From Spiroplasma gladiatoris (lineage in GTDB: Bacteria; Bacillota_I; Bacilli_A; Mycoplasmatales; Mycoplasmataceae): DNA of 64,000 bases. Location of the stretch: positions 248,001 through 312,000 of the forward strand of contig NZ_CP038013.1 of the NCBI RefSeq assembly GCF_004379335.1. The letters are read 5' to 3'. This document shows, piece after piece, positions 1 through 64,000 of the stretch. Numbering within the stretch: the first letter of the stretch is position 1; each line of letters starts with the position of its first letter. The notes under the pieces are model-generated. The model worked only from the letters and a program-made list of their open reading frames with translations. It was not told the DNA's origin and made no database searches. The position numbers and the translations under genes are program-made.

Positions 1-1
1 G

Positions 2-856
2 ATGACAACAATTTTGTTAGTTCCTTTTTTAACTATTACTTATACAAGTACAGGTTTTAAATTAGGATATCAAACTAGCCAAATTTCTAAGTTAACTATT
101 ACATTAATTGCCATTTCAACTATTTATTTTTTATTAAATACAATAGCAAATGCATTTGAAAGAAAAGCGGGAAAAATAATTGCAGTTATTGCAGCAATTA
201 TCGGATTTGGATTAATTACATTGTTATCAATTTATAGTTTTACAGCAATTGATACTTCTGGTTTAGCAAGACAAGAGGTAAAAATATTTTTATCAATTCC
301 TTGTATTACCTTAATAGCAATTGATACAGGATTAAATATTTTTTATTCATCAGTTGATTTACAACAAACAACAACAGTTGTCCAACAAGTAGTTAGTGCT
401 GAAATTAATAAAGACTTAGGACAACAACAAATGATGAACTTAAGTGGTGTAGAAATTCAAGACTCTACAGCTTTAAAAGCAAGAATTCAACAAATGCAAG
501 GTGGTCTTAGCAAAAGTTATGATGAAGCAATTGAAGAAATTGAAAAAACTGGTGCTTTAAATGGAATTAATATTGGTTCAATTTTAAAAGATGATGATGA
601 ACCAGTTAAAATAACACCAATTACAGTTGAAGAAGTAAAACATAATTCTAAAAGCTTAAATGAGGAAAATAATAATAAAAAAATAAATGACCAAGAAGAA
701 TACAATCCATTTATAGATGATCCACTTGCAAAACTTTATGATAGTGATTATGAAAGTTTAAAATCAACATCATTATCAAGAAGTGAATCATCTGTTGCAG
801 GAGGATTTAAATTTTTATCTAAAAAAGCACAAAGAGATGAAGAAAACTCTCATTAA
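2..856 (+). CDS. Membrane protein with acidic cytoplasmic tail, probably 5'-truncated by the window
   Basis: The reading frame is open to the left edge of the window, so the ATG at position 2 may be internal. The visible 284 residues begin with several hydrophobic segments (roughly residues 1-15, 30-52, 60-82 and 95-112), followed by a hydrophilic C-terminal half rich in Gln, Glu, Asp and Asn that looks cytoplasmic. No catalytic motif was recognised. It ends in TAA just before a strong intrinsic terminator, so it closes its transcription unit. I do not recognise a family. Confidence 0.7.
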   Translation: MTTILLVPFLTITYTSTGFKLGYQTSQISKLTITLIAISTIYFLLNTIANAFERKAGKIIAVIAAIIGFGLITLLSIYSFTAIDTSGLARQEVKIFLSIPCITLIAIDTGLNIFYSSVDLQQTTTVVQQVVSAEINKDLGQQQMMNLSGVEIQDSTALKARIQQMQGGLSKSYDEAIEEIEKTGALNGINIGSILKDDDEPVKITPITVEEVKHNSKSLNEENNNKKINDQEEYNPFIDDPLAKLYDSDYESLKSTSLSRSESSVAGGFKFLSKKAQRDEENSH

Positions 857-860
857 TTAA

Positions 861-920
861 AAAAACATCAAATAAAATTTCTACATATCTTTATTGAGAA
901 ATTATATTTGATGTTTTTTT
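861..920 (+). terminator. Intrinsic terminator
   Basis: The arms at 861-874 and 905-918 are exact reverse complements (14 bp), followed by a T run. It lies directly after the first gene. Confidence 0.85.
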
Positions 921-993
921 TATATTATGCAATTTAAATAACCAATATTTTAATCTATAAAATGTTAAAATCATAAAGTTAGGAGGATTCGTA

Positions 994-2022
994 ATGGCTA
1001 TTGTAAAAAAACAAAAAAAAGCAGAAGTTTTTGTTTCTAATAAAAATAATCCTAAAACTAAATTTTCAGATAAATTTAAAAATTTTAAACAGGATTTAAA
1101 AATAAAAACAAAAGAACAATTGAGTGCAGCTTCAATTGGTGGAAAAATCTTATATACATTAGTAATAATTTTAAGAATTTTAGTTATATTGTTTTGATTT
1201 ATAGCGCCAATCCTTATTACATTAGCTTTCGTTTATGATCCTGGATTTAGAAGTTTAGTATGATACATTTGTGCAAAAATTAAAAATGTAGATACAGTTA
1301 ATGGAATGCAAGTACCTTCAATGGATATAGCATTTGTAAATAAAGTAATAAATATTGCTGCTCCCATTATTTGTTTTGTTTCTTTTATAATTTTTTTACC
1401 AGCTGTTGTATGACCTTTTTATAGTAAAACCCAATGAAGAAAAAGAGTTTTTTATGCTACTAACTTGTTTTTTTGACCAATATTATTTTTAGTTGTTGAT
1501 TATTCAATATATTTTTTAAAAAGCTCATTTCCAAAAGGGCCAGAAATTGATATTAATGGACCATATTATCCATTAAGAATCGCTTATGAAGTTTTAAACG
1601 CAAATTATACACCATTTAGCGGATGAAACATTGCTTATCAAGTTGTCTGATTTTTTCTAATTTTTTTAGCAGTTTTTGTTTCAGTAGAAGCATCTTTGAT
1701 TAGAAAACTAAGATTAGACTATGAAGATTTATATAGTGAAACTAAAGACAGTAGATCACTTGTTAATCAAGTGTTTGAAGGTAGACTTGAATTTGGAGAA
1801 ATTAAAGCAGAAAATTTAAATAAAGAAATTAAGCAACTTAGAGGTAATTTAACACTTGAAGAAAGACAAAGAAGATTAGATAGATTAGATAGATTAAAAC
1901 AAGAAAAAGATAAGTTGAAACAAGAAAAATCTAAAAGGAAATCAAAAAATAAAAAAAGTACTAAAAAAATAGATAGTAAAGCAAAAAAAACTAATAAACC
2001 AAAAGATAAAAAAGATATGTAA
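994..2022 (+). CDS. Polytopic membrane protein with a long basic C-terminal tail
   Basis: The product has 342 residues and uses TGA for several Trp. A strong AGGAGG Shine-Dalgarno lies about 7 bases before the ATG. After a basic N-terminus there are about four to five hydrophobic segments (around residues 50-85, 120-150, 155-175 and 210-232). A charged, helix-prone tail from about residue 240 ends in Lys-rich repeats. Such tails often bind nucleic acid or partner proteins, but nothing identifies the function. The next gene (YgjP-like peptidase) begins 12 bases downstream, so the two are probably co-transcribed. Confidence 0.75.
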
Positions 2023-2034
2023 GGATAATTTACA

Positions 2035-2703
2035 ATGTTAAAAATAAAAAAATCATTAAGTTATAAATCTCAAATTATTGAGTATGATTTAACATTAAGA
2101 GATCAAAAATATATCAGATTAAAAGTAGTAGATAATAATTTGTCAGTTTCTGCACCTTTAAATATAGAGGACTGAGAAATTGAAAACTTTATTTATAAAA
2201 ATATAGCAAAAATTTTAAAAATAATTGAATTTAAGGAAAAAAACAAAAAAATTAAAATTGCAAACCCTGGGTTCATAAAAATATTTGATCAAAAAAAAGA
2301 AGCATTTTTTAGAGTAGAGCCAAACGAAAAACAAAGCAATACCTATAAACTTTATGATAATGTTGAATTAACTTTAAAGCATTTATATAAAAAATTATCA
2401 ATTGAATATTATGATATATTTGAAAATAAAGTTAATTTATGAAAAGACAAAATGCAACTTGACTTCAAAAATCTAACTGTTAAAGAAATGAAAGGAAAAT
2501 GAGGAGTTTGTTATCCTGAAAAATCAAAAATAGTTTTAAATATTAGACTAATTCATTATCCAGTTGAAGCTTTAGAATATGTTATAGTTCATGAATTAAC
2601 TCACTTAGTTCATAAAAATCACTCTAAAAACTTTTGATATCATGTTCAAAAATACCTACCAAATTATAAAGAACATAGTAATTTGCTAAAAGTAGTATTT
2701 TAA
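2035..2703 (+). CDS. YgjP-like (SprT/M48-type) zinc metallopeptidase
   Basis: The product has 222 residues. The C-terminal third carries the zinc-binding motif HELTHLVHKNHS (HExxH plus a third His), preceded by WGVCYPEKSKIVLN. The latter matches the W-G-x-C ... I-x-x-N layout of the YgjP/DUF45 family of metal-dependent hydrolases. Members are small cytosolic predicted metallopeptidases; the substrate is not known. It lies between a membrane protein and a J-domain protein, probably in the same transcript. An AGGATAA Shine-Dalgarno overlaps the end of the preceding gene. Confidence 0.85.
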
Positions 2704-2743
2704 TTATTATAAAGTATAATAATTTTTATAAGGAGTTATATTT

Positions 2744-3718
2744 ATGGGTTGAAAAAAAGAATTTAAAAAATTTCAAAAAGAATTCAATAAAAAAAACTCT
2801 TTTTATAATAATTCAATAGAAGAATCAAGTTTTATTGATTGAGTTAGAGCATCACAAGACGTTTATTATTGAACTGTTGAAAATCTATTAGTAATGATAG
2901 AAAATTTTAATAATAAGATAAAAGATAATCTAAAAAATATCATTTGACCCGACAAATATAGCGAAAATTATTTTTGAGATTTTACAAATTTTGGATTTAG
3001 CGAGGAGTTTAGTTCATATCCTTGTACAAGTTATTTTAAAAGCACTTATGAATATTTATTTAAAAAAATAGGTAGTTATGGGGCTACTTTGGTAATTAGT
3101 GCATGTACTAAATATTGTTACTATACTACAATTCGCTTTTGAAAAGTATTTAACTCTACTTTTTCGAATAAAAATATTAACGATAAAAATATTGCAAGAA
3201 TTTTTGATGTTATGCAAAGAACTTCTTTAGATGCAATTGAAGGTATTATTGAAAAAGCAATTTTATTAACCGAGGGAATTGATATTGTTCCATATAAACA
3301 CCATTTGTTAGTTGAAGAAATTATTGATATTGGAGATGATTTCACTTATCACTGAAGCAAAATGTTAGATCAAGTTGTAGATTTAACTCTTGAAGCTTAT
3401 ATGTTTCAAAAGGATATGAATCAAGAAAGCAGCTCGTTTTCTCAAGAGTTTTTTAAAAATCAACAAGAAAGTGATTTTGATGACTTTTTTGAAAAAACAA
3501 AAACAATGGTATTTAATGATGAAGTGAATGACGCTTTTAATTATTTTGGAATCTCAAAACTTGATTCACCTCAAGAGTTTAAAAAAATTTATCGCAAATT
3601 AGCTAAACAATTTCATCCAGATGTAAATCCAGATCCTTACGCAGCACAAGAAATGAAAAAAATTAATATGTTTAAAACAATTGTAGAACAGTATTATGAA
3701 AAATATGAAATAGTTTAG
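2744..3718 (+). CDS. J-domain protein with C-terminal HPD motif
   Basis: The product has 324 residues; six or more in-frame TGA codons are read as Trp. The last ~70 residues form a J-domain: YFGISKLDSPQEFKKIYRKLAKQFHPDVNPDP contributes helix II and the HPD loop (given here as YFGISK ... KLAKQFHPDVNP). J-domains stimulate Hsp70 (DnaK) ATPase. The preceding ~240 residues match no domain I recognise and lack the Gly/Phe and zinc-finger regions of DnaJ, so this is a specialised J-protein. An AGGAG Shine-Dalgarno is present. The next gene starts 13 bases downstream. Confidence 0.8.
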
Positions 3719-3731
3719 GAGAAATATTATT

Positions 3732-4427
3732 ATGGATAAAAATATTTGACAAAATTTATTAAATTCTTCTAATGAACTGGTTAAAAATTTTGATAAAGAA
3801 AATTTAGTTAATATTGTAAAAGATTTTAGTGAAAGTTTAGTTGCTTTTAGTGAAATATACTCAAAAAATCGTGAAGAGTTTTACAAGTTTATTAACAAAA
3901 GATATAAAAAATTTTTAGTTCAAGCTATAAACATAATTTCTTCAGCTGATAGTGTTGCTGTAATTATGCAATTAAACGAAGGTGTAAATGATTATTTAAT
4001 TTTATTAAATCTTTTTAGACAATTACTAGTAACATTAGATTCTTTAGCAAGTGAATATTGACTACAACTTATTAATAGTACAAAAACTAATGAACAAGAC
4101 TTTGCTAAATTTATTATTGAAAAAGCAAACAGTTTAGGATTTGAAAAAACAACTAGTAATTTGAAAGATATTAAAAAAGGAGCAAACAAATATAAATTTA
4201 TATTAGATAATTATTATGAAGAAATATTAAATAAAGAATTGTGAAAAGATTTAAAAGAATTAGAAAAAACTATTTTTGTAAAGCCAGATGGTGATTTTGA
4301 GTATTTTAAAAATCTATTAGCAGTTAAAGATGATTTAGCAGAAGATATGATAATAAATCTTTGAGCTGTTTTAGCAATTGCTATAAGTTACTTAGATTAT
4401 TTGAATGAGCTTTTGAAAGGAAAATAA
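3732..4427 (+). CDS. Uncharacterised helical cytosolic protein
   Basis: The product has 231 residues, is mainly alpha-helical by composition and has no signal peptide or clear transmembrane segment. A TAGGAGAAA Shine-Dalgarno precedes the ATG. It sits between the J-domain gene and another uncharacterised gene with very short spacing (13 and 3 bases), so these are probably translated from one mRNA. No motif was recognised. Its constant company with a J-domain protein makes a co-chaperone partner or client possible, but that is inference only. Confidence 0.7.
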
Positions 4428-4430
4428 ATT

Positions 4431-5243
4431 ATGAAACATAAAGGGTGAGAATATTATAGTCACATACCAAGAGATATAATTTCTAATGAGGTTTATATGC
4501 TTCTTTCTCTTTTTGGTTCTGAAAATAAGTATTTAAAATTACTTGAAAAAAGATGATTCGAAAAAAAAGACACAACAGATTTTAGAGAGTATATGGAAAT
4601 TGCTTTTGAACAAACTGAGGTTAGTGAAAAAAAAGAAGTAGATCGTGATAGTTTAAGTTGTTTACTTAGGTTGATGGCAATTTGCGATACTTTTTCAGAT
4701 TATGAATACATTTACGATATGTCAAAAAAAATTTATGATGATCCTAAAATTCAAGATAAAGATTTAAGATTATATGATTATTCTTTTATAGAATTGGTGG
4801 TCACAATTTATGATGCTCTTGTCAATGAATTTAATGACTTAACTGTTATTGCAAAATACAAACCAATCACAAAAGAAATTATTGATGAGGTTGTTAAATT
4901 ATCTAGTTTTATAAATGATTCAAAAAAAGTTATTCAAAAAACTTATTTAATAAATGACTTAATTAGCGATCTACTAGATTTACTAGAAGATGATAGTGAA
5001 AATAAGTATGAATTTGAACATTCTGAAGAAGTAATTTTATATAATTTTGCAATCTATTATTCAACAAAATTTTACTTTGCATTGTTGTTAAGAGAAAAAA
5101 TCATTGCTGAAGAAGAAAAAATTACTAGAACTATTATCGAAGAAAACAAACCATTAATTGAAGAAGATGGGATGAGAATGTCAGAAACTGTTATGTTAAA
5201 CGAAGAAGCAAAAGAAATATTTTATAAAACTTTAAAAAATTAA
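4431..5243 (+). CDS. Uncharacterised acidic helical protein
   Basis: The product has 270 residues and starts 3 bases after the upstream stop. The early part contains in-frame TGA (Trp) codons, which hide the true start at 4431. The composition is acidic and helical, with no membrane segment. The next gene starts 2 bases after its stop, showing tight translational coupling. No family was recognised. Confidence 0.7.
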
Positions 5244-5245
5244 TA

Positions 5246-5701
5246 ATGGAAGCAATACATCAAAAATTTCCTTTTTGTTGTAAAAAGGATAGCATATTTT
5301 TTTCTACTTTATTAGAAAATTATATCGCCTTAAGAGACAAATACAGTGGAATTGACATATTAAATAATGATTATAACTTGTACAAAAATTTATCAAATTG
5401 CAATCTTGAAGTTCTATATAAAAAAGTTATTACTATTACATCAACTCTTGAAAATGTTATAGTTAAACAATTAGAAAAAAAACTTTGAGATATAGCAAGT
5501 TTACTTTTTATTTATTATATAAAATTAATGTTTCAAAAAATTTCAGAAGATTTTAATCATGAGCAATTTATTAAATTCATTAAAGATGAAAGTATTGAAT
5601 CTCAAATTATTACAATGACAAATATAACTAATCAAGCTTGAATAATTATTAAAAAATTATTTGAAGATATTGAAACATATAATCAAACAGATTTAAATTA
5701 A
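5246..5701 (+). CDS. Uncharacterised small protein, coupled to its neighbour
   Basis: The product has 151 residues, reading through TGA (Trp) codons to TAA at 5699-5701. The N-terminus contains an FCCKK double cysteine. The rest is helical with a moderately hydrophobic stretch near residues 85-100. There is no own Shine-Dalgarno beyond the end of the upstream gene, so translation is probably coupled. The function is unknown. Confidence 0.65.
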
Positions 5702-5712
5702 AAGGAGAAAAT

Positions 5713-6075
5713 ATGAGTTTTAATGATATTTTAAGTTGAATAGCTTCAATTTCGTTGGTTAGTTCTTTAATACCTCAAATAATTAGAATTGCACAAAGAA
5801 GAAGTGCAAAAGATGTTAGTTTAATAACTATTTTATTTTTTGTTATAGGAAATGGAATTTGAGTTGTATATGCTGCTTTAATAAACTATGTGCAGTTGCT
5901 TGTTACAAATACATTGCTTTGTTCGTTTGGTTGAATTTTATTAATATTAAAAACAATAAGTAGTTATAAATATAAAAAGTATCTGAATTTTATCCATAAT
6001 AATGAACATATTTTAAATTTAAATGAAGAAGATTTAATAAATTTAATTAATAAATCAAGTAAGGAGAAAAAATAA
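5713..6075 (+). CDS. PQ-loop / SemiSWEET-like membrane protein 1
   Basis: The product has 120 residues with three predicted transmembrane helices. The first helix ends in the signature SLIPQIIRIAQRRSAKDVSL, the PQ-loop pattern of the SWEET/SemiSWEET (MtN3/saliva) family. SemiSWEETs are three-helix half-transporters that dimerise to move mono- or disaccharides. An AAGGAG Shine-Dalgarno lies 6 bases before the ATG. Its stop overlaps the ATG of a second PQ-loop gene (TAATG), so the two are probably made together. The substrate cannot be read from sequence. Confidence 0.75.
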
Positions 6076-6482
6076 TGTCAGAATCCTTACAAGTTTTTAT
6101 TAAAGTTTTAAGTTGAATAGCAACAGTTTTTAGTTGTATAAGATTAATGCCTCAATGTATTAAAATTATTAAAACAAAATCTGTAAACGATGTTTCGTTA
6201 TCAATGTATATAATATGAACAATATCAGCTATTTTATGAATTACCACTTCAGCCTTACTAATTCCTCCAAATTGACCATTAATAGTTACAAATATTATTG
6301 CTGGGTTGACATCATTGGTGATATTAATTTTAAAATTAGTATCAATATTACAAAATAAAAGAATTGTAGTTGAAAAAAACCTTAACGAAGATAAAATTAA
6401 TTTGTTAAGAAAAAAATATGTAAATATTTTGTTAAAACAACAAAAACAAGAAATAAAAAATAAGAAAGAGAAAAACATTTAA
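6075..6482 (+). CDS. PQ-loop / SemiSWEET-like membrane protein 2
   Basis: The product has 135 residues and overlaps the previous gene by one base. The first helix ends in RLMPQCIKIIKTKSVNDVSL, again the PQ-loop signature, followed by two more hydrophobic helices and a basic cytoplasmic tail (KQQKQEIKNKKEK). The tandem arrangement of two distinct three-helix units suggests a heterodimeric transporter, but homodimers are equally possible. The lipoprotein gene that follows starts at its last base. Confidence 0.75.
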
Positions 6483-6958
6483 TGAAAAAAGTTTTAAGCT
6501 TTTTAAGCGCTATTATCTTTAATGTTTCAATTTTTTCAACAATAGTTTCATGTGGAACTGGTAAAAACACTTTAATTGGAGAAGAATTAGAATATATTGA
6601 CAAAAAAAGCGACAAAGATTTGTGTGAAATTTTAGAAAACGAAATAATTGTTGATAAATCATTAAACTACGATTATGAAGATAGTAATTTTTTAGAAGAT
6701 AAAAATAAAAAAATTCCAGGAAGTTTAATAGATAAAAAGTTTTTTAATCCAATTAAAAAACTTTTTAAACAAACAACCGATTTAAAAGAATCATCTCTTG
6801 AAGGAAATGATCGTGAACAACGTTTTATTACAATTGCAGGTAAAAAAAAAGACATTGAATTTACATTAAATTTTGTTATCTACAGAGTTTTTAGTAACTC
6901 TAGCAATTATAAATTTGGAGCAGAATTTTTTAAAAAAATAAAAATACCACAAGAATAA
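6482..6958 (+). CDS. Small lipoprotein
   Basis: The product has 158 residues. An N-terminal lipoprotein signal peptide (MKK, hydrophobic core, then STIVSC with Cys at residue 24) predicts a membrane-anchored surface protein. The mature part is charged and unfamiliar. The ATG overlaps the stop of the second PQ-loop gene, so it may be a surface partner of those transporters; that link is inferred from position alone. Weak TACCA/TGGTA arms around the stop, followed by T runs, may terminate the operon. Confidence 0.75.
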   Translation: MKKVLSFLSAIIFNVSIFSTIVSCGTGKNTLIGEELEYIDKKSDKDLCEILENEIIVDKSLNYDYEDSNFLEDKNKKIPGSLIDKKFFNPIKKLFKQTTDLKESSLEGNDREQRFITIAGKKKDIEFTLNFVIYRVFSNSSNYKFGAEFFKKIKIPQE

Positions 6959-7032
6959 TTTAATTCTTTTATAAAAACCTTATAAAGTTTGGTATTATTT
7001 TTTTATGTAAAACATTTGGGAGAAAATTAAAA

Positions 7033-8856
7033 ATGAATAAAAAAATTATAAATATAGCCGTAATAGCCCACGTTGATGCTGGAAAGTCAACATTAGTGGA
7101 TGCTTTTTTAAGTCAAGCAGGAGTTTTTAGAGCTAATGAAGAAGTAAAAGAGCAAGTTATGGATAGTAACGATCAAGAAAGAGAACGTGGAATTACTATT
7201 TATTCAAAAAACTGTGCAATAGAATATAATGATTACAAAATTAATATTGTTGATACACCAGGCCATGCTGATTTTTCAAGTGAAGTTGAAAGAATTATGA
7301 AAACAGTTGATACAGTTATTTTGTTGGTTGATTCTTCAGAAGGGCCAATGCCTCAAACAAGATTTGTACTTTCAAAAGCTTTAGAACTAGGTCTAAAACC
7401 AATTCTTTTAATTAATAAAATCGATAAAAAAGATCAAAGAGCTTTAGAAGTTGTTGATGAAGTTTTAGAATTATTTATGGAATTAGATGCAAATGATGAA
7501 CAATTAGAATTTAAAACTTTATTTGGGATCGCAAGAGAAGGAATCGCTCAATATTCAATGGATAAAGAATCAAAAGACTTGTCACCATTATTTGAAACAA
7601 TAATAAAACAAGTTGGAAATTATCCACTAGAATTAGTTGAACAAGATGCACAACTACAAATTTCTTCTTTGGCATATGACTCATTTATTGGTAGATTAGG
7701 AATTGGTAGATTATTTAAAGGAACTCTAAAAGAAGGACAACAAGTATCTATTTCAAAAAATGATGGTTCAATTAATAGAGAAAAAATTTCAGGTTTATTT
7801 GTATACCAAGGATTAAAAAGAGTTTCTGTTAAAGAAGCACAAGCTGGAGATATTGTTGTAATTTCAGGGATTAAAGATTTAACAATTGGAGATACAGTTA
7901 ATAATGTTGATAAAATTGACCCATTACCTCCAATTATTATTGAAGAACCAACTATGAGTATGAACTTTTTAGTTAATACCTCACCATTTGCAGGAAAAGT
8001 TGGTAAATTTGTTACTACAAGAAACATTAAAGAAAGATTAGATAAAGAACTAGAAGTTAATGTAGGTTTAAAAGTTGAAGCTTTAACTGACTCTAGTGCT
8101 GATGGATTTAAAGTTCTTGGTAGAGGAGAATTACACCTTTCAGTTTTAATAGAATCAATGAGAAGAGAAGGTTTTGAATTAGGAATATCAAGACCAGAAG
8201 TAGTTTTTAAAGTTGGTCCAAATAAAGAAAAATTAGAACCAATTGAAAAAGTTATTGTTGATGTACCAAGTGAATATTCAGGAACTGTAATTAACAAACT
8301 TAATTTAAGAAAAGGAAAAATGTTAGACATGGATTCTGATGGAGTAAGAGATAAAGTTACTTACTCAGTTCCAACTCGTGGGCTAATTGGATTTAAATCT
8401 GAATTTACAAATGACACAAGAGGTGAAGGTGTTATGGTTAAATCGCTTGTTGGTTATGAAGAGTATCGTGGTCCAATTGAAGGTAGAAATAATGGTGTAT
8501 TAATTTCAATGGCAAGTGGTGTTTCACTTCCCTATGCTTTAAACAACTTAGAAGACCGAGGAATTTTATTTATCGGTCCCCAAGTACAAGTTTATGATGG
8601 AATGATTGTTGGACTACACTCAAAAGATAATGATTTAGAAGTTAACCCAACAAATGCAAAAAAACTTACAAATACTAGATCAAGTGGAACTGATGATGCT
8701 ATTAAATTAACACCACCAAGAAAGTTCACTTTAGAAGAAGCACTTGATTTTATTGAATGAGATGAACTTGTAGAAGTCACTCCAGATGATGTTAGATTAA
8801 GAAAAAAATGACTTTCAAGCAATGAAAGAAAACAACATAGAAATGATCCTCATTAG
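7033..8856 (+). CDS. typA: Ribosome-associated GTPase TypA/BipA
   Basis: The product has 607 residues, the normal family length. The N-terminal GTPase domain shows the P-loop AHVDAGKST, the switch I region ERGITI, DTPGHADF and NKID. These are followed by EF-G-like domains II, III and V and the C-terminal domain typical of TypA (GRGELHLSVLIESMRREGFE, TRGLIGFKSEF). TypA acts on the ribosome during assembly and stress. The ATG has a GGGAGAAA Shine-Dalgarno. TGA encodes Trp at 8758 and later, so the true stop is TAG at 8854. Confidence 0.95.
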
Positions 8857-8916
8857 GGAAAATTTCTATTTTTTTTAATATTTTTTAAAAAATATTCTAG
8901 TAAAATCCTTAAAAAA

Positions 8917-10330
<1,414 letters not shown>

Positions 10331-10340
10331 CAACTAATCA

Positions 10341-10366
10341 AAACTCTATTTATAGAGTTTTTTTTG
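10341..10366 (+). terminator. Intrinsic terminator of eno
   Basis: AAACTCTA pairs with TAGAGTTT around a TTTA loop and is followed by a run of T. Confidence 0.85.
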
Positions 10367-10391
10367 TGTATAATTTTTTAAGAGGTAAAGT

Positions 10392-11375
10392 ATGCTATTT
10401 AAAACTAAAAAAAACAATTTAATATTTTGAATAATTAGTTTTTTAATATTTTTTTCTATATTTACAATTGCTTCAATCTATGATTATGATATATCTTTAA
10501 AAAATTTTGAAAATTATAATCAAAATAATATTTTTTTAGAACTTATAATGTATGTTTTTAATATTTATGGTCATTCAATAATAAGTTTTCCAGTTTATAT
10601 CTCTATAACTCTTGCAACATTTTTAGTTTTTAAAAAAAATAAAGAAGGTTTTAAAAAATATATAAAAATAATTATTAGTATTTTTTATGGAAGTTTATTT
10701 TTATTATCTTTATTGTTTTTTAGTTTTTATAAATCAATTGAAGATTGAAATGAAACTAAATCAATTAACCAATTAATTATTCAATTAACAATATCATCAG
10801 TCGCTCTATTATTAGGGATATTAACAATAATATTTATACACTTAATTTTTTATACAAATAAAATAATTAAAACAAAAATTGATATTGAAAAAGTTGGATT
10901 TAATGCAGTGCTTTGTTTAATATTCATTTTAATAAGCATGGTTGTTGTTTACATCTTAAAAATTGGTGTAGCAAGACCAAGACCAAGAGAAATATTTAAT
11001 TTAGAAAATCCTAAGGATGCTTTTAAATATCCTTTTGAAATTAGTATTAAAAACAGAAGTGGACAAAGCTTTCCTTCAGGTCACACTCAATCAGCTTGTA
11101 GTGTTTTTGGACTATTGTTTTTTATTGATAAAAAAAATAATCTTTGTAAAAAACTCTATTATTATTTATTAGTCATTTTTTCAATATTAGCAATACTAAC
11201 TGGTGTTTCAAGAATTTTAATATTAGCTCACTTTTTAACAGATGTACTAATGGCATATTTTATTTGTTTAGTAGCATTTTTGATTACAAAGTATTGATTA
11301 CCAAAATACTTAATTAAAAAAGAAATTTCATATAAAGAAAAAATATCTCAAAAAAAAGGAAATAAAAATGGCTAA
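10392..11375 (+). CDS. PAP2-family membrane phosphatase
   Basis: The product has 327 residues with about six hydrophobic helices. The acid phosphatase (PAP2) triad of motifs is visible: KIGVARPRP, PSGHTQS and SRILILAHFLTDV. The enzyme probably dephosphorylates lipid phosphates such as phosphatidate or phosphatidylglycerophosphate at the membrane. Trp is written TGA at several places. Its 3' end overlaps the start of ruvX by 8 bases in another frame, indicating one operon. Confidence 0.88.
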
Positions 11376-11790
11376 ATATATTGGACTAGATATTGGATCA
11401 AAAACAATTGGAGTTGCTACAAGTGAAGGGTTTTTAGCAAATCCCTACAAAACAATAAGATTTGAAGAAAATAATTTTGTAGAAGCCATTAACCTTTTAA
11501 AAGAAATTTTAGATCAAGAAGGTTATGAAAAAATAATATATGGTTATCCAATTAATATGGATGGTTCTATTGGTCACCGAGTTGAAATGGTAGAATTAGT
11601 TATTAACCTTTTAAAAGAAAAATTAAACTTAAATGATGAAAAACTTGTTAAAGTTGATGAAAGACTTACAACAAGAATGGCTAAAGCAATTTTAATTGAA
11701 GCAAATATGAGTAGAAAAAAACAAAAAGTTAATAAAGATCAATTAGCAGCACGATTAATTTTAGAAACTTTTTTACAAAATAATAATTAG
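11368..11790 (+). CDS. ruvX: RuvX/YqgF-type putative Holliday junction resolvase
   Basis: The product has 140 residues, the normal size. The RNase H-fold start MAKYIGLDIGSKTIGVA carries the first catalytic Asp. DERLTTRMAKAIL and the terminal region DQLAARLILETFL (with the last Asp) are characteristic. Family members act as pre-16S rRNA nuclease or Holliday junction resolvase. It overlaps the PAP2 gene and is followed after 26 bases by hpt. Confidence 0.9.
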   Translation: MAKYIGLDIGSKTIGVATSEGFLANPYKTIRFEENNFVEAINLLKEILDQEGYEKIIYGYPINMDGSIGHRVEMVELVINLLKEKLNLNDEKLVKVDERLTTRMAKAILIEANMSRKKQKVNKDQLAARLILETFLQNNN

Positions 11791-11816
11791 TATAAAATAA
11801 TTTTATGGAGGAATTT

Positions 11817-12383
11817 ATGCAGCACCCGCTTGTAAAAGAAATATTATTATCAAAAGAAGAAATTGAAACCAGAGTTAAAGAATTAGGAAAAGAAGTTTCA
11901 GATTATTATAAAAGCCAACAGGTAAAAGATAACACAGTTATATTAGTAGGTTTATTAAAAGGTTGCGTACCTTTTATGGCAAAATTTATAGAGAACTTTG
12001 ATTATCAATGTCAAACTGAATATATGAAAGTATCATCATACGAAGGAACAACTCAATCAACAGGTAAAGTAAATGTACTATTGGACTTAGGAGTATCAAT
12101 TGAAGAAAAAACTGTTCTTTTAGTTGAAGATATTATTGATACTGGATTAACTGTTCAATATGTTAAAGAATATTTGTTAGCAAGAAAACCAAAAGATGTA
12201 AAAATCATTGCTTTAGTTGATAAACCAGAAGGCAGAAAAGTTGAAGTAAACTTAGACTGATGTGGTTTTTCAATACCAAACAAATTTGTAGTAGGTTGTG
12301 GTCTTGATTATGATGAAAGATTAAGAAATTTACCATATATTGCAGTTTGTGATACAGATAAATTAGATGATTGAAAATGATAA
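11817..12383 (+). CDS. hpt: Hypoxanthine phosphoribosyltransferase
   Basis: The product has 188 residues when started at 11817. An upstream in-frame ATG at 11805 lies inside the Shine-Dalgarno (GGAGGAA, 11807-11813), so 11817 is preferred. The PRPP-binding motif [13 protein letters not shown] and the GLLKGCVPF loop identify a purine salvage transferase (hypoxanthine/guanine + PRPP to IMP/GMP). This matters in mollicutes, which salvage purines. The C-terminal part reads through several TGA (Trp) codons. Confidence 0.93.
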
Positions 12384-12396
12384 ATATCTAAATTTT

Positions 12397-12418
12397 TAAA
12401 ACCAAATTGGTTTTTTTA
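12397..12418 (+). terminator. Intrinsic terminator of the hpt operon
   Basis: AAAACC pairs with GGTTTT around a 5-base loop, followed by a T run. Confidence 0.7.
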
Positions 12419-12449
12419 TTTTGCAAATTTTTGAATTATTTATTACTAA

Positions 12450-13460
<1,011 letters not shown>

Positions 13461-13484
13461 ATTTACAAAAAAGGAGAAAGTGTT

Positions 13485-14939
13485 ATGCAAAAAGCTATTG
13501 AATTTTATGAACCTAATCAATTAGAAAAAAAAATTAAAAGGACAAAAATAGTCACAACAATTGGGCCTAGTACAAACACAAAAGATTCAATTAGAAAATT
13601 ATTAGAAAATGGAATGAATGTTGTTAGATTGAATTTCTCTCACGGAACACAAGAAGAGCATATTGCAAAAATTAAAAGCGTTTTAGAGTTAAGAGAAGAA
13701 GAACAAAAACCAATTTCAATTCTTTTAGATACAAAAGGACCAGAAATTCGTGTTGGAAAAATGATTAATGGATCTCAAGAAATAAAAGCTGGTAGTGATA
13801 TTAGAATTTATACATTAGAAGAAGAGTACAAAAATAGAGAATGTAATGCTAATGAAATGACAGTATCATATGATATGAGTATTGATTTAAAAGTGGGAGA
13901 CACAATCTTAGTTGATGATGGGAAATTAACAATGCATGTTGTAAGTGTTGAACCAGGCGTTATTAGTTGTAAAGCATTTAATCATCATATTGTAAAAACT
14001 AACAAAAGAATTAACTTACCAGGGGTTGACTTTTCATTACCATTTTTAAGTGAAAAAGATATTTCAGATATAAGATTTGGAGCAAATAGTAAAATTGACT
14101 ATATTGCAGCATCGTTTGTAAATACTGCACAAAATGTAAATGACATAAGAGCCATTTTAAAAGAAGAAAACGCAGAACATATTCAAATCATTTCAAAAAT
14201 TGAATCAAAAATTGGAATCTTTAATATTGATGAAATTGTTGATGCTAGTGATGGAATAATGGTTGCTAGAGGAGATTTAGGATTAGAAATACCTTACTAT
14301 GAAGTTCCTCATTGAGAAAAAGAAATTATTAGAAAATGTCGTGAAAAAGGAAAAATTTGTATTGTAGCAACTCAAATGTTAGAGTCAATGACAGATAATC
14401 CTCAACCAACTAGAGCAGAAGTAACTGATGTGTATTATGCAACAGAATTAGGAGCAGATGCAACAATGTTAAGTGGAGAATCTGCTGCAGGAATTTATCC
14501 TTTTATAACAACTCATACAATGGCAACTATTAATAAACGTGCTGAATTAAATTTTTATGGAAAAATTTATTATGATAGAGCATTAGAAATGGCTAGAAAT
14601 TCAACAAGTGGACATAGAGCAAGAATTGCAGATGAATTAGCAAACATAACTAGAAATGGAAAATATGAGTATGTTGTTGTTCTTTCAAGAACAGGAGAAC
14701 TTTTAAAAACTATTTCTAAATTTAGACCTAATGTAACAATATTAGGAGTAGTAGAAGATGAAAAACTTTGAAATGCCTTTGGTTGTTGACATTCAATCTT
14801 TATGAATAAAGTTGATAAAATTGATGATATTGTTAAAAAGCCAGATTTAGCAGCTGAAATAGCTCGTTTATGAGGAGCTAAAAAAGGTGAAGAAATTTTA
14901 ATAGTTAGATCAGAAGATATTAAAACTCACATTGTTTAA
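13485..14939 (+). CDS. pyk: Pyruvate kinase, copy 1
   Basis: The product has 484 residues. It transfers phosphate from phosphoenolpyruvate to ADP. Signatures: TIGPSTNTKDSIRKLLENGMNVVRLNFSHG, LLDTKGPEIRVG, the catalytic Lys in IISKIESKIG and MVARGDLGLEIP, with the Thr loop ATQMLESM. The product is given by reading TGA as Trp at 14312 and near the C-terminus. An AAGGAGAAA Shine-Dalgarno is present and the gene is co-transcribed with pfkA. A second pyk follows after its own terminator. Confidence 0.95.
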
Positions 14940-14966
14940 AAAAAGGGTTAAATCCCCTTTTTTTAT
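14938..14966 (+). terminator. Intrinsic terminator of pfkA-pyk
   Basis: An A-rich arm ending in GGG pairs with CCC plus a T run (loop TTAAATC). Confidence 0.8.
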
Positions 14967-15022
14967 GTAGAAATGTTATTAAATGTTATAATTTTAATTG
15001 TAAAACAAATAAGGAGATAAAT

Positions 15023-16465
15023 ATGAAAACTTATAACTTAAAAGAAAAAGTAAAAAGAACAAAAATTATTACAACTCTTGGACCTTCAGTTCATTCAAAA
15101 GAAGCTATTAATGAATTATTTGAAAACGGAATGACAACAATCCGTTTAAACTTCTCACATGCTGATTTTTCAGAACACGGAGAAAGATTCGATTGAGTAA
15201 AAGAATTAAGAGAAGAAATTAACAAACCAATTTCAATTCTTTTAGATACAAAAGGACCAGAAATTCGTGTTGGAAAAATGAAAGATGGAAAGCAAGAAAT
15301 AAAAGCAGGAACAGAAATTACAGTTTATACAGATCCTGAATCATTTTCATCAAGAGAGTGTGGACCAACTGAATTACAAATGTCATATGATATGTCTCAA
15401 GATGTTAAAGTTGGAGATACAGTTTTAATTGATGATGGAAAATTAACAACTCATGTTACTAGTGTTGATAAAGATAAAAAAATAGTTATGTGTAAAGCAT
15501 TTAACAGACATGTTGTTAAAACTAACAAACGTGTTAATTTACCAGGTGTAGACTTTACTTTACCATTCTTGGCTGAAAAAGATTACAATGACATTAAATT
15601 TGGAATTAAACAAGGTATTGATTATATCGCAGCATCATTTGTAAATTCAGCTGATAATGTTGCTGAAATTAGAAAATTATTAAAAGAAGAAAATGCAGAA
15701 CATGTGCAAATTATTTCAAAAATTGAATCACAAATCGCAATTGATAATATTGATTCAATTATTGAAGCAAGCGATGGAATAATGATTGCAAGAGGGGATT
15801 TAGGTTTAGAAATTCCTTATTACGAAGTTCCTTTCCAAGAAAAAAGAATTATTAGAAAATGTCGTGAAAAAGGAAAATTAGTAGTAGTTGCAACTCAAAT
15901 GTTAGAATCAATGACAGAAAACCCTCAACCAACTAGAGCAGAAGTAACTGATGTTTACTATGCAACAGAATTGGGAGCAGATTCAACTATGTTGAGTGGA
16001 GAATCTGCAAATGGAGATTTCCCATTTATTACAACTGAAACTATGGCAACAATTAACAAACGTGCAGAAATTGAATTTTATACTAAATTATATTATGAAA
16101 AACAGTTAGAAAATGCTAGAAAATCAACAAGTGGTCAAAGAGCAGATATTGCAAACCAATTAGCAAATACTTCAATTGATGGAAAATATGAATATGCTGT
16201 TGTTGCTTCAAGAACAGGAGAACTTTTAAAAACTATTTCTAAATTTAGACCTAACGTAACAATATTGGGAGTAAGTGCAGAACCAAAATTATGAACTGCT
16301 TTTGGTGTATGACACTCAATCTTTATGAACAGAGTAGATGATTTTGACGCATTTTTAGATGATCATAAAGCAATAATTAATGTTGCAAAAAGCTGAGGAG
16401 CTAAATCAGGAGAAAAAATCTTATTTGTAAGAAATGAAAACATAACAGAATTAGTAGTAGATTAA
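15023..16465 (+). CDS. pyk: Pyruvate kinase, copy 2 (tandem paralogue)
   Basis: The product has 480 residues with the same domain order and catalytic motifs as copy 1: LLDTKGPEIRVG, IISKIESQIA, MIARGDLGLEIP and ATQMLESM. It has its own AAGGAG Shine-Dalgarno and terminator, so the two copies can be expressed separately. Several stretches are identical at the DNA level to copy 1 (for example about 55 bases near 13708 and 15230), while other parts differ freely. This suggests an old duplication with later gene conversion or strong codon constraint. Confidence 0.95.
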
Positions 16466-16466
16466 T

Positions 16467-16501
16467 AAAAAAGAATTTTGATTTTTCAAAATTCTTTTTT
16501 A
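16467..16501 (+). terminator. Intrinsic terminator of pyk copy 2
   Basis: Exact 15-bp arms at 16467-16481 and 16486-16500, ending in six T. Confidence 0.9.
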
Positions 16502-16551
16502 TTTTAAAAAACTTTTTATAAATTGATGTTCTAAAATAAAAAAATAGAGTA

Positions 16552-16574
16552 TTAGTAATAAATTAGTTTGCTAA
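16552..16574 (+). promoter_or_regulatory. Putative operator shared with the 60-kb PTS locus
   Basis: TTAGTAA is followed by AATTAGTTTGCTAA (16561-16574). The latter matches AATTAGTTTACTAA in front of the mannitol-type PTS at 60 kb with one difference. It lies just upstream of the -35 box of the EIIB promoter, a position suited to a repressor or activator such as RpiR. Confidence 0.45.
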
Positions 16575-16593
16575 AAAAAATTACAAATAATGC

Positions 16594-16621
16594 TTGTTAT
16601 TTCGGAAAAATATTCTATAAT
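16594..16621 (+). promoter_or_regulatory. Sigma-70-type promoter of the cellobiose PTS locus
   Basis: TTGTTA (16594-16599) and TATAAT (16616-16621) are separated by 16 bases. The expected start near 16628 leaves a very short leader containing AAAGGAAA before the ATG at 16644. Confidence 0.65.
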
Positions 16622-16643
16622 AATAATGAAAGGAAATAAATAT

Positions 16644-16958
16644 ATGTTAAGAATTTTACTATGTTGTTCAGCAGGAATGTCTACAAGTATGTTGGTTTCA
16701 AAAATGCAATCAGCTGCACGTCGTGAAGGTTTAGAATGTGTTATTGAAGCTATGAGTATTACAGAAGGAAAACAACAAATTGATAAATGAGACGTTATAA
16801 TGTTAGGACCGCAAGTTGGTTATGGTTTAAAAGAATTTGAATCTATAACTAAAAAACCTGTAGCAATTATTCCAGCACCAATTTATGCTGTGGCTAAAGG
16901 AGCCGAAGCAATCCAAATGGCAAAAGAAATGGCTAAAAAGGCAGGTGTACAATTTTAA
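16644..16958 (+). CDS. celA: PTS lactose/cellobiose-type EIIB
   Basis: The product has 104 residues. The phosphocysteine loop LLCCSAGMSTSMLVSKM and MLGPQVGYGLKEFE are typical of the lactose/cellobiose family EIIB, which passes phosphate from EIIA to the sugar bound by EIIC. An in-frame upstream codon near 16590 exists, but AAAGGAAAT sits correctly before 16644 and the promoter -10 overlaps the longer version. The EIIC gene follows; the EIIA is encoded apart, at 33.5 kb. Confidence 0.92.
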
Positions 16959-17078
16959 CAAAAATTATTATTTATTAAGTGTATTTTTAAAGTTTATTTA
17001 GGAAGTGTGAATAATTAAAAAGACTATTAATTTCATTTTTTTAATTAAAAATTTGTAAATTAATTAGGAGGACAAAAT

Positions 17079-19517
17079 ATGAATACAGAAAAAGGATCAG
17101 CCAATTCCAAAATTAAAGACTGATTTGGTAAAAAATTTGTTCCTGCTATGAATAGATTAGGTTCTCAAAGGCATCTTGCTGCTATGCGTGATGCATTTGG
17201 AACATTATTACCTTTAACTATTACAGGTTCATTAGGATTAATCATTGGTTCTATTGGATTTGCGGGGGGAGGTTCTGGATTTGTATCTATTTTAGGATTA
17301 ATTGCTAAAATGGTGCACCCAGATTATGCTAATGCAGAAATAACAAATTTTATACAATCAGATCCAGTTTTTTCAAAAATTTGATTAATTGGTACATATA
17401 CTTTTAACCAATTAAATACTATAACAATTGGTTATACAGCGATTTGATTTTCATTTACTTTGGGATATTTCTTGTCACTAAGTAGAAACTTCAAATCACC
17501 AATCTTAGCAGGGTTTGCTTCAACAATTGGTTTTATGGCAACAACTATGGGAAACGTAGACTTCTTTAAAGGAGCTGAAGGTCTAATCTCTGCTATTATA
17601 TTTGGTATTATTGCAACAGAATTGTTTGTTTATTTATCAAATGTAAGAGCGTTATATATAAAATTACCAGATGGAGTACCACCAAGTGTTAGTAAATCAT
17701 TTGCAGTATTTCTACCATTCTTAATCACAGCATTAATTATGGCAGGAATGAATTTAGTTGTATTTATTCCAGCATTTTTCTTTAAGGACTTTTTTAGAGT
17801 AAATACTTCTCAATTTTTCTCAGCAACTAATGATGCTAATGCAAATACTTTAAAAGCATTATTTGATGCAATTAAAAATTCTACAGATGGAATTATGGAT
17901 GAAACAGCATTTCAAGCATGACTTGCTAAAGCTCCAGCTGGAATCCAAAATATGGATCAAGATTTATTAAAATCAATTATTAAAAGTTTAAATGAATTAA
18001 CAAATAGTAATTTATCTGAAACTCAAATGTTTGAAAAACTAAAAACAATGTATGAAGGTTATTCAGGAACAGAACAACAATACTTTACAACAGTATTTGC
18101 TTTTATGAGTGGAATGGCTAAAGAAATTTATTCATTTAATTCATTAGCATCAATGCAATTTATTGAACAAAATGGTAACTTAATATTCTTATTAAAATAT
18201 CAAGCTGTTTCAATTAACTACGACCAATTTGGTTTATCAGCTGCTATTTATCAATTCTTTGTATCATTCTTATTAACTTTTGCTAAAGGATCAGGAGGAT
18301 TAGGACTTGCATTAGCATATGCATTCTTTATCTCATTCTTATGATTCTTTGGAATTCATGGATCAAATGTTGTTAATGGTGCATTTTCACCAATTTGATC
18401 TATGTTAAATATTATTAACTTAACACTAATATCTGCCGTTGGATATGAAACAGCTGTAAAAACTGGAGAAATGGGTACATTTGCAGCACCGATATTTGAC
18501 TGTTTTATGAATGTTGGTGGATCTGGAGCTTCTCTTGCCCTAATTGTTGGTACATTTGTATTCTCTAAAAGACAAGATAATAAAAAAATATCAACTTATG
18601 CGGGACCTTGTGGAGTCTTTCAAATTAACGAACCAATTGTATTTGGTTTCCCAATCGTATTAAATAGTAGATATTTAGCGCCATTTATACTAGCTCCAAT
18701 GGTTAATATCTTTATTGCGTGATTAGCTTCACCAGATGTAATGAATTTAACAGGTTATGCAGTACTTACTGTACCATGAACTACTCCATTCTTTATAGCA
18801 TCACCATTAACTTATATTTATGGTGCTGGATGAGCATTTGTTGTAGCACTGGTGTGTTTTGCAGCATCATTTGGAATATACACTCCATTTATAATCATGG
18901 ACAATATTCTTCACTTCAAAAAAATTAGAAAAGAAAATATTGAAGAATACAATAGACAAATGAGATTCTTCAACGATCCATTCTACAGAGCTGGTGAAAA
19001 ATTAGCAAACAAAGTAGAAAGAATTGTTAGTGGTGGAGAAGCAGCAATTGGAAATGCAGAATCACAAAATAGATTCTGAGAACAAAAAGTAACTGACCCA
19101 GTTAAATTAGAAAATAGAAAAGCAAGAAACTTAGATGTTGCAAATATTAAAGTTGATTTCTATGACTATAAAGCTGAAGTTGTTAAAGAAATTGGTGAAT
19201 CAAGAAATAATATTTATAAAGAAGCTTGAGAAAAACCAAGAAGAATTAATGAACTAAAATTTGATTTACATGAAAAATTACTTTCAAAACAAGTAACAGA
19301 TATTAAATCAGAAAAACTTGCTTTACAAGAAAAAATTAAAGCTATTAAAGAAGAATTTGTTGCAAAAATGCCTTCAATTAAAGAAGAACAAGCAAAAGCT
19401 AAAGCAACTCATTCACAATTTAAAAAATCAAAAATAGATCAAGTTAAAGCAAGAAAAGCAGAAATGATTTCAAAAATTAAAGAAGTCAAAGAAGCTTACA
19501 AAGCTAAAAAAGGATAA
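17079..19517 (+). CDS. celB: PTS lactose/cellobiose-type EIIC with large insertion and long C-terminal tail
   Basis: The product has 812 residues; the usual EIIC has about 430-480. Core motifs FGTLLPLTITGSLGLIIGS, WFFGIHGSNVVNG, and FQINEPIVFGFPIVLN mark the sugar-binding membrane transporter. A mostly polar stretch of about 130 residues (roughly 235-370) interrupts the core. After the last transmembrane segment (near residue 605) comes a basic coiled-coil tail of about 200 residues ending in Lys-rich repeats. An AGGAGG Shine-Dalgarno is present. At least ten TGA codons encode Trp. It is followed after 15 bases by a GH1 glycosidase. Confidence 0.88.
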
Positions 19518-19532
19518 ATTTAAGAGGTAATT

Positions 19533-21020
19533 ATGAAAGAATTTCTATTTAGTGCATCAACTTGTGCTCTTCAAATTGAAGGAGCAAGATCGCTAGGTGG
19601 AAGAAGTCAATCAATTTGAGATGAATTTACAAAAAGAAATTATTGTATACCTCCTGTTGGTAAAGCGATCAGAGAAATAAATAGTATTGAAGTTGCAGCA
19701 GATTTTTATCATAAATATAAAACTGATGCAAGAATTATGAATAAATTGGGTTTAAACGCTTTTGTATATAATATGGATTGAACTAGAATCTATCCAAAAG
19801 ATGAACATTACTTAAATCCAGAAGGTATAAAATTTTACATCGACTTCTTTAGTGAGTTTGTTGATAAAAATATTAAACCTATACCAGTTTTATTTCATTG
19901 AGATACACCACTATGAGCAGAGGTTAGAGGGGGATTTCAAAATCCAGAAATCCAAAATTGATTTCGTAATTATGTCAAAACATGTTTCAAACATCTGGGT
20001 AAATACACAGATGTTTGATTTGTTTCAGATGAAAATTCATCTTTTACTAAAGATGCATATCTAAGTGATTACTTACCACCTCAAAAGGTAGGCAAACTAA
20101 ACTTTGTTCAAGCACTTCATAATTTAAATATGATAGCTGCAATTGCAAAAGAAGAGTTTGAATCAGCTAAATTAAAAGGTTATGTATCAAAAAATGCGAT
20201 TATTGGAGTTGATCACGATTGATCGCCTCCAATTGCATATACAGATGAAAAAAATGATTTACAAGCATGTCAAAGATATAATGAATGAAATTTAGAGTTA
20301 TATTTATCACCAAGTATTAAGGGAGAGTATCCTAAATGTTATTTTGATTATATTAAAAAACATAACTTAAATTTTGAAATAAGTAATGATGATTTAGTCT
20401 ATTTAAAAAACAATAAACTTGATTTAATTGGCTGAAATTATTATCGACCTGTATTTATAACTCACTCAATAAAAAACTTTTCAAATAATGATTGACATAT
20501 TCCACCTCAATTTAATGAAGAATTAGATTTATATTATGTATTTCCAAAAGATCAAAAATATACAAAGTGAAATTGATTAATTAATCCAAACCGACTTGTT
20601 TCAGGTGCACAAGAACTTTGCCAAATGTATGGTAAAAATATACCAATTATGATATTAGAGAATGGTATGGGTGACTTTGACAATAAAAGTGCAGATATGA
20701 TTTTAGATACAGATAGGATAAACTACTTATCAGTTCATATTCAAAAAGTTATGGAAGCAAAACAAAAAGGTATAAATTTTATAGGATATTCATTATGAAC
20801 CTATTGTGATATTTTTTCTCCAAGTGGAGGATATCGAAAAGATTATGGACTAGTAAGTGTTGATTTTAATTCTGCAATTAGAGAAAGAAAACCTAAACTT
20901 AGTTATGTTTGATATAAAAATGTAATTAAAAACAAAGGTTTAAAACTTGATTTTGATATGAATCAACTAGTTGAAGAATTACAAAAAACTCTTGATGAGT
21001 GAGATTTATTTTTTAAATAG
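19533..21020 (+). CDS. GH1 family glycosidase (6-phospho-beta-glucosidase-like)
   Basis: The product has 495 residues. The family fold is clear: FSASTCALQIEGA at the N-terminus, FHWDTPLWAEVRGGFQN, the nucleophile region IMILENGMG (Glu376) and YSLWTYCDIFSPSGGYRKDYGLVSVD. The acid/base motif, usually TFNEP, reads SDENS (Glu167 kept, Asn to Asp, Pro to Asn). It probably cleaves phosphorylated beta-glucosides brought in by the adjacent EIIB/EIIC. The altered motif hints at another substrate or reduced activity. AAGAGG Shine-Dalgarno. Confidence 0.85.
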
Positions 21021-21086
21021 TAAGTTAAATTTTATTTGAAGCTTTAAAAATTATTGTAAAATTAAAAAAAGAATAGGAATAGTTAT

Positions 21087-21347
21087 ATGATAATACAACC
21101 AATTTTATTTGAAATATTTCAAGCATCAACAAATAGTCCAAAAGGATTAGATTGATTGTTTATTGTATTAATATTATTTTTTATAGTAGCTCCTGGAATA
21201 ATTTGAGTAGGATTATCTTTTTATACAAAAGCAAGAAGAAAACCAATACCAAGAATAAACTGAATTATGCTTGGTATACAACTTGGTGGAATATTTGCAG
21301 CTATTTTAATTTTAATATTAAGTGGTTTAGTAAATACAAATAGTTAG
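21087..21347 (+). CDS. Small membrane protein, two transmembrane segments
   Basis: The product has 86 residues; three TGA codons encode Trp. Two hydrophobic helices (about residues 20-42 and 58-80) are linked by a basic loop (YTKARRKPIPR), predicting both ends outside or both inside. An AGGAATAG Shine-Dalgarno is present. No family was recognised. It is followed closely by a soluble protein gene whose AGAGGAG Shine-Dalgarno begins at the stop codon. Confidence 0.7.
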
Positions 21348-21358
21348 AGGAGTTGTAA

Positions 21359-21985
21359 ATGAAAAAATTTGAAGTTAAAGATAAAGTTTTAATAAAATTT
21401 GGAGATGATTATCGAAAACTAAAAGGTGACTTTGATCGTTTAGAAAAAAAATTTGAACAAAAAGTTTATAATTCTTTATTAGATGAAAATAAAAGAGTTC
21501 AAATTATGATAAAAAAGGCTCTTATTAAAGCGCCAGTTGAAGAAGTTTTTAAAGCATTTGTAAAGTCAGCTATTAATGATTTAAATCCAAATATTGATTT
21601 AAATGAAATTGAAGAAGGATGTTTTGGTATAACTTCAAAAAAAACTAATAATCAAACTTTTAGAATTGAAACTTATGAAGTTGAAGAAGAATTTTCAATT
21701 AAATATTATAGTAAAACTAATTCATACTCACGTTGTGTAAAATTTAAACCTTCAAAAAATAATACTAAAATTAAATACACAGATACAAATATTGGAATGG
21801 AAACAGTTTTTGGTCTTAAACAAAATTATTTAAAAGGAATTTATCAAAAAACAAGAAATATATCTTTTCAAATACAAATTTTAAATCTTAAATTAGAGAT
21901 TGAAAAATTAGATGAAAAAACAATTAATAAATATAATGAAAAACTTCAAAAATTAAATTTAAAACTTCAAAAATATCAAAGATAA
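21359..21985 (+). CDS. Uncharacterised protein, possibly DUF3284-like
   Basis: The product has 208 residues with no membrane segment. Its central part resembles a small SRPBCC-like fold start (MIKKALIKAPVEEVFKAFVKS) followed by a C-terminal coiled coil rich in Leu and Lys. DUF3284 proteins found near beta-glucoside PTS genes in Firmicutes have this look, and this gene does follow such a locus. I cannot confirm the match by eye. A strong terminator follows. Confidence 0.6.
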   Translation: MKKFEVKDKVLIKFGDDYRKLKGDFDRLEKKFEQKVYNSLLDENKRVQIMIKKALIKAPVEEVFKAFVKSAINDLNPNIDLNEIEEGCFGITSKKTNNQTFRIETYEVEEEFSIKYYSKTNSYSRCVKFKPSKNNTKIKYTDTNIGMETVFGLKQNYLKGIYQKTRNISFQIQILNLKLEIEKLDEKTINKYNEKLQKLNLKLQKYQR

Positions 21986-22050
21986 AAAACATCAAGATTA
22001 GCTTATTTATAAAACAATTTTTAAGCATAATCTTGATGTTTTTATTTTTA
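21985..22050 (+). terminator. Strong intrinsic terminator
   Basis: Exact 16-bp arms (21985-22000 and 22028-22043) with an inner GCTTA/TAAGC pair, followed by T-rich sequence. Confidence 0.88.
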
Positions 22051-22070
22051 AAAAAAGTAAAACTGTTGAT

Positions 22071-22366
22071 TGTAAGAGATTATCTTACAAAAAAACAATA
22101 TATTAATATATACTTATTTTTTCTTTTCTTATTAAAGAATTGTCAATAACTATATTTTCACAGACTTTCCATTTTTGGTGGTTTAATAAAATCTAGTTTT
22201 TCTTTTTTGATTGTATATTTATTACCGTGAAGTCTATTTTTGTCTATTTCATTAAGTTATAAATATAATTGCCGATTAAAGAATAATATTTATTATCTTG
22301 AGTTTTCATAACCATAATTTTTGTTTTTGTTTTTAAATAAAGGAACTTAAACCTAAAAAACATAAA
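22071..22366 (-). mobile_element. IS1202-like element, copy 1: terminal fragment only
   Basis: The left end TTGTAAGAGATTATCTTACAA at about 22070 is a mutated form of the TTGTAAGCGATTATGTCACAA end seen at 49239. The following ~280 bases match the 3' end of the transposase in copy 3 (49260-49540), for example the shared TTGTATATTTATTACCGTGA-type stretch. Homology fades near 22366, where an IS3-like remnant begins. The frame is broken throughout. Only the C-terminal coding end of the transposase (minus strand) survives. Confidence 0.75.
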
Positions 22367-23700
22367 TATACTTTGTCAAGTCTACAAAAAATTTATAAGA
22401 ATACTTTGAAATTATTTGAAGTATTCTTTTTATGTGGAATAAAACCGATATAAGCATATGCTGGAGATCTGTTATTTTTAATATTTTTCTTGTAAAGTTA
22501 TAAAAATTTACATAATTATCTATTACCTTTTTTAGATTAATAAAGTTATTTTGTTTTTAATTCAGTTTTCATTCTTCTGTTAAAAATGAGAAAAAAGTTT
22601 CACACTTTACATTATCAATAGAGTTACCATGTCTAGATAATGATATTATCATGTTATTTTTTTAGCATATCATCTTGCAAATGCTGATATATATTGTGTT
22701 TTGTTATCAGAATGAATAATAAGTTTTTTTAGATATATCTTTTCTATGAAACGAAGCTTTTTCTAGTGATTTTTTATAAATATTTATATCGTTTTTTAAA
22801 TATGCTTCATGATCAACTATTAATCCAATATTTACAATTTTTAAACACTTAAATATGCAAATTTTTTATTAAAAGTCATATTTCTAGCATCTGAACTCAT
22901 AACTCATTTTTTGAATATAAAGATCAATTTCTATTAACATGATTGATGCCATGTGTTATATATTTGACTTTTTTTGGTTTTATATACATTTTTTTATTCT
23001 TATAACTGAATACAGTTAAATATTTTAATTATTTTATCTATTTTAGTTTTACTTACCATAACCCCTTTATTATTCAAAATTATTTTAATTCTTGGCACCC
23101 CATAAACTCCATTGCGTTTCATAAAAATATCTTTTATTTTATAAGCTAAATTCAAATCTAATTATAAGTCATATTCTGGCTTTTTTTGCATCTGCTATAA
23201 TAACTATCTCTAGTTATATTTAATTATTTACATGTATAAAAATTGTATATTTATTTTTATATTTATCTATTGTTTTATCATAATTAATTATTTTTTTCCG
23301 AAAACTCCATTATTTCATTGAATTTTTCCAAACTTCTTTATCCTTTTCTAATCATTTTAGTTTTTTGTTTAGTTCCGCGATTTTCCTATATTTTAAATCT
23401 TTTGAATTAGTTCTGATTTTTTCATTATGTTTGTTATGTTTTCCAGTTTTCAAAAAAGTGATTAATCACCATAAACTTCTCAATCTAAACACATTCATCT
23501 AACTGTTGAGTATGATATGTTGTGAGTTTTTGCTAAATCTCTAAAAGATAAATTTTGATTAAAGTACTTGTTTATTAGTTCTTTTTTAGTATCAAAATCT
23601 AGAATAATCAACCGGTTTCCTTTTAAAATCGCCACATAAAAAAATTCTCCTTGTTTAATTTTATGTTTTTTTAACATAATGTATTCTTAGAGAATTCTTT
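22367..23700 (-). pseudogene. Decayed IS3-family element (orfA and orfB remnants)
   Basis: On the minus strand, 23495-23677 encodes an OrfA-like helix-turn-helix start (KKELINKYFNQNLSFRDLAK, then HNISYSTVRRWM). It is followed further on by pieces of the OrfB DDE integrase core, including IIHSDNKTQYIS and SRHGNSIDNVKCETFFSFL (around 22560-22720), which carry the second Asp and final Glu. Stops and frameshifts separate the pieces, so no transposase is made. A hairpin at 22398-22428 lies near the 3' end. It abuts or interrupts the IS1202-like fragment. Confidence 0.8.
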
Positions 23701-23999
23701 TTAATAATTTTTCACTCATTTTTTTACTTAAACATTATTTTTTTTAAAATTTAATTATTTAGAAATTTTAGAAGTTTTTATAATTTAAATAGTTCAAACT
23801 GTAATTAATATATATATCTACAACTTTTTGCAACTAAAAGCTTTTCTATTTAAAGTAATCGCTTAAAATAAGTTAAATAGTCTCATTTTTTTATTTTATT
23901 AAATAAAAAAATTTTAATTACATAAAATTAATTTTATTATGACAGTATTTAATTTAAAAATTTTTTTAAAGTTATAAAATTATTTAGGAGAAATAAGTA
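23701..23999. other. AT-rich intergenic stretch
   Basis: About 300 bases between the IS remnant and the next gene. No open frame, terminator or repeat of note; a TAGGAG Shine-Dalgarno at its right end serves the following gene. Confidence 0.6.
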
Positions 24000-25550
24000 A
24001 TTAAAAAATTAATTTTAAAGTCACTAGCAATTAGTTTATTTAGTGGTTCGTTAGCACTTGGTATTTCTAAACCTAGTAGTTATAACAATAACACCACTAA
24101 TTTGTTTAATAAACAAAATGTAAGTGCAAATGAAAAAACGGATTTAGATTTCATTTTGATTGATGAATCAAAGATTGATTTAACATCTATTTTAAATCAA
24201 GAAAATTTAACAGATAATCAAATAATTTCTAAAACATTAAAAGATATAGCCGTTAAAAATAGTGAATATAAAAAAGAACTTATAAGTATAATATCGCTTT
24301 TGAAGAAAAATGATAATTACTTTTTAGTTACAGGATTAGAAAATCTAAAAAAAGAATTAGCAATAAAAAATAAATCTAAAAGAAGATTAAGTATTGAAGC
24401 TACAGATAATAATCCTTATTTCAATGGTGCATTAGAACTTGAGATTATTTTTACAAGAGATAATGTTGTTTATGATTTAACTGAAGTATTAAAAAATAGC
24501 AATTTAGGACTTTTAGAAAAAATTAGCGAGCTTGAAATTAAAGATAAAATAATAGAATTAAATCCTTTTTTAAAAGATAAATTTAATTATTTAAAAATAT
24601 CAGGTATAAATGATACTAGTGCAGATGTTATTTCTGTAAACAATCAAGTTTTTAGTAACAGTGTTCAAGTCTATTACAAAAAAGGTTATGATCTAAGTAA
24701 ATCTATTAAAAACTCTTATATGGGTAATTTTGAAAGTGTTCCATCAATTTTAGCAGTTAAAGAATTTATTAAGAAAAATAACAAAGATATATTAATAGAC
24801 AAAATAAACATTATATTTAAAAATGATTATTTTGAATTATCACCTAAAAAAAGTATGGATACTTATTTTGGTACCGCTAGAATAACTTACGGTTTAAAAA
24901 CTAATATATCTAAAAGCTCAATAACAAATTTAGGAGAAATTATTTTATTAACAAAAAATAGTATATTAGAAAAATTTGCTCGTATAAACAATCTTGATGT
25001 AAATAATCTTGAAGTAGTTGATGATAATTTAAGTTATGAAAAAGCAGTTATAAAAGCAAAAACATATTCAATTTATTATGGACAAGTAACTGTTACATAT
25101 TACAATTACAATGCTTTAACTCCAAACGATTATTCTGGCGAAAAAGCTGTTAATGCATATAGTTCTACTCAAAGAGATTATCATTCTAATACATTTCGAT
25201 TTGATGCTACTTTAGGGAAAAAAGCATTTTTAGCAACATTAAAAAATATAAAATTTGATATTTGGTTTAGAGCATGAAATAATGAAAATGGTGACTCTCA
25301 TTTTAACGGTCATCATACAGAAGTTGCTTCTTTAAATTCAAATCCTAATAGCAAGCTAATGTTTGATCATTCTTTTGTGGGAAAAGTAAATTATACAAAA
25401 GCTAATTGAACTATAAAATGATGATGAGACAATAACAGGCTTTATATAAATAGTTATATGTATTTTGAAAGTTATGCAAGCGGTTGAAATCCTAGTTGAG
25501 CAAAAACTAGTGGAGCATCAACATTGTCAAAAATATATTTTTCTTATTAA
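24000..25550 (+). CDS. Exported surface protein with probable ATT start codon
   Basis: The product has 516 residues. In frame with the body, a classical signal peptide begins ATT-AAA-AAA (IKKLILKSLAISLFSGSLAL), 9 bases after TAGGAG; no ATG fits until residue 35. ATT is an accepted start in table 4. There is no lipobox Cys, so it is probably secreted or anchored by the uncleaved signal. The mature part is rich in Asn, Lys and Tyr. Its C-terminal third has beta-rich, Trp/Tyr-rich sequence (YTKANWTIKWWWDNN) suggesting a folded extracellular domain. The function is unknown. Confidence 0.7.
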
Positions 25551-25587
25551 AGATAAATATTAATTTTAAAATATTTATGAAGTTTAA

Positions 25588-25622
25588 AACCAAATATTAT
25601 TTTATAATATTTGGTTCTTAAT
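25588..25622 (+). terminator. Hairpin after the surface protein gene, probable terminator
   Basis: 12-bp exact arms (25588-25599 and 25605-25616) followed by CTTAATAT. The weak T run lowers confidence. Confidence 0.55.
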
Positions 25623-25782
25623 ATAATAAGATTATTAAAAATATTATTTACTTTATGTTTTAGAACTTATTAGAGGTAATATTCATTTTCAATAATCCTA
25701 TGGAATAATGATAAAATCTATTTTTTAATGTGTGGTGTATAATTTTGTCATTAATATATAATTAAAATGAAAGGGTGATTAA

Positions 25783-27452
25783 ATGAAAAAATATTATATT
25801 TACTTTCTATTTCATATTTTTCGATAACACCAATGAACTATATTATTTCATGTGGTCAAAAACAATTAATAACAGAAGAAGAAATATTTAATATGATTGA
25901 AAAAAAAGCAAGTAATAAATATTATTATTATAGTAATGTTTCCGAATTTAAAGAAGTTTTAAAAGAAGAGTTTAAAAATTATAAATATATATATTTTGAT
26001 GAATTAAATAGCTACGCAGATAAAGGTTGACTAATAAAATTAAGAGAAGAAGATAAGACCAAACAAAATATAAAAGTTAATGTAGAAATTACTAGTGTTA
26101 TAGAACAAAATAATAGTTATCAACCCGATTACTCAAAATCCAACTCAAAAATTATAAATATTTTAAGAAGCTCTGTTAATGAAATGAGTTTTAAGGATGG
26201 AAACTATTACGAGACAAATTATGAAAATAAAAAAATCACTTTACAAATAGAAAACTTTAATTTGTTAGAAAATATAAAATATCAAATAAGCGATAATTCA
26301 GATCAAATATCAAAATTTGAGTATGATAAATTGGATAAGTCTAAAATTAACATTGAAGTTAAATTAAATAAATCAGAAGCAGATAAAAAAATTATTATCA
26401 TTTTTAGTGCTGATAATGCTATTAACGACACTAAGGTTATTATTAATAATAAAACTTCATATAATGCATCTAATGAAATGGTTAGTTCAATAAATAGTTG
26501 AGTTTATTCATCTTGAGGTGAAAAAACAAAAATAATAATGAATAGTAATAATTATAAAAACGTTAAAGTTAAACCTGTGAATAAAAATTTGACATTAGTA
26601 CAAGATTTTAAAGCTACAGGAAATGAACTAAGCGGCTATGTTATGTTTAATGAAATGGAATTTAATACAATAAACAAATTGACAGAAATTAAATTAGAAG
26701 TGAGTGAAGAAACAGATACTTTTTTAAGTATTGTAACAATTGAACTGTCTCCTATTATACCAATTAATTGAAAACCTCAATCATATATAAATTTAGAAGT
26801 AAATGAAGAACAAAAGTTTTTAGTTCAAGATGATAACAAAAATGTAAAAATATTGATAAGTAGTGAAGAAAGAAAAGAAAATAACATAATTTTTAAAAAT
26901 GGGAAAAGTACAAAAAATTATATTGATTATTCAAATGAAAAATCAATCGATATTGAGGCTTGGATGTATAATAAAAATAATAATAAAAGTAGCATAACAA
27001 TTGAAGCTGATCATTTGTTTAAACTAGATAATTCAAAAGAATTTTCTATAAAGTATAAAACCGATTATAATATTGAAGTTCTTAGATATTATTATAAAAA
27101 TCCAAATTGGGAAGTTACACCTAATATTTTTAATATAAAACCACAAAATGATAAAACATTAAGCTGAAAAATAAGTGATAAAAAAATTATAGTTGATACT
27201 AATGCTGAATCATTTTACTTTCTTATAAAAACAGATATTTTTAGAAGAACAAATTGTGAAATTACATACATATCTGCTGTTAACTCACTGATTTCTAAAA
27301 TTAACTATACAAAACCTGATACTATAAATGATTTTACATCCGTTGAAATCAAATATGATCTTGATGACCTTATAAAAGAGAAACAAATTTTAATATTTTG
27401 AACCATAAACGGATTTGCAGATGATATAGAGATGATAATAAATTATGTATAG
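25783..27452 (+). pseudogene. Lipoprotein gene off frame at an A6 run (possible phase-variable gene)
   Basis: AAAGGGTG and ATG at 25783 start a lipoprotein signal, but the six A at 25786-25791 put the ATG out of frame with the rest. With seven A the start would read MKKILYLLSISYFSITPMNY then IISC, a perfect lipobox. The remaining ~540 codons (reading TGA as Trp) are open to TAG at 27450-27452, so the body is not decayed. The product would be a ~556-residue Asn/Lys-rich surface lipoprotein of unknown role. It may be switched on by slippage, or be an early pseudogene or sequencing artefact. Confidence 0.7.
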
Positions 27453-27587
27453 AAAAAATCAATATAAAAAAACCTTTTAAAAAACTATTTTTTTATATTA
27501 AATGTCAATAACTAATTTATTTTTTCAAACTTTATTTTTTAGTTTTTATTAAATTTAAATATTTGTATAATCATTTAAAAGATAATT

Positions 27588-28146
27588 ATGAAGAAATTAT
27601 TGAATTTTTTATTAATAGGTGTTAGTAGTAGCGTAAGCTTAAATTCTACAAATACAAATCCCAGAATAAATACTACTATTAAGGATAAAAAAATATAGAT
27701 AAAAAATATTCTGAATAAAAAATTATTATTGGTAAAAAAACAAATATTATTGATACATGAGTTGAACTTCTAAAAGCTGTTGATATAATAAAAAGATTTG
27801 TTGAAGTAGGAAACGTATTAATGTTAGAAATTATGAGAATAGCAAAATAGATTTTTTAAACAATATAAATTGATTAGTATTGTAGTGGAAATTGGAGTAA
27901 GTTATTTTACAAATTATTTAAATTCAGAGTGTGCTATACGTTTTTATGATAATTATAAGTTTGATATAATTACAAAGAGGAATTAATAAAGATTATTAAA
28001 AAGTATTTTATAAAGATTTTTATTCAAATATAGGAAGAATGTATGTTCTTCTTAAAGTTTATATAGAAGAGTTTTGAGGTAATGATAGATTTGTTATAAA
28101 AACATGAATAAAAAGTATTTTACATAATGAAATTTATTCTGACTAA
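27588..28146 (+). pseudogene. Remnant of an exported protein gene
   Basis: An ATG at 27588 starts a signal-peptide-like segment (MKKLLNFLLIGVSSSVSLNS) that stops after about 37 codons. Further coding-like fragments follow in shifting frames, such as TNIIDTWVELLKAVDIIKRF and FYKDFYSNIGRMYVLLKVYI (TGA as Trp). The order and composition fit a once intact surface protein now broken by several frameshifts and stops. It lies between the A6 lipoprotein and an IS remnant. Confidence 0.55.
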
Positions 28147-28221
28147 ACAAATATGCAAAGTGAAATAGAATTTAAAAAATATAAATTTACTATATACTAA
28201 AATATTTGCTTAATTTTTTAA

Positions 28222-28248
28222 AAAAAAGAAGGTAAATCTTCTTTTTTG
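28222..28248 (+). terminator. Intrinsic terminator
   Basis: AAAAAAGAAG pairs with CTTCTTTTTT around a 6-base loop. Confidence 0.75.
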
Positions 28249-28290
28249 ACTTTTAAACTTAATTTAAAATATTTTAAAAAATTATTTTGA

Positions 28291-29537
28291 TTGTAAGCGA
28301 TAATGTCGCAAAAAAACTGATTTATTATATTTTTTTCTTATATTTTTCTTTTCTTATTAAATATATTTAAACAGATATATTTCTAAGGATTTTCAATTTT
28401 TGTAATTTCATAGATTCTGTTTCTTATTTTTTAATTGTATAGTTATTCACATGAAGTCTATGGTCATTTATTTCTATTAATTCATAAGCTTCATTGCTAA
28501 TTGAAGAATAATATTTATCATCTTAAGTTTCATAACCCTAACTCTCGTTTTTAGTTTTAAATACAGAGTTTCATAACCCGAATAAACAAATCATTTTTTA
28601 TTATCTTAATCAATACTTGAACCTTTATTACAATTCTTGTGGTCCTATATGAAAACCATTTAGGATTCTTTATAAATTTTTCTTAGAACTATTTTATAAT
28701 TATCAATAAAAGTTAAATATTTTTTATTATATTATTTAATCAGTCTAGGCAAATAACCTTCTAACTTATCAACTATTTTAATTCGAATTCTTTGAGATCA
28801 TCTTATTTGTGATGTGCCAAAAGTTGTATAAACCAAAGCTTTTTATTAGGGGATAAAAGTAATTTATGTTGATATTTTTAAAGAATGGAAAATAAAATGT
28901 AATTGAGTATGAAGCTCTGAATAGTCTTTAGAGTCTCTAATTACTTTGAAAATAAATACATTTTAATTATAAGTTTCATTCTTCATAGGAATATCATAAT
29001 TTATAAAGGTTTCTTTATAAACTTTATAATACCTCTTAATTGTTTCAGACTCGCTAAAATGTCTTGCTAAATTTCTTTTGTAGGCTTATCAACCATAATG
29101 TGTAAATGACTTTTTATTTCTTTAATCCACTCATAATCTGGAACATCTAATTCAAAAAATGCCCCAAAATTTGTTTATCTTTTTTTTGGGTTTGGTTATG
29201 GTGCTTTAATAAAATAATTTTATTTTTAATTATAAATAATAGGTTTAAGTCATTGTATAGGCGCTTAGCTCTTAATCTGATCTTTCTTTGGAATTTTTTC
29301 AGTATTTCTATGAATAAAAGCTTTTTTCAAATTTTTTATACTATTTTAACTTTCTAAATGTATTTATTTTTGATTCCCGGTGTTTATGCCATCTAGTTTA
29401 TAAGACAAACCTTTTATAACTTTTAATTAAATTTGTTTGATTATGTCTAATACAAATCCTCTCATAATTTTGCCTCCAAGTATATTTTATTTGTGGCATA
29501 ATGATTATTAAATGTTTGTGACATAATCGTTTTTTAT
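28291..29537 (-). mobile_element. IS1202-like element, copy 2: full length but heavily decayed
   Basis: The left end TTGTAAGCGATAATGTCGCAA and two copies of the right end (near 29490 and 29517) match the ends of copy 3 at 49.2-50.7 kb. The interior aligns with the copy 3 transposase along its whole length, including the start region at 29465 (minus strand, after GGAGGC). It carries many stops and frameshifts and some deletions. It is the most degraded of the longer copies and cannot make a transposase. Confidence 0.8.
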
Positions 29538-29638
29538 TCATAATTGTTATTATTTTTAAAAAAAGGAAAATACAACAATATAGAATTTTGATATATAATC
29601 AAGTTGTTAAATTAATAAAAAAGTAAGGAAAATTAAAT

Positions 29639-31588
29639 ATGAAAATAACTTTATTAGACGGACATATAAAAGAATATAAAGAACCAAAGTCTGTTGTTGA
29701 AATTGCAGGTGATATTGCAATGAGCTTGAAGAAAAAATGTTTAGGAGCTTTAGTTAATGAAGAAGTTGTGTTAACTAATCACACAATTATTGATAGTGAT
29801 TGTAAAATGGAAATCATTACAGAAAAGCACGACTTATATAAATCTATAACAAACTATACTGCAAAAATAATACTAATGTTTGCTTTAAAAACTATTTATC
29901 CTAATGCAGAAATAGTTCCTCAAATTGATGATTTAGATTTAGATGAATTTTCTTTATTTTTTAATCTACCTCAAGGATTAAAATTTGAAGAATTAAAAAG
30001 TGTTGAAGAACTAGCTAATAAAATAATTTCAGAAAAAACAGAGTTTGATTTTGAAAGTAACAAAAATAAAAAATTTTTAGACGAGTTAAAAAATTTATTT
30101 GATAAAAAAGAATATCAAGACTTCTTAATAAAAGAAAATGAAAAAAGATATAAAAGTTTTGAAATAGCTTCATACAAAGGGCAAGATTTTTTTGTTAGAA
30201 ATGCTATATTAAAAAACACTGGTGAATTATATAAAATAGAATTAACTCAATTAACAGGATCTTATTTTTTAGGTGATGCTTCAAATCCGATGATTTATCG
30301 ACTACATGGAATAACTGCTCCTAATAAAGAAGCTTTTGAAGAATTAAAAATTCAACTTGAAGAACAAAAAAGTAATGATCATAAATTTATTGCAAAAAAC
30401 TTAGAAATTTTTCATTTAGATCCAATAATCGGACAGGGTCTACCAATTTGACTTCCTAATGGAACAATTTTAAAACAAGAAATAAAAAAATATCTTATGC
30501 AAAAAGAATTTGAATATGACTTTATTCAAATTGAAACTCCAGTTATTGGTACAAGTGATTTGTATAAAAGAAGTGGTCACTGAGACCATTATCGTGAAGA
30601 TATGTTTGCTCCAATGCAATTGCCAAAAGAAGAAATGGTTTTAAAACCAATGAGTTGTCCTCACCATATTAGCGTTTATAACTATAAACAAAGAAGTTAT
30701 AGAGACTTACCATTGAGATTTGCAGAACATGCATTACAACATAGATACGAATCTTCAGGAAGTTTAACTGGTTTAGAAAGAGTTAGAGCTATGGAGTTAA
30801 CTGACTCTCATATTTTTGCAAGACCAGATCAAGTTAAAGAAGAATTTGTAAGATGTTTTAATTTGATTCAAGAAGTTTTAGAAACTTTTGATATTAAAAT
30901 TGACTATTTATCATTATCTTTGAGAGATCCAGAAGATAAACATAAATATTTTAATGATGATAAAATGTGAAATGAAGCTGAAGCTCAATTAGAAGAAGTT
31001 TTAAAAGAATTAAAATTAGACTATAAAAAAATGATTGGAGAAGCTGCTTTTTATGGCCCTAAACTTGATATTCAAGCAAAAACAGCATTAGGACATGAAA
31101 TAACAGTTTCAACAATTCAATTAGACTTCTTGTTACCTTCAAAATTTGAACTAGAATATGTTGGACCTAATGGAGACTTTTTAAGACCAATTATGATTCA
31201 TAGAGGATTGGTTGGAACTTATGAAAGATTTATTTCTGTTTTATTAGAACAAACTAAAGGAGTTTTACCGCTTTGATGTACTCCAAAACAAGTTATGATA
31301 ATACCAGTTCAACAGAATGGTGACAACACATATGTTGAAAAAATTAGACAAGAATTAAAAAAAGAAAATATTAGAGCTGAAATTGACAAAAGAGATGAAA
31401 GACTTAGTTATAAAGTAAGAGATGCTCAAATTAAAAAAATACCATATCAACTTGTTATTGGTGCTAATGAAGAAAAAAATAATGATATTACTTATAGAAT
31501 GTATGGAAGTGAAGAATCAACAACAATTAAATTAGAAGAATTTATAAAAATGTTAAAAGAAATAATTGATAAAAAAATATATGCATAA
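29639..31588 (+). CDS. thrS: Threonyl-tRNA synthetase, editing site degenerate
   Basis: The product has 649 residues: N-terminal TGS-like domain, N2 (editing) domain, class II catalytic core and anticodon-binding domain. Catalytic features are intact: [15 protein letters not shown] (zinc Cys), [22 protein letters not shown], and [15 protein letters not shown]. In the editing domain the usual HxxxH reads NYTAK (72-76) and the usual CRGPH reads VRNAI (186-190), so the residues that clear Ser-tRNA(Thr) are lost. AAGGAAAA Shine-Dalgarno. TGA encodes Trp at several sites. Confidence 0.95.
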
Positions 31589-31590
31589 GT

Positions 31591-31620
31591 TAAAAAAATA
31601 GTCTTTGACTATTTTTTTAA
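31591..31620 (+). terminator. Intrinsic terminator of thrS
   Basis: Exact 13-bp arms (31591-31603 and 31607-31619) with a TTT loop and T run. Confidence 0.88.
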
Positions 31621-31676
31621 CTTTAAATTATTTGAATATATTTGTTATTATATTAGTAATTATTTAAAGGATATTT

Positions 31677-33509
31677 ATGAGCAAAAAAAAGAAAGAAAAA
31701 TACGTAACTGATAAGCAATTTAGTTTTAAAAAAATGTTCGCTGCATTAAGAATGGTTGGTGGTGGAATAAAAAGACATCCTATTCTATTTTTTTTGTGTT
31801 CATTAACCACTGTAATTGATTCAATTGCTTGATCTTTTTCAGCAGTGGTTGTTAAAGGATTAACTACAATATTACTTGATTCATCTAATAATACAAAGAC
31901 TTCTTCATTATATGGAATTGTAGATTTAACTTGACAACAATGAATTTATTTAGGAATTGGAATGTTTTTATTATTTGTATTAATGGAATTTTTAACAAAT
32001 ATTACATCAGGAATGTTTTCTAAAAAACTAGAAATTGATGTTAGAAAAGCAGCACTTAAACATTTAGTAGAAATTGATATTAGTTATTATTCAAAAAACC
32101 AAATCGGATTAATAATGACAAGAGTAATTGGAGATAGTCAAAGTTTAGGTGATTCGTTTAATCAATTTTATTTAACATTTATTTGAATGTTAGGAAGTAT
32201 TTTTTCAACTGTTGCAATTATGTTTAGTATTAACACAACCCTTGCCACAATTGCAGTATCACTTTTAATTTTAATGTTAATTGTAATAACTATTATGTTT
32301 ATATTTTTTAGAAGAGCAAATATTATTTCTTTTGATGTTCGACAAAAAATTGATGCAGATATTATTGATCGTTTAATAAATGTAAGATTAATTAAAGCAA
32401 CAGGATCTGAAAATTTTGAAACAAAAAGAAATTTTGAATTACATAAAAAGTATGACGTAAGAAAATCTTATGCGATCAAGTGGCAAGCTTTTTTAAATGT
32501 ATTTAATGGAGTAATGATTTCTTTGTTACCAATAATTATGTTAATTATTAATATATTTTTATATCAAGATAAAATGCCAAGAAGTGAATTTAGTAGTTTA
32601 ACAGTAACTTTTATAAGTGCTAGTACAAATTTTTTAATTAATCTTTCTGTATTAACTCAAATTTTAGGAGGGATAATGTGAATGTCAAATTGTGCTATGC
32701 GTCTTAATTACATTTTTAATGAAAAAACAATTATTAATTTTGAAAAACAACCAATTAAAATTAATTCAATTGAAACTATAGAATTCAAAGATGTAAGTTT
32801 TAATTATCCAGAATCGCCAACAGTAAATGTTTTGCCAAAAATTAATATAAGTTTTGAAAAAGGAAAAAGTTATGCATTTGTTGGTGAAACTGGAGTAGGA
32901 AAATCAACTATTGCAAAAATGCTTTTAAGATTTTATGATGTAACCACTGGAGAATTATTGATTAATGGCATAAATATTAAAAAATTAGATTTATCAAATT
33001 ATTTATCTTATGTTGGTTATGTTGAACAAGAACCTCAAATTTTATATGGAACAGTTATGGATAATTTAAAATATAGTTTAGGATGAGAAGCAAGTGACTC
33101 TCAAGCAATTGAGGCTTCAAAAAAAGCAAAGCTACATGACTTCATAGAATCACTCCCAGATAAATATGATACAATACTAGGGGAACGTGGTTTTATGTTT
33201 TCTGGAGGACAAAAACAAAGATTAATTATAGCGAGATTGTTTTTAAAAAATCCACAACTTCTAATATTAGATGAAGCAACAAGTGCTTTAGATAATATTG
33301 TTGAAAAAGAAATTCAAAGTGAATTAGATTTATTAATGAAAGATAGAACAACAATCGTGATTGCTCATAGATTATCAACTATAAAAAATGTTGATAGTGT
33401 TATTGTTCTTGAAAGAAATATCGGTATAAGCCAAATTGGTAGTTTTGATGAATTAAAAAAAGTACCAGGTAGATTTCAAAAACTATATAATTATGGATTG
33501 TTAAAATAA
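31677..33509 (+). CDS. ABC exporter, fused membrane and ATPase domains
   Basis: The product has 610 residues, a half-transporter that would dimerise. The first ~340 residues contain about six transmembrane helices with the ABC type-1 exporter pattern (LEIDVRKAALKHLVEIDISYY). The ATPase part has Walker A VGETGVGKSTIAK, Q-loop VGYVEQEPQILYG, signature MFSGGQKQRLIIAR, Walker B LLILDEATSALD and the H-loop VIAHRLSTI. Such MdlB/MsbA-like proteins export lipids, drugs or peptides; the substrate cannot be inferred. The EIIA gene follows 20 bases later. Confidence 0.92.
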
Positions 33510-33529
33510 AGAATGAGGTATTTAATATA

Positions 33530-33853
33530 ATGGCAACAGAATTAAATTGAGAAGAAATTTCTATGGGGATTATTACTTATGCGGGAATGGCAAAAACAAA
33601 TGCTGTTTTAGCTATTAGAGAAGCAAAAGAAAAAAATTACACTAAAGCAGAAGAATTATTGAAAGAAGCACATGAACATATTATTACTGCTGAAAAAATG
33701 CATATGGATGTAATTACTGCAGAATGTAATGGCGAAAAAATTGAATTTAAAGTATTATTTATGCACTCAGAAGATCAAATGTTAACAACTCAATCAATGC
33801 TTGTTTTAGCAGAAGAAATGATTGAAATGTACAAAATTATACATAATAAATAA
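33530..33853 (+). CDS. PTS lactose/cellobiose-type EIIA
   Basis: The product has 107 residues, a small three-helix protein that trimerises. ISMGIITYAGMAKTNAVLAI and the phosphorylation region KVLFMHSEDQMLTTQS identify the family; His79 is the likely phosphorylated residue. In characterised lactose EIIA the motif is HAQDH; here the second His is Gln83. It probably serves the EIIB/EIIC encoded at 16.6-19.5 kb, which lack a neighbouring EIIA. It could also serve a PTS outside this window. A terminator follows. Confidence 0.88.
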
Positions 33854-33881
33854 AAAAATACTCTTTGGAGTATTTTTTTAT
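33851..33881 (+). terminator. Intrinsic terminator
   Basis: AAAAAATACTC pairs with GAGTATTTTTT, T run after; overlaps the EIIA stop. Confidence 0.85.
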
Positions 33882-33946
33882 TTATTTAATTAAAACTTAA
33901 AATAATTTCTAATTGTTATAAAATATATATAGAAAAGAGGATTAAA

Positions 33947-35047
33947 ATGAAAAGAAAGATTGGATTAAGTATTTTTCCTGAACAATCGACTTTTGAAAAA
34001 GATAAAAATTATCTAGACAAAGCTTATAGTTTAGGATATGAGGTTATGTTTACAAGTATTTTGCATTTTGTAGGAAGTGAAAATGAAAAACAAAAAGCCA
34101 AAATGGTACTAGATGTTGTTAAATATGCTAAACAAAAAGGCTTTTATACTATTGTTGATGTTGAGTATAAATCTATGGAATTAATAGGTATTTCAATAAA
34201 TGACACTTCAAAATGTAATGAGTATGGAATTGATTGTTTGAGATTAGATTCTCCAAGTTTACCAGCTGAAATTGCTTTTGTTACGCATAATAAAGCAAAA
34301 ATTGATATTCAATTAAACATGTCTAATAATGATAGTTTGATTGATAATGTTATGGATTTTAAACCATTATCTCATAGACTAAGTGGTTGTCATAACTTTT
34401 ACCCTTTAGAATTTACAGCATTACCTTTTAATTACTTTTTAGAATGTAATCAAAGATATTTAAAATATAGATTAAATACATCTGCATTTGTAGGAAGTCA
34501 TTTTGGTGAAATGACAAGTGCAGTTGGACAAAAAGAACTGCCAACAATTGAAGAACAAAGACATTTACCTGTCGCTCAACAAGCTAAACTTTTATTTTAC
34601 ACAGATCAAATTGATACTGTTTTATTTGGTAACGCTTATGCTTCAAACGAAGAATTAGAAGAGTTAGCAAAAGTTGACCGTGATGAATTAACATTTGATA
34701 TAAAATGTGATAATGAAGTTAGTGAAATTGAAAAACAAGTTTTACTATTCGATCATTATAGACGTGGAGATATTACAGAATACTTTATAAGATCAACTCA
34801 GTCAAGAGTAAAATTTAAAAATGAAGATATTCCAAGTAGAAACTCAAAATCTAGTTACAATATTGGTGATGTTGTCATCATTAACAATAACGATAAAAAG
34901 TATAAAGGTGAAATTCATATAATTTTAAAAAATAATTTTATAGATAAAAACAATAAATATAACTATTTGGCAACAATTAAACAATCAGAAATGAGATTGT
35001 TAGAATTTGTTACACCATGAAAACAATTTAGATTTAATTTAACCTAG
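33947..35047 (+). CDS. MupG/DUF871 family protein (6-phospho-N-acetylmuramidase-like)
   Basis: The product has 366 residues. It begins KIGLSIFPEQS, contains GIDCLRLDSP and the hallmark SGCHNFYPLEFTALP, and ends in a beta-rich domain with YNIGDVVIINN; this layout is that of DUF871. MupG, a characterised member, cleaves MurNAc-6-phosphate glycosides in peptidoglycan recycling. Mollicutes have no wall, so the role here may be cleavage of another PTS-imported phosphoglycoside. It has its own GAGG Shine-Dalgarno and lies just after a PTS EIIA gene. Confidence 0.82.
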
Positions 35048-35134
35048 ATAATCATAAAAATTAAATTATTTTTAGGCATTTAAAAATACTTTTAAACTTG
35101 TGAATGCTATTATCTTTTTAAGAGGATAATAAAA

Positions 35135-36083
35135 ATGAAAGTGACAATTTCTAAAACAATTAAGTTTTTTTCTGTAATTACAATTTTATCAACAACAGCT
35201 TTTAATGTTATTTCTTGTGATTTTGATAAAACAAAAAAATACAGAAAAGATAAATATTAACAATTTAGAGTTTCCTAACTTTAAACCTGGAAGTTATGTA
35301 AGTAATATGGAGTATAGCGTTAATAAACTTTTATATGATGCCTATAAAAGTAGAACGGATTTATCGTCTTTTGGGTCACCCTTAAATAACAAAGACTATA
35401 CAATTAATTTTTCTAAATTTTCAACATACGATTTTAAAACCTTAAAAGGTAATAAAAATATTATAATAAAAGCAAAAGATGATTCAAAAATCTTAACAGG
35501 AGAAAAAAATATATATGTTGATTATTTTGATATAAAAGTTTTTAATAAAAAAAATACAAGATTAAAGGCTGGAAGAAAAGGAAAAAATTGATATATTGAC
35601 AGAATAAATTATAGTTTTAGAAATGATGAATCTGAATTAAAACCTAAATATAAAAAAGATTATGAAATATCTTCTACTAATAACGATAAAAATATTGATA
35701 CTTTCATTAAAGATGAAACTATAACTGTTAAAGCAATTAATAGTGAAAAAAGTAATTTAAAAGGTAGCTTTAACATTTATGTATATGGATATGAAATAGA
35801 TCATCCTGAAAGTTTGTTTTTAAATAATATTCAAATATTTAAAACAAAAAAATATGAAAGTGATGACTACTATAGAGAATGTTTTTATAATAGTACTTTT
35901 ATAAAAAAAACACTTTTAGAAGAAAATAAAGATTATAAATTAACTTTTGAAAGAGAGGAATATTCAATTCCAGATTCAAAAATAGGACTTAAAAAACTAC
36001 TTAATATAAAGGCAACTTCAATAAAAGAATCTAAAATTCTAATAGGTGAAAAAACTATTGCACTTAAGTTGAATTGATATTAA
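35135..36083 (+). pseudogene. Lipoprotein gene off frame at an A7 run (possible phase-variable gene)
   Basis: AAGAGGAT and ATG at 35135 start a lipoprotein signal ending NVISC. The seven A at 35233-35239 then shift the frame; with six A the reading continues as DFDKTKNTEKININNLEF to TAA at 36081-36083 (about 315 residues). The mature part has three related modules, each beginning near KDY and ending in a beta pattern such as IKAKDDSKILTGEKNIYV. This recalls the repeat modules of spiralin-type lipoproteins. The body is otherwise intact, so the frame change is recent or switchable. Confidence 0.72.
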
Positions 36084-36127
36084 GTTAAAGTCAAATAATT
36101 TATATAAATCTTTTAGTTTAAAAAATT

Positions 36128-36155
36128 TAAAAACCTAATTTAATAGGTTTTTTTA
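36128..36155 (+). terminator. Intrinsic terminator
   Basis: AAAAACCTA pairs with TAGGTTTTT, T run after. Confidence 0.82.
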
Positions 36156-36194
36156 TTTTATAATAATAACTATAAGTAGAAATGAGGATTATTA

Positions 36195-37859
36195 ATGAGT
36201 TTATTTATTAATAATATTAAGAAATTAATAGAAAATATAATAGTTGCCAATAATTTAAAAGGTTCAATTCAAATTGAATCATCTAAAGATGAAAATATGG
36301 GAGATTTTTCAACTAATTTTGCACTAATTAATTCAAAATTGAATTCAAAAAATCCAAAAGAACTTGCAAATTTAATAGTTGAATCTTTAAAAAAAGATAG
36401 CTATTTTGAAAATGTTGAAATAGCAGGTCCAGGATTTATTAATATGACTATTAAACAAGAAAATCTTGGTGAAGTAATTAAAGAAATATTTTTAAAAAAT
36501 CAAGATTATGGTAAATCAGAAAATAAAAATATTAAATACAATTTAGAATTAGTATCTGCAAACCCAACTGGATATTTACATATTGGTCACGCTAGAAACG
36601 GAGCAATTGGAGATAGTGTTGCTAGAATTTTAAAATTTGCAGGTTATAATGTAGAAACTGAATATTATACTAATGATGCAGGAAATCAAATCAATATAAG
36701 TGCTTCAACTTTATTTTTTCACTATAAAAATTTATTAAATTCCCCTGTTAACACTCCAGAAGAAATGTATGGTGGTGATATGTACATTGAAGTAGCTCAA
36801 AAGTTTATTGATAAATATGGAGATAAATTTATTAACGCAAATATTGGTCAAAATAATAAAATTGATGATGAAGAAATTCATCAGTTATTTAAAAAAGAAT
36901 CTATTTTATTCTTTTTAAATATCATTAAAGATCAACTAAATAAATTTGGTATTTCAATAGATTTATTTACAAGTGAAGCTGAAATGTATAAAACCAACCA
37001 AATTGAACAAACTCTTGATTTATATAAAAAGTTAGATAAAACTTATATTAAAGAAGATGCTTTATGATTGAAAACTACAGAATTTGGTGATGATAAAGAT
37101 AGAGTATTAAAAAAATCAAATGGAGACTATACATATATAACTCCAGATCTTGCTAGTCATAATGTAAGAATCAAAAGAAGTAAAGCAGATATTTATGTTA
37201 ATTTTTGAGGTGGAGACCATCATGGTTATATAACAAGGTTGAATGCTGGACTTGCACTTTTAGGTTATCCAATGGGTTTAATCAAAATAGATATGATACA
37301 AATGGTAAGACTTATTAAAGATGGATCAGAATTAAAAATGTCTAAAAGAAAAGGTACAGCTATTTGACTAATTGATTTATTAGAAATGGTTGGAAAAGAT
37401 TCATTAAGATATATGTTGGTTTCTAAAAATCCTTCAAGTCATATGGATTTTGATTTAGATGTAGTTCTTAAAAAAAATAGTTCAAATCCAGTTTACTATG
37501 CGCAATATGCAACTGCCAGAGCTTTTAAAATTTTAAAAAAGGCTGAAGAACAAAATTGAAAATTAAGTATTGATAAATTTAATTTATTAAATAATGTTAA
37601 AGAAAAACAAATAATTTTATTATTAGATTCTTTAAATAAAACTATAGAATATAGTGCAGAAAATCGTTTGCCAAGTGTGATTTGTGATTATGTACAAAAT
37701 TTAGCAAAAAAATTTCACTCTTATTATTCAGATTTTAAAATTGTAGATCTTGAAAATGTAGAATTAAGTCAACAAAGGGTTTGTTTGGTTAAAGCAATTT
37801 ATCAAGTTTTATCAATCTGTTTTAATTTAATAGGTATTGAAATAATTAATGAAATGTAA
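36195..37859 (+). CDS. argS: Arginyl-tRNA synthetase
   Basis: The product has 554 residues, normal size. The N-terminal additional domain is followed by the class I signature [20 protein letters not shown] (HIGH at its end), the second motif LKMSKRKG and the C-terminal helical anticodon-binding domain. It charges tRNA(Arg). The start has TGAGGATT as Shine-Dalgarno. TGA codons encode Trp. A membrane protein gene follows 24 bases later and may share the transcript. Confidence 0.95.
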
Positions 37860-37883
37860 TTTAAATAATTTTAGAAAGAAAGA

Positions 37884-38753
37884 ATGATGAAGATGAGAAC
37901 TAAAAAAATATATTACAAAGATGTAGAATGATATAGTTATTTAATTTTAGCAATATTTTTTTCAAGTATGTTAATTTGAGGTGTATATGAATGTTGTTTT
38001 AAAGAATATTGATACAATCAGTACCCAAAATATAGAAACTTTGAAAGTTTAATGAGTTTTATGTCTGTACAAGTCAATATTATGACTATTGTGTGACTTT
38101 ATTTTTTAATAATTTGTTTTAATAAAAAACAGATCGGTGTAACTTCTGAAGGATTTAAAACATGTATTATAAATTGAAACTTAATAGTATTTATAGTTTT
38201 TTGAATAGGTATAATTTATTCTTTAGTTACAGAAAGTGATTTTTTAAAATCTTATACAACTAATCAAATAGCTTGTACTGTTGCTACTCACTTTATTTGC
38301 CCTTTGTACTTAATAATTTTATTTGTATTTACTACTGGATATTCAAAATTGAGTTATATAAATTGAATTAAAGAAAGATATATATATATTTCTTTAGCTT
38401 ATCCATTTTTATATATGATTTACTCATACATAAGGGGTTTGCTATTTTTACAAGATGGAATTAGTGAATGACCATATGAGTTTTTAGAATTTGAAAAAGA
38501 TAATCTACTTGTTGGTAATTCTGTATTTGGATATATGATGTTAGTAATTGTTGTTTTTGCAACATGAATAATTTCTCAACATTTAATAATGATATGTACT
38601 AATAATTTGATCTTCTTTATAAGAGAAAAATACTTTAAAGATGCAAATTGAAAAAATATCTTTAATAAAATAACATATAAAAATAAAAATCAAAAAATAA
38701 ATACTAAAAATATAAAAAAGGAATCTAAAGATAAGGAAGAAATAAAAAAATAA
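37884..38753 (+). CDS. Pr6Pr-like polytopic membrane protein
   Basis: The product has 289 residues with about six hydrophobic helices and a basic C-terminal tail. The segment SLAYPFLYMIYSYIRG, then EWPYEFLEFEKDN, then a last helix, follows the Pr6Pr family layout (conserved Y-x-x-x-R-G and PY-F motifs). Close alternative starts at 37887 and 37893 are in frame. At least ten Trp are written TGA, which leaves no long conventional open frame here. The biochemical role is unknown. Confidence 0.7.
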
Positions 38754-39125
38754 AAAATATTTGCATTAAAAAGATGTTATTCAAAAAAACTATAAGGTAT
38801 TTAAAATCTTTTTCTAAACAAACAATTATTTTTGTAATTATAAAAATTGTTCTATAATATTTAAATATTAAACTTTATAAGCTTTTATATAAAAATATTT
38901 TTATAAATAATTTAAATTATAAAATACTTTTTTTTGAAAAATAAATTTAGGAATATTTTTTAAACAGAACATTTGTAATTGTTTTGTTTTTTTGTTTTTA
39001 TTTACTTAATTATATATATTGTCAATTGTTTTATGGCGAGAAATATCATTTATAGACAAAAATATGAAAATAAATTTTATATATATATATATAGTATATT
39101 TATATATATGAAAGGATGTATTTTT
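38754..39125. other. AT-rich intergenic region with a stand-alone terminator and a TA repeat
   Basis: This 370-base gap holds a TATAAT at 38853-38858, a terminator at 38962-38995 and a run of about eight TA dinucleotides near 39078-39093, just upstream of the next gene. No open frame is convincing. The terminator is over 200 bases past the preceding stop, so a small RNA is possible. Confidence 0.5.
38962..38995 (+). terminator. Intrinsic terminator, not adjacent to a gene
   Basis: AAACAGAACA pairs with TGTTTTGTTT (one G-U pair), followed by a long T run. Confidence 0.7.
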
Positions 39126-39851
39126 ATGAAAAAAATATTAAATTTAATTAGTGTTTTTGGTTTAAGCATAACAACTACTTCAATGACTTATGAACTAATT
39201 AAAAATAACAATCAAAATTTATACAATTCTAAAAATGATATAAGAATTTTTAATAATGTTATAGTTCAGGAGAAACCTGGTTATTATTCTGATATAAATA
39301 ACTTAAATATAGATCAAAGAGTTGTTGTGTCTAGATATCCTAGCAAAGTTGGAAAACCTGATAATTTTAAATCTTATATTGATACTTTCGATGAAATATG
39401 AGCTTCTACTAGAAATTACATGTACGGAATAGAAGATAGAGAAATAAGATATATTAATGTAAAAAATATGATGTTTGACTCAAGAAATGATTTTTTAAAA
39501 AAATATTCAAAAGTCGAAGTTTCTTATAAATATGGGTATAATTATACAGATAACGGAAATAAAGGATGAAAAAAAGGAAGGAAAGGCGTTAATATAGGAA
39601 CACCGCGTAAAGAATCAAAAATAATAGATTTAAATAATAATGACATAAGCATAGTTGTTGTTGATGAAAATTACCCTCACACAAGTAGTTCTTTTCATAA
39701 AATAAAAATAAATATAATGGGACAATGAGTTAACTCTTACTCTTACCGTTTGTCATTTTCAGCTTTAGCATCTCTTGACTATAATAAAGGTTCTTCCAAC
39801 GCACATGCTGCTTATGCAGGTATTAATTTTAGTGCAGTTGATATTCATTAA
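39126..39851 (+). CDS. Exported surface protein linked to an ABC transporter
   Basis: The product has 241 residues. The signal-like start MKKILNLISVFGLSITTTSM has no lipobox Cys, suggesting secretion or an N-terminal anchor. A GAAAGGATG Shine-Dalgarno lies upstream; an in-frame upstream ATG (38979) gives a longer but less plausible start. The mature part is Asn/Tyr/Lys-rich, with a basic GWKKGRKGVNIG patch and an Ala/Ser/Tyr-rich C-terminus. The ABC ATPase gene starts 28 bases downstream, so the three genes may form one unit. The function is unknown. Confidence 0.7.
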
Positions 39852-39879
39852 GTAAATTTACTTTTGGATAAACTAAATT

Positions 39880-40608
39880 ATGTTATCAATAAAAAATTTA
39901 AATAAAACTTTTAAAAATAATACAGGTGTTAAAGATATAAATTTACAATTCAATAAAGGTGAAGTTGTAGGACTTCTTGGACCTAATGGGGCAGGTAAAT
40001 CTACTTTATTAAAACTCATTTTTAAAGAATATAAAAAAGATAGTGGTGAAATTATTTATGAAAACTCAGGAAATAATTTAAATAAATTTAGTTTTTTTAC
40101 TGATCAATCATTATTTCCTAAATATTTAACTTTAGATTTTTTTTGTATGTATACAGCCGAATTAGCTGGAATAAAACCAAAAGAAGCTAAGAAAAGAACC
40201 AATCATTTGTTAAAAAATCTAGACCTAATAAATTATAAAAACAAAACATTTAAATCATTATCTGCTGGTATGCAAAAAAAAGCTATGCTTGCTGCTTCTT
40301 TAATAAATGATCCAGATATAATATTTTTTGATGAACCAACAGCTAATCTAGATATAGATTCAAGAAAAGAATTTATAAGTTTAATAAAAGATATGAAAAA
40401 AAATAATAAATCTATTATTATTGCTAGTCACATTTTAGAAGAATTAGAAACAATTATTGATAGAGTGATTATAATTAAAGAAGGTAATATAGTATTAGAT
40501 GATATTTTTGATAAAAATAAAGACAGTTTAGAATCTTTTTATTTAAAAAGTACAACAATTAAAAAAGAAACTAAAAACTTTAACGATTTAATGAAATGAG
40601 AAGAGTAA
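39880..40608 (+). CDS. ABC transporter ATP-binding protein
   Basis: The product has 242 residues. Walker A GLLGPNGAGKST, signature-like LSAGMQKKAMLA, Walker B IIFFDEPTANLD and the switch His in IIASHILEELE are present. It resembles ATPases of ABC-2 type systems. TGA at 40597 is Trp, extending the protein to TAA at 40606. The permease gene begins 2 bases later, so the two are coupled. Confidence 0.9.
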
Positions 40609-40610
40609 AT

Positions 40611-42360
40611 ATGAAATTTTATATAAGTTTTAAATACTCAATTTTATCAATAATTAAATCAAAGTTAGTTTTAATTATTGGAGTTTCATTTTTATCATTA
40701 ATATTTTTAACAAACTTAATATTTGGTTTGTGTATTAGATTGCAAAGTTGAGCATCTGTTAACTTATTTATTTTAAACTACATTAATGCAGTTTTTATCT
40801 TAGTTTTTTTAACTATTATAGCTATATTGATATCTAATGACTTCTTTTATAGTCAAAAAAAGAAATGGTATAAAAACTATTGAAATTAAAAATGGAATGA
40901 AAATTTGAGAAATATTTTTTTCAAAAATTATGGCTATAGTATTAATTATATTCACATTGTCTATATTTTCTTCAACTATTGTTATACTAGAAAATTTAAT
41001 AATATTTAATGACAATGTTCAAGTTACTAAACTTATATTTTTAAATTTATATCTTATATTTTTAGTCCCTTTATTTGTTTTTGGAATTAATTTGTTAATT
41101 GTGTGTCTAAATCTACAAAAAATAAGTTTAATCGCTTCGAGTTTTTTTCTTGGTTTATTAAGTTTATTTTACTTAATAAATGCAGTTCTATATGATTTTG
41201 AAAGTTATAATCCAGATTCAAATGGAAGTAATATAGTTTCTGAAAATAACTACAATTATTATTTAAAGTCGTTTATAAAAAATTACAAACAAAACAATAA
41301 AGAAGAAAATAAAGTTATAAATGGTCTTATTGAATATAGTGATGATTCTGAAAATATTAATAGATTAGTAAAATTTGATAATTTAGAAGATTTAAAAGAC
41401 AATGATGATTCTTTAAAAAGTTATTATAATTTTTTTGCAGAATATAACAGGTTTTCAAAAAGTGGTGGGTTATTTTATAACATTGATTTATTTAATAAAT
41501 TTAATAAACAGTTTTTGATAGATCAAAGTTATTATAAGGAAGCAAAATATGATAATAACTTAATAGAAAAAAATATTTTATTTAAAGAACTTTATAATTT
41601 TAAGGATGAAAAAACAAAAAATGATATATTTGAATATAAAAATTGAGATAATAAAAATTTTGTAGAAGTTTCTACTTATTTAAAGGAACTTAATAATTAC
41701 ATTAAAAAATTGAACAACTATTTTAAAAATAATGAAAATTTAAAGACTTATTATAATGATCTTGTATCTATTAACAAACTAATAATAGATATTTATAAAA
41801 AAGGTTTTTATTTAAATAATGAAAATTATTTTTTAATAGCAAATGTTGGAACATTATCCATTAATAAAGAAGCAATGCAATATTTTAAATTTCCTTTTTC
41901 TGAATATAAAAATTATTCAGAAAAAAGAGAACTTGTGTTTAATATTCAAGAAGTATCAAGTGCTAAATTGCTATATCAAGGAATTTTATTTTATTTAGTA
42001 AATAATTGGGATTATAAAAAACAGTTTTATGATGATCTAAATAATCCTGATGATTTTGTGTTAAGTGATTTACAAATGACAAATTATTACACAAGTCCAT
42101 TTTTATGAATGGAGTTTCTTTATAAATTTGGTTTAGTTAATAAAACTTTTGATAATATTATGATCATTGAAAGTGCAGGTTTCTATCTTGGTAACAACTT
42201 ATTTAAAATAGATTATTCTAAAAATAATAATTATTATAGTGTAAATGATTACTTATATAAAGGTCCAAACACATACCTTCTAGTCTTTTTAATAATATTC
42301 TATAGTTCATTACTGATATTTATTTCATTTTTACTATATAAACGTAATTTTTATAAATAA
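40611..42360 (+). pseudogene. ABC-2-type permease gene off frame at an A7 run
   Basis: ATG at 40611 opens a membrane segment that stops near 40888 unless one base of the seven A at 40855-40861 is removed. With six A the text reads SQKRNGIKTIEIKNGMKIWE, the cytoplasmic loop typical of ABC-2 permeases, and stays open to TAA at 42358 (~582 residues). Helices follow (about residues 105-205), then a ~330-residue extracytoplasmic domain and a last helix before KRNFYK. The intact body argues against long inactivity. It is coupled to the ATPase gene. Confidence 0.75.
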
Positions 42361-42364
42361 ATTG

Positions 42365-42405
42365 AAAGAGATCATTAATATTTAATTATATTTGGTCTTT
42401 TTTTA
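42365..42405 (+). terminator. Intrinsic terminator of the ABC locus
   Basis: AAAGAGATCA pairs with TGGTCTTTTT (two G-U pairs), T run after. Confidence 0.75.
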
Positions 42406-42515
42406 GTTTTACATACTTTATAGTATTAATTAACCTAAAGTACAATTATTAATTTATTATTTTCACATATTTACTTGTATATATATCAAATATATAATTA
42501 AAATTTCAAAAATAC

Positions 42516-42545
42516 TTGCTAAATTCAAAATAGATAGTATATAAT
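42516..42545 (+). promoter_or_regulatory. Promoter of the infC-rpmI-rplT operon
   Basis: TTGCTA (42516-42521) and TATAAT (42540-42545) with an 18-base spacer, upstream of a ~140-base leader. Confidence 0.65.
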
Positions 42546-42551
42546 CATTAT

Positions 42552-42689
42552 GTTTAAAAAAGAAGCACATGCTCACCATTACTAATAGGAAATGGTAAAA
42601 CTTATTTGTATCTATATTTTAGATAAATTAAATAATTTTTGAGTGTGTCGTTAATCTTTTTTAAGGCACACTTTTATTTTGGAGGGACA
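42552..42689 (+). promoter_or_regulatory. L20-type autoregulatory leader of infC-rpmI-rplT
   Basis: The leader contains an ACCATT/AATGGT stem in its first half. At 42642-42649 an 8-bp hairpin arm AGTGTGTC pairs with GGCACACT (42665-42672), followed by TTTTATTTT: a terminator just before the infC Shine-Dalgarno. In low-GC Firmicutes, ribosomal protein L20 binds such a leader and promotes termination. Position, hairpin and operon content fit; the pseudoknot was not modelled. Confidence 0.7.
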
Positions 42690-43223
42690 ATGGCAGAAAA
42701 TAACAAAAGCGCAAAAACAGAATTTGTAAATAAAGAGATTAGAGCAAGACAAGTTCTAATTATTAATGAAGATGGTTCAAAAATAGGGCCAATTAATAAA
42801 TTTGAAGCAATTAAATTAGCAGAAGAACAAGGATTAGACTTATTTCAAGTTGGTATGCAAGACAACCAAACTGCAATAGCAAAAATATTGGATTTTGGTA
42901 AGCATAAATATGAACAAAAAAGAAAAATCAGAGAAAATAAAAAAAATCAAGTAAAAGTTGAAAACAAGGAAATAAGATTAACAGTTGGTATTGGTGACCA
43001 TGATATGGACACTAAAGCTAGAAAAGCTAGAGAATTTTTACAAGAAGGCGACAGAGTTAAAATATCATTGAAATTCAAAGGAAGAGAAATTGCTTATCAA
43101 GAATTTGGTTTAGAAACTTTAAAGAAATTTTATGCAAAAATAGAAGATATTGCAAAAATTGAAAAAGAAGCTAAATTAAACACTAGATTTTTAGATATGT
43201 ATGTTGTGCCTAAAAAAGCTTAA
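42690..43223 (+). CDS. infC: Translation initiation factor IF-3
   Basis: The product has 177 residues. The N-terminal signature [22 protein letters not shown] and the C-terminal region [23 protein letters not shown] with [12 protein letters not shown] are characteristic. IF-3 binds the 30S subunit and checks initiator tRNA and start codon. TTGGAGGG precedes the ATG at 42690; an in-frame upstream ATG at 42639 would start inside the leader terminator and is rejected. First gene of the L20 operon. Confidence 0.95.
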
Positions 43224-43246
43224 TTAAAGATAGAGGGAGAATGGTT

Positions 43247-43441
43247 ATGCCAAAAATGAAAACAAAAAGCGCTCTTGCAAAGAGAGTGAAAAAAACTGGT
43301 ACTGGTAAACTAAAAAGAGGTCAAGCTTATAGATCTCACTTAGCACAAAACAAAACAACAAAACAAAAAAGACATCTTAAAAAAGCAACATTTGTATCTG
43401 CTGGAGATATGAAACGTTTAAAAGGATTATTACAAAACTAA
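43247..43441 (+). CDS. rpmI: Ribosomal protein L35 (bL35)
   Basis: The product has 64 residues, starting [20 protein letters not shown] and containing [20 protein letters not shown], the normal L35 sequence. The ATG at 43247 is chosen because 43241 lies directly on the AGAGGGAGA Shine-Dalgarno. It sits between infC and rplT. Confidence 0.96.
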
Positions 43442-43458
43442 AAGGTAGGTAGATAAAT

Positions 43459-43824
43459 ATGGCAAGAATTAAATTCGGGAAAGTAACTAGAGCAAGAAGA
43501 AAACGTTGAATTAAAAGAGCAAAAGGATATTACGGAACTAAAAAAACTAACTTTAAAAAAGCACATGAACAAGTTGTTAGATCAATGCATTATGCATTTG
43601 TAGGAAGAAAACTTAAAAAACGTGATTTTAGAAAATTATGAATAGTACGTATTAACGCTGCTGTTAGACCTTTAGGATTGAGTTATTCTAAATTTATGAA
43701 TGGTGTTAAATTAGCTGGTATTGAAATTAATAGAAAAATGTTATCAGAATTAGCAATTCATGAACCAAAACAATTTGAAAATATTGTAGAAGCATCAAAA
43801 AAAGCTTTAAGTGCTAAAAAATAA
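43459..43824 (+). CDS. rplT: Ribosomal protein L20 (bL20)
   Basis: The product has 121 residues: [60 protein letters not shown]. It binds 23S rRNA early in 50S assembly and is expected to repress its own operon through the leader upstream of infC. Trp residues use TGA. A strong terminator follows. Confidence 0.97.
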
Positions 43825-43830
43825 AATAAT

Positions 43831-43868
43831 AAACAGGTTTTAAGCGCTGAATAAAACCTGTTTTTTTG
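43831..43868 (+). terminator. Intrinsic terminator of infC-rpmI-rplT
   Basis: Exact 12-bp arms (43831-43842 and 43852-43863) and a run of seven T. Confidence 0.9.
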
Positions 43869-43890
43869 TATTTAGAAAAGGGATAAGAAA

Positions 43891-44220
43891 ATGGCAAAGT
43901 TTGAAAATGGAATAATAGATTTTGATAAAAACGATATTGAAAATGCATGATTAAACTCCCCCGGTTTAGTTAATAGGGATGAAAAAGATTATAAGATGTG
44001 TTATATATGTAAATTTCATATGATAAAGACAAACTTTAATAATGCAGAATTAGGATCTTTTGGATGAATTGTAGACTTAATCAATTTGAAAAAATTAGAT
44101 TTAAACTCAAACAACTTTATAGCTATTCATCCATGATGTATTGAGTATAAAAAGAAAACAGATAACCGCTCAATATTAAAAAAAGTTAAATCTCAGTTGT
44201 GAGTATTTAATGAAAATTAA
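43891..44220 (+). CDS. Small protein with CxxC and a further Cys/His (possible zinc site)
   Basis: The product has 109 residues; TGA encodes four Trp. MCYICKFHM gives a Cys-x2-Cys followed by His, and IHPWCIEYKKK supplies another His and Cys about 65 residues later: a possible zinc-binding set. No homologue was recognised. An AAGGGATAA Shine-Dalgarno follows the rplT terminator. Another small Cys-rich protein lies downstream behind a hairpin. Confidence 0.6.
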
Positions 44221-44228
44221 TAAAAAAA

Positions 44229-44255
44229 CAAACAAATTCAATTATAATTTGTTTG
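44229..44255 (+). promoter_or_regulatory. Hairpin directly before the next ribosome binding site
   Basis: CAAACAAATT (44229-44238) pairs exactly with AATTTGTTTG (44246-44255), ending just before GAGAGG. No T run; it may protect mRNA or limit read-through. Confidence 0.45.
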
Positions 44256-44267
44256 AGAGGTAAATAA

Positions 44268-44525
44268 ATGGCAAAAAATTTAAATGATTTAGTTGAAATA
44301 AAAAATTTAAAAGAACTAGATATTGCACAAATTGTTAATGCTTTGGATGAAGGAAAAACTGTTTTATGATCTGTTCATAAAGGAGAAATGGTAGATAAAG
44401 CAATTGCTGAAGGTAGAATAGAATTATTTGACGCAAATTGCGAACTAAAATCAACTATTGAAGATGGAAGTTATTGTGGTTGTGGAAAACCTTCTAATGC
44501 TCAATTAATTATTTGAAGAGATTAA
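44268..44525 (+). CDS. Small Cys-containing protein
   Basis: The product has 85 residues. The C-terminal part reads FDANCELKSTIEDGSYCGCGKPSNAQLIIW: one Cys followed by a Cys-Gly-Cys pair (split here as DANC ... YCGCG). It could bind a metal. No family was recognised. GAGAGG serves as Shine-Dalgarno. It ends at a bidirectional terminator that it shares with trpS on the other strand. Confidence 0.62.
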
Positions 44526-44558
44526 AAATAGCCTACAAATTATTTGTAGGCTATTTTC
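44525..44558. terminator. Bidirectional intrinsic terminator
   Basis: AAAATAGCCTACAAAT and ATTTGTAGGCTATTTT form a near-perfect hairpin flanked by T/A runs, serving the plus-strand gene and trpS. Confidence 0.85.
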
Positions 44559-45564
44559 TTTTATAATTTAGTCCAACTAAATTTTTTACTTTATTAATTT
44601 TTTTGCTTGCAACAATTTTTGCTTTTTTTGCACCTTTCTCTAAATACTCATCAATCATATTTGAGTTTATAATTTCTTCATATTTTTTTTGTATTGTCAT
44701 TAATAGATTAACAACTTCATTGCTAACTTCTTCTTTTAAAATACCATAATCTTTACCTAAAAAATGTTGTTCTGTTTGTTCGATACTAATATTTTTTAAG
44801 CATGAATAAATAGTTATTAAATTACTAACACCAGGTTTATTTTCTAAATCATATTTTATTAAATTTTCACTATCAGTAACAGCAGATTTAATTTTCTTTT
44901 TCACTTCATCAATATTATCAAGTAAAGCAATATAAGATTTAGGATTAGAAGAAGATTTTGACATTTTTTTAGTAGGGTCTTGTAAATCTAATATTTTTGA
45001 ACCTAATTTAGGAGTGTATTCTTCAGGAATAACAAACATATTTCCGTATTTAGAGTTCATTCGCTCTCCAATACTTCTTGCTAATTCAATATGTTGTTTT
45101 TGATCTTTCCCAACAGGTACAAGTTCGGGATCATACAATAAAATATCTGCAGCCATTAAAACAGGATACATTAAAAGACCAGAAGGAATATACTCTGTAC
45201 CATTATTTGCTTTTACTTTAGATGATTTATCTTTAAATTGTGTCATCCTATTTAACTCTCCAATATTTGTATTACAAGTTAAAATTCAAGCTAATTCACT
45301 ATGTTCGCTAATATCACTTTGAATAAAAATTGTAGCTTTATTTGGATCTAAACCACAAGCAAAATATAAAGCAATTGATTGTTTTATATTATTTTTCAAT
45401 ACTTCTTTTTCAATTGGTGTTGTAATTCCGTGTAAATTAGCAACAAAAATAAACATTTCATATTCATCTTGAAGTTTTACAAAATTTTTTAAAGCTCCAA
45501 TATAATTTCCTAAAGTTAATTTTCCAGTTGAAGTTATACCAGAAACCATTCGTTTTTTTTCCAT
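44551..45564 (-). CDS. trpS: Tryptophanyl-tRNA synthetase
   Basis: The product has 337 residues. Class I motifs: GITSTGKLTLGNYIGAL (HIGH-like TLGN) and KKMSKSSSNP (KMSKS). AGLLMYPVLMAADILLYDPELVPVGKDQ-type sequence (here SGLLMYPVLMAADIL) is diagnostic. A TGA codon between 45246 and 45286 is read as Trp. In mollicutes this enzyme charges the tRNA that reads UGA as well as UGG. Shine-Dalgarno AAAGGAC. Divergent from nadK. Confidence 0.95.
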
Positions 45565-45716
45565 AAATTATTGTCCTTTGCTAAGTTATTTCTTTATTAA
45601 TTATAATTAAAAAAGGTTTAATTACCAATTATATTAATATATTTATAAAAAATTAAAAATGACTATCTTATTGTTTAAAAACTAATTAAAATATTGTTAA
45701 ACATAAAGGAGTTAAT

Positions 45717-46520
45717 ATGCAAAAATTTACAATAGTGAGTAATGATTATGAAATTACAAAAAAATCTGTAGAAAAACTTAAATCAACTTTAATTGATAAA
45801 AAGTATATTCAAGATGACATTAATCCTGAAATTGTTTTTGTAATTGGAGGGGATGGAACTTTTTTAAAGGCGGTACACTTATATCAAAACATTTTAGAAA
45901 AAGTTAAGTTAATTCCTTTTAAATTTGGTGGAATAGGCTATTATACAAACAAAAATGAGTTAAAAAATATTGAAAAAATTCTAGAAGCGCTTGAAAAAAA
46001 CTTATTGTTTGAGAATTCTTATCAACTTTTAGAAGTTATAAATGGATCAAAAACTCATTATATTATTAATGAAATTAGAATATTAAACGAAAGAAAACCT
46101 TTATATACAAAGATTTATATAAATGATGAGTATCTTGAAACTTTTCATGGAACAGGTTTAGTGATTTCTACTTCAACTGGAAGTACAGGTTATATAAAAT
46201 CAGCTGGAGGAAGTGTAATTTTGCCTAAAAACGCTGGATTATTTCAAATTCAAGAATTGGTTCCTGTTAGTACAAATCGTTTTAGAACATTAAATTCTCC
46301 CATTATATTAAATGATAAGTATGTAGTTAAGTTAGAGTTTGAAACTAATCAAGATATATTGATTTGTGACACTCAAGAAAGAGAAATGAAAAGTAATTTT
46401 TTATCTATTAAAGTTAGTCATAAAAAAGTTAATATTTTAAGTCATAATAATCCAGATTTAATTAGTGAAATAAACATTTTAAGAGAAATATTTATAATCG
46501 ATAAGAAAGAAGTAAAGTAA
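45717..46520 (+). CDS. nadK: NAD kinase
   Basis: The product has 267 residues. VFVIGGDGTFLKAVH (the GGDG motif), IINEIRILNERKP and STSTGSTGYIKSAGG are the conserved NAD kinase blocks. It makes NADP from NAD and ATP. AAAGGAG Shine-Dalgarno; divergent promoter region with trpS. The EIIB-like gene starts immediately after its stop. From memory, trpS, NAD kinase and an EIIB-like gene are also neighbours in Mycoplasma genitalium. Confidence 0.93.
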   Translation: MQKFTIVSNDYEITKKSVEKLKSTLIDKKYIQDDINPEIVFVIGGDGTFLKAVHLYQNILEKVKLIPFKFGGIGYYTNKNELKNIEKILEALEKNLLFENSYQLLEVINGSKTHYIINEIRILNERKPLYTKIYINDEYLETFHGTGLVISTSTGSTGYIKSAGGSVILPKNAGLFQIQELVPVSTNRFRTLNSPIILNDKYVVKLEFETNQDILICDTQEREMKSNFLSIKVSHKKVNILSHNNPDLISEINILREIFIIDKKEVK

Positions 46521-46892
46521 ATGAACAATAATATCTTATACATTTTATTAGGAATAATTGCAGCAACTTGTATCCTTGCTTTATACATATATTTATCTTT
46601 TACAAAAAGAATAAATATAAAGTTTAAAAGACATAAACTTCAAAATGATCCAAAAGCTTTTACTTTTTGAAATATTTTAAAAGGATTAGGTGGAATCGAA
46701 AACATTACTTCTGTAGAAGAAAATAAAATATATTTGTTATCATATAGTATTATAAATACAAAATATTTAAAATCACTTGGAGTAAAAGTTATTAATAATA
46801 ATGATTATGTAATCTTAGAAGTAAAAAACTTTAATATGATTAATTTTTATAAAAAATTAGAAATAGAAATTGAAAAAGATGAAATAAAATAA
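46521..46892 (+). CDS. Membrane-anchored PTS EIIB-like protein lacking the active-site Cys
   Basis: The product has 123 residues. One N-terminal helix (residues 5-28) is followed by a cytosolic domain: FWNILKGLGGIENITSVEEN then IYLLSYSIINTKYLKSLGVK. This follows the glucose-family EIIB pattern (LGG-x-x-NI-x-SV ... CITRLR ... LGA-x-GV), but the Cys position is Asn/Lys, so it cannot carry phosphate. It may be a sensor or scaffold. Its ATG abuts the nadK stop, suggesting coupled translation. Confidence 0.6.
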
Positions 46893-46923
46893 GTTGGTTA
46901 TTTAAAAACCAACTTATTTTTTT
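46886..46923. terminator. Bidirectional intrinsic terminator
   Basis: Exact 14-bp arms (46886-46899 and 46907-46920) with T runs on both sides, between converging genes. Confidence 0.88.
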
Positions 46924-47216
46924 CTATTATAAGCATAAGCTCCACCAATCAATACTTTTGCATTATAACCTTTTTGTCTCAAAAATTCAGCAGACTCACC
47001 ACTACGATTACCAGCATTACATACTGTAACAATTAATCTAGATTTATCTTGACCTACAATTTTTTCATAATTTGATATTAATAAACTTATTTCATAGTTA
47101 ATAGAATTTGGTACTTTTGGTAATGATTTATATTCATAATCTGTTCTAACATCAATTATTAAAATATTAGGATCATTTTCTATTAATCTAAACTCTTCAA
47201 CACTTATTCCTTGCAT
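46914..47216 (-). CDS. Rhodanese-domain protein
   Basis: The product has 100 residues when started at ATG 47216, which has TTTGGTGAT upstream. A longer GTG start at 47240 would overlap a TATAAT box. Single rhodanese domain: LIIDVRTDYEYKSLPKVPNS and the active-site loop VTVCNAGNRSGESAEFLRQKGY with Cys. Such proteins carry sulfur as persulfide or act in tRNA thiolation or stress; the partner is unknown. Confidence 0.85.
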   Translation of the reverse strand: MQGISVEEFRLIENDPNILIIDVRTDYEYKSLPKVPNSINYEISLLISNYEKIVGQDKSRLIVTVCNAGNRSGESAEFLRQKGYNAKVLIGGAYAYNRKK

Positions 47217-47357
47217 ATTATCACCAAATTTATTATACACTTGACATTATAGATAAAGATAGTATTAGATACTTCTATAAAATATTAATTTGAGTTTAAA
47301 AATAATTTAGTTATTGTGTTATTTTTCCATTTTTTATCTTATAATCAAATAGACTAA

Positions 47358-47375
47358 ATTTGATATAAATCAAAT
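47358..47375. promoter_or_regulatory. Perfect inverted repeat between rhodanese and RNase J genes
   Basis: ATTTGAT-ATAA-ATCAAAT, 7-bp arms, in the divergent intergenic region; a possible operator or promoter element. Confidence 0.35.
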
Positions 47376-47436
47376 TGAATACTTTACAAAACATTTTTAA
47401 TTTAAATAATATAGTTGAATAGGAGAACAATTTTAT

Positions 47437-49155
47437 ATGGCAGATATTAAGTTTATGGCCCTTGGAGGTCAAGATGAAAGAGGAAAAAACGCCTTTATAG
47501 TAAGTGTAGACAATGATTTATTTGTATTTGATGCGGGAATAAAATTTCCTGAACGTAGTATTTTAGGAATTGATGTAATTATTCCAAGTTTTGAGTACTT
47601 AATTGCAAATGCAAAAAGAATTAAAGGAATATTTTTATCAAATCCAAGTAGTAATAATGCTGGAGCAATTAGTTATATTTTAAGAGGAATTGATGTTCCG
47701 GTTTATTGTAATGAACTTACATCAACATTATTAAAATATCGTAATTTAAAATATCGAATAAAAAATCGTGAAAACAATTTTAAAATTGTTAATGATAAAG
47801 ATATTATTGAGTTTGGAAAAAACAGTGTAGAAATTTTTAGAACTACATCTAGTTTTCCTGAAACTTTTGGATTCGCCTTACATACTGAAGATGGAACAAT
47901 TGTTTATGCTGGAGATTATATAATTGATGGAAATGAACAATCATGATTTTCAACTGATATGAACCATCTTTCAACAATTGCTGAAAAAAATGTTTTAGCA
48001 CTACTTAGTGATTCAGAATATGCTTCAAGAATTGGATATACTGTTCCAAATCACAGAATAGACAAATATATATCTGCTCCAATGAAAGATTTTAAAAGAA
48101 GACTTGTATTAGGTTTATTTGAAGAAGATGTTTTTAAATTGTTTGAAATTATTAAACAAGCTAAAGAACAAGGAAGAAAAATGGCTATTTATGGTAAAAC
48201 AATTTCAAAAATTGTAGAATCAAAAATAATTCAAGACTCATTAAAAATATCAAAACAAGACATTATTTCTTTAGAAGAATATATGAAATCAACAGATGGT
48301 ATTTTAGTTTTAACTGGAGCAGGTGATTTATTATACTCACGTCTTGCAAAAATAGCTGCAGGAAACGATGAAGTAGTAGAATTTTCTGAACAAGATACAA
48401 TAATTCTAGCAACACCTCCAGCTGCTGGAGTTGAAAAAAGACATGCCGAAATTTTAGATGAACTTGCTAGAACAAATGCAAATTTAATTGCTTTAAGTGA
48501 TAAAAATATATGAGCAATGAGAGCAAGTTATGAAGACATTAAATTGATGACAAGAATTATGAAACCAAAAAGTTTTATACCAATTAAAGGGTTGTATAAA
48601 GAATTTTTAAGTGCAGAAAGAGCAGCTTTAGAAGCTGGAGTTAAAAAAGAAAATATTCAATTAATTAATAATGGTCAAGTTTTAAAAATTGCAAAAGATG
48701 GTAAATTAACAATTGCTTCTGAAATGATTAAAACAAGTGATGTTTATGTTGATGGAATTGGAGTTGGAGATATTGGTGCTGTTGTTTTAAACGAAAGAAA
48801 ACAACTAGCAACAGATGGTGTTGTAAGTATTGGTGCAAATATTGATGAAAAAACCAAAGAATTAGCTTCATTAATTGATATTCAAATGAGAGGTGTTATT
48901 TACATTCAAGAAGATAACCCAATCTTTAAACTTATGCAAAAGCAAATTATTAATATATTAGAAAAACATAAAACTGAATTAAAAACTAATAATATTGCTT
49001 TTGATCTAAATAACATTAAAAAAGAAATAGTTTCAAAAATTAGAAGTTCAATTAAACAAGAAACCGGAAAACAACCAATTGTTTTAGTTGTAATTAATGA
49101 AATTAATATAAATAGTTTTTATGAACCAAGAAGAAACAATAATAAAAACAATTAA
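47437..49155 (+). CDS. RNase J paralogue lacking metal-binding residues (pseudoenzyme)
   Basis: The product has 572 residues, collinear with RNase J: N-terminal beta-lactamase fold (VFDAGIKFPERSILGIDVII), beta-CASP domain and C-terminal domain. The HxHxDH motif reads NPSSNN (69-74), the next His site reads SSFPETFGFALH without the first His, the beta-CASP SGH loop reads IWAMRAS, and the VHG motif reads IKG (Lys384). GDY keeps an Asp. It should therefore be inactive as a nuclease. It may partner an active RNase J elsewhere. AGGAG Shine-Dalgarno. Confidence 0.88.
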
Positions 49156-49190
49156 AAATACAAGATATAAAATATTATCTTGTATTTTTT
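49153..49190 (+). terminator. Intrinsic terminator
   Basis: About 14-bp arms built on ATACAAGATA/TATCTTGTAT, T run after. Confidence 0.85.
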
Positions 49191-49206
49191 ATTATGAAGT
49201 ACAGGT

Positions 49207-49231
49207 AAAAATATATCTTAGATATTAATAT
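49207..49231. repeat. Direct repeat, left target-site duplication of IS copy 3
   Basis: 25 bases repeated at 50707-50731 with one difference (G49221 versus A50721), immediately flanking the IS1202-like element. Confidence 0.75.
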
Positions 49232-50706
49232 TTGTTAATTGTAAGCGATTATGTCACAATAAACAAATATTTTAATATATGCTTCTTGTATCTCTTCATT
49301 TCTTATTAAAGAAGTATCAATTACTATATTTTTATGGACTTTCCATTTTTGATGGTTTAATAGACTCTAGTTCTTCTTTTTTAATTGTATATTTATTACC
49401 GTGAAGTCTATGGTCATCTATTTCTATTAAGTTATATACATCATTACCAATTGAATAATAATATTTATTATCTTGAGTTTTCATAACCATAATTTTTGTT
49501 TTAGGTTTTAAATACAGCGGTTCATATCCTGAACAAACAAACCATTTTTTATTCTCATAATTAATACTTGAACCTTTATTGACGTTTCTTGTGGTTCTAT
49601 ATAAAAAAAACAATATTTGGATTTTCTGAAAATTTTCTTACAACTGATTTACAATTATCAATGGAAGTTGAATATTTTTATTATATTCTTTGATCAATGT
49701 AGGTAAATAAGCATTCAACTTTTCAATTGTTTTAATATTTTTAATTCGAATTCTTTGAGGTCATATTCTTTGAAGGGTACCAAAAGTTCTCTCAACCAAA
49801 ACTTTTTCTTGTGGTATAGAGGTAGTTTTTGTTGATACTTTTAAAGAATGAAAAATAAATTGCAATTAAGAACGAGACTCTGAATACCCTTCAGAGTCTC
49901 TATTTATTTTAGAGCTAAATACATTTCGATTGTCAGTTACATTCTTAATAGGAATGCCATAATTTACAAATGTTTCTTTATAAACACGATAATAACTCTC
50001 TGTTGTTTCTTGCTCGCTAAAATGTCCTGCTAAAATTCTTTTTGTTGACTTATCAATTACAATGTGTAAATGACTTTTTACTCCCTTAATCCACTCGTGA
50101 TTTGAAGCATCTGCTTCAAAAATTGCCCCAAAGTTTGTTTCTCTTTTTTGGGTTGGGTGAGGGTGTTTTAATAATGGAATTTTATTTTTAATTATAACTA
50201 ATGGGTCTAAATCATTGTTTAATCGCTTTGTTCTTAATCTAATTTCTTTTTTGGTTTTTCTATGCACACTAAAAACTAACTCATTATTTTCTTTCATTAT
50301 ATTTCTTAATGAAGAATAGCTTATTTTATCTTTTCAACAATTTTCTCAATAATCTAACATACTAAAATCATAATATTTTAATTTATAAAGACTAATTATT
50401 TTTTCTTTAATATCATGATCTATTTTATTTCTTGGGATTTTCCCAGTGTTTTTATGAATAAAAGCTTTTGGTCCAATTTTTTTATACTCTTTTAACTTTC
50501 TATATGTGTGTCTTTTTGATCAACCAAGAGTTTCTGCGCTTGTGTTTATGTCGTGTATTTTATTAGATAAACCTTTTAAACTCTAATTTAATTTGTTTCA
50601 TTATGTCTAATTCAATTCCTCTCATAATTTTGCCTCCAAGTATATTGTACTTGTGACATAATCGCTTGTTAATTTTTTGTGACATAATCGCTTGTTATCC
50701 ATATAT
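49232..50706 (-). mobile_element. IS1202-like (ISNCY group) element, copy 3
   Basis: A ~1.47-kb element bounded by inverted ends AAGCGATTATGTCACAA (left, 49243-49259) and TTGTGACATAATCGCTT (right). The right end is present twice, at 50651 and 50678. Direct repeats of 25 bases flank it. It carries one transposase gene on the minus strand, broken by several mutations. It is the best-preserved of three copies in the window and the reference for reading the others. Confidence 0.85.
49332..50625 (-). pseudogene. Transposase of IS copy 3, inactivated
   Basis: The start ATG at 50625 follows TTGGAGGC. A frameshift occurs after ~18 codons (near 50583). The central part (49866-50297) holds the DDE core: FGAIFEADASNHEWIKGVKS and NVTDNRNVF. 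An in-frame TAA at 49866-49868 precedes TTSIPQEKVLVERTFGTLQ with the final Glu. Further frameshifts occur near 49670 and at a T8 run near 49605, before the C-terminal piece at 49332. All three catalytic acids are recognisable, but the gene is dead. It uses both TGG and TGA for Trp. Confidence 0.85.
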
Positions 50707-50731
50707 AAAAATATATCTTAAATATTAATAT
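50707..50731. repeat. Direct repeat, right target-site duplication of IS copy 3
   Basis: Partner of 49207-49231; 24 of 25 bases identical. Confidence 0.75.
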
Positions 50732-50812
50732 TATTTTTTGTTTAATAATTTATGTTAAAATCAAATAAATTATAATAAAATTAATTTATAAGGGCAAAAT
50801 TAGGGTGAAATT

Positions 50813-53800
50813 ATGGATGATTATGGGCGTAATCATAGCACTTTTGATGGCGGAAACGACAGAACACGTGCTTTAGATATTCAAAGAAAACAAAGAAGAC
50901 CAGATTCAATATCATGAATTATATCTGCTTTACTATTATTTTTTCTAAATGTTATTGCTTTAGGAAGAATAACTGTAGTAGGTCAATTACTAGATGATAT
51001 AGTTTTTACTTTTTTGTTTGGTTGATTTAAATATTTCTTGTATTTGTTATTTTTTATTATTGATTTTGCAATTTATTTTGGAATTAAATTTAAACCTAAA
51101 AAAAGATTTTTAGCAATGATATTTGTTACTTGAATAATGTTTTGTTGACTAATTTCTACAATTTTATTTATCGTTGCATACAATATTGATTCAACTGATT
51201 TTGTTGTACATGATATTTGAAGTAAATCAATATTTACTGATTCAATTAAATCTTATATAGAACAATGAACTGCACACTCATTTTTTGGTTCAACAAAAAA
51301 CTTGCTTGTATCAAGTAAAGATAGTTATTTTACAACGTTTGCAGGTGGAGGAATGATAGGAGCATTTCTTGCAGGAATATCAAGTTATTTATCAATATAT
51401 GGTGGATTAGCTTTAACTTTATTTTTATTTTTTATTAATATGATATGAATTTTTACTGGTGATCCTTTTTATTTGTTCAAATCAAAAAGTAAAAGAAAAG
51501 GTAAAAGATTAAGAATTTTATCTTTAAAAAGTAAAGAAGCCAAAAAAAATATAAATAAAATAAATAAAAAAAGTAAAATAAATAGTATTTTTAATGTAAT
51601 TAATTTAGATAATGATAGAACACTTGACGAAAGAGAAATACTTGCTTCTGTTAAAGAATCTGATATGACAATCGAATTACCAAGTTATGTTAAAAATAGT
51701 GATAATTATATTTATCGAAATGTCGATAAAAACTTTTACAATGATGAATACATTCCACATTCAGAACCAGTGTATGATCCAATTTATGATATTGAGTTTG
51801 AAAATGATTATATAAATAATCAATCAAAAGGATATTTGCCAGTTCAAGAACAACAATTTTATTATAATCAACCTAATACAATGCAAAATCAAAACATGTT
51901 AAACCTAAGAAATGAATTTGATAATAATATGTACAATAACAATTACATAAATAATAATCAACCTTTTGACATTAATAGTGAAAATGTAATATTACCAAAA
52001 AGAAAAAATTCTTTTTTAAATGAGGTTAAAGTTGATAATCCAATTCAAGAAGCGAGAGAAGATAATCGAAAAGAATTAGAAAAACAAACTAGTATAACTC
52101 CTCACGGTTTTAACGGAAGAACTCAAGAATTTTTAAGCTTAAAAAATAACTTAGATCAAAACAGTGATGAAAAACATGTTCAAAGTACACTTGATCAATT
52201 TTTAATTAACAAAAATGAGGCATTAAATAAAAATATTATCAAAAAAGATAATGATAATTATATTTCTCCAATGGAAAGTATTGCAAGAGCCACTTTTTTA
52301 GAAGATGCTACTTATTCAAGACATAATGATTTTTCAAACACAATTGAATTAAATAGCAATAAGGCAATTGAAAAAAATCAATATGTAAATACAAACTATC
52401 AGTTACCATCAATCGATCTTCTAAATGAAGATTTAAGTGGACCCCAACAATACGAAAAATTAAACAGACAAGCAGAATTAAAAGAACAAGCTATTAATAA
52501 TACCTTTAAACAATTTGGAGTAGATGCAAAAGTCGTAAACAAAAACGTTGGACCTAGTGTTACTAAGTTTGAAGTTCAATCTGGTTTAAAAACAAAAGTA
52601 AATAGTATAACTAGTTTAGAAAATGACTTAAAATTATGTCTTGCAAGTCAAAATATAAGAATGGAAGCACCAATTCACGGAAAAGCATTAGTTGGAATCG
52701 AAGCTCCTAATGACAGTTTAGTTTCTGTTCCATTAAGAAGTGTTATAGAAAATGTACCTTTAACTAAAATGAATTCAAAATTATTATTCGCAATTGGAAA
52801 AACTGTTTCTGGTGAATTACTTTTTGGAGAGTTAGATAAAGCGCCACACTTACTGGTTGCTGGTTCAACTGGTTCAGGTAAATCTGTTATGATAAATGGA
52901 ATTATTACATCAATTTTATTAAGAGCAAAACCTCATGAAGTAAAATTTTTAATGATAGATCCAAAAAAAGTAGAATTATCAATTTATTCATCAATTCCTC
53001 ACTTACTAGCACCCGTTATAAGTGATATGAGCCTTGCAAATAATGCTTTAAAAAAAGTTATTAACGAAATGGAAAGAAGATATGCATTAATGCAGTCAAC
53101 TTCAACTAAAAATATTGAAGGATATAATGCATTGATTAAAGATCCAACTAAAAAACTGCCATTTTATGTAGTTATAATTGATGAATTAGCAGATTTAATG
53201 ATGACAGCTAATAGAAAAGAAGTAGAAGATTCAATAAAAAGAATTACTCAAATGGCAAGAGCTGCAGGAATTCATTTAATAGTAGCAACTCAAAGACCTT
53301 CAACCGATGTATTAACAGGTGTTATTAAATCAAATATTGTAACAAGAATAAGTTTTGCTGTTGCTAGTTCAATAGATTCAAGAACTATTTTAGATTCAAC
53401 TGGTGCTGAAAAATTAATTGGAAAAGGAGATTTATTATATCATCCTCCAAACGCTAATGTTTTAACAAGAGCACAGGGTTCGTTTATAAGTGACGAAGAA
53501 ATTATGAAATTAGTTGATTTTTGTTCGAGTCAACAAAAACAAATCTTTGAAGAAGAATTTATTAGAGTTGAAAATGATACTATAGATGGAAATTATAGTT
53601 CTGGTCAAAAAGATTCTTTATTTGAAGAAATTAAAAACTATGTAATTCAAGAAAAAAAAGCATCTACGAGTTTAATTCAAAGAAAATTTTCAATCGGTTA
53701 TAACCGAGCTGCTAAAATTATTGATGAACTTGAAGAAAGTGGAATAATAGGACCTGCTAATGGTTCAAAACCAAGAGAAGTTTTTGTAAAAAACGAAGAG

Positions 53801-53815
53801 TTTTTTAGTTATTAG
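50813..53815 (+). CDS. ftsK: DNA translocase FtsK/SpoIIIE
   Basis: The product has 1000 residues. About four N-terminal transmembrane helices (residues 25-220) anchor it. A long polar linker (230-540) rich in Asn and Gln follows. The motor domain has FGVDAKVVNKNVGPSVTKFE, Walker A VAGSTGSGKSVMINGI, Walker B VVIIDELADLMM and RITQMARAAGIHLIVATQRPS. The C-terminal gamma DNA-reading domain ends SIGYNRAAKIIDELEESG. It pumps chromosome DNA at division. Reading TGA as Trp extends the start to 50813. Confidence 0.95.
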
Positions 53816-53829
53816 TTATTCTAAATCAT

Positions 53830-53871
53830 AAATAAAAATCACTTACTTTATAAAGTAAGTGATTTTTATTT
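53830..53871. terminator. Bidirectional intrinsic terminator
   Basis: A near-perfect 20+20-base palindrome built on ATCACTTACTTTA/TAAAGTAAGTGAT with T/A runs; it overlaps the stop of the minus-strand gene. Confidence 0.88.
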
Positions 53872-54483
53872 CAAAATATTTATTTTTATAGATTCGTTAC
53901 AATAAAAAGGATTATTGAAACCTTTGTTTAGATTAACTCAAAAACACATATTTTTTTTATCAACTTTTTCAATTTTTAAAGCTTCTATATGATCGGTAAT
54001 TGCATTTAATTCTGCAATTGAATTTAACAAACTACTTTCTGTGGGACCAAATAATGTAAATTTTATATTTTCTAATTCTTTTTTTGTTAAAATTTCATTT
54101 AAATCTTTTCTTAAAAAAGTTTTAACAATAGCACTTCCAGTTAGAGTAACTTTTTTTAAACTATTTTCTTTTCCGTGTATAACATTTATTTTAATTGCTT
54201 TAATTTCATTTTCTAAATTGATATGTTTAATTTCTAAACTTTCATCACTAAAGTATTCAAACTCAAACATCTCAATCAAATCATTTATATCAACAGATAC
54301 AAAAGCAATTTTTTTAACTCTTCTTATAATATGTTCTGTATAACTTTTTAACACCTCAAATACTAAATTTTGATCTTTGATTTCATTTGGTAATACTGCT
54401 AAATAACCTTTTAAAATTGTTTTATTAAATAACTTATAAGCACCTTTTTTATTTATAAATTCTTCTAAACTTTTTAAATCCAT
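53866..54483 (-). CDS. Uncharacterised cytosolic protein
   Basis: The product has 205 residues after reading TGA at 53938 as Trp, ending at TAA 53866-53868 inside the shared terminator. The N-terminal part is helical, the middle beta-rich (IKAIKINVIHGKENSLKKVT). There is no signal peptide or membrane segment. No family was recognised. It lies between ftsK (convergent) and uvrC (divergent). Confidence 0.65.
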
Positions 54484-54569
54484 TCTTACACCTTCTCTGA
54501 TTAATATATTATATAATTGATAAAGATAAATATTGTTTTAAATTAAGAATATTATTTTAAGGAGAATAT

Positions 54570-56336
54570 ATGAGTGTTGAAAACCAATTAAAGACATTAC
54601 CTGAAAAACCTGGTTGTTATATGTATTTTAATAAAAATAATAAAGTTATATATGTTGGTAAAGCTAAAAATTTAAAAAAAAGAGTTAGCTCATATTTTAA
54701 TAAAGCTCATGATGTAAAAACAACAAAATTAGTTAGAGACATTGTTAAACTTGAAACAATAATTACGTTGAATGAAAAAGAATCACTTTTATTAGAACAA
54801 AACTTAATAAAAAAATATAAACCAAGATATAATATTGTTTTAAATGATGATAAAAATTATCCTTACATCGCTATAACAAATGAAAAAGATCCAGAATATA
54901 TTTATATAAGAAACTATAATTCTAAAAATAAAGAATCTTTTGGTCCTTTTCCTGATGGTAGTAGTGCTAGAAAAATATTAAGAACACTTGAAAGGATTTA
55001 TCCTTTAAGAAGGTGTAAAGGAAACATTGGACATCCTTGTACATATTTTCATATAGAACAATGTAGTGGCGCTTGTTTTCAAGAAGTTGAAAAAAGTTTT
55101 TATGATAAACAAATAAAAAAAATTAAGGATTTTTTTGATGGCAAATCTAATGATGTTCAAGAAATTTTAGAAAATAAAATGTATCAAGCAGCTGAAAATT
55201 TACAATTTGAAGAAGCGCAGAGAATTAAAGAGATAATAGAACACTTAAAATTTACAACAGAAAAACAAGATGTTGATTTAAGCGATAATATCAACAGAGA
55301 TGTATTTAATTATTTTGAATTTGAAAATTATATTTGTTTTACAGTTTTATTTTATAGAAGTGGGAAATTATCTTTAAAAAATAATGAAGTTATAAAAAAT
55401 GAAGGCCAAGATATAAATGATTTGTTTAAAAGTTATATATTACAAATCTATTCAAAAAATTTAGTACCTAATTTTTTAGGTGTGCCAAAAACAATTAATG
55501 TTGATGATTTAAAATTATTTTTTCAAAAAACAATTTTAAATGAAGAAGATTTTACAACAAATCGTCTTTTAGATTTAGCAAAAGAAAATGCTAGGGAATA
55601 TTTATTTCAAAAACTTCATTATTCAGATCAAAATTCAATTACCAAAGAAGAAGTACTTCAAAAATTACAAAGTTTAATTAAACTTGATAAGTTTCCTTAT
55701 CATATTGAAATGTATGATGTTGCAAATATGTTAAATGAATATGTAACAGGAGCTATGATTGTATTTAAAAATGGAGTAGTTAGTAAAAATGACTTTAGAA
55801 AATATAATATTGAAATTGAAGAAAAAGGTGATTTTAATAGAATGGAAGAAATGTTGTATAGAAGATATAAAAAAGATTTAGAATTTCCAGAAAAATGAGC
55901 TGATTTAATTATTATGGATGGAGGGATTATTCAAGTTCATGCTGCAAAAAAAGCTTTAGCAAAATTAAGTATTGATATTCCAATTATAGGTTTAGTTAAA
56001 AATGATAAACACAAAACAGAATATATTTTAGATACAAATGAAAATAAATTAGATATTGAAAAAAATTTTGAGGTTTTTAAACTATTAGAAAACTTTCAGT
56101 TAAGAGTTCATAATTATGCAATTAGTGGTTTTAGAAAAAGACAGTCTAAAGGAATTTTAAAAGAAGAAATCTTGTCTTCTGTAAAAGGGATGGGAGAAAT
56201 TAAAGTTAAAAATATGTATGAAAAGTTTAAATCAATTGAAAATATGAAAAAATTAAGTATTAAAGAAATTGATGAAGTTGTTAAAAATAAAACAACTTCT
56301 CAAGAATTATTTGAGTTTTTAAAAAGTGTAAAATAA
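54570..56336 (+). CDS. uvrC: Excinuclease ABC subunit C
   Basis: The product has 588 residues. The N-terminal GIY-YIG nuclease has PGCYMYFNKNNKVIYVGKAK. The central UvrB-binding (UVR) motif is ENLQFEEAQRIKEIIEHL. The C-terminal RNase H-like nuclease has MYDVANMLNEYVTGAMIVF, DLIIMDGGIIQ and RVHNYAISGFRKRQS. A helix-hairpin-helix tail (SSVKGMGEIKVKNMYEKF) completes it. It makes both incisions in nucleotide excision repair. AAGGAGAA Shine-Dalgarno; TGA near 55896 is Trp. Confidence 0.95.
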
Positions 56337-56382
56337 TTTTTTGAAAAGAGTATAATAATTTTTATTAAAAGAAAGAAAAATT

Positions 56383-57849
56383 ATGAAAGAGAAAAATATA
56401 GCGAAAAAAAATCAAAAGTTTGTTATTGAACCTTTTGATAAATTAAAAACACCAGTTTACAAAATAGCTAATCCTAAAGAAATTTTTGGTATGGCTATAC
56501 CAATATTTATTCAACTTTTATTTACAATTTTAATATCACAAATTAATTTAATAGCAATTAATAATTATATGGGAGGAGCTTATGCAGAAGGAACTTCAAA
56601 AGCTATTTTAGCCTATAACACTTTACAATTTGTTCCAAGTTTAATTGCTACTGGTACAATTATTGTTTCAGGAAACTTAATTGGTCAAGGAAGAAAACAA
56701 GAAGTTTCAAGAGTAATTGTTACAGGACTTTTTGTTAATTTAGCAATAATGATACCAATTTTTATATTTGTAACAATACTTAGCGATACAATTGTTGGGT
56801 GGGTTGGTGCATCAAGTTCAGAACCAATTTTAAGTCTTGATGATAAAAGTGTTTTAGAATCAACAGAATTAAAGTATGTTTCAGATTATTATCGTTATTC
56901 AAATATAAATTTATTAATGATGTCTGTTTATCAAGTTTTTGTTTCTGGTTTGCAAGCGTTTAAAAAAAGTAAAGTTGTAACAATAGGGACTATGCTTGCA
57001 AACATTATTGATCTTTGTTTAATCTCAATAATGTTATACGCAACAAAAGTTGATCCTGTTTATAGTGCATTTGTTCTTCCTATAACAGGTCTATTTCAAA
57101 TTATATTTATGATGATAATGTGTTTAAAATTTATCGATTTTAAAGTTAACAAGAAAAAACAATTTAGTTTATCTTATGCAAAAGAAACTTTAAAAACTGG
57201 ACTACCAATTACTATTGAAATGGGTGTTTGAAACATTTGTAATTTTGGAACCTCAGTAGTAATTGGTCAACTTCACGAAGGAACGGGAAATCATTGAATT
57301 ATTTTACATAGAAATGCAAATAGTATTGGTCAATACTCTTCTGCATTTATTCAAGCAATTGGAACTGTTACAGCAGTATTTGTTTCAAGAAAAATTGGAG
57401 AAAAAGACAAACAAGGTGCTTATGAAATTGCTTTAGAATGTTGAAAAGCAGCAATTTTTGTAACAATTATTTCTAATTTAATAATGATAGCAATAAGCTA
57501 TCCGTTATTATTAATTTTAAACTCCAAAGATACTGCCATTCCATGAGGAGTTTCGTTACTAACTATTTTTGCCATAAAAATTCTTTTTGATACTGTAAAT
57601 ATGACTTTATTAAGGGCTTTATGAAGTGTTGGAGACTTATGATATCCAATATTAGTATCGTTTATAACTATGGGTTTAGGAATGGTTGCTCTACCCTTCA
57701 TATTTGTAAAAGGTTTTAAAATAACAGAAGGTCTTGGAATTTTATGTGTTTATGGTGGAGTTATTGTCGACCCATTGCTTAGATCTATTATTTATGTTCA
57801 TAGATGATTAAAAGGAAAGTGACAAAAATATATTCATATAGTAGAATAA
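56383..57849 (+). CDS. MATE-family multidrug/metabolite exporter
   Basis: The product has 488 residues with about twelve hydrophobic helices. IFGMAIPIFIQLLFTILISQINLIAINNYMGG and later SGNLIGQGRKQEVSR, SAFIQAIGTVTAVFVSRKIGEKDKQGA match the two-bundle MATE pattern (motifs quoted in parts). It probably exports cationic or toxic compounds using an ion gradient. Many Trp are TGA. AAAGAAAG Shine-Dalgarno. greA follows after 39 bases. Confidence 0.88.
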
Positions 57850-57888
57850 AAATGTATAATTAATTGGAAATATAAAGGGGAACAAACT

Positions 57889-58356
57889 ATGGATAAAGAA
57901 ATAATGTTAACTGAAGAAGGTCTTGAAGAAGTAAAACAAGAACTTGATCATTTAATAAATAATGTAAGACCTGAGGTTATTGCTGAATTAGTTGAAGCTC
58001 GTGCTCAAGGTGACTTGTCAGAAAATGCTGATTATGATGCAGCAAGAAACAGACAAGCAGAAGTAGAAGCAAGAATTAAAGAACTTGAAACAATGATTTC
58101 AAGAGCAAAAATTATTACAAGTGATAAAAAAACATCAGAAGTAAAAATTGGAAATACTGTTGTGTTTAAAAATGTTAAAACTAATAAAGAAATGGAAATT
58201 AAAATAGTTGGTGCTATAGAAGCAGATCCGTTTGAAGGGAAAGTTTCAAACGAATCACCTTTAGCTAAAGCAATATTAGGAAGAAAAGTAAAAGATATTA
58301 TGGAAGTTAGGGAATTGAAAGAACCTTATAAAATAGAAATTTTATCTATTAAATAA
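57889..58356 (+). CDS. greA: Transcription elongation factor GreA
   Basis: The product has 155 residues. MLTEEGLEEVKQELDHLI, the acidic coiled-coil tip AQGDLSENADYDAARNRQAE and the C-terminal FKBP-like domain ending PLAKAILGRKVKDIMEV are classical. GreA stimulates RNA cleavage in stalled RNA polymerase. AAAGGGGA Shine-Dalgarno. The DUF3137-like gene follows 15 bases later and may be co-transcribed. Confidence 0.96.
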   Translation: MDKEIMLTEEGLEEVKQELDHLINNVRPEVIAELVEARAQGDLSENADYDAARNRQAEVEARIKELETMISRAKIITSDKKTSEVKIGNTVVFKNVKTNKEMEIKIVGAIEADPFEGKVSNESPLAKAILGRKVKDIMEVRELKEPYKIEILSIK

Positions 58357-58371
58357 TTTAGAGGTATGAAT

Positions 58372-59436
58372 ATGAATGTGGATGGTAAGGAATTTTTAGT
58401 AAATAAAACCAATGATATTGTTGATAATAATCCTAAACTTATTTCGATAATTAAAGAAATAAGTAAATATAAAAAATACGCTTTGATTTCTCTTGTTATA
58501 GGATTATTTTTTGTCATTTTAGGACCGGTTGCAGCTGTCTATTTTTATTCGACATGACAAGTGTCTAAAAGTTTTCTTTGATTATTGCTTATTGTATTTG
58601 CGATTATTATTGTTGTTTTAGGAGTCTGTGCTTTAGCTATATATATGAGTTTTAATAGAAAAGCAAAAAATCAAAAATTAGATCAAGCTGTAACTGATAT
58701 TTTGTATGAGAATAAATCAATACAAAGTGTTTATGGAGAGTTTTATTACAAATTTATTGATGATGAAAAAACCGATAATTTTGAAATAAAAATTGTTAGA
58801 AGAATTCCTAAAGTTGAAGTTTATGAGAGTAGTTATAAAAATTGATTATCTAAAAGAGTTTTAGCTATCAATAACAATACACAAAATTCTTTTCATTTTA
58901 CTTACAAAGATAAGAAAGTAAGTTTTTTTATTAAAAATCCTAAAAAATTTATTGAATATTATTATTCAACAGATTCAAAAGGAAATACAACTCGTCACGA
59001 AAAAATAAATTTTATTTCAAATGCAGCTGTTTTTATGGAAAATACAAAATTTGATGAAAGTTACAATGGATTAAGAGTTGTTCAAGAAAAAGATCCAAAA
59101 AAAGGTTTATTTCAAACCGACTCAATTGAATTTAATAAAAGATTTTACATTAATGCAAACGATAACGATTTAAGAGCGGCTAAATTTTTATCTCCAAGGT
59201 TGATAGAAAAACTTTCTTCTATTGAAGTACAAAATATTTATTCGGTTGGTATTGAAAATGAAATTTATGCTGATTGATTTCAAGTTAAAAAAAATAGTTA
59301 TGTTCATGACGTTTGTGCTTTTGACACACACTCAGTTTATAGTATTGCATCATTTAAAAAAATGTTAATTGATAAAATTACACAAGATTTTTACTTATTT
59401 GAACATTTATTTAATTGTGTTAGAGCAGTTTACTAA
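58372..59436 (+). CDS. DUF3137-like membrane protein
   Basis: The product has 354 residues. Two transmembrane helices (about residues 35-57 and 66-88) are followed by a large cytosolic domain containing SIQSVYGEFYYKF, AAVFMENTKFDESYNGLRVV and FYINANDNDLRAAKFLSP. This is the layout of DUF3137 (galanin-like) proteins, which often accompany LemA; a lemA gene lies 4 kb downstream here. ATG 58372 is preferred over 58366, which sits on the GAGG. Function unknown. Confidence 0.75.
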
Positions 59437-59468
59437 ACTTTTTTGTTATAAAACAAAAAAGTTTTTTA
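59435..59468 (+). terminator. Intrinsic terminator
   Basis: AAACTTTTTTGTT pairs with AACAAAAAAGTTT, T run after. Confidence 0.85.
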
Positions 59469-59505
59469 TTTAAACTAATTTATAATAATAGCAGTGAGGT
59501 TAACT

Positions 59506-60276
59506 ATGAACAGTCAAAACCTAATATCAAAAATCAAAAAAATTACAAATAATAATGATGGAACAATAAGATTTATAATCGCTAAATATTTAATAGAAAA
59601 TCTTGAAATGGTTAACTCTATAAATATTACACAACTTTCAAAAGAATGTAATTGTAGTAAATCAAGTATTGTAAAATTTTGTAAAGAATTAAACCTAACA
59701 GGACTTAAAGAACTTATAAGAGTAATTACTTGGGAGTATGAAATATATAAAACTTTTGAAATTAATAAGCAAGAGGTTTTAAAAAATGATTATTCTTACT
59801 TTGAACTTATTATAAATAATTTAGAATTTTTAAAAAGTAAAATAAACACCTTTAAAGATGTTGCTAATAAAATAAAAAATACAAAAGGAAAAATATTTTT
59901 GTTTGGTAAAGGACCAAATATTCATATTGCTGAAATTTTTAATAATTATTTATTAAAAATTGGCTATAGCTCAATGTCATCAACAGATTTTGATGTACAA
60001 GTTTGATTAGCCAAAACCGTTAAAGAAAATGATCTTTGTTTTATTTTTACATATTCTGGTCTAACTCAAGAAATATCAGATATTTTTGACATAATAAAAG
60101 CTAATAAAGCAATAACTATTGTTTTAACAGCAAATTCAAATAGTCAAATTTATAATCAAAGTGACTATAAATTTTTAATTAGAAACAATGAAGAAATTTT
60201 TAAAAGTCAAAGGAGTTCTTTAATAACTTTTAATTTTATTATTATGCAAATTTTAAATTTATTAAATTTAAACTAG
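59506..60276 (+). CDS. RpiR-family transcriptional regulator with SIS domain
   Basis: The product has 256 residues. An N-terminal helix-turn-helix (INITQLSKECNCSKSSIVKF) is followed by a SIS sugar-phosphate-binding domain (KIFLFGKGPNIHIAEIFNNY, DLCFIFTYSGLTQEI). RpiR proteins sense phosphosugars and control their uptake and breakdown. GTGAGG is the Shine-Dalgarno for ATG 59506. TATAAT at 59481-59486 is preceded by TAAACTAATT, a half of the operator found at its own 3' end, suggesting autoregulation. It probably controls the PTS genes that follow. Confidence 0.9.
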
Positions 60277-60292
60277 TAAATTAGTTTACTAA
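60274..60292 (+). promoter_or_regulatory. Putative RpiR operator before the mannitol-type PTS
   Basis: TAGTAAA (60274-60280) and TTTACTA (60285-60291) are exact inverted arms around TTAG, overlapping the rpiR stop codon. Its core AATTAGTTTACTAA recurs with one change at 16561. There is no T run, so it is not a terminator. Confidence 0.55.
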
Positions 60293-60373
60293 TCAATAAA
60301 CCTTTTCAAGCTTTAAGATAAAAATATGGGCATAAACTTTATTCTTTATAATTTATTTAAAGGAGAAAGTTGA

Positions 60374-61945
60374 ATGTCAAAAGAAGCAAATTTTGTTACT
60401 AAAAAAGATGTAAGTACTGATAATGATAAAAATGCAAAACAATTTAGAGTTAAATTAAAAAAAGTAATTCAAAAAGCAGGAAGTTTTATGGCTGGAATGG
60501 TTATGCCAACAGTAAGTTTACTAATAGCATGAGGCATACTTGCAGCTGCTTTTTTAGGAAAAATGGAAAATGGTGTTTGAGTAAAAACGGGTTGATTTAA
60601 TTCTCAAGCGGTTGGAGAATTTATTGGTCCTACAATGAAATATTTAATTCCTGTATTAATTGGTTATACAGCAGGAAACATGATTTATAAAGTAAGAGGC
60701 GCAATGTTAAGTGCTTTTGTCACATTTGCTTTAATAATTGGAAGTGATTGATTATACAATGGGATTATGAGCGAATGACCTGTTGGAGATGAAATTGCAA
60801 GTAAAGTTGGAGCACCAAATCAAATAATAGGAGCTATGATAGTGGCGCCATTGTCTGCTTATTTATATAAAAAATTAGAAATTTTATATATTGATAGAGT
60901 AAAACCTGGATATGAAATGCTTGTAAGAAACTTTAGTTTAGCTTTATGAGCGATAGTATTTTCAATGGGGGCATACTTTAGCTGAGGATTTGGAATTTAT
61001 GGACTTAGTTATGTAATGACAAAGATAATATCATTATTTACAAAACTACCTTGATTATTTCCTTTTATGTCAATTGTAACAGAACCTTTAAGAGCGGTAT
61101 TTCTAAATAATGCTTTAAACTATGGAGTTATGATTCCGTTAGGTTTAGAGCAAGTTAAAACAAGTACATTTTCAGGATTTTTTATGGTTGGAGGAAATCC
61201 AGGTCCAGGGTTTGGATTATTAATTGCATTTACTACTTGAAGAAAAAAACAAAGAGCAGCTGCTGGAGGAAGTAGTATTATTCAATTGATTGGAGGTATA
61301 CATGAAGTTCATTATGTCTACATTCTTGCAGAACCAATAATGATTTTATCAACAATTTCTGGTGCATTCGCTTCATTAGCAATTGTTGCGTTATTTAATG
61401 GAGGAGCAATAGCGCCAATTTCACCAGGTAGTTTAATTTCTGTTATATCAATGTCTGGATCGGGTATGCGTATATTAATTAATATTTGTGCGGTTTTTGC
61501 TGGAGCATTAGTTTCATTTGGGGTTGCAAGCTTTATAATGATTTTTAAAAGAAAAAAACATTCAGAAGTACAAGAAATTGTTGTAACTGATGAAGGTATT
61601 GATTTTAATGAACAAGTAAAAAAAGATACAAAAGAATTTAACTTTAAAAATGCAAAATTATTGATGGTAGCTTGTGATGCTGGAGTTGGGTCTAGTGCTA
61701 TGGCAGCAGGAATTTTAAAAAAATGAGTAACTAAAAATAATGTTAATATTGAAGTAAAAAATTGTGCTGTAAAAGATTTAACAACTGATGTAGATATTGT
61801 TGTTACTATGATAAATTTTAAAGAAGTTGCTATGGAAAGATCGCCAAATGCCTACATATATACTGTTAAACAATATTTAGGTAAAAATATATTTGATGAT
61901 TTACAAACTAAATTATTAGAAGCTAAAGAAAAAAAGGATGAGTAA
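60374..61945 (+). CDS. PTS mannitol-type EIICB
   Basis: The product has 523 residues. The EIIC membrane domain (to about residue 395) has the mannitol-family motifs GGNPGPGFGLLIAFTTW and QLIGGIHEVHYVYILAEPIM (usually GGIHEIYFPYVL, so diverged). The EIIB domain carries the phosphocysteine loop LLMVACDAGVGSSAMAAGIL. It imports and phosphorylates a hexitol or related compound. AAGGAG Shine-Dalgarno. EIIA and a 6-phosphogluconate dehydrogenase follow with 1-3 base gaps, so the substrate may not be mannitol. Confidence 0.88.
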
Positions 61946-61946
61946 A

Positions 61947-62375
61947 ATGAAATTAAAAGAAGAAAATATATTTTTAAACATTGATTTAAAAAACAAAGAA
62001 GAAGTTTTTGAGTTTTTAGAAGAAAAATTAATAAGCTTAAATCTAGGAAATAAAGAATTTATTGAATCGATGAAATCAAGAGATAAAAAAGCAAGTGTTG
62101 CTTTGGGAAATTATCTAGCTTTGCCACATTGCGAGTATGAATTTTCTAAAAAGATTAAAAAAAGTAATTTAATTATTATTAAACTAAAAGAAAAACTAAT
62201 ATGAGATGGTAGTGAAATACTATTTGTAATCTGTTTAATATCAAGTAATGATGAACAGATGGATATATTAGCAAATATTGGAATTAGTTTTTCAGATGAT
62301 GATGAAGTATTGAATTTATTTAATACCGTTAAAGATGCTAAACAAATAATTGAATTTATCGAAGAGGAGGATTAA
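61947..62375 (+). CDS. PTS mannitol/fructose-type EIIA
   Basis: The product has 142 residues from ATG 61947, with AAGGA correctly spaced; an upstream ATG at 61938 lies in the Shine-Dalgarno. FIESMKSRDKKASVALGNYLALPHCEYEFSK contains the phosphoacceptor His (LPH; motif quoted as ALGNYLALPHCEY). It donates phosphate from HPr to the EIICB encoded one base upstream. TGA encodes one Trp. Confidence 0.88.
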
Positions 62376-62378
62376 AAA

Positions 62379-63278
62379 ATGAGTAGTATTGGAGTAATAG
62401 GTTTAGGAAAAATGGGTTTAGGATTATTACAAAATTTAAATAGAAATAATCATAAAGCTATCGGATTTGACAATAACAAAAAAACTTTAGAACAAGTTAG
62501 TAATATGAATTTAGAAGTTGTAGATTCTTTAAAAGAACTAGTTCAAAAATTACAAAAACCAAGAGTGGTAATTTCAATTATTACTGCAGGTAAGCCTACG
62601 AGTGATGTTTTTAACGAAGTAGTTGATTTACTAGAACCAGGAGATTTCTTTGTTGATGCTGCAAACTCTTTTTATAAAGATTCAATAGCAAAATACCAAG
62701 TAGCAAAAACAAAAAACATTAATTTTATTGATGCTGGAGTAAGTGGTGGCCCAAAAGGGGCTTTAAACGGTGCTTGTATAATGGCTGGAGGTGATAAAGT
62801 TGAAGTCAATTACTTAAAAAGTATGTTTACAGATATATGTGTAGAAAATGGTTTTTTACACACTGGAGATGTGGGAAGTGGGCATTTTGCAAAAATGGTT
62901 CACAATGGAATTGAATATGGAATGATGCAAGCGATTGCTGAAGGGTATAATGTATTAGAAAATTCTCAATTTAATTATAATTATAGTGAAATCTCAAAAT
63001 TGTGAAATAATGGTAGTGTTATTAGAAGCTGATTAGTTGAATTAATGATTGATGTTTTTAGCGAAGATCCTAAACTAGATAATTTTACAGATATAATGAA
63101 TATGAATGGTGAAGGACTTTGAACTTTAAATGAAGCATTGCAACAAGGAACTCCAGCCCCGGTAATTGCTTTATCTGTTATGATGCGTCAAGCCAGTTTA
63201 ATTGATAATAGTTTTTCTGGTAAAGTAGTTTCTGCACTACGTAATAAATTCGGTGGACATGAAGTTTCTAAAAAATAA
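62379..63278 (+). CDS. Short-form 6-phosphogluconate dehydrogenase (decarboxylating, YqeC-like)
   Basis: The product has 299 residues, matching the short GndA/YqeC class. NAD(P)-binding start IGVIGLGKMGLGLLQNL, substrate loop DAANSFYKDS, DAGVSGGPKGALNGACIMAGG, the catalytic Lys region GSGHFAKMVHNGIEYGMMQAIAEGY and the C-terminal ALRNKFGGHEV are present. It oxidises 6-phosphogluconate to ribulose-5-phosphate and CO2. It is the last gene of a mannitol-type PTS operon, where mannitol-1-phosphate dehydrogenase is usual. AGGAGG Shine-Dalgarno. Confidence 0.88.
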
Positions 63279-63286
63279 TTTTTTGA

Positions 63287-63317
63287 GTAATCAATAATAT
63301 TATTGATTATTTTTTTG
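63287..63317 (+). terminator. Intrinsic terminator of the PTS-6PGDH operon
   Basis: AATCAATAAT and ATTATTGATT form a perfect palindrome followed by seven T. Confidence 0.85.
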
Positions 63318-63361
63318 ACTTCTATTATAAAATACTTGTATAAGAAAGATGGGTGAAAAAT

Positions 63362-63973
63362 ATGATAACACCAAATATTGAAAATAACATCAATGCTAAT
63401 GCAAATAAAAAACCACAAAGAAATGCTTTTGGAACATTTATTTGATACGCATCATTTATACTTTTATTACCTGTATTTTTACATATAGGTAACATCAACT
63501 CTTTAAGAAGAATAAATGTTAAAGTTAGTGAAGCTGAATCAGGAATTGATGTTCAACTAAAAAGAAGAAGAGATACATTATTAAAACTAATCGATGCAGT
63601 TAAAGGAAGTATTAAGTTTGAAAAAGAAGCATTAACAACAGTTACTGCAATGAGAACAGGTATGGGAATTGAAGGTATGATAAAAAGTCAAAAAGCAATG
63701 GATACTCTTCAAAAAGGCATAAATATCCAAATGGAAAATTATCCCGACTTAAAATCAACTCAAAGTATAAGAGAATTAATGAGTGCAGCAGCTGATATTG
63801 AAGAAGATATTGCAGCACAAAGAAGAATTTATAATCAAAATGTGGGGACTTTTAATCAAGAAATTCAAGTTTATCCAAAAAATCAAGCAGCTGCTGCTTT
63901 GAAATATGTAAGTAAGTACTTTTTTGAAATTACAGAAGCTGAAAGAGAAGATGTAGTTATTAATTTTGAATAA
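63362..63973 (+). CDS. lemA: LemA family protein
   Basis: The product has 203 residues. One N-terminal helix (WYASFILLLPVFLHIG) is followed by NSLRRINVKVSEAESGIDVQLKRRRDTLLKLIDAVKGS (quoted in part: SGIDVQLKRRRDTLLKLI), the classical LemA start of the cytosolic or outer four-helix domain. AAADIEEDIAAQRRIYNQNV and an FNQEIQVYP segment follow. The function of LemA is not settled; it often occurs with DUF3137 proteins, as here. It ends at TAA 63971-63973, near the window edge. Confidence 0.9.
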
Positions 63974-64000
63974 AATTAATAACTTTTTTTATTTAGAATA

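Follow-up and report, generated by a model that had tools for sequence, protein, structure and literature searches.

Why would a bacterium without a cell wall carry a homologue of an enzyme of wall recycling? The question is raised by a gene in a 64,000-nucleotide stretch of the Spiroplasma gladiatoris genome (contig NZ_CP038013.1, positions 248,001 to 312,000; hereafter the window). An earlier note, made from the sequence alone, had described its product as a homologue of the 6-phospho-muramidase MupG and proposed that it processes a scavenged muropeptide or has a new substrate. The answer that we favor, with a probability of roughly 55%, is that the protein is a cytosolic hydrolase of diacetylchitobiose-6-phosphate. 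The comparisons below draw on the genome that contains the window (one contig of 1,164,642 bases, 99.6% complete) and on a genus set of 20 genomes (G000-G019) in which it is G000.

The window encodes an intact GH170 protein

The gene (33947..35047, + strand) encodes a GH170 (MupG_N+MupG_C) 6-phosphoglycosidase homologue of 366 aa when read with code 4, and its lone TGA codon, at residue 358, falls in a column that is an invariant Trp in 39/39 sequences (alignment A2). Both members of the Pfam pair for GH170/DUF871 (PF19200 and PF05913) are matched at full length and far above the Pfam cut-offs, MupG_N at residues 5-241 (E 9.7e-79) and MupG_C at residues 248-364 (E 4e-34). The GCHNFYP motif that the earlier note called the intact DUF871 hallmark is indeed present, at residues 147-153, but the family motif is better written as HN(F/Y)YP; GCHNFYP is usual in the branch outside MupG, and Staphylococcus aureus MupG has FCHNYYP. 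Core residues common to both GH170 branches, whose catalytic role is putative, are retained in the window protein (19/19).

The orthologue in the sister genome G008 is 82% identical, with dN of 0.12 and dS of 1.03 (dN/dS about 0.12). Because dN is far below dS, the gene is under selection, and this, together with the full-length family match, rules out a chance or decayed open reading frame. Modelled by AlphaFold2 with 38 relatives, the protein reached a pLDDT of 92.5, and the best Foldseek matches of the model, 1x7f (TM 0.90/0.95) and 2p0o (TM 0.72/0.74), likewise consist of a TIM barrel and a C-terminal domain. The nearest solved structure is 1x7f (39.5% identity, matched end to end, E 2.1e-75), a Bacillus cereus 'outer surface protein' that is 'uncharacterized' in its PDB entry title. 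A phage origin was considered and rejected, as there was no PHROG match and no close viral fold (best rows TM ~0.4 or less by query length). The premise of the question is therefore sound: this is a GH170 enzyme homologue in a mollicute genome.

The locus lies beside a PTS EIIA gene but is separated from it by a hairpin

Directly upstream lies a Lac/cellobiose-type PTS EIIA gene (33530..33853, + strand; PF02255, E 1.4e-28), the only PF02255 match in the genome, with an HSEDQMLT stretch whose His is presumably the phosphorylation site. The gene order reported in the earlier note is thus correct, but a terminator-like hairpin (33846..33885, + strand; 18 pairs, -16.1 kcal/mol), absent from the list of a G+C-demanding terminator scan, stands between the two genes. 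Together with a ribosome-binding-like AGAGGA upstream of the GH170 gene, the hairpin suggests that EIIA and GH170 are transcribed separately in the window; their adjacency then looks like the remnant of a longer operon and is no proof of co-transcription. An ABC exporter-type gene (31677..33509, + strand) precedes EIIA and flanks the locus in several relatives too; in the window and in G008 the locus is reduced to ABC-EIIA-GH170, with no ROK gene, EIIC or EIIB at the window locus. Downstream, at 35135-36083, a lipoprotein-like signal peptide (MKVTISK...VISCDF) lies in one frame that stops after 41 codons, and a Spiralin-domain ORF runs from 35205 in another frame, with a run of seven A at 35233-35239; the arrangement may reflect a frameshift in the gene, a switch or an error in the sequence.

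Lac/cellobiose-type PTS components A, B and C are all encoded in the window, in two places. About 12.5 kb upstream of the GH170 gene lie an EIIB gene (16590..16958, + strand), with an intact CSAGMSTS stretch that we take to be its functional site, an EIIC gene (17079..19517, + strand; 812 aa, with a large insert) and, by NCBIfam scan, a gene for a GH1 6-phospho-beta-glycosidase-like protein (19533..21020, + strand). The insert places about 160 residues between the halves of the PTS_EIIC domain (265187-265759 and 266243-266698 on the contig); other EIICs of the same cluster are also long, up to 743 aa. This EIIC groups (100/100) with one EIIC of G011 and with that of G015, which belongs to an EIIC-GH1-GH170-GH1 cluster. 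Elsewhere in the genome are a second Lac-type EIIC (L058:6850-8979) and an EIIBC (L058:11058-12824) whose best NCBIfam match is GlcNAc-specific but below cut-off.

Past the GH1 gene, a 208-aa protein (21359..21985, + strand) bears a weak, unproven resemblance to DUF3284, the ChbD family. This assignment was not adopted, as four tests were all weak or negative. A six-frame search gave 21.5 bits, under the 23.7 cut-off, and direct hmmscan gave no DUF3284 match; a relative in L095 scored 17.5 bits, BLASTP against the DUF3284 protein of L129 gave E 0.79, and hhalign gave a probability of 10%. A single-sequence fold (pLDDT 36.9) was uninformative.

The presence of the GH1 gene introduces the main rival to the chitobiose model, cellobiose-6-phosphate or another phospho-disaccharide. 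Specifically, the substrate of the window GH170 might be cellobiose-6-phosphate or a different beta-glucoside-6-phosphate. Such an activity has been proposed for CelX, a DUF871 protein of Bacillus coagulans CELO2 that is, like the window protein, a GH170 member linked to a Lac/cellobiose PTS. In the available text of that report, CelX is discussed for cellobiose with a predicted enzyme role, and the CELO2 operon (celR-celB-celA-celX-celC), which has no 6-phospho-beta-glucosidase gene, enabled E. coli to take up and consume cellobiose (PMC6271610). An EIIB-EIIC pair accompanied by a GH1 gene, as in the window, is also what is seen in cellobiose systems, and this counts against chitobiose. However, the stretches of G000 that were read hold six members of GH1 cluster c5 (2/6 checked by NCBIfam), so cellobiose-6-phosphate may already be served, and nine Enterococcus loci carry GH1, EIIA, EIIB, EIIC and GH170 on one strand within 5 kb, which suggests that the two hydrolases have different substrates. 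We regard a beta-glucoside-6-phosphate as an unlikely substrate.

The MurNAc pathway is incomplete in the genome

The tie of GH170 to a PTS in a wall-less genome makes an imported phosphoglycoside the likely substrate, as the earlier note had supposed; its proposed source, scavenged muropeptides, fared less well. No MurQ match was found in G000 at E 1e-3 or 1e-30. An EIIC search of the same genome gave 14 matches representing 11 genes, and when all 11 were scanned with NCBIfam, MurP was the best match for none of them (the MurP model scored at most 118.5, and its cut-off is 516). Neither partner expected of MurNAc scavenging, a MurP-like EII or the MurQ etherase, was thus found in G000, and in the absence of MurQ, MurNAc-6-phosphate would be a dead end there by any known route.

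The characterised relative, the 6-phospho-N-acetylmuramidase MupG of S. aureus (PMC6262408), shares with the window protein its family, its core residues and a PTS-linked 6-phosphoglycosidase role. It is, however, only 25.0% identical, belongs to another branch (Leu11/Asp229 type) and is encoded in a row together with MurQ, an EIIC and MurR/RpiR. According to the published excerpts available, some spiroplasmas carry murP and murQ (PMC4607517, PMC5726471, PMC12453411), murP alone is described in PMC3563533, and MurNAc use is lost or absent in other spiroplasmas (PMC4607517, PMC5726471, PMC3563533, PMC12453411). A literature search for MupG with Spiroplasma returned no paper, and among the titles returned for Spiroplasma with chitobiose none concerned the GH170 gene.

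The window protein and MupG fall in different branches of GH170

In a 50-row tree, S. aureus MupG falls in a 5-row set (100/96) with MurQ-linked Lacticaseibacillus paracasei and Aerococcus proteins, a Collinsella protein and 2p0o. The window GH170 falls in a 43-row set (99/97) that includes 1x7f and proteins of Borrelia, Listeria, Priestia, C. difficile and E. faecalis. Between the two sets lie L081 and L093, mollicute proteins linked to MurQ. Relationships within the MupG set are unreliable, because long branches come together there. Seven branch-marking positions (11, 127, 147, 151, 184, 212 and 229) were picked from 36 versus 5 rows, after 9 of the 50 rows (L081, L093, L092, L080_5746, L066, L069, L079, L080_11815 and L094_15628) had been set aside. 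At position 229 the window protein has Asn and S. aureus MupG has Asp. As expected from their MurQ linkage, L081 and L093 have Asp229, but L081 shares Pro11, Phe151, Ser184 and Gln212 with the other branch and L093 shares Phe151 and Gln212, so that of the markers only position 229 holds up. Contrary to the rule, L080_5746 is MurQ-linked yet has Asn229, and Thr229 occurs in three Dga-linked genus rows and in L092.

Position 229 was then read in a class sample of 218 Bacilli genomes, of which 60 have GH170; we read 60 stretches, which contain 62 copies, leaving out the window's own family and order and three same-class places (G135:C86, G175:C22 and G124:C7). MurQ lay within 5 kb of 25/35 Asp229 copies versus 2/26 Asn229 copies (one copy has Ser). 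Counted per genome (46), MurQ was present in 30/32 genomes with an Asp229 copy versus 3/13 with Asn229 only (one other), the entry for G135 (Asn229-only with MurQ) being incomplete because its left-out place C86 lies beside MurQ. Fisher values for this count and for the 60-genome sample described below take no account of kinship among the genomes. On a 109-row tree residue 229 changes only twice, which amounts to one old split and not to many independent trials; residue 229 therefore does not by itself prove specificity, and we use it as a branch marker only.

Among 80 named loci (81 copies), 80 copies have Asn229 and 6 of these lie near MurQ, although these loci were selected for their similarity to the window and do not form a fair sample. 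In the fetched Asn229 copies as a whole, MurQ lies within 5 kb in 8/106 when both strands are counted; a one-strand count gives 5/106 and misses divergent murQ genes in Lactobacillaceae. Divergent murQ genes lie close to the GH170 members of L. curvatus and Priestia. Long GH170 copies of 850-895 aa make up 12/62 of the class sample, and 10 of the 12 lie near MurQ. In one of them (L247:2749-5397), on which Pfam was run, a GH3 N-terminal domain is fused ahead of MupG_N+MupG_C in one protein, and we assume the same fusion in the other 11.

The 8/106 Asn229 relatives near MurQ, the cluster in G011 described below, the murP and murQ genes of some spiroplasmas, the family name and the characterised relative all speak for a 6-phospho-muramidase that scavenges MurNAc sugars, with MurNAc-6-phosphate used by a novel route. 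Set against the missing MurQ and MurP, the distance from MupG and the uneven distribution of MurQ across the Bacilli sample, such an activity for the window protein is very improbable. The other option in the earlier note, a new substrate, is compatible with the branch, the partners and the absence of MurQ.

Dga-type genes surround a further part of the Asn229 branch. DgaE/KDGP-aldolase genes accompany 40/106 of the fetched Asn229 copies, and Dga-type surroundings were seen for 38/80 named ones (e.g., C. difficile and E. faecalis). In L114, L116 and these 38 named loci, GH170 lies near a deacetylase, DgaE, a KDGP aldolase and often a kinase. This is apparently a second, non-chitobiose setting that ends in an amino-sugar acid pathway, and the Asn229 branch is functionally mixed. 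Another phospho-disaccharide, for instance the acidic amino sugar implied by these operons, might thus be the substrate of the window protein, or its specificity might be broad. However, no Dga genes are present at the window locus, and those of three genus genomes accompany a different GH170 paralogue that is 26-28% identical to the window protein; we give this reading little credence.

Close relatives pair GH170 with a Lac-type PTS

All 20 genus genomes have GH170, Lac EIIA and NagA (20/20 each) and two have MurQ (G002 and G011), although G006, G012 and G016 have only a more distant GH170 paralogue, located next to an RpiR gene and 37-39% identical, and the GH170 of G005 is split into two frames. 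EIIC-EIIB-GH170 stand in a row in 12/20 genomes (G001-G005, G007, G009, G010, G013, G015, G017 and G018), with a fragmented EIIC in G005 and G013. The fuller genus order is ABC-EIIA-ROK kinase-lipoprotein-like-EIIC-EIIB-GH170-small protein-GlcNAc-type EIIBC; a GlcNAc-specific model was the best NCBIfam match of EIIBC in the one operon member tested, and the ROK gene is present at the locus in 10 genus stretches (of 20 genomes). The EIIC of this long operon forms a separate, strongly diverged branch from the window EIIC at 17079.

In a sample of 60 genomes common to the MurQ, GH170 and Lac EIIA searches, 33 of the 35 genomes with GH170 have Lac EIIA, 10/35 have MurQ and 35/35 have NagA, one of the 35 (G033) holding a decayed fragment with in-frame stops. 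Outside the genus, Lac EIIA accompanies GH170 in 13/15 genomes and MurQ in 8/15, and gene rows include EIIB-EIIA-EIIC-GH170 (L094 and L095) and EIIC-EIIB-EIIA-EIIC-GH170 (L096). In the close relatives of the window, the usual partner of GH170 is a Lac-type PTS.

The exception is a cluster in G011 (L080:5746-10366), in which a Lac-branch GH170 occurs with EIIA, MurQ, a Lac-type EIIC and RpiR; the enzyme may handle a muramic-acid sugar there. In another mollicute, a GH170-like stretch in three matched pieces (L119:21-1044, a Mycoplasmopsis columboralis plasmid record) directly precedes an annotated anhydro-N-acetylmuramic acid kinase.

Chitobiose-linked relatives point to diacetylchitobiose-6-phosphate as a probable substrate

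Two relatives connect the family to chitobiose. BBB07 of Borreliella burgdorferi (L113:4769-5866, plasmid cp26, NC_001903.1) is a full-length GH170 protein that falls on the same side of the tree as the window protein, is 34.0% identical to the window protein and agrees with it at 7/7 branch-marking and 19/19 core positions. It directly follows chbA-chbB, with chbC divergent, as in B. miyamotoi. Its annotation, alpha3-beta1 integrin-binding protein, differs from the enzyme homologue label of the window protein. The consulted portions of the literature describe chbCAB as the borrelial chitobiose PTS, BBB07 as a surface protein or integrin binder whose integrin and cytokine role was described in vitro, and the BBB05-7 deletion as viable in vitro (PMC4331090, PMC3485029, PMC2229028, PMC5073149, PMC2845121); these portions contain no report of enzymatic activity of BBB07, and none of the papers listed by literature searches treated BBB07 as an enzyme. 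A bb0002/bb0620 double mutant still uses chitobiose, and chbC is needed for chitin use (PMC2845121), which leaves a place for a candidate intracellular hydrolase in Borrelia. BBB07 is thus a candidate chitobiose-phosphate hydrolase of the Lyme spirochaetes.

The second relative is ChbE, a GH170 protein of L. paracasei that is partnered, like the window protein, with a cellobiose-type PTS (PMC12791066). As far as the accessible text of that study goes, chbE and chbC mutants lost growth on diacetylchitobiose, a chbD mutant was delayed, nagA was required, and the enzyme activity of ChbE was itself inferred from genetics (PMC12791066). ChbE and ChbD (DUF3284) are encoded in one chb operon, whereas the window counterparts are split and the DUF3284 protein is uncertain. 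As a stand-in for ChbE we used the GH170 of G271 (L129), which lies in the row EIIB-EIIC-EIIA-GH1-DUF3284-GH170, i.e., the chb structural genes plus GH1, and this row is close to the window's own gene set. The stand-in is 26.3% identical to S. aureus MupG, close to the published 26% for ChbE (PMC12791066), and 33% identical to the window protein; position 229 is Asn in both, but at 127, 147 and 212 the two proteins are different.

A proposed route for chitobiose use

In the pathway that we propose, a Lac-type PTS, composed of EIIA 33530 with EIIB 16590 and EIIC 17079 (paired across two places in the window) or with the second Lac-type EIIC, would import and 6-phosphorylate N,N'-diacetylchitobiose. 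Cytosolic GH170 would then cleave 6-phospho-diacetylchitobiose to GlcNAc-6-phosphate and GlcNAc. NagA and NagB, both found in G000 above cut-off, would feed GlcNAc-6-phosphate into glycolysis, and free GlcNAc would be phosphorylated by a ROK-type kinase, encoded at the locus in 10/20 genus genomes but not in the window; G000 has two ROK proteins. We infer the substrate, the PTS pairing, the specificity of the kinase and the direction of flux from these gene sets; NagA, NagB and the relatives' ROK kinase and GlcNAc-type transporter would fit a GlcNAc-GlcNAc disaccharide. A GH18 chitinase match is absent from G000 at E 1e-3, so that other organisms would have to supply the chitobiose; 15/19 other genus genomes have a GH18 match, that of G002 only under the family cut-off. 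Besides the GH1 neighbor, the hairpin that parts EIIA from GH170 and the location of ROK, EIIC and EIIB away from the locus weigh against chitobiose. So do the mixed gene settings of the Asn229 branch, including its members near MurQ, and the weakness of the DUF3284 match.

More tentatively, and at somewhat less than even odds, the Asn229 branch may represent a widespread class of 6-phospho-diacetylchitobiose hydrolases in arthropod-associated bacteria, spiroplasmas and Lyme and relapsing-fever spirochaetes, with BBB07 as the borrelial chitobiose enzyme and host binding as its second role. An enzyme of wall recycling in a cell without a wall looks like a paradox, but this is removed, as MupG names one branch only and the family name misleads. 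For spiroplasmas, symbionts of chitin-bearing hosts, the gene offers a plausible route to chitobiose use, and for Borrelia it offers a concrete enzyme candidate for the same purpose.

Follow-up and report, generated by a model that had tools for sequence, protein, structure and literature searches.

The window analyzed here comprises 64,000 nucleotides of the Spiroplasma gladiatoris contig NZ_CP038013.1 (positions 248,001 to 312,000, forward strand). An ORF is located on its plus strand at 47437-49155, starting with the ATG at 47437 and closed by a stop codon ending at 49155, and encodes 572 amino acids under genetic code 4. The frame is intact under this code, with two TGA codons translated as tryptophan. 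A ribosome-binding site (AGGAG) lies about 10 bases upstream of the gene, which has a G + C content of 26.8% and a GC3 of 8.6%. An uninterrupted frame of 572 residues had been noted before from the letters of the window alone (hereafter the sequence-only reading), and was confirmed at exactly these positions.

The product was recognized by the RNase J family model TIGR00649 of NCBIfam with 410 bits (cut-off 400) and has the three-part architecture of this family, including the RNase J-specific beta-CASP and C-terminal domains. The beta-CASP domain (PF22505, RNase_J_b_CASP; 50 bits, cut-off 27) covers residues 220-343 (48094-48465, plus strand). The C-terminal domain (PF17770, RNase_J_C; 63.8 bits, cut-off 23.8), which influences oligomerisation in characterised RNase J (PMC7864078), covers residues 450-556 (48784-49104, plus strand). 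The best solved relative is the RNase J2 of S. epidermidis (E-value 1.6e-92). Using the Pfam and TIGR00649 matches and this nearest structure, the feature was annotated as an rnjB orthologue encoding an RNase J2 that is a predicted pseudoenzyme.

Downstream of the gene and on the same strand, ftsK/spoIIIE is located at 50813-53815 (Pfam FtsK alpha, SpoIIIE and gamma). The same arrangement was found at 23 Mycoplasmatales and 67 outgroup loci, and this conserved neighbour marks the locus as rnjB; in B. subtilis, rnjB is known to have this neighbourhood as well (rnjB-spoIIIE). A broken IS transposase lies between rnjB and ftsK in the window (49332-50694, minus strand), with a weak match to the rve integrase core and coding stretches in several frames. 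In most genomes of the genus, ftsK starts about 70-190 bases past rnjB. On the other side, a small rhodanese-domain protein is encoded on the opposite strand (46914-47240, minus strand), flanked by rnjB and the NAD kinase gene, an arrangement common to most same-genus genomes.

In the tree computed from all columns, the 73 J2 proteins of the Mycoplasmatales form one clade with a support of 1.0. After removal of the active-site columns (IQ-TREE, LG+C20), the clade persists with an SH-aLRT value of 100; it groups with J2 of the Erysipelotrichales type at 99 and is separated from J1 at 100, although the position of L054, L062 and L063, which have the longest branches, is unsure. A set of 15 J2-diagnostic residues was defined from positions that are conserved among the J2 proteins of the order as well as among those beyond it, though not in J1. 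The S. gladiatoris protein carries all 15 and the second RNase J of the same genome, its J1, none, while 13 were found in an outgroup J2 (L083) and only 6 in the J2 of S. epidermidis. Judged by the tree, the diagnostic residues and the ftsK synteny, the gene is an orthologue of RNase J2 (rnjB).

Active-site residues and the intact RNase J1

In the alignment with 72 J1 proteins from inside and outside the order, all of which keep seven of seven metal ligands, the J1 ligands H74, H76, D78, H79, H144, D166 and H390 correspond to N69, S71, N73, N74, S138, D160 and K384 of the S. gladiatoris J2. The HxHxDH motif is replaced by N69-PSSN-N74 (47641-47658, plus strand). At the position of the third-motif histidine stands S138 (47848-47850, plus strand); this position is occupied by S, A, T, G or C in 72 of the 73 orthologues and by histidine in one. 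The last ligand histidine is replaced by K384 (48586-48588, plus strand), and lysine is already found there in most Erysipelotrichales J2. The sole ligand residue kept is D160 of the fourth motif (47914-47916, plus strand), the equivalent of which is present in 63 of the 73 orthologues.

The 5'-phosphate loop is degenerate, too. The J1 core HTSGH, with its loop residues H364, S366 and H368, is represented by I358-W-A360-M-R362, and the whole stretch I358-S364 (IWAMRAS; 48508-48528, plus strand) stands in place of HTSGHAS. The sequence-only reading had described NPSSNN at residues 69-74, AMRAS instead of the SGH loop and Lys384 instead of the histidine of the VHG motif, and all three replacements were recovered in the alignment. 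Its broader statement that every metal-binding His motif is replaced holds for the histidines, all of which are gone, but not for the aspartate of the fourth motif, which is kept as D160. With one of seven ligands, the protein lacks the canonical RNase J metal set (HxHxDH plus H, D and H), on which nuclease activity in the family depends. As judged by its residues, the S. gladiatoris J2 is a member of the RNase J family by descent and not a canonical RNase J enzyme.

The sequence-only reading had left to a genome search whether a second RNase J with an intact HxHxDH is encoded elsewhere. The assembly (1,164,642 bases, one contig) was searched, and such a gene was found at 963894-965576 (L064) with all ligands present (HGHEDH, NHS, GDY, SGH and MHGE). 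A complementary loss, in which J1 has lost what J2 keeps, was considered for J1 and J2 and dropped: only 8 of 170 columns show such a pattern, which is too few, and most of them do so partially.

Motif decay alone is no proof of inactivity, since the J2 of S. epidermidis, with a partial site, binds one metal and still cuts RNA (PMC7864078). The Mycoplasmatales J2 could accordingly still be a nuclease that holds metal through non-canonical residues, comparable to that protein (HGHEHA, one metal). Besides this precedent, the retention of D160 and the invariance of two residues of the N-terminal loop, D13 and E14, would agree with such a site. However, the S. epidermidis J2 has three histidines in the HxHxDH motif and one in motif 3, and here there are none. 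The phosphate loop is gone, and which residue has replaced a ligand depends on the lineage (N, S, K, A, D, Y). A relocated histidine site was likewise rejected: no histidine column reaches at least 90% in the J2 of the order, as opposed to eight invariant histidines in J1, and no cysteine column reaches 90% either. A nuclease with an altered site is therefore considered very unlikely.

Extent of the loss and retention of the gene

The sequence-only reading had proposed an alignment across the clade, and in this alignment the active-site loss proved to be clade-wide. The 73 orthologues from 11 GTDB families of the Mycoplasmatales keep zero to two of the seven ligands (none in 6, one in 58 and two in 9 proteins). 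The block NPSS[NSQ]N is found in all 20 same-genus genomes, and the other families are degenerate at the same place. Among the named records with the loss are Mesoplasma grammopterae, Williamsoniiplasma lucivorax, Spiroplasma phoeniceum, S. platyhelix and Spiroplasma sp. TIUS-1. The same loss in 73 orthologues rules out a single-species oddity, and a sequencing or assembly artefact or a misread motif, refuted by these independent genomes, has next to no probability.

An RNase J match was detected in all 60 relatives, of which 59 have two or more; the single-match exception is a draft of 77% completeness. In a sample of 198 genomes from the order, each of at least 90% completeness, 198 of 198 have a match to the J2 profile, among them genomes of 0.6 Mb, and 197 have two or more matches. 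By taxonomy, the family of Syn3.0 is presumably bracketed by genomes with active-site loss.

Elsewhere in the class, nearly all J2 keep three to six of the seven ligands, which points to a stepwise erosion of the site, probably finished off in the ancestor of the Mycoplasmatales before the order diversified. The pattern in the J2 of the Erysipelotrichales and other class members is HxHxDV/A/Q, T[HQ]S, [SG][ED]F and VKGEY; in the Erysipelotrichales proteins, the first motif reads HxHxDV, the third has H or Q, and D is exchanged for E and H for K. For the S. epidermidis J2, the ligand positions read HHHAHE..Q. In J2 of other class families (L098-L111), the last ligand histidine is replaced, mostly by isoleucine, and the phosphate loop is altered, but many of these proteins have an intact HxHxDH (HHDHHD..I). 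By their residues, these proteins are an intermediate stage of J2 erosion.

The ligand positions have lost more than random divergence would explain. Among 50 J2 proteins of the Mycoplasmatales, the J1 residue is present in 14% of the cells of the seven ligand columns vs. 53% for the 53 other J1-invariant columns, and random draws of seven columns were as low with P = 0.003. Outside the order, the ligand columns (55%) are close to the comparison columns (59%; P = 0.40). Two J2 proteins of uncultured Bacilli (L188 and L190) have KGKDN and KGKKN in place of HxHxDH, a loss that is apparently separate from that of the Mycoplasmatales.

For closely related pairs, dN/dS is mostly 0.03-0.12 for J2 and 0.02-0.07 for J1, approximate values as dS is often near 1. 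By these ratios, the J2 gene is under purifying selection. Loss of the catalytic residues in a gene still under purifying selection, as found here, is the combination expected of a pseudoenzyme kept as a partner. On one topology, the tree length is 22.0 for J2 and 13.2 for J1, and given this roughly 1.7-fold faster evolution some relaxation is present in J2. Synonymous divergence at residues 431-470 is low between the two closest genomes; an overlapping element in this region was rejected, as synonymous-codon identity is flat there across the genus.

The faster evolution and the selective loss of the active-site columns are what would be expected of a decaying relic that is on its way out and kept for now. 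Against this stand the low dN/dS values, the intact frames, the J2-profile match in every one of the 198 genomes mentioned above and the presence of RnjB in Syn3.0 (PMC4993169). A relic or pseudogene was rejected on the dN/dS values and the universal retention, and is regarded as highly improbable.

Predicted fold and proposed role

The AlphaFold model of the S. gladiatoris J2, predicted as a single chain like all models used here, has a pLDDT of 85.4. It superimposes on the S. epidermidis J2 (6k6w) with a Z-score of 48.2 and an rmsd of 2.0 over 432 residues, and on bacterial RNase J structures in general with Z-scores of 42-48. It aligns over the full length to the B. subtilis J1 (3zq4) and to PDB entry 9a5v, the title of which describes an integrative RNJ2-RNJ1 model from crosslinking. 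The prediction for a distant member of the clade (L046; pLDDT 82.3) has the same order of fold elements.

In S. aureus, deletion of J2 harms growth and 5'-exonucleolysis, while its active-site mutant H76A/H78A is without phenotype, and mutation of the J1 active site is equivalent to deletion (PMC3937233). The authors of that study proposed a structural role for J2 (PMC3937233). Association of J1 and J2 has been described for B. subtilis, S. mutans and, weakly, S. epidermidis (PMC6759994, PMC7864078), where the interaction is of low affinity (PMC7864078).

The S. aureus model predicts a protein like that of the Mycoplasmatales, which would be its outcome if a dispensable site decays. The Mycoplasmatales J2 is thus taken, with good though not full confidence, as an ancient retained pseudoenzyme that serves as a non-catalytic subunit of a J1-J2 complex, both the association and the inactivity being inferred. 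This J2 is predicted to keep the complete beta-lactamase/beta-CASP/C-terminal fold, but has lost the ligands of both catalytic metals. It would bind the active J1 of the same cell through the contact surfaces seen in dimeric and tetrameric RNase J; as the non-catalytic half, it would stabilise or position J1 and tune its activity. The sequence-only reading had suggested a structural or RNA-binding subunit. The structural part is the best-supported reading, as the gene is orthologous to J2, a protein that S. aureus requires although its active site is dispensable there (PMC3937233); the RNA-binding part is weaker given the degenerate 5'-phosphate loop.

Six positions, L299, L340, A344, L386, K388 and G442, are conserved specifically in J2 of the Mycoplasmatales and lacking in other RNase J. 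They could mark a new surface and, together with the universal retention of the gene and the predicted persistence of the RNase J fold, would suit a J2 that acts alone and independently of J1, binding RNA or regulating without catalysis, e.g., on ribosomes or on particular transcripts. Against this stand the degeneration of the phosphate loop, the net charge of J2, which is about 10 units less basic than that of J1 although the same difference is seen outside the order, and the association with J1 of those J2 proteins that have been characterised (PMC7864078, PMC6759994). A J1-independent role is hence rated as unlikely. The lower net charge as such was dropped as a sign of lost RNA binding, since the outgroup J2 show the same difference.

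A possibility more far-reaching than such a subunit role is put forward tentatively and with less than even confidence. The main 5'-to-3' exonuclease of the Mycoplasmatales may be an obligate heteromer of J1 and a dead J2 that was fixed in the common ancestor and is indispensable even in near-minimal genomes, and the dead subunit may have gained surfaces specific to the order, with which it takes over part of the lost degradosome scaffold.

Comparison with known systems

The partnership of J1 and J2 is already known from Bacillus and Staphylococcus. The RnjB of these genera resembles the S. gladiatoris protein in its J2 lineage, its three-domain fold, the intact J1 partner and a weakened site, which in staphylococci reads HGHEHA, E166 and Q392 and is dispensable in S. 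aureus (PMC3937233, PMC7864078). In contrast to the Mycoplasmatales J2, the staphylococcal protein has two leading histidines and a third-motif histidine, one Mn and nuclease activity in vitro, whereas the Mycoplasmatales proteins have no histidine ligand and a degenerate phosphate loop throughout the order. This order-wide loss offers natural support for the structural J2 function proposed from S. aureus and bears on the active sites of other J2 paralogues, a question left open in PMC7864078.

The J2 of the Erysipelotrichales and others of the class are the nearest lineage in the trees and share the ftsK-linked locus; those of the Erysipelotrichales also have the lysine at the last ligand and lack the histidine ending HxHxDH. 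Unlike the Mycoplasmatales J2, they have both leading histidines of this motif and usually three to six of the seven ligands.

The mycoplasma members of MG423/TIGR00649 and the RnjB of JCVI-Syn3.0 (MMSYN1_0257) belong to the same order and are, by name, the same gene. They are annotated as RNase J or J2. Two publications treat J2 as a possible nuclease or leave the question open, and their available parts do not mention active-site loss (PMC4014445, PMC4993169). J1 and J2 are reported in all Mollicutes, among very few such ribonucleases, and discussed as exonucleases "if this also applies" (PMC4014445), and RnjB in the minimal cell Syn3.0 is called unexpected (PMC4993169). In the available parts of PMC6609329 and PMC10090944, no RNase J passage was found. 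A search confined to the open-access literature yielded no statement on active-site loss in Mollicutes J2. With the site erased across the order, the question of why a minimal cell has two RNase Js becomes testable, as the second would be a partner and not an enzyme.

In eukaryotes, CPSF100 and INTS9 are inactive beta-CASP paralogues paired with the active CPSF73 and INTS11. The J1-J2 pair of the Mycoplasmatales would work like CPSF73-CPSF100 and INTS11-INTS9, although these belong to a different lineage; the split of J1 and J2 is bacterial and involves no 3'-end processing.
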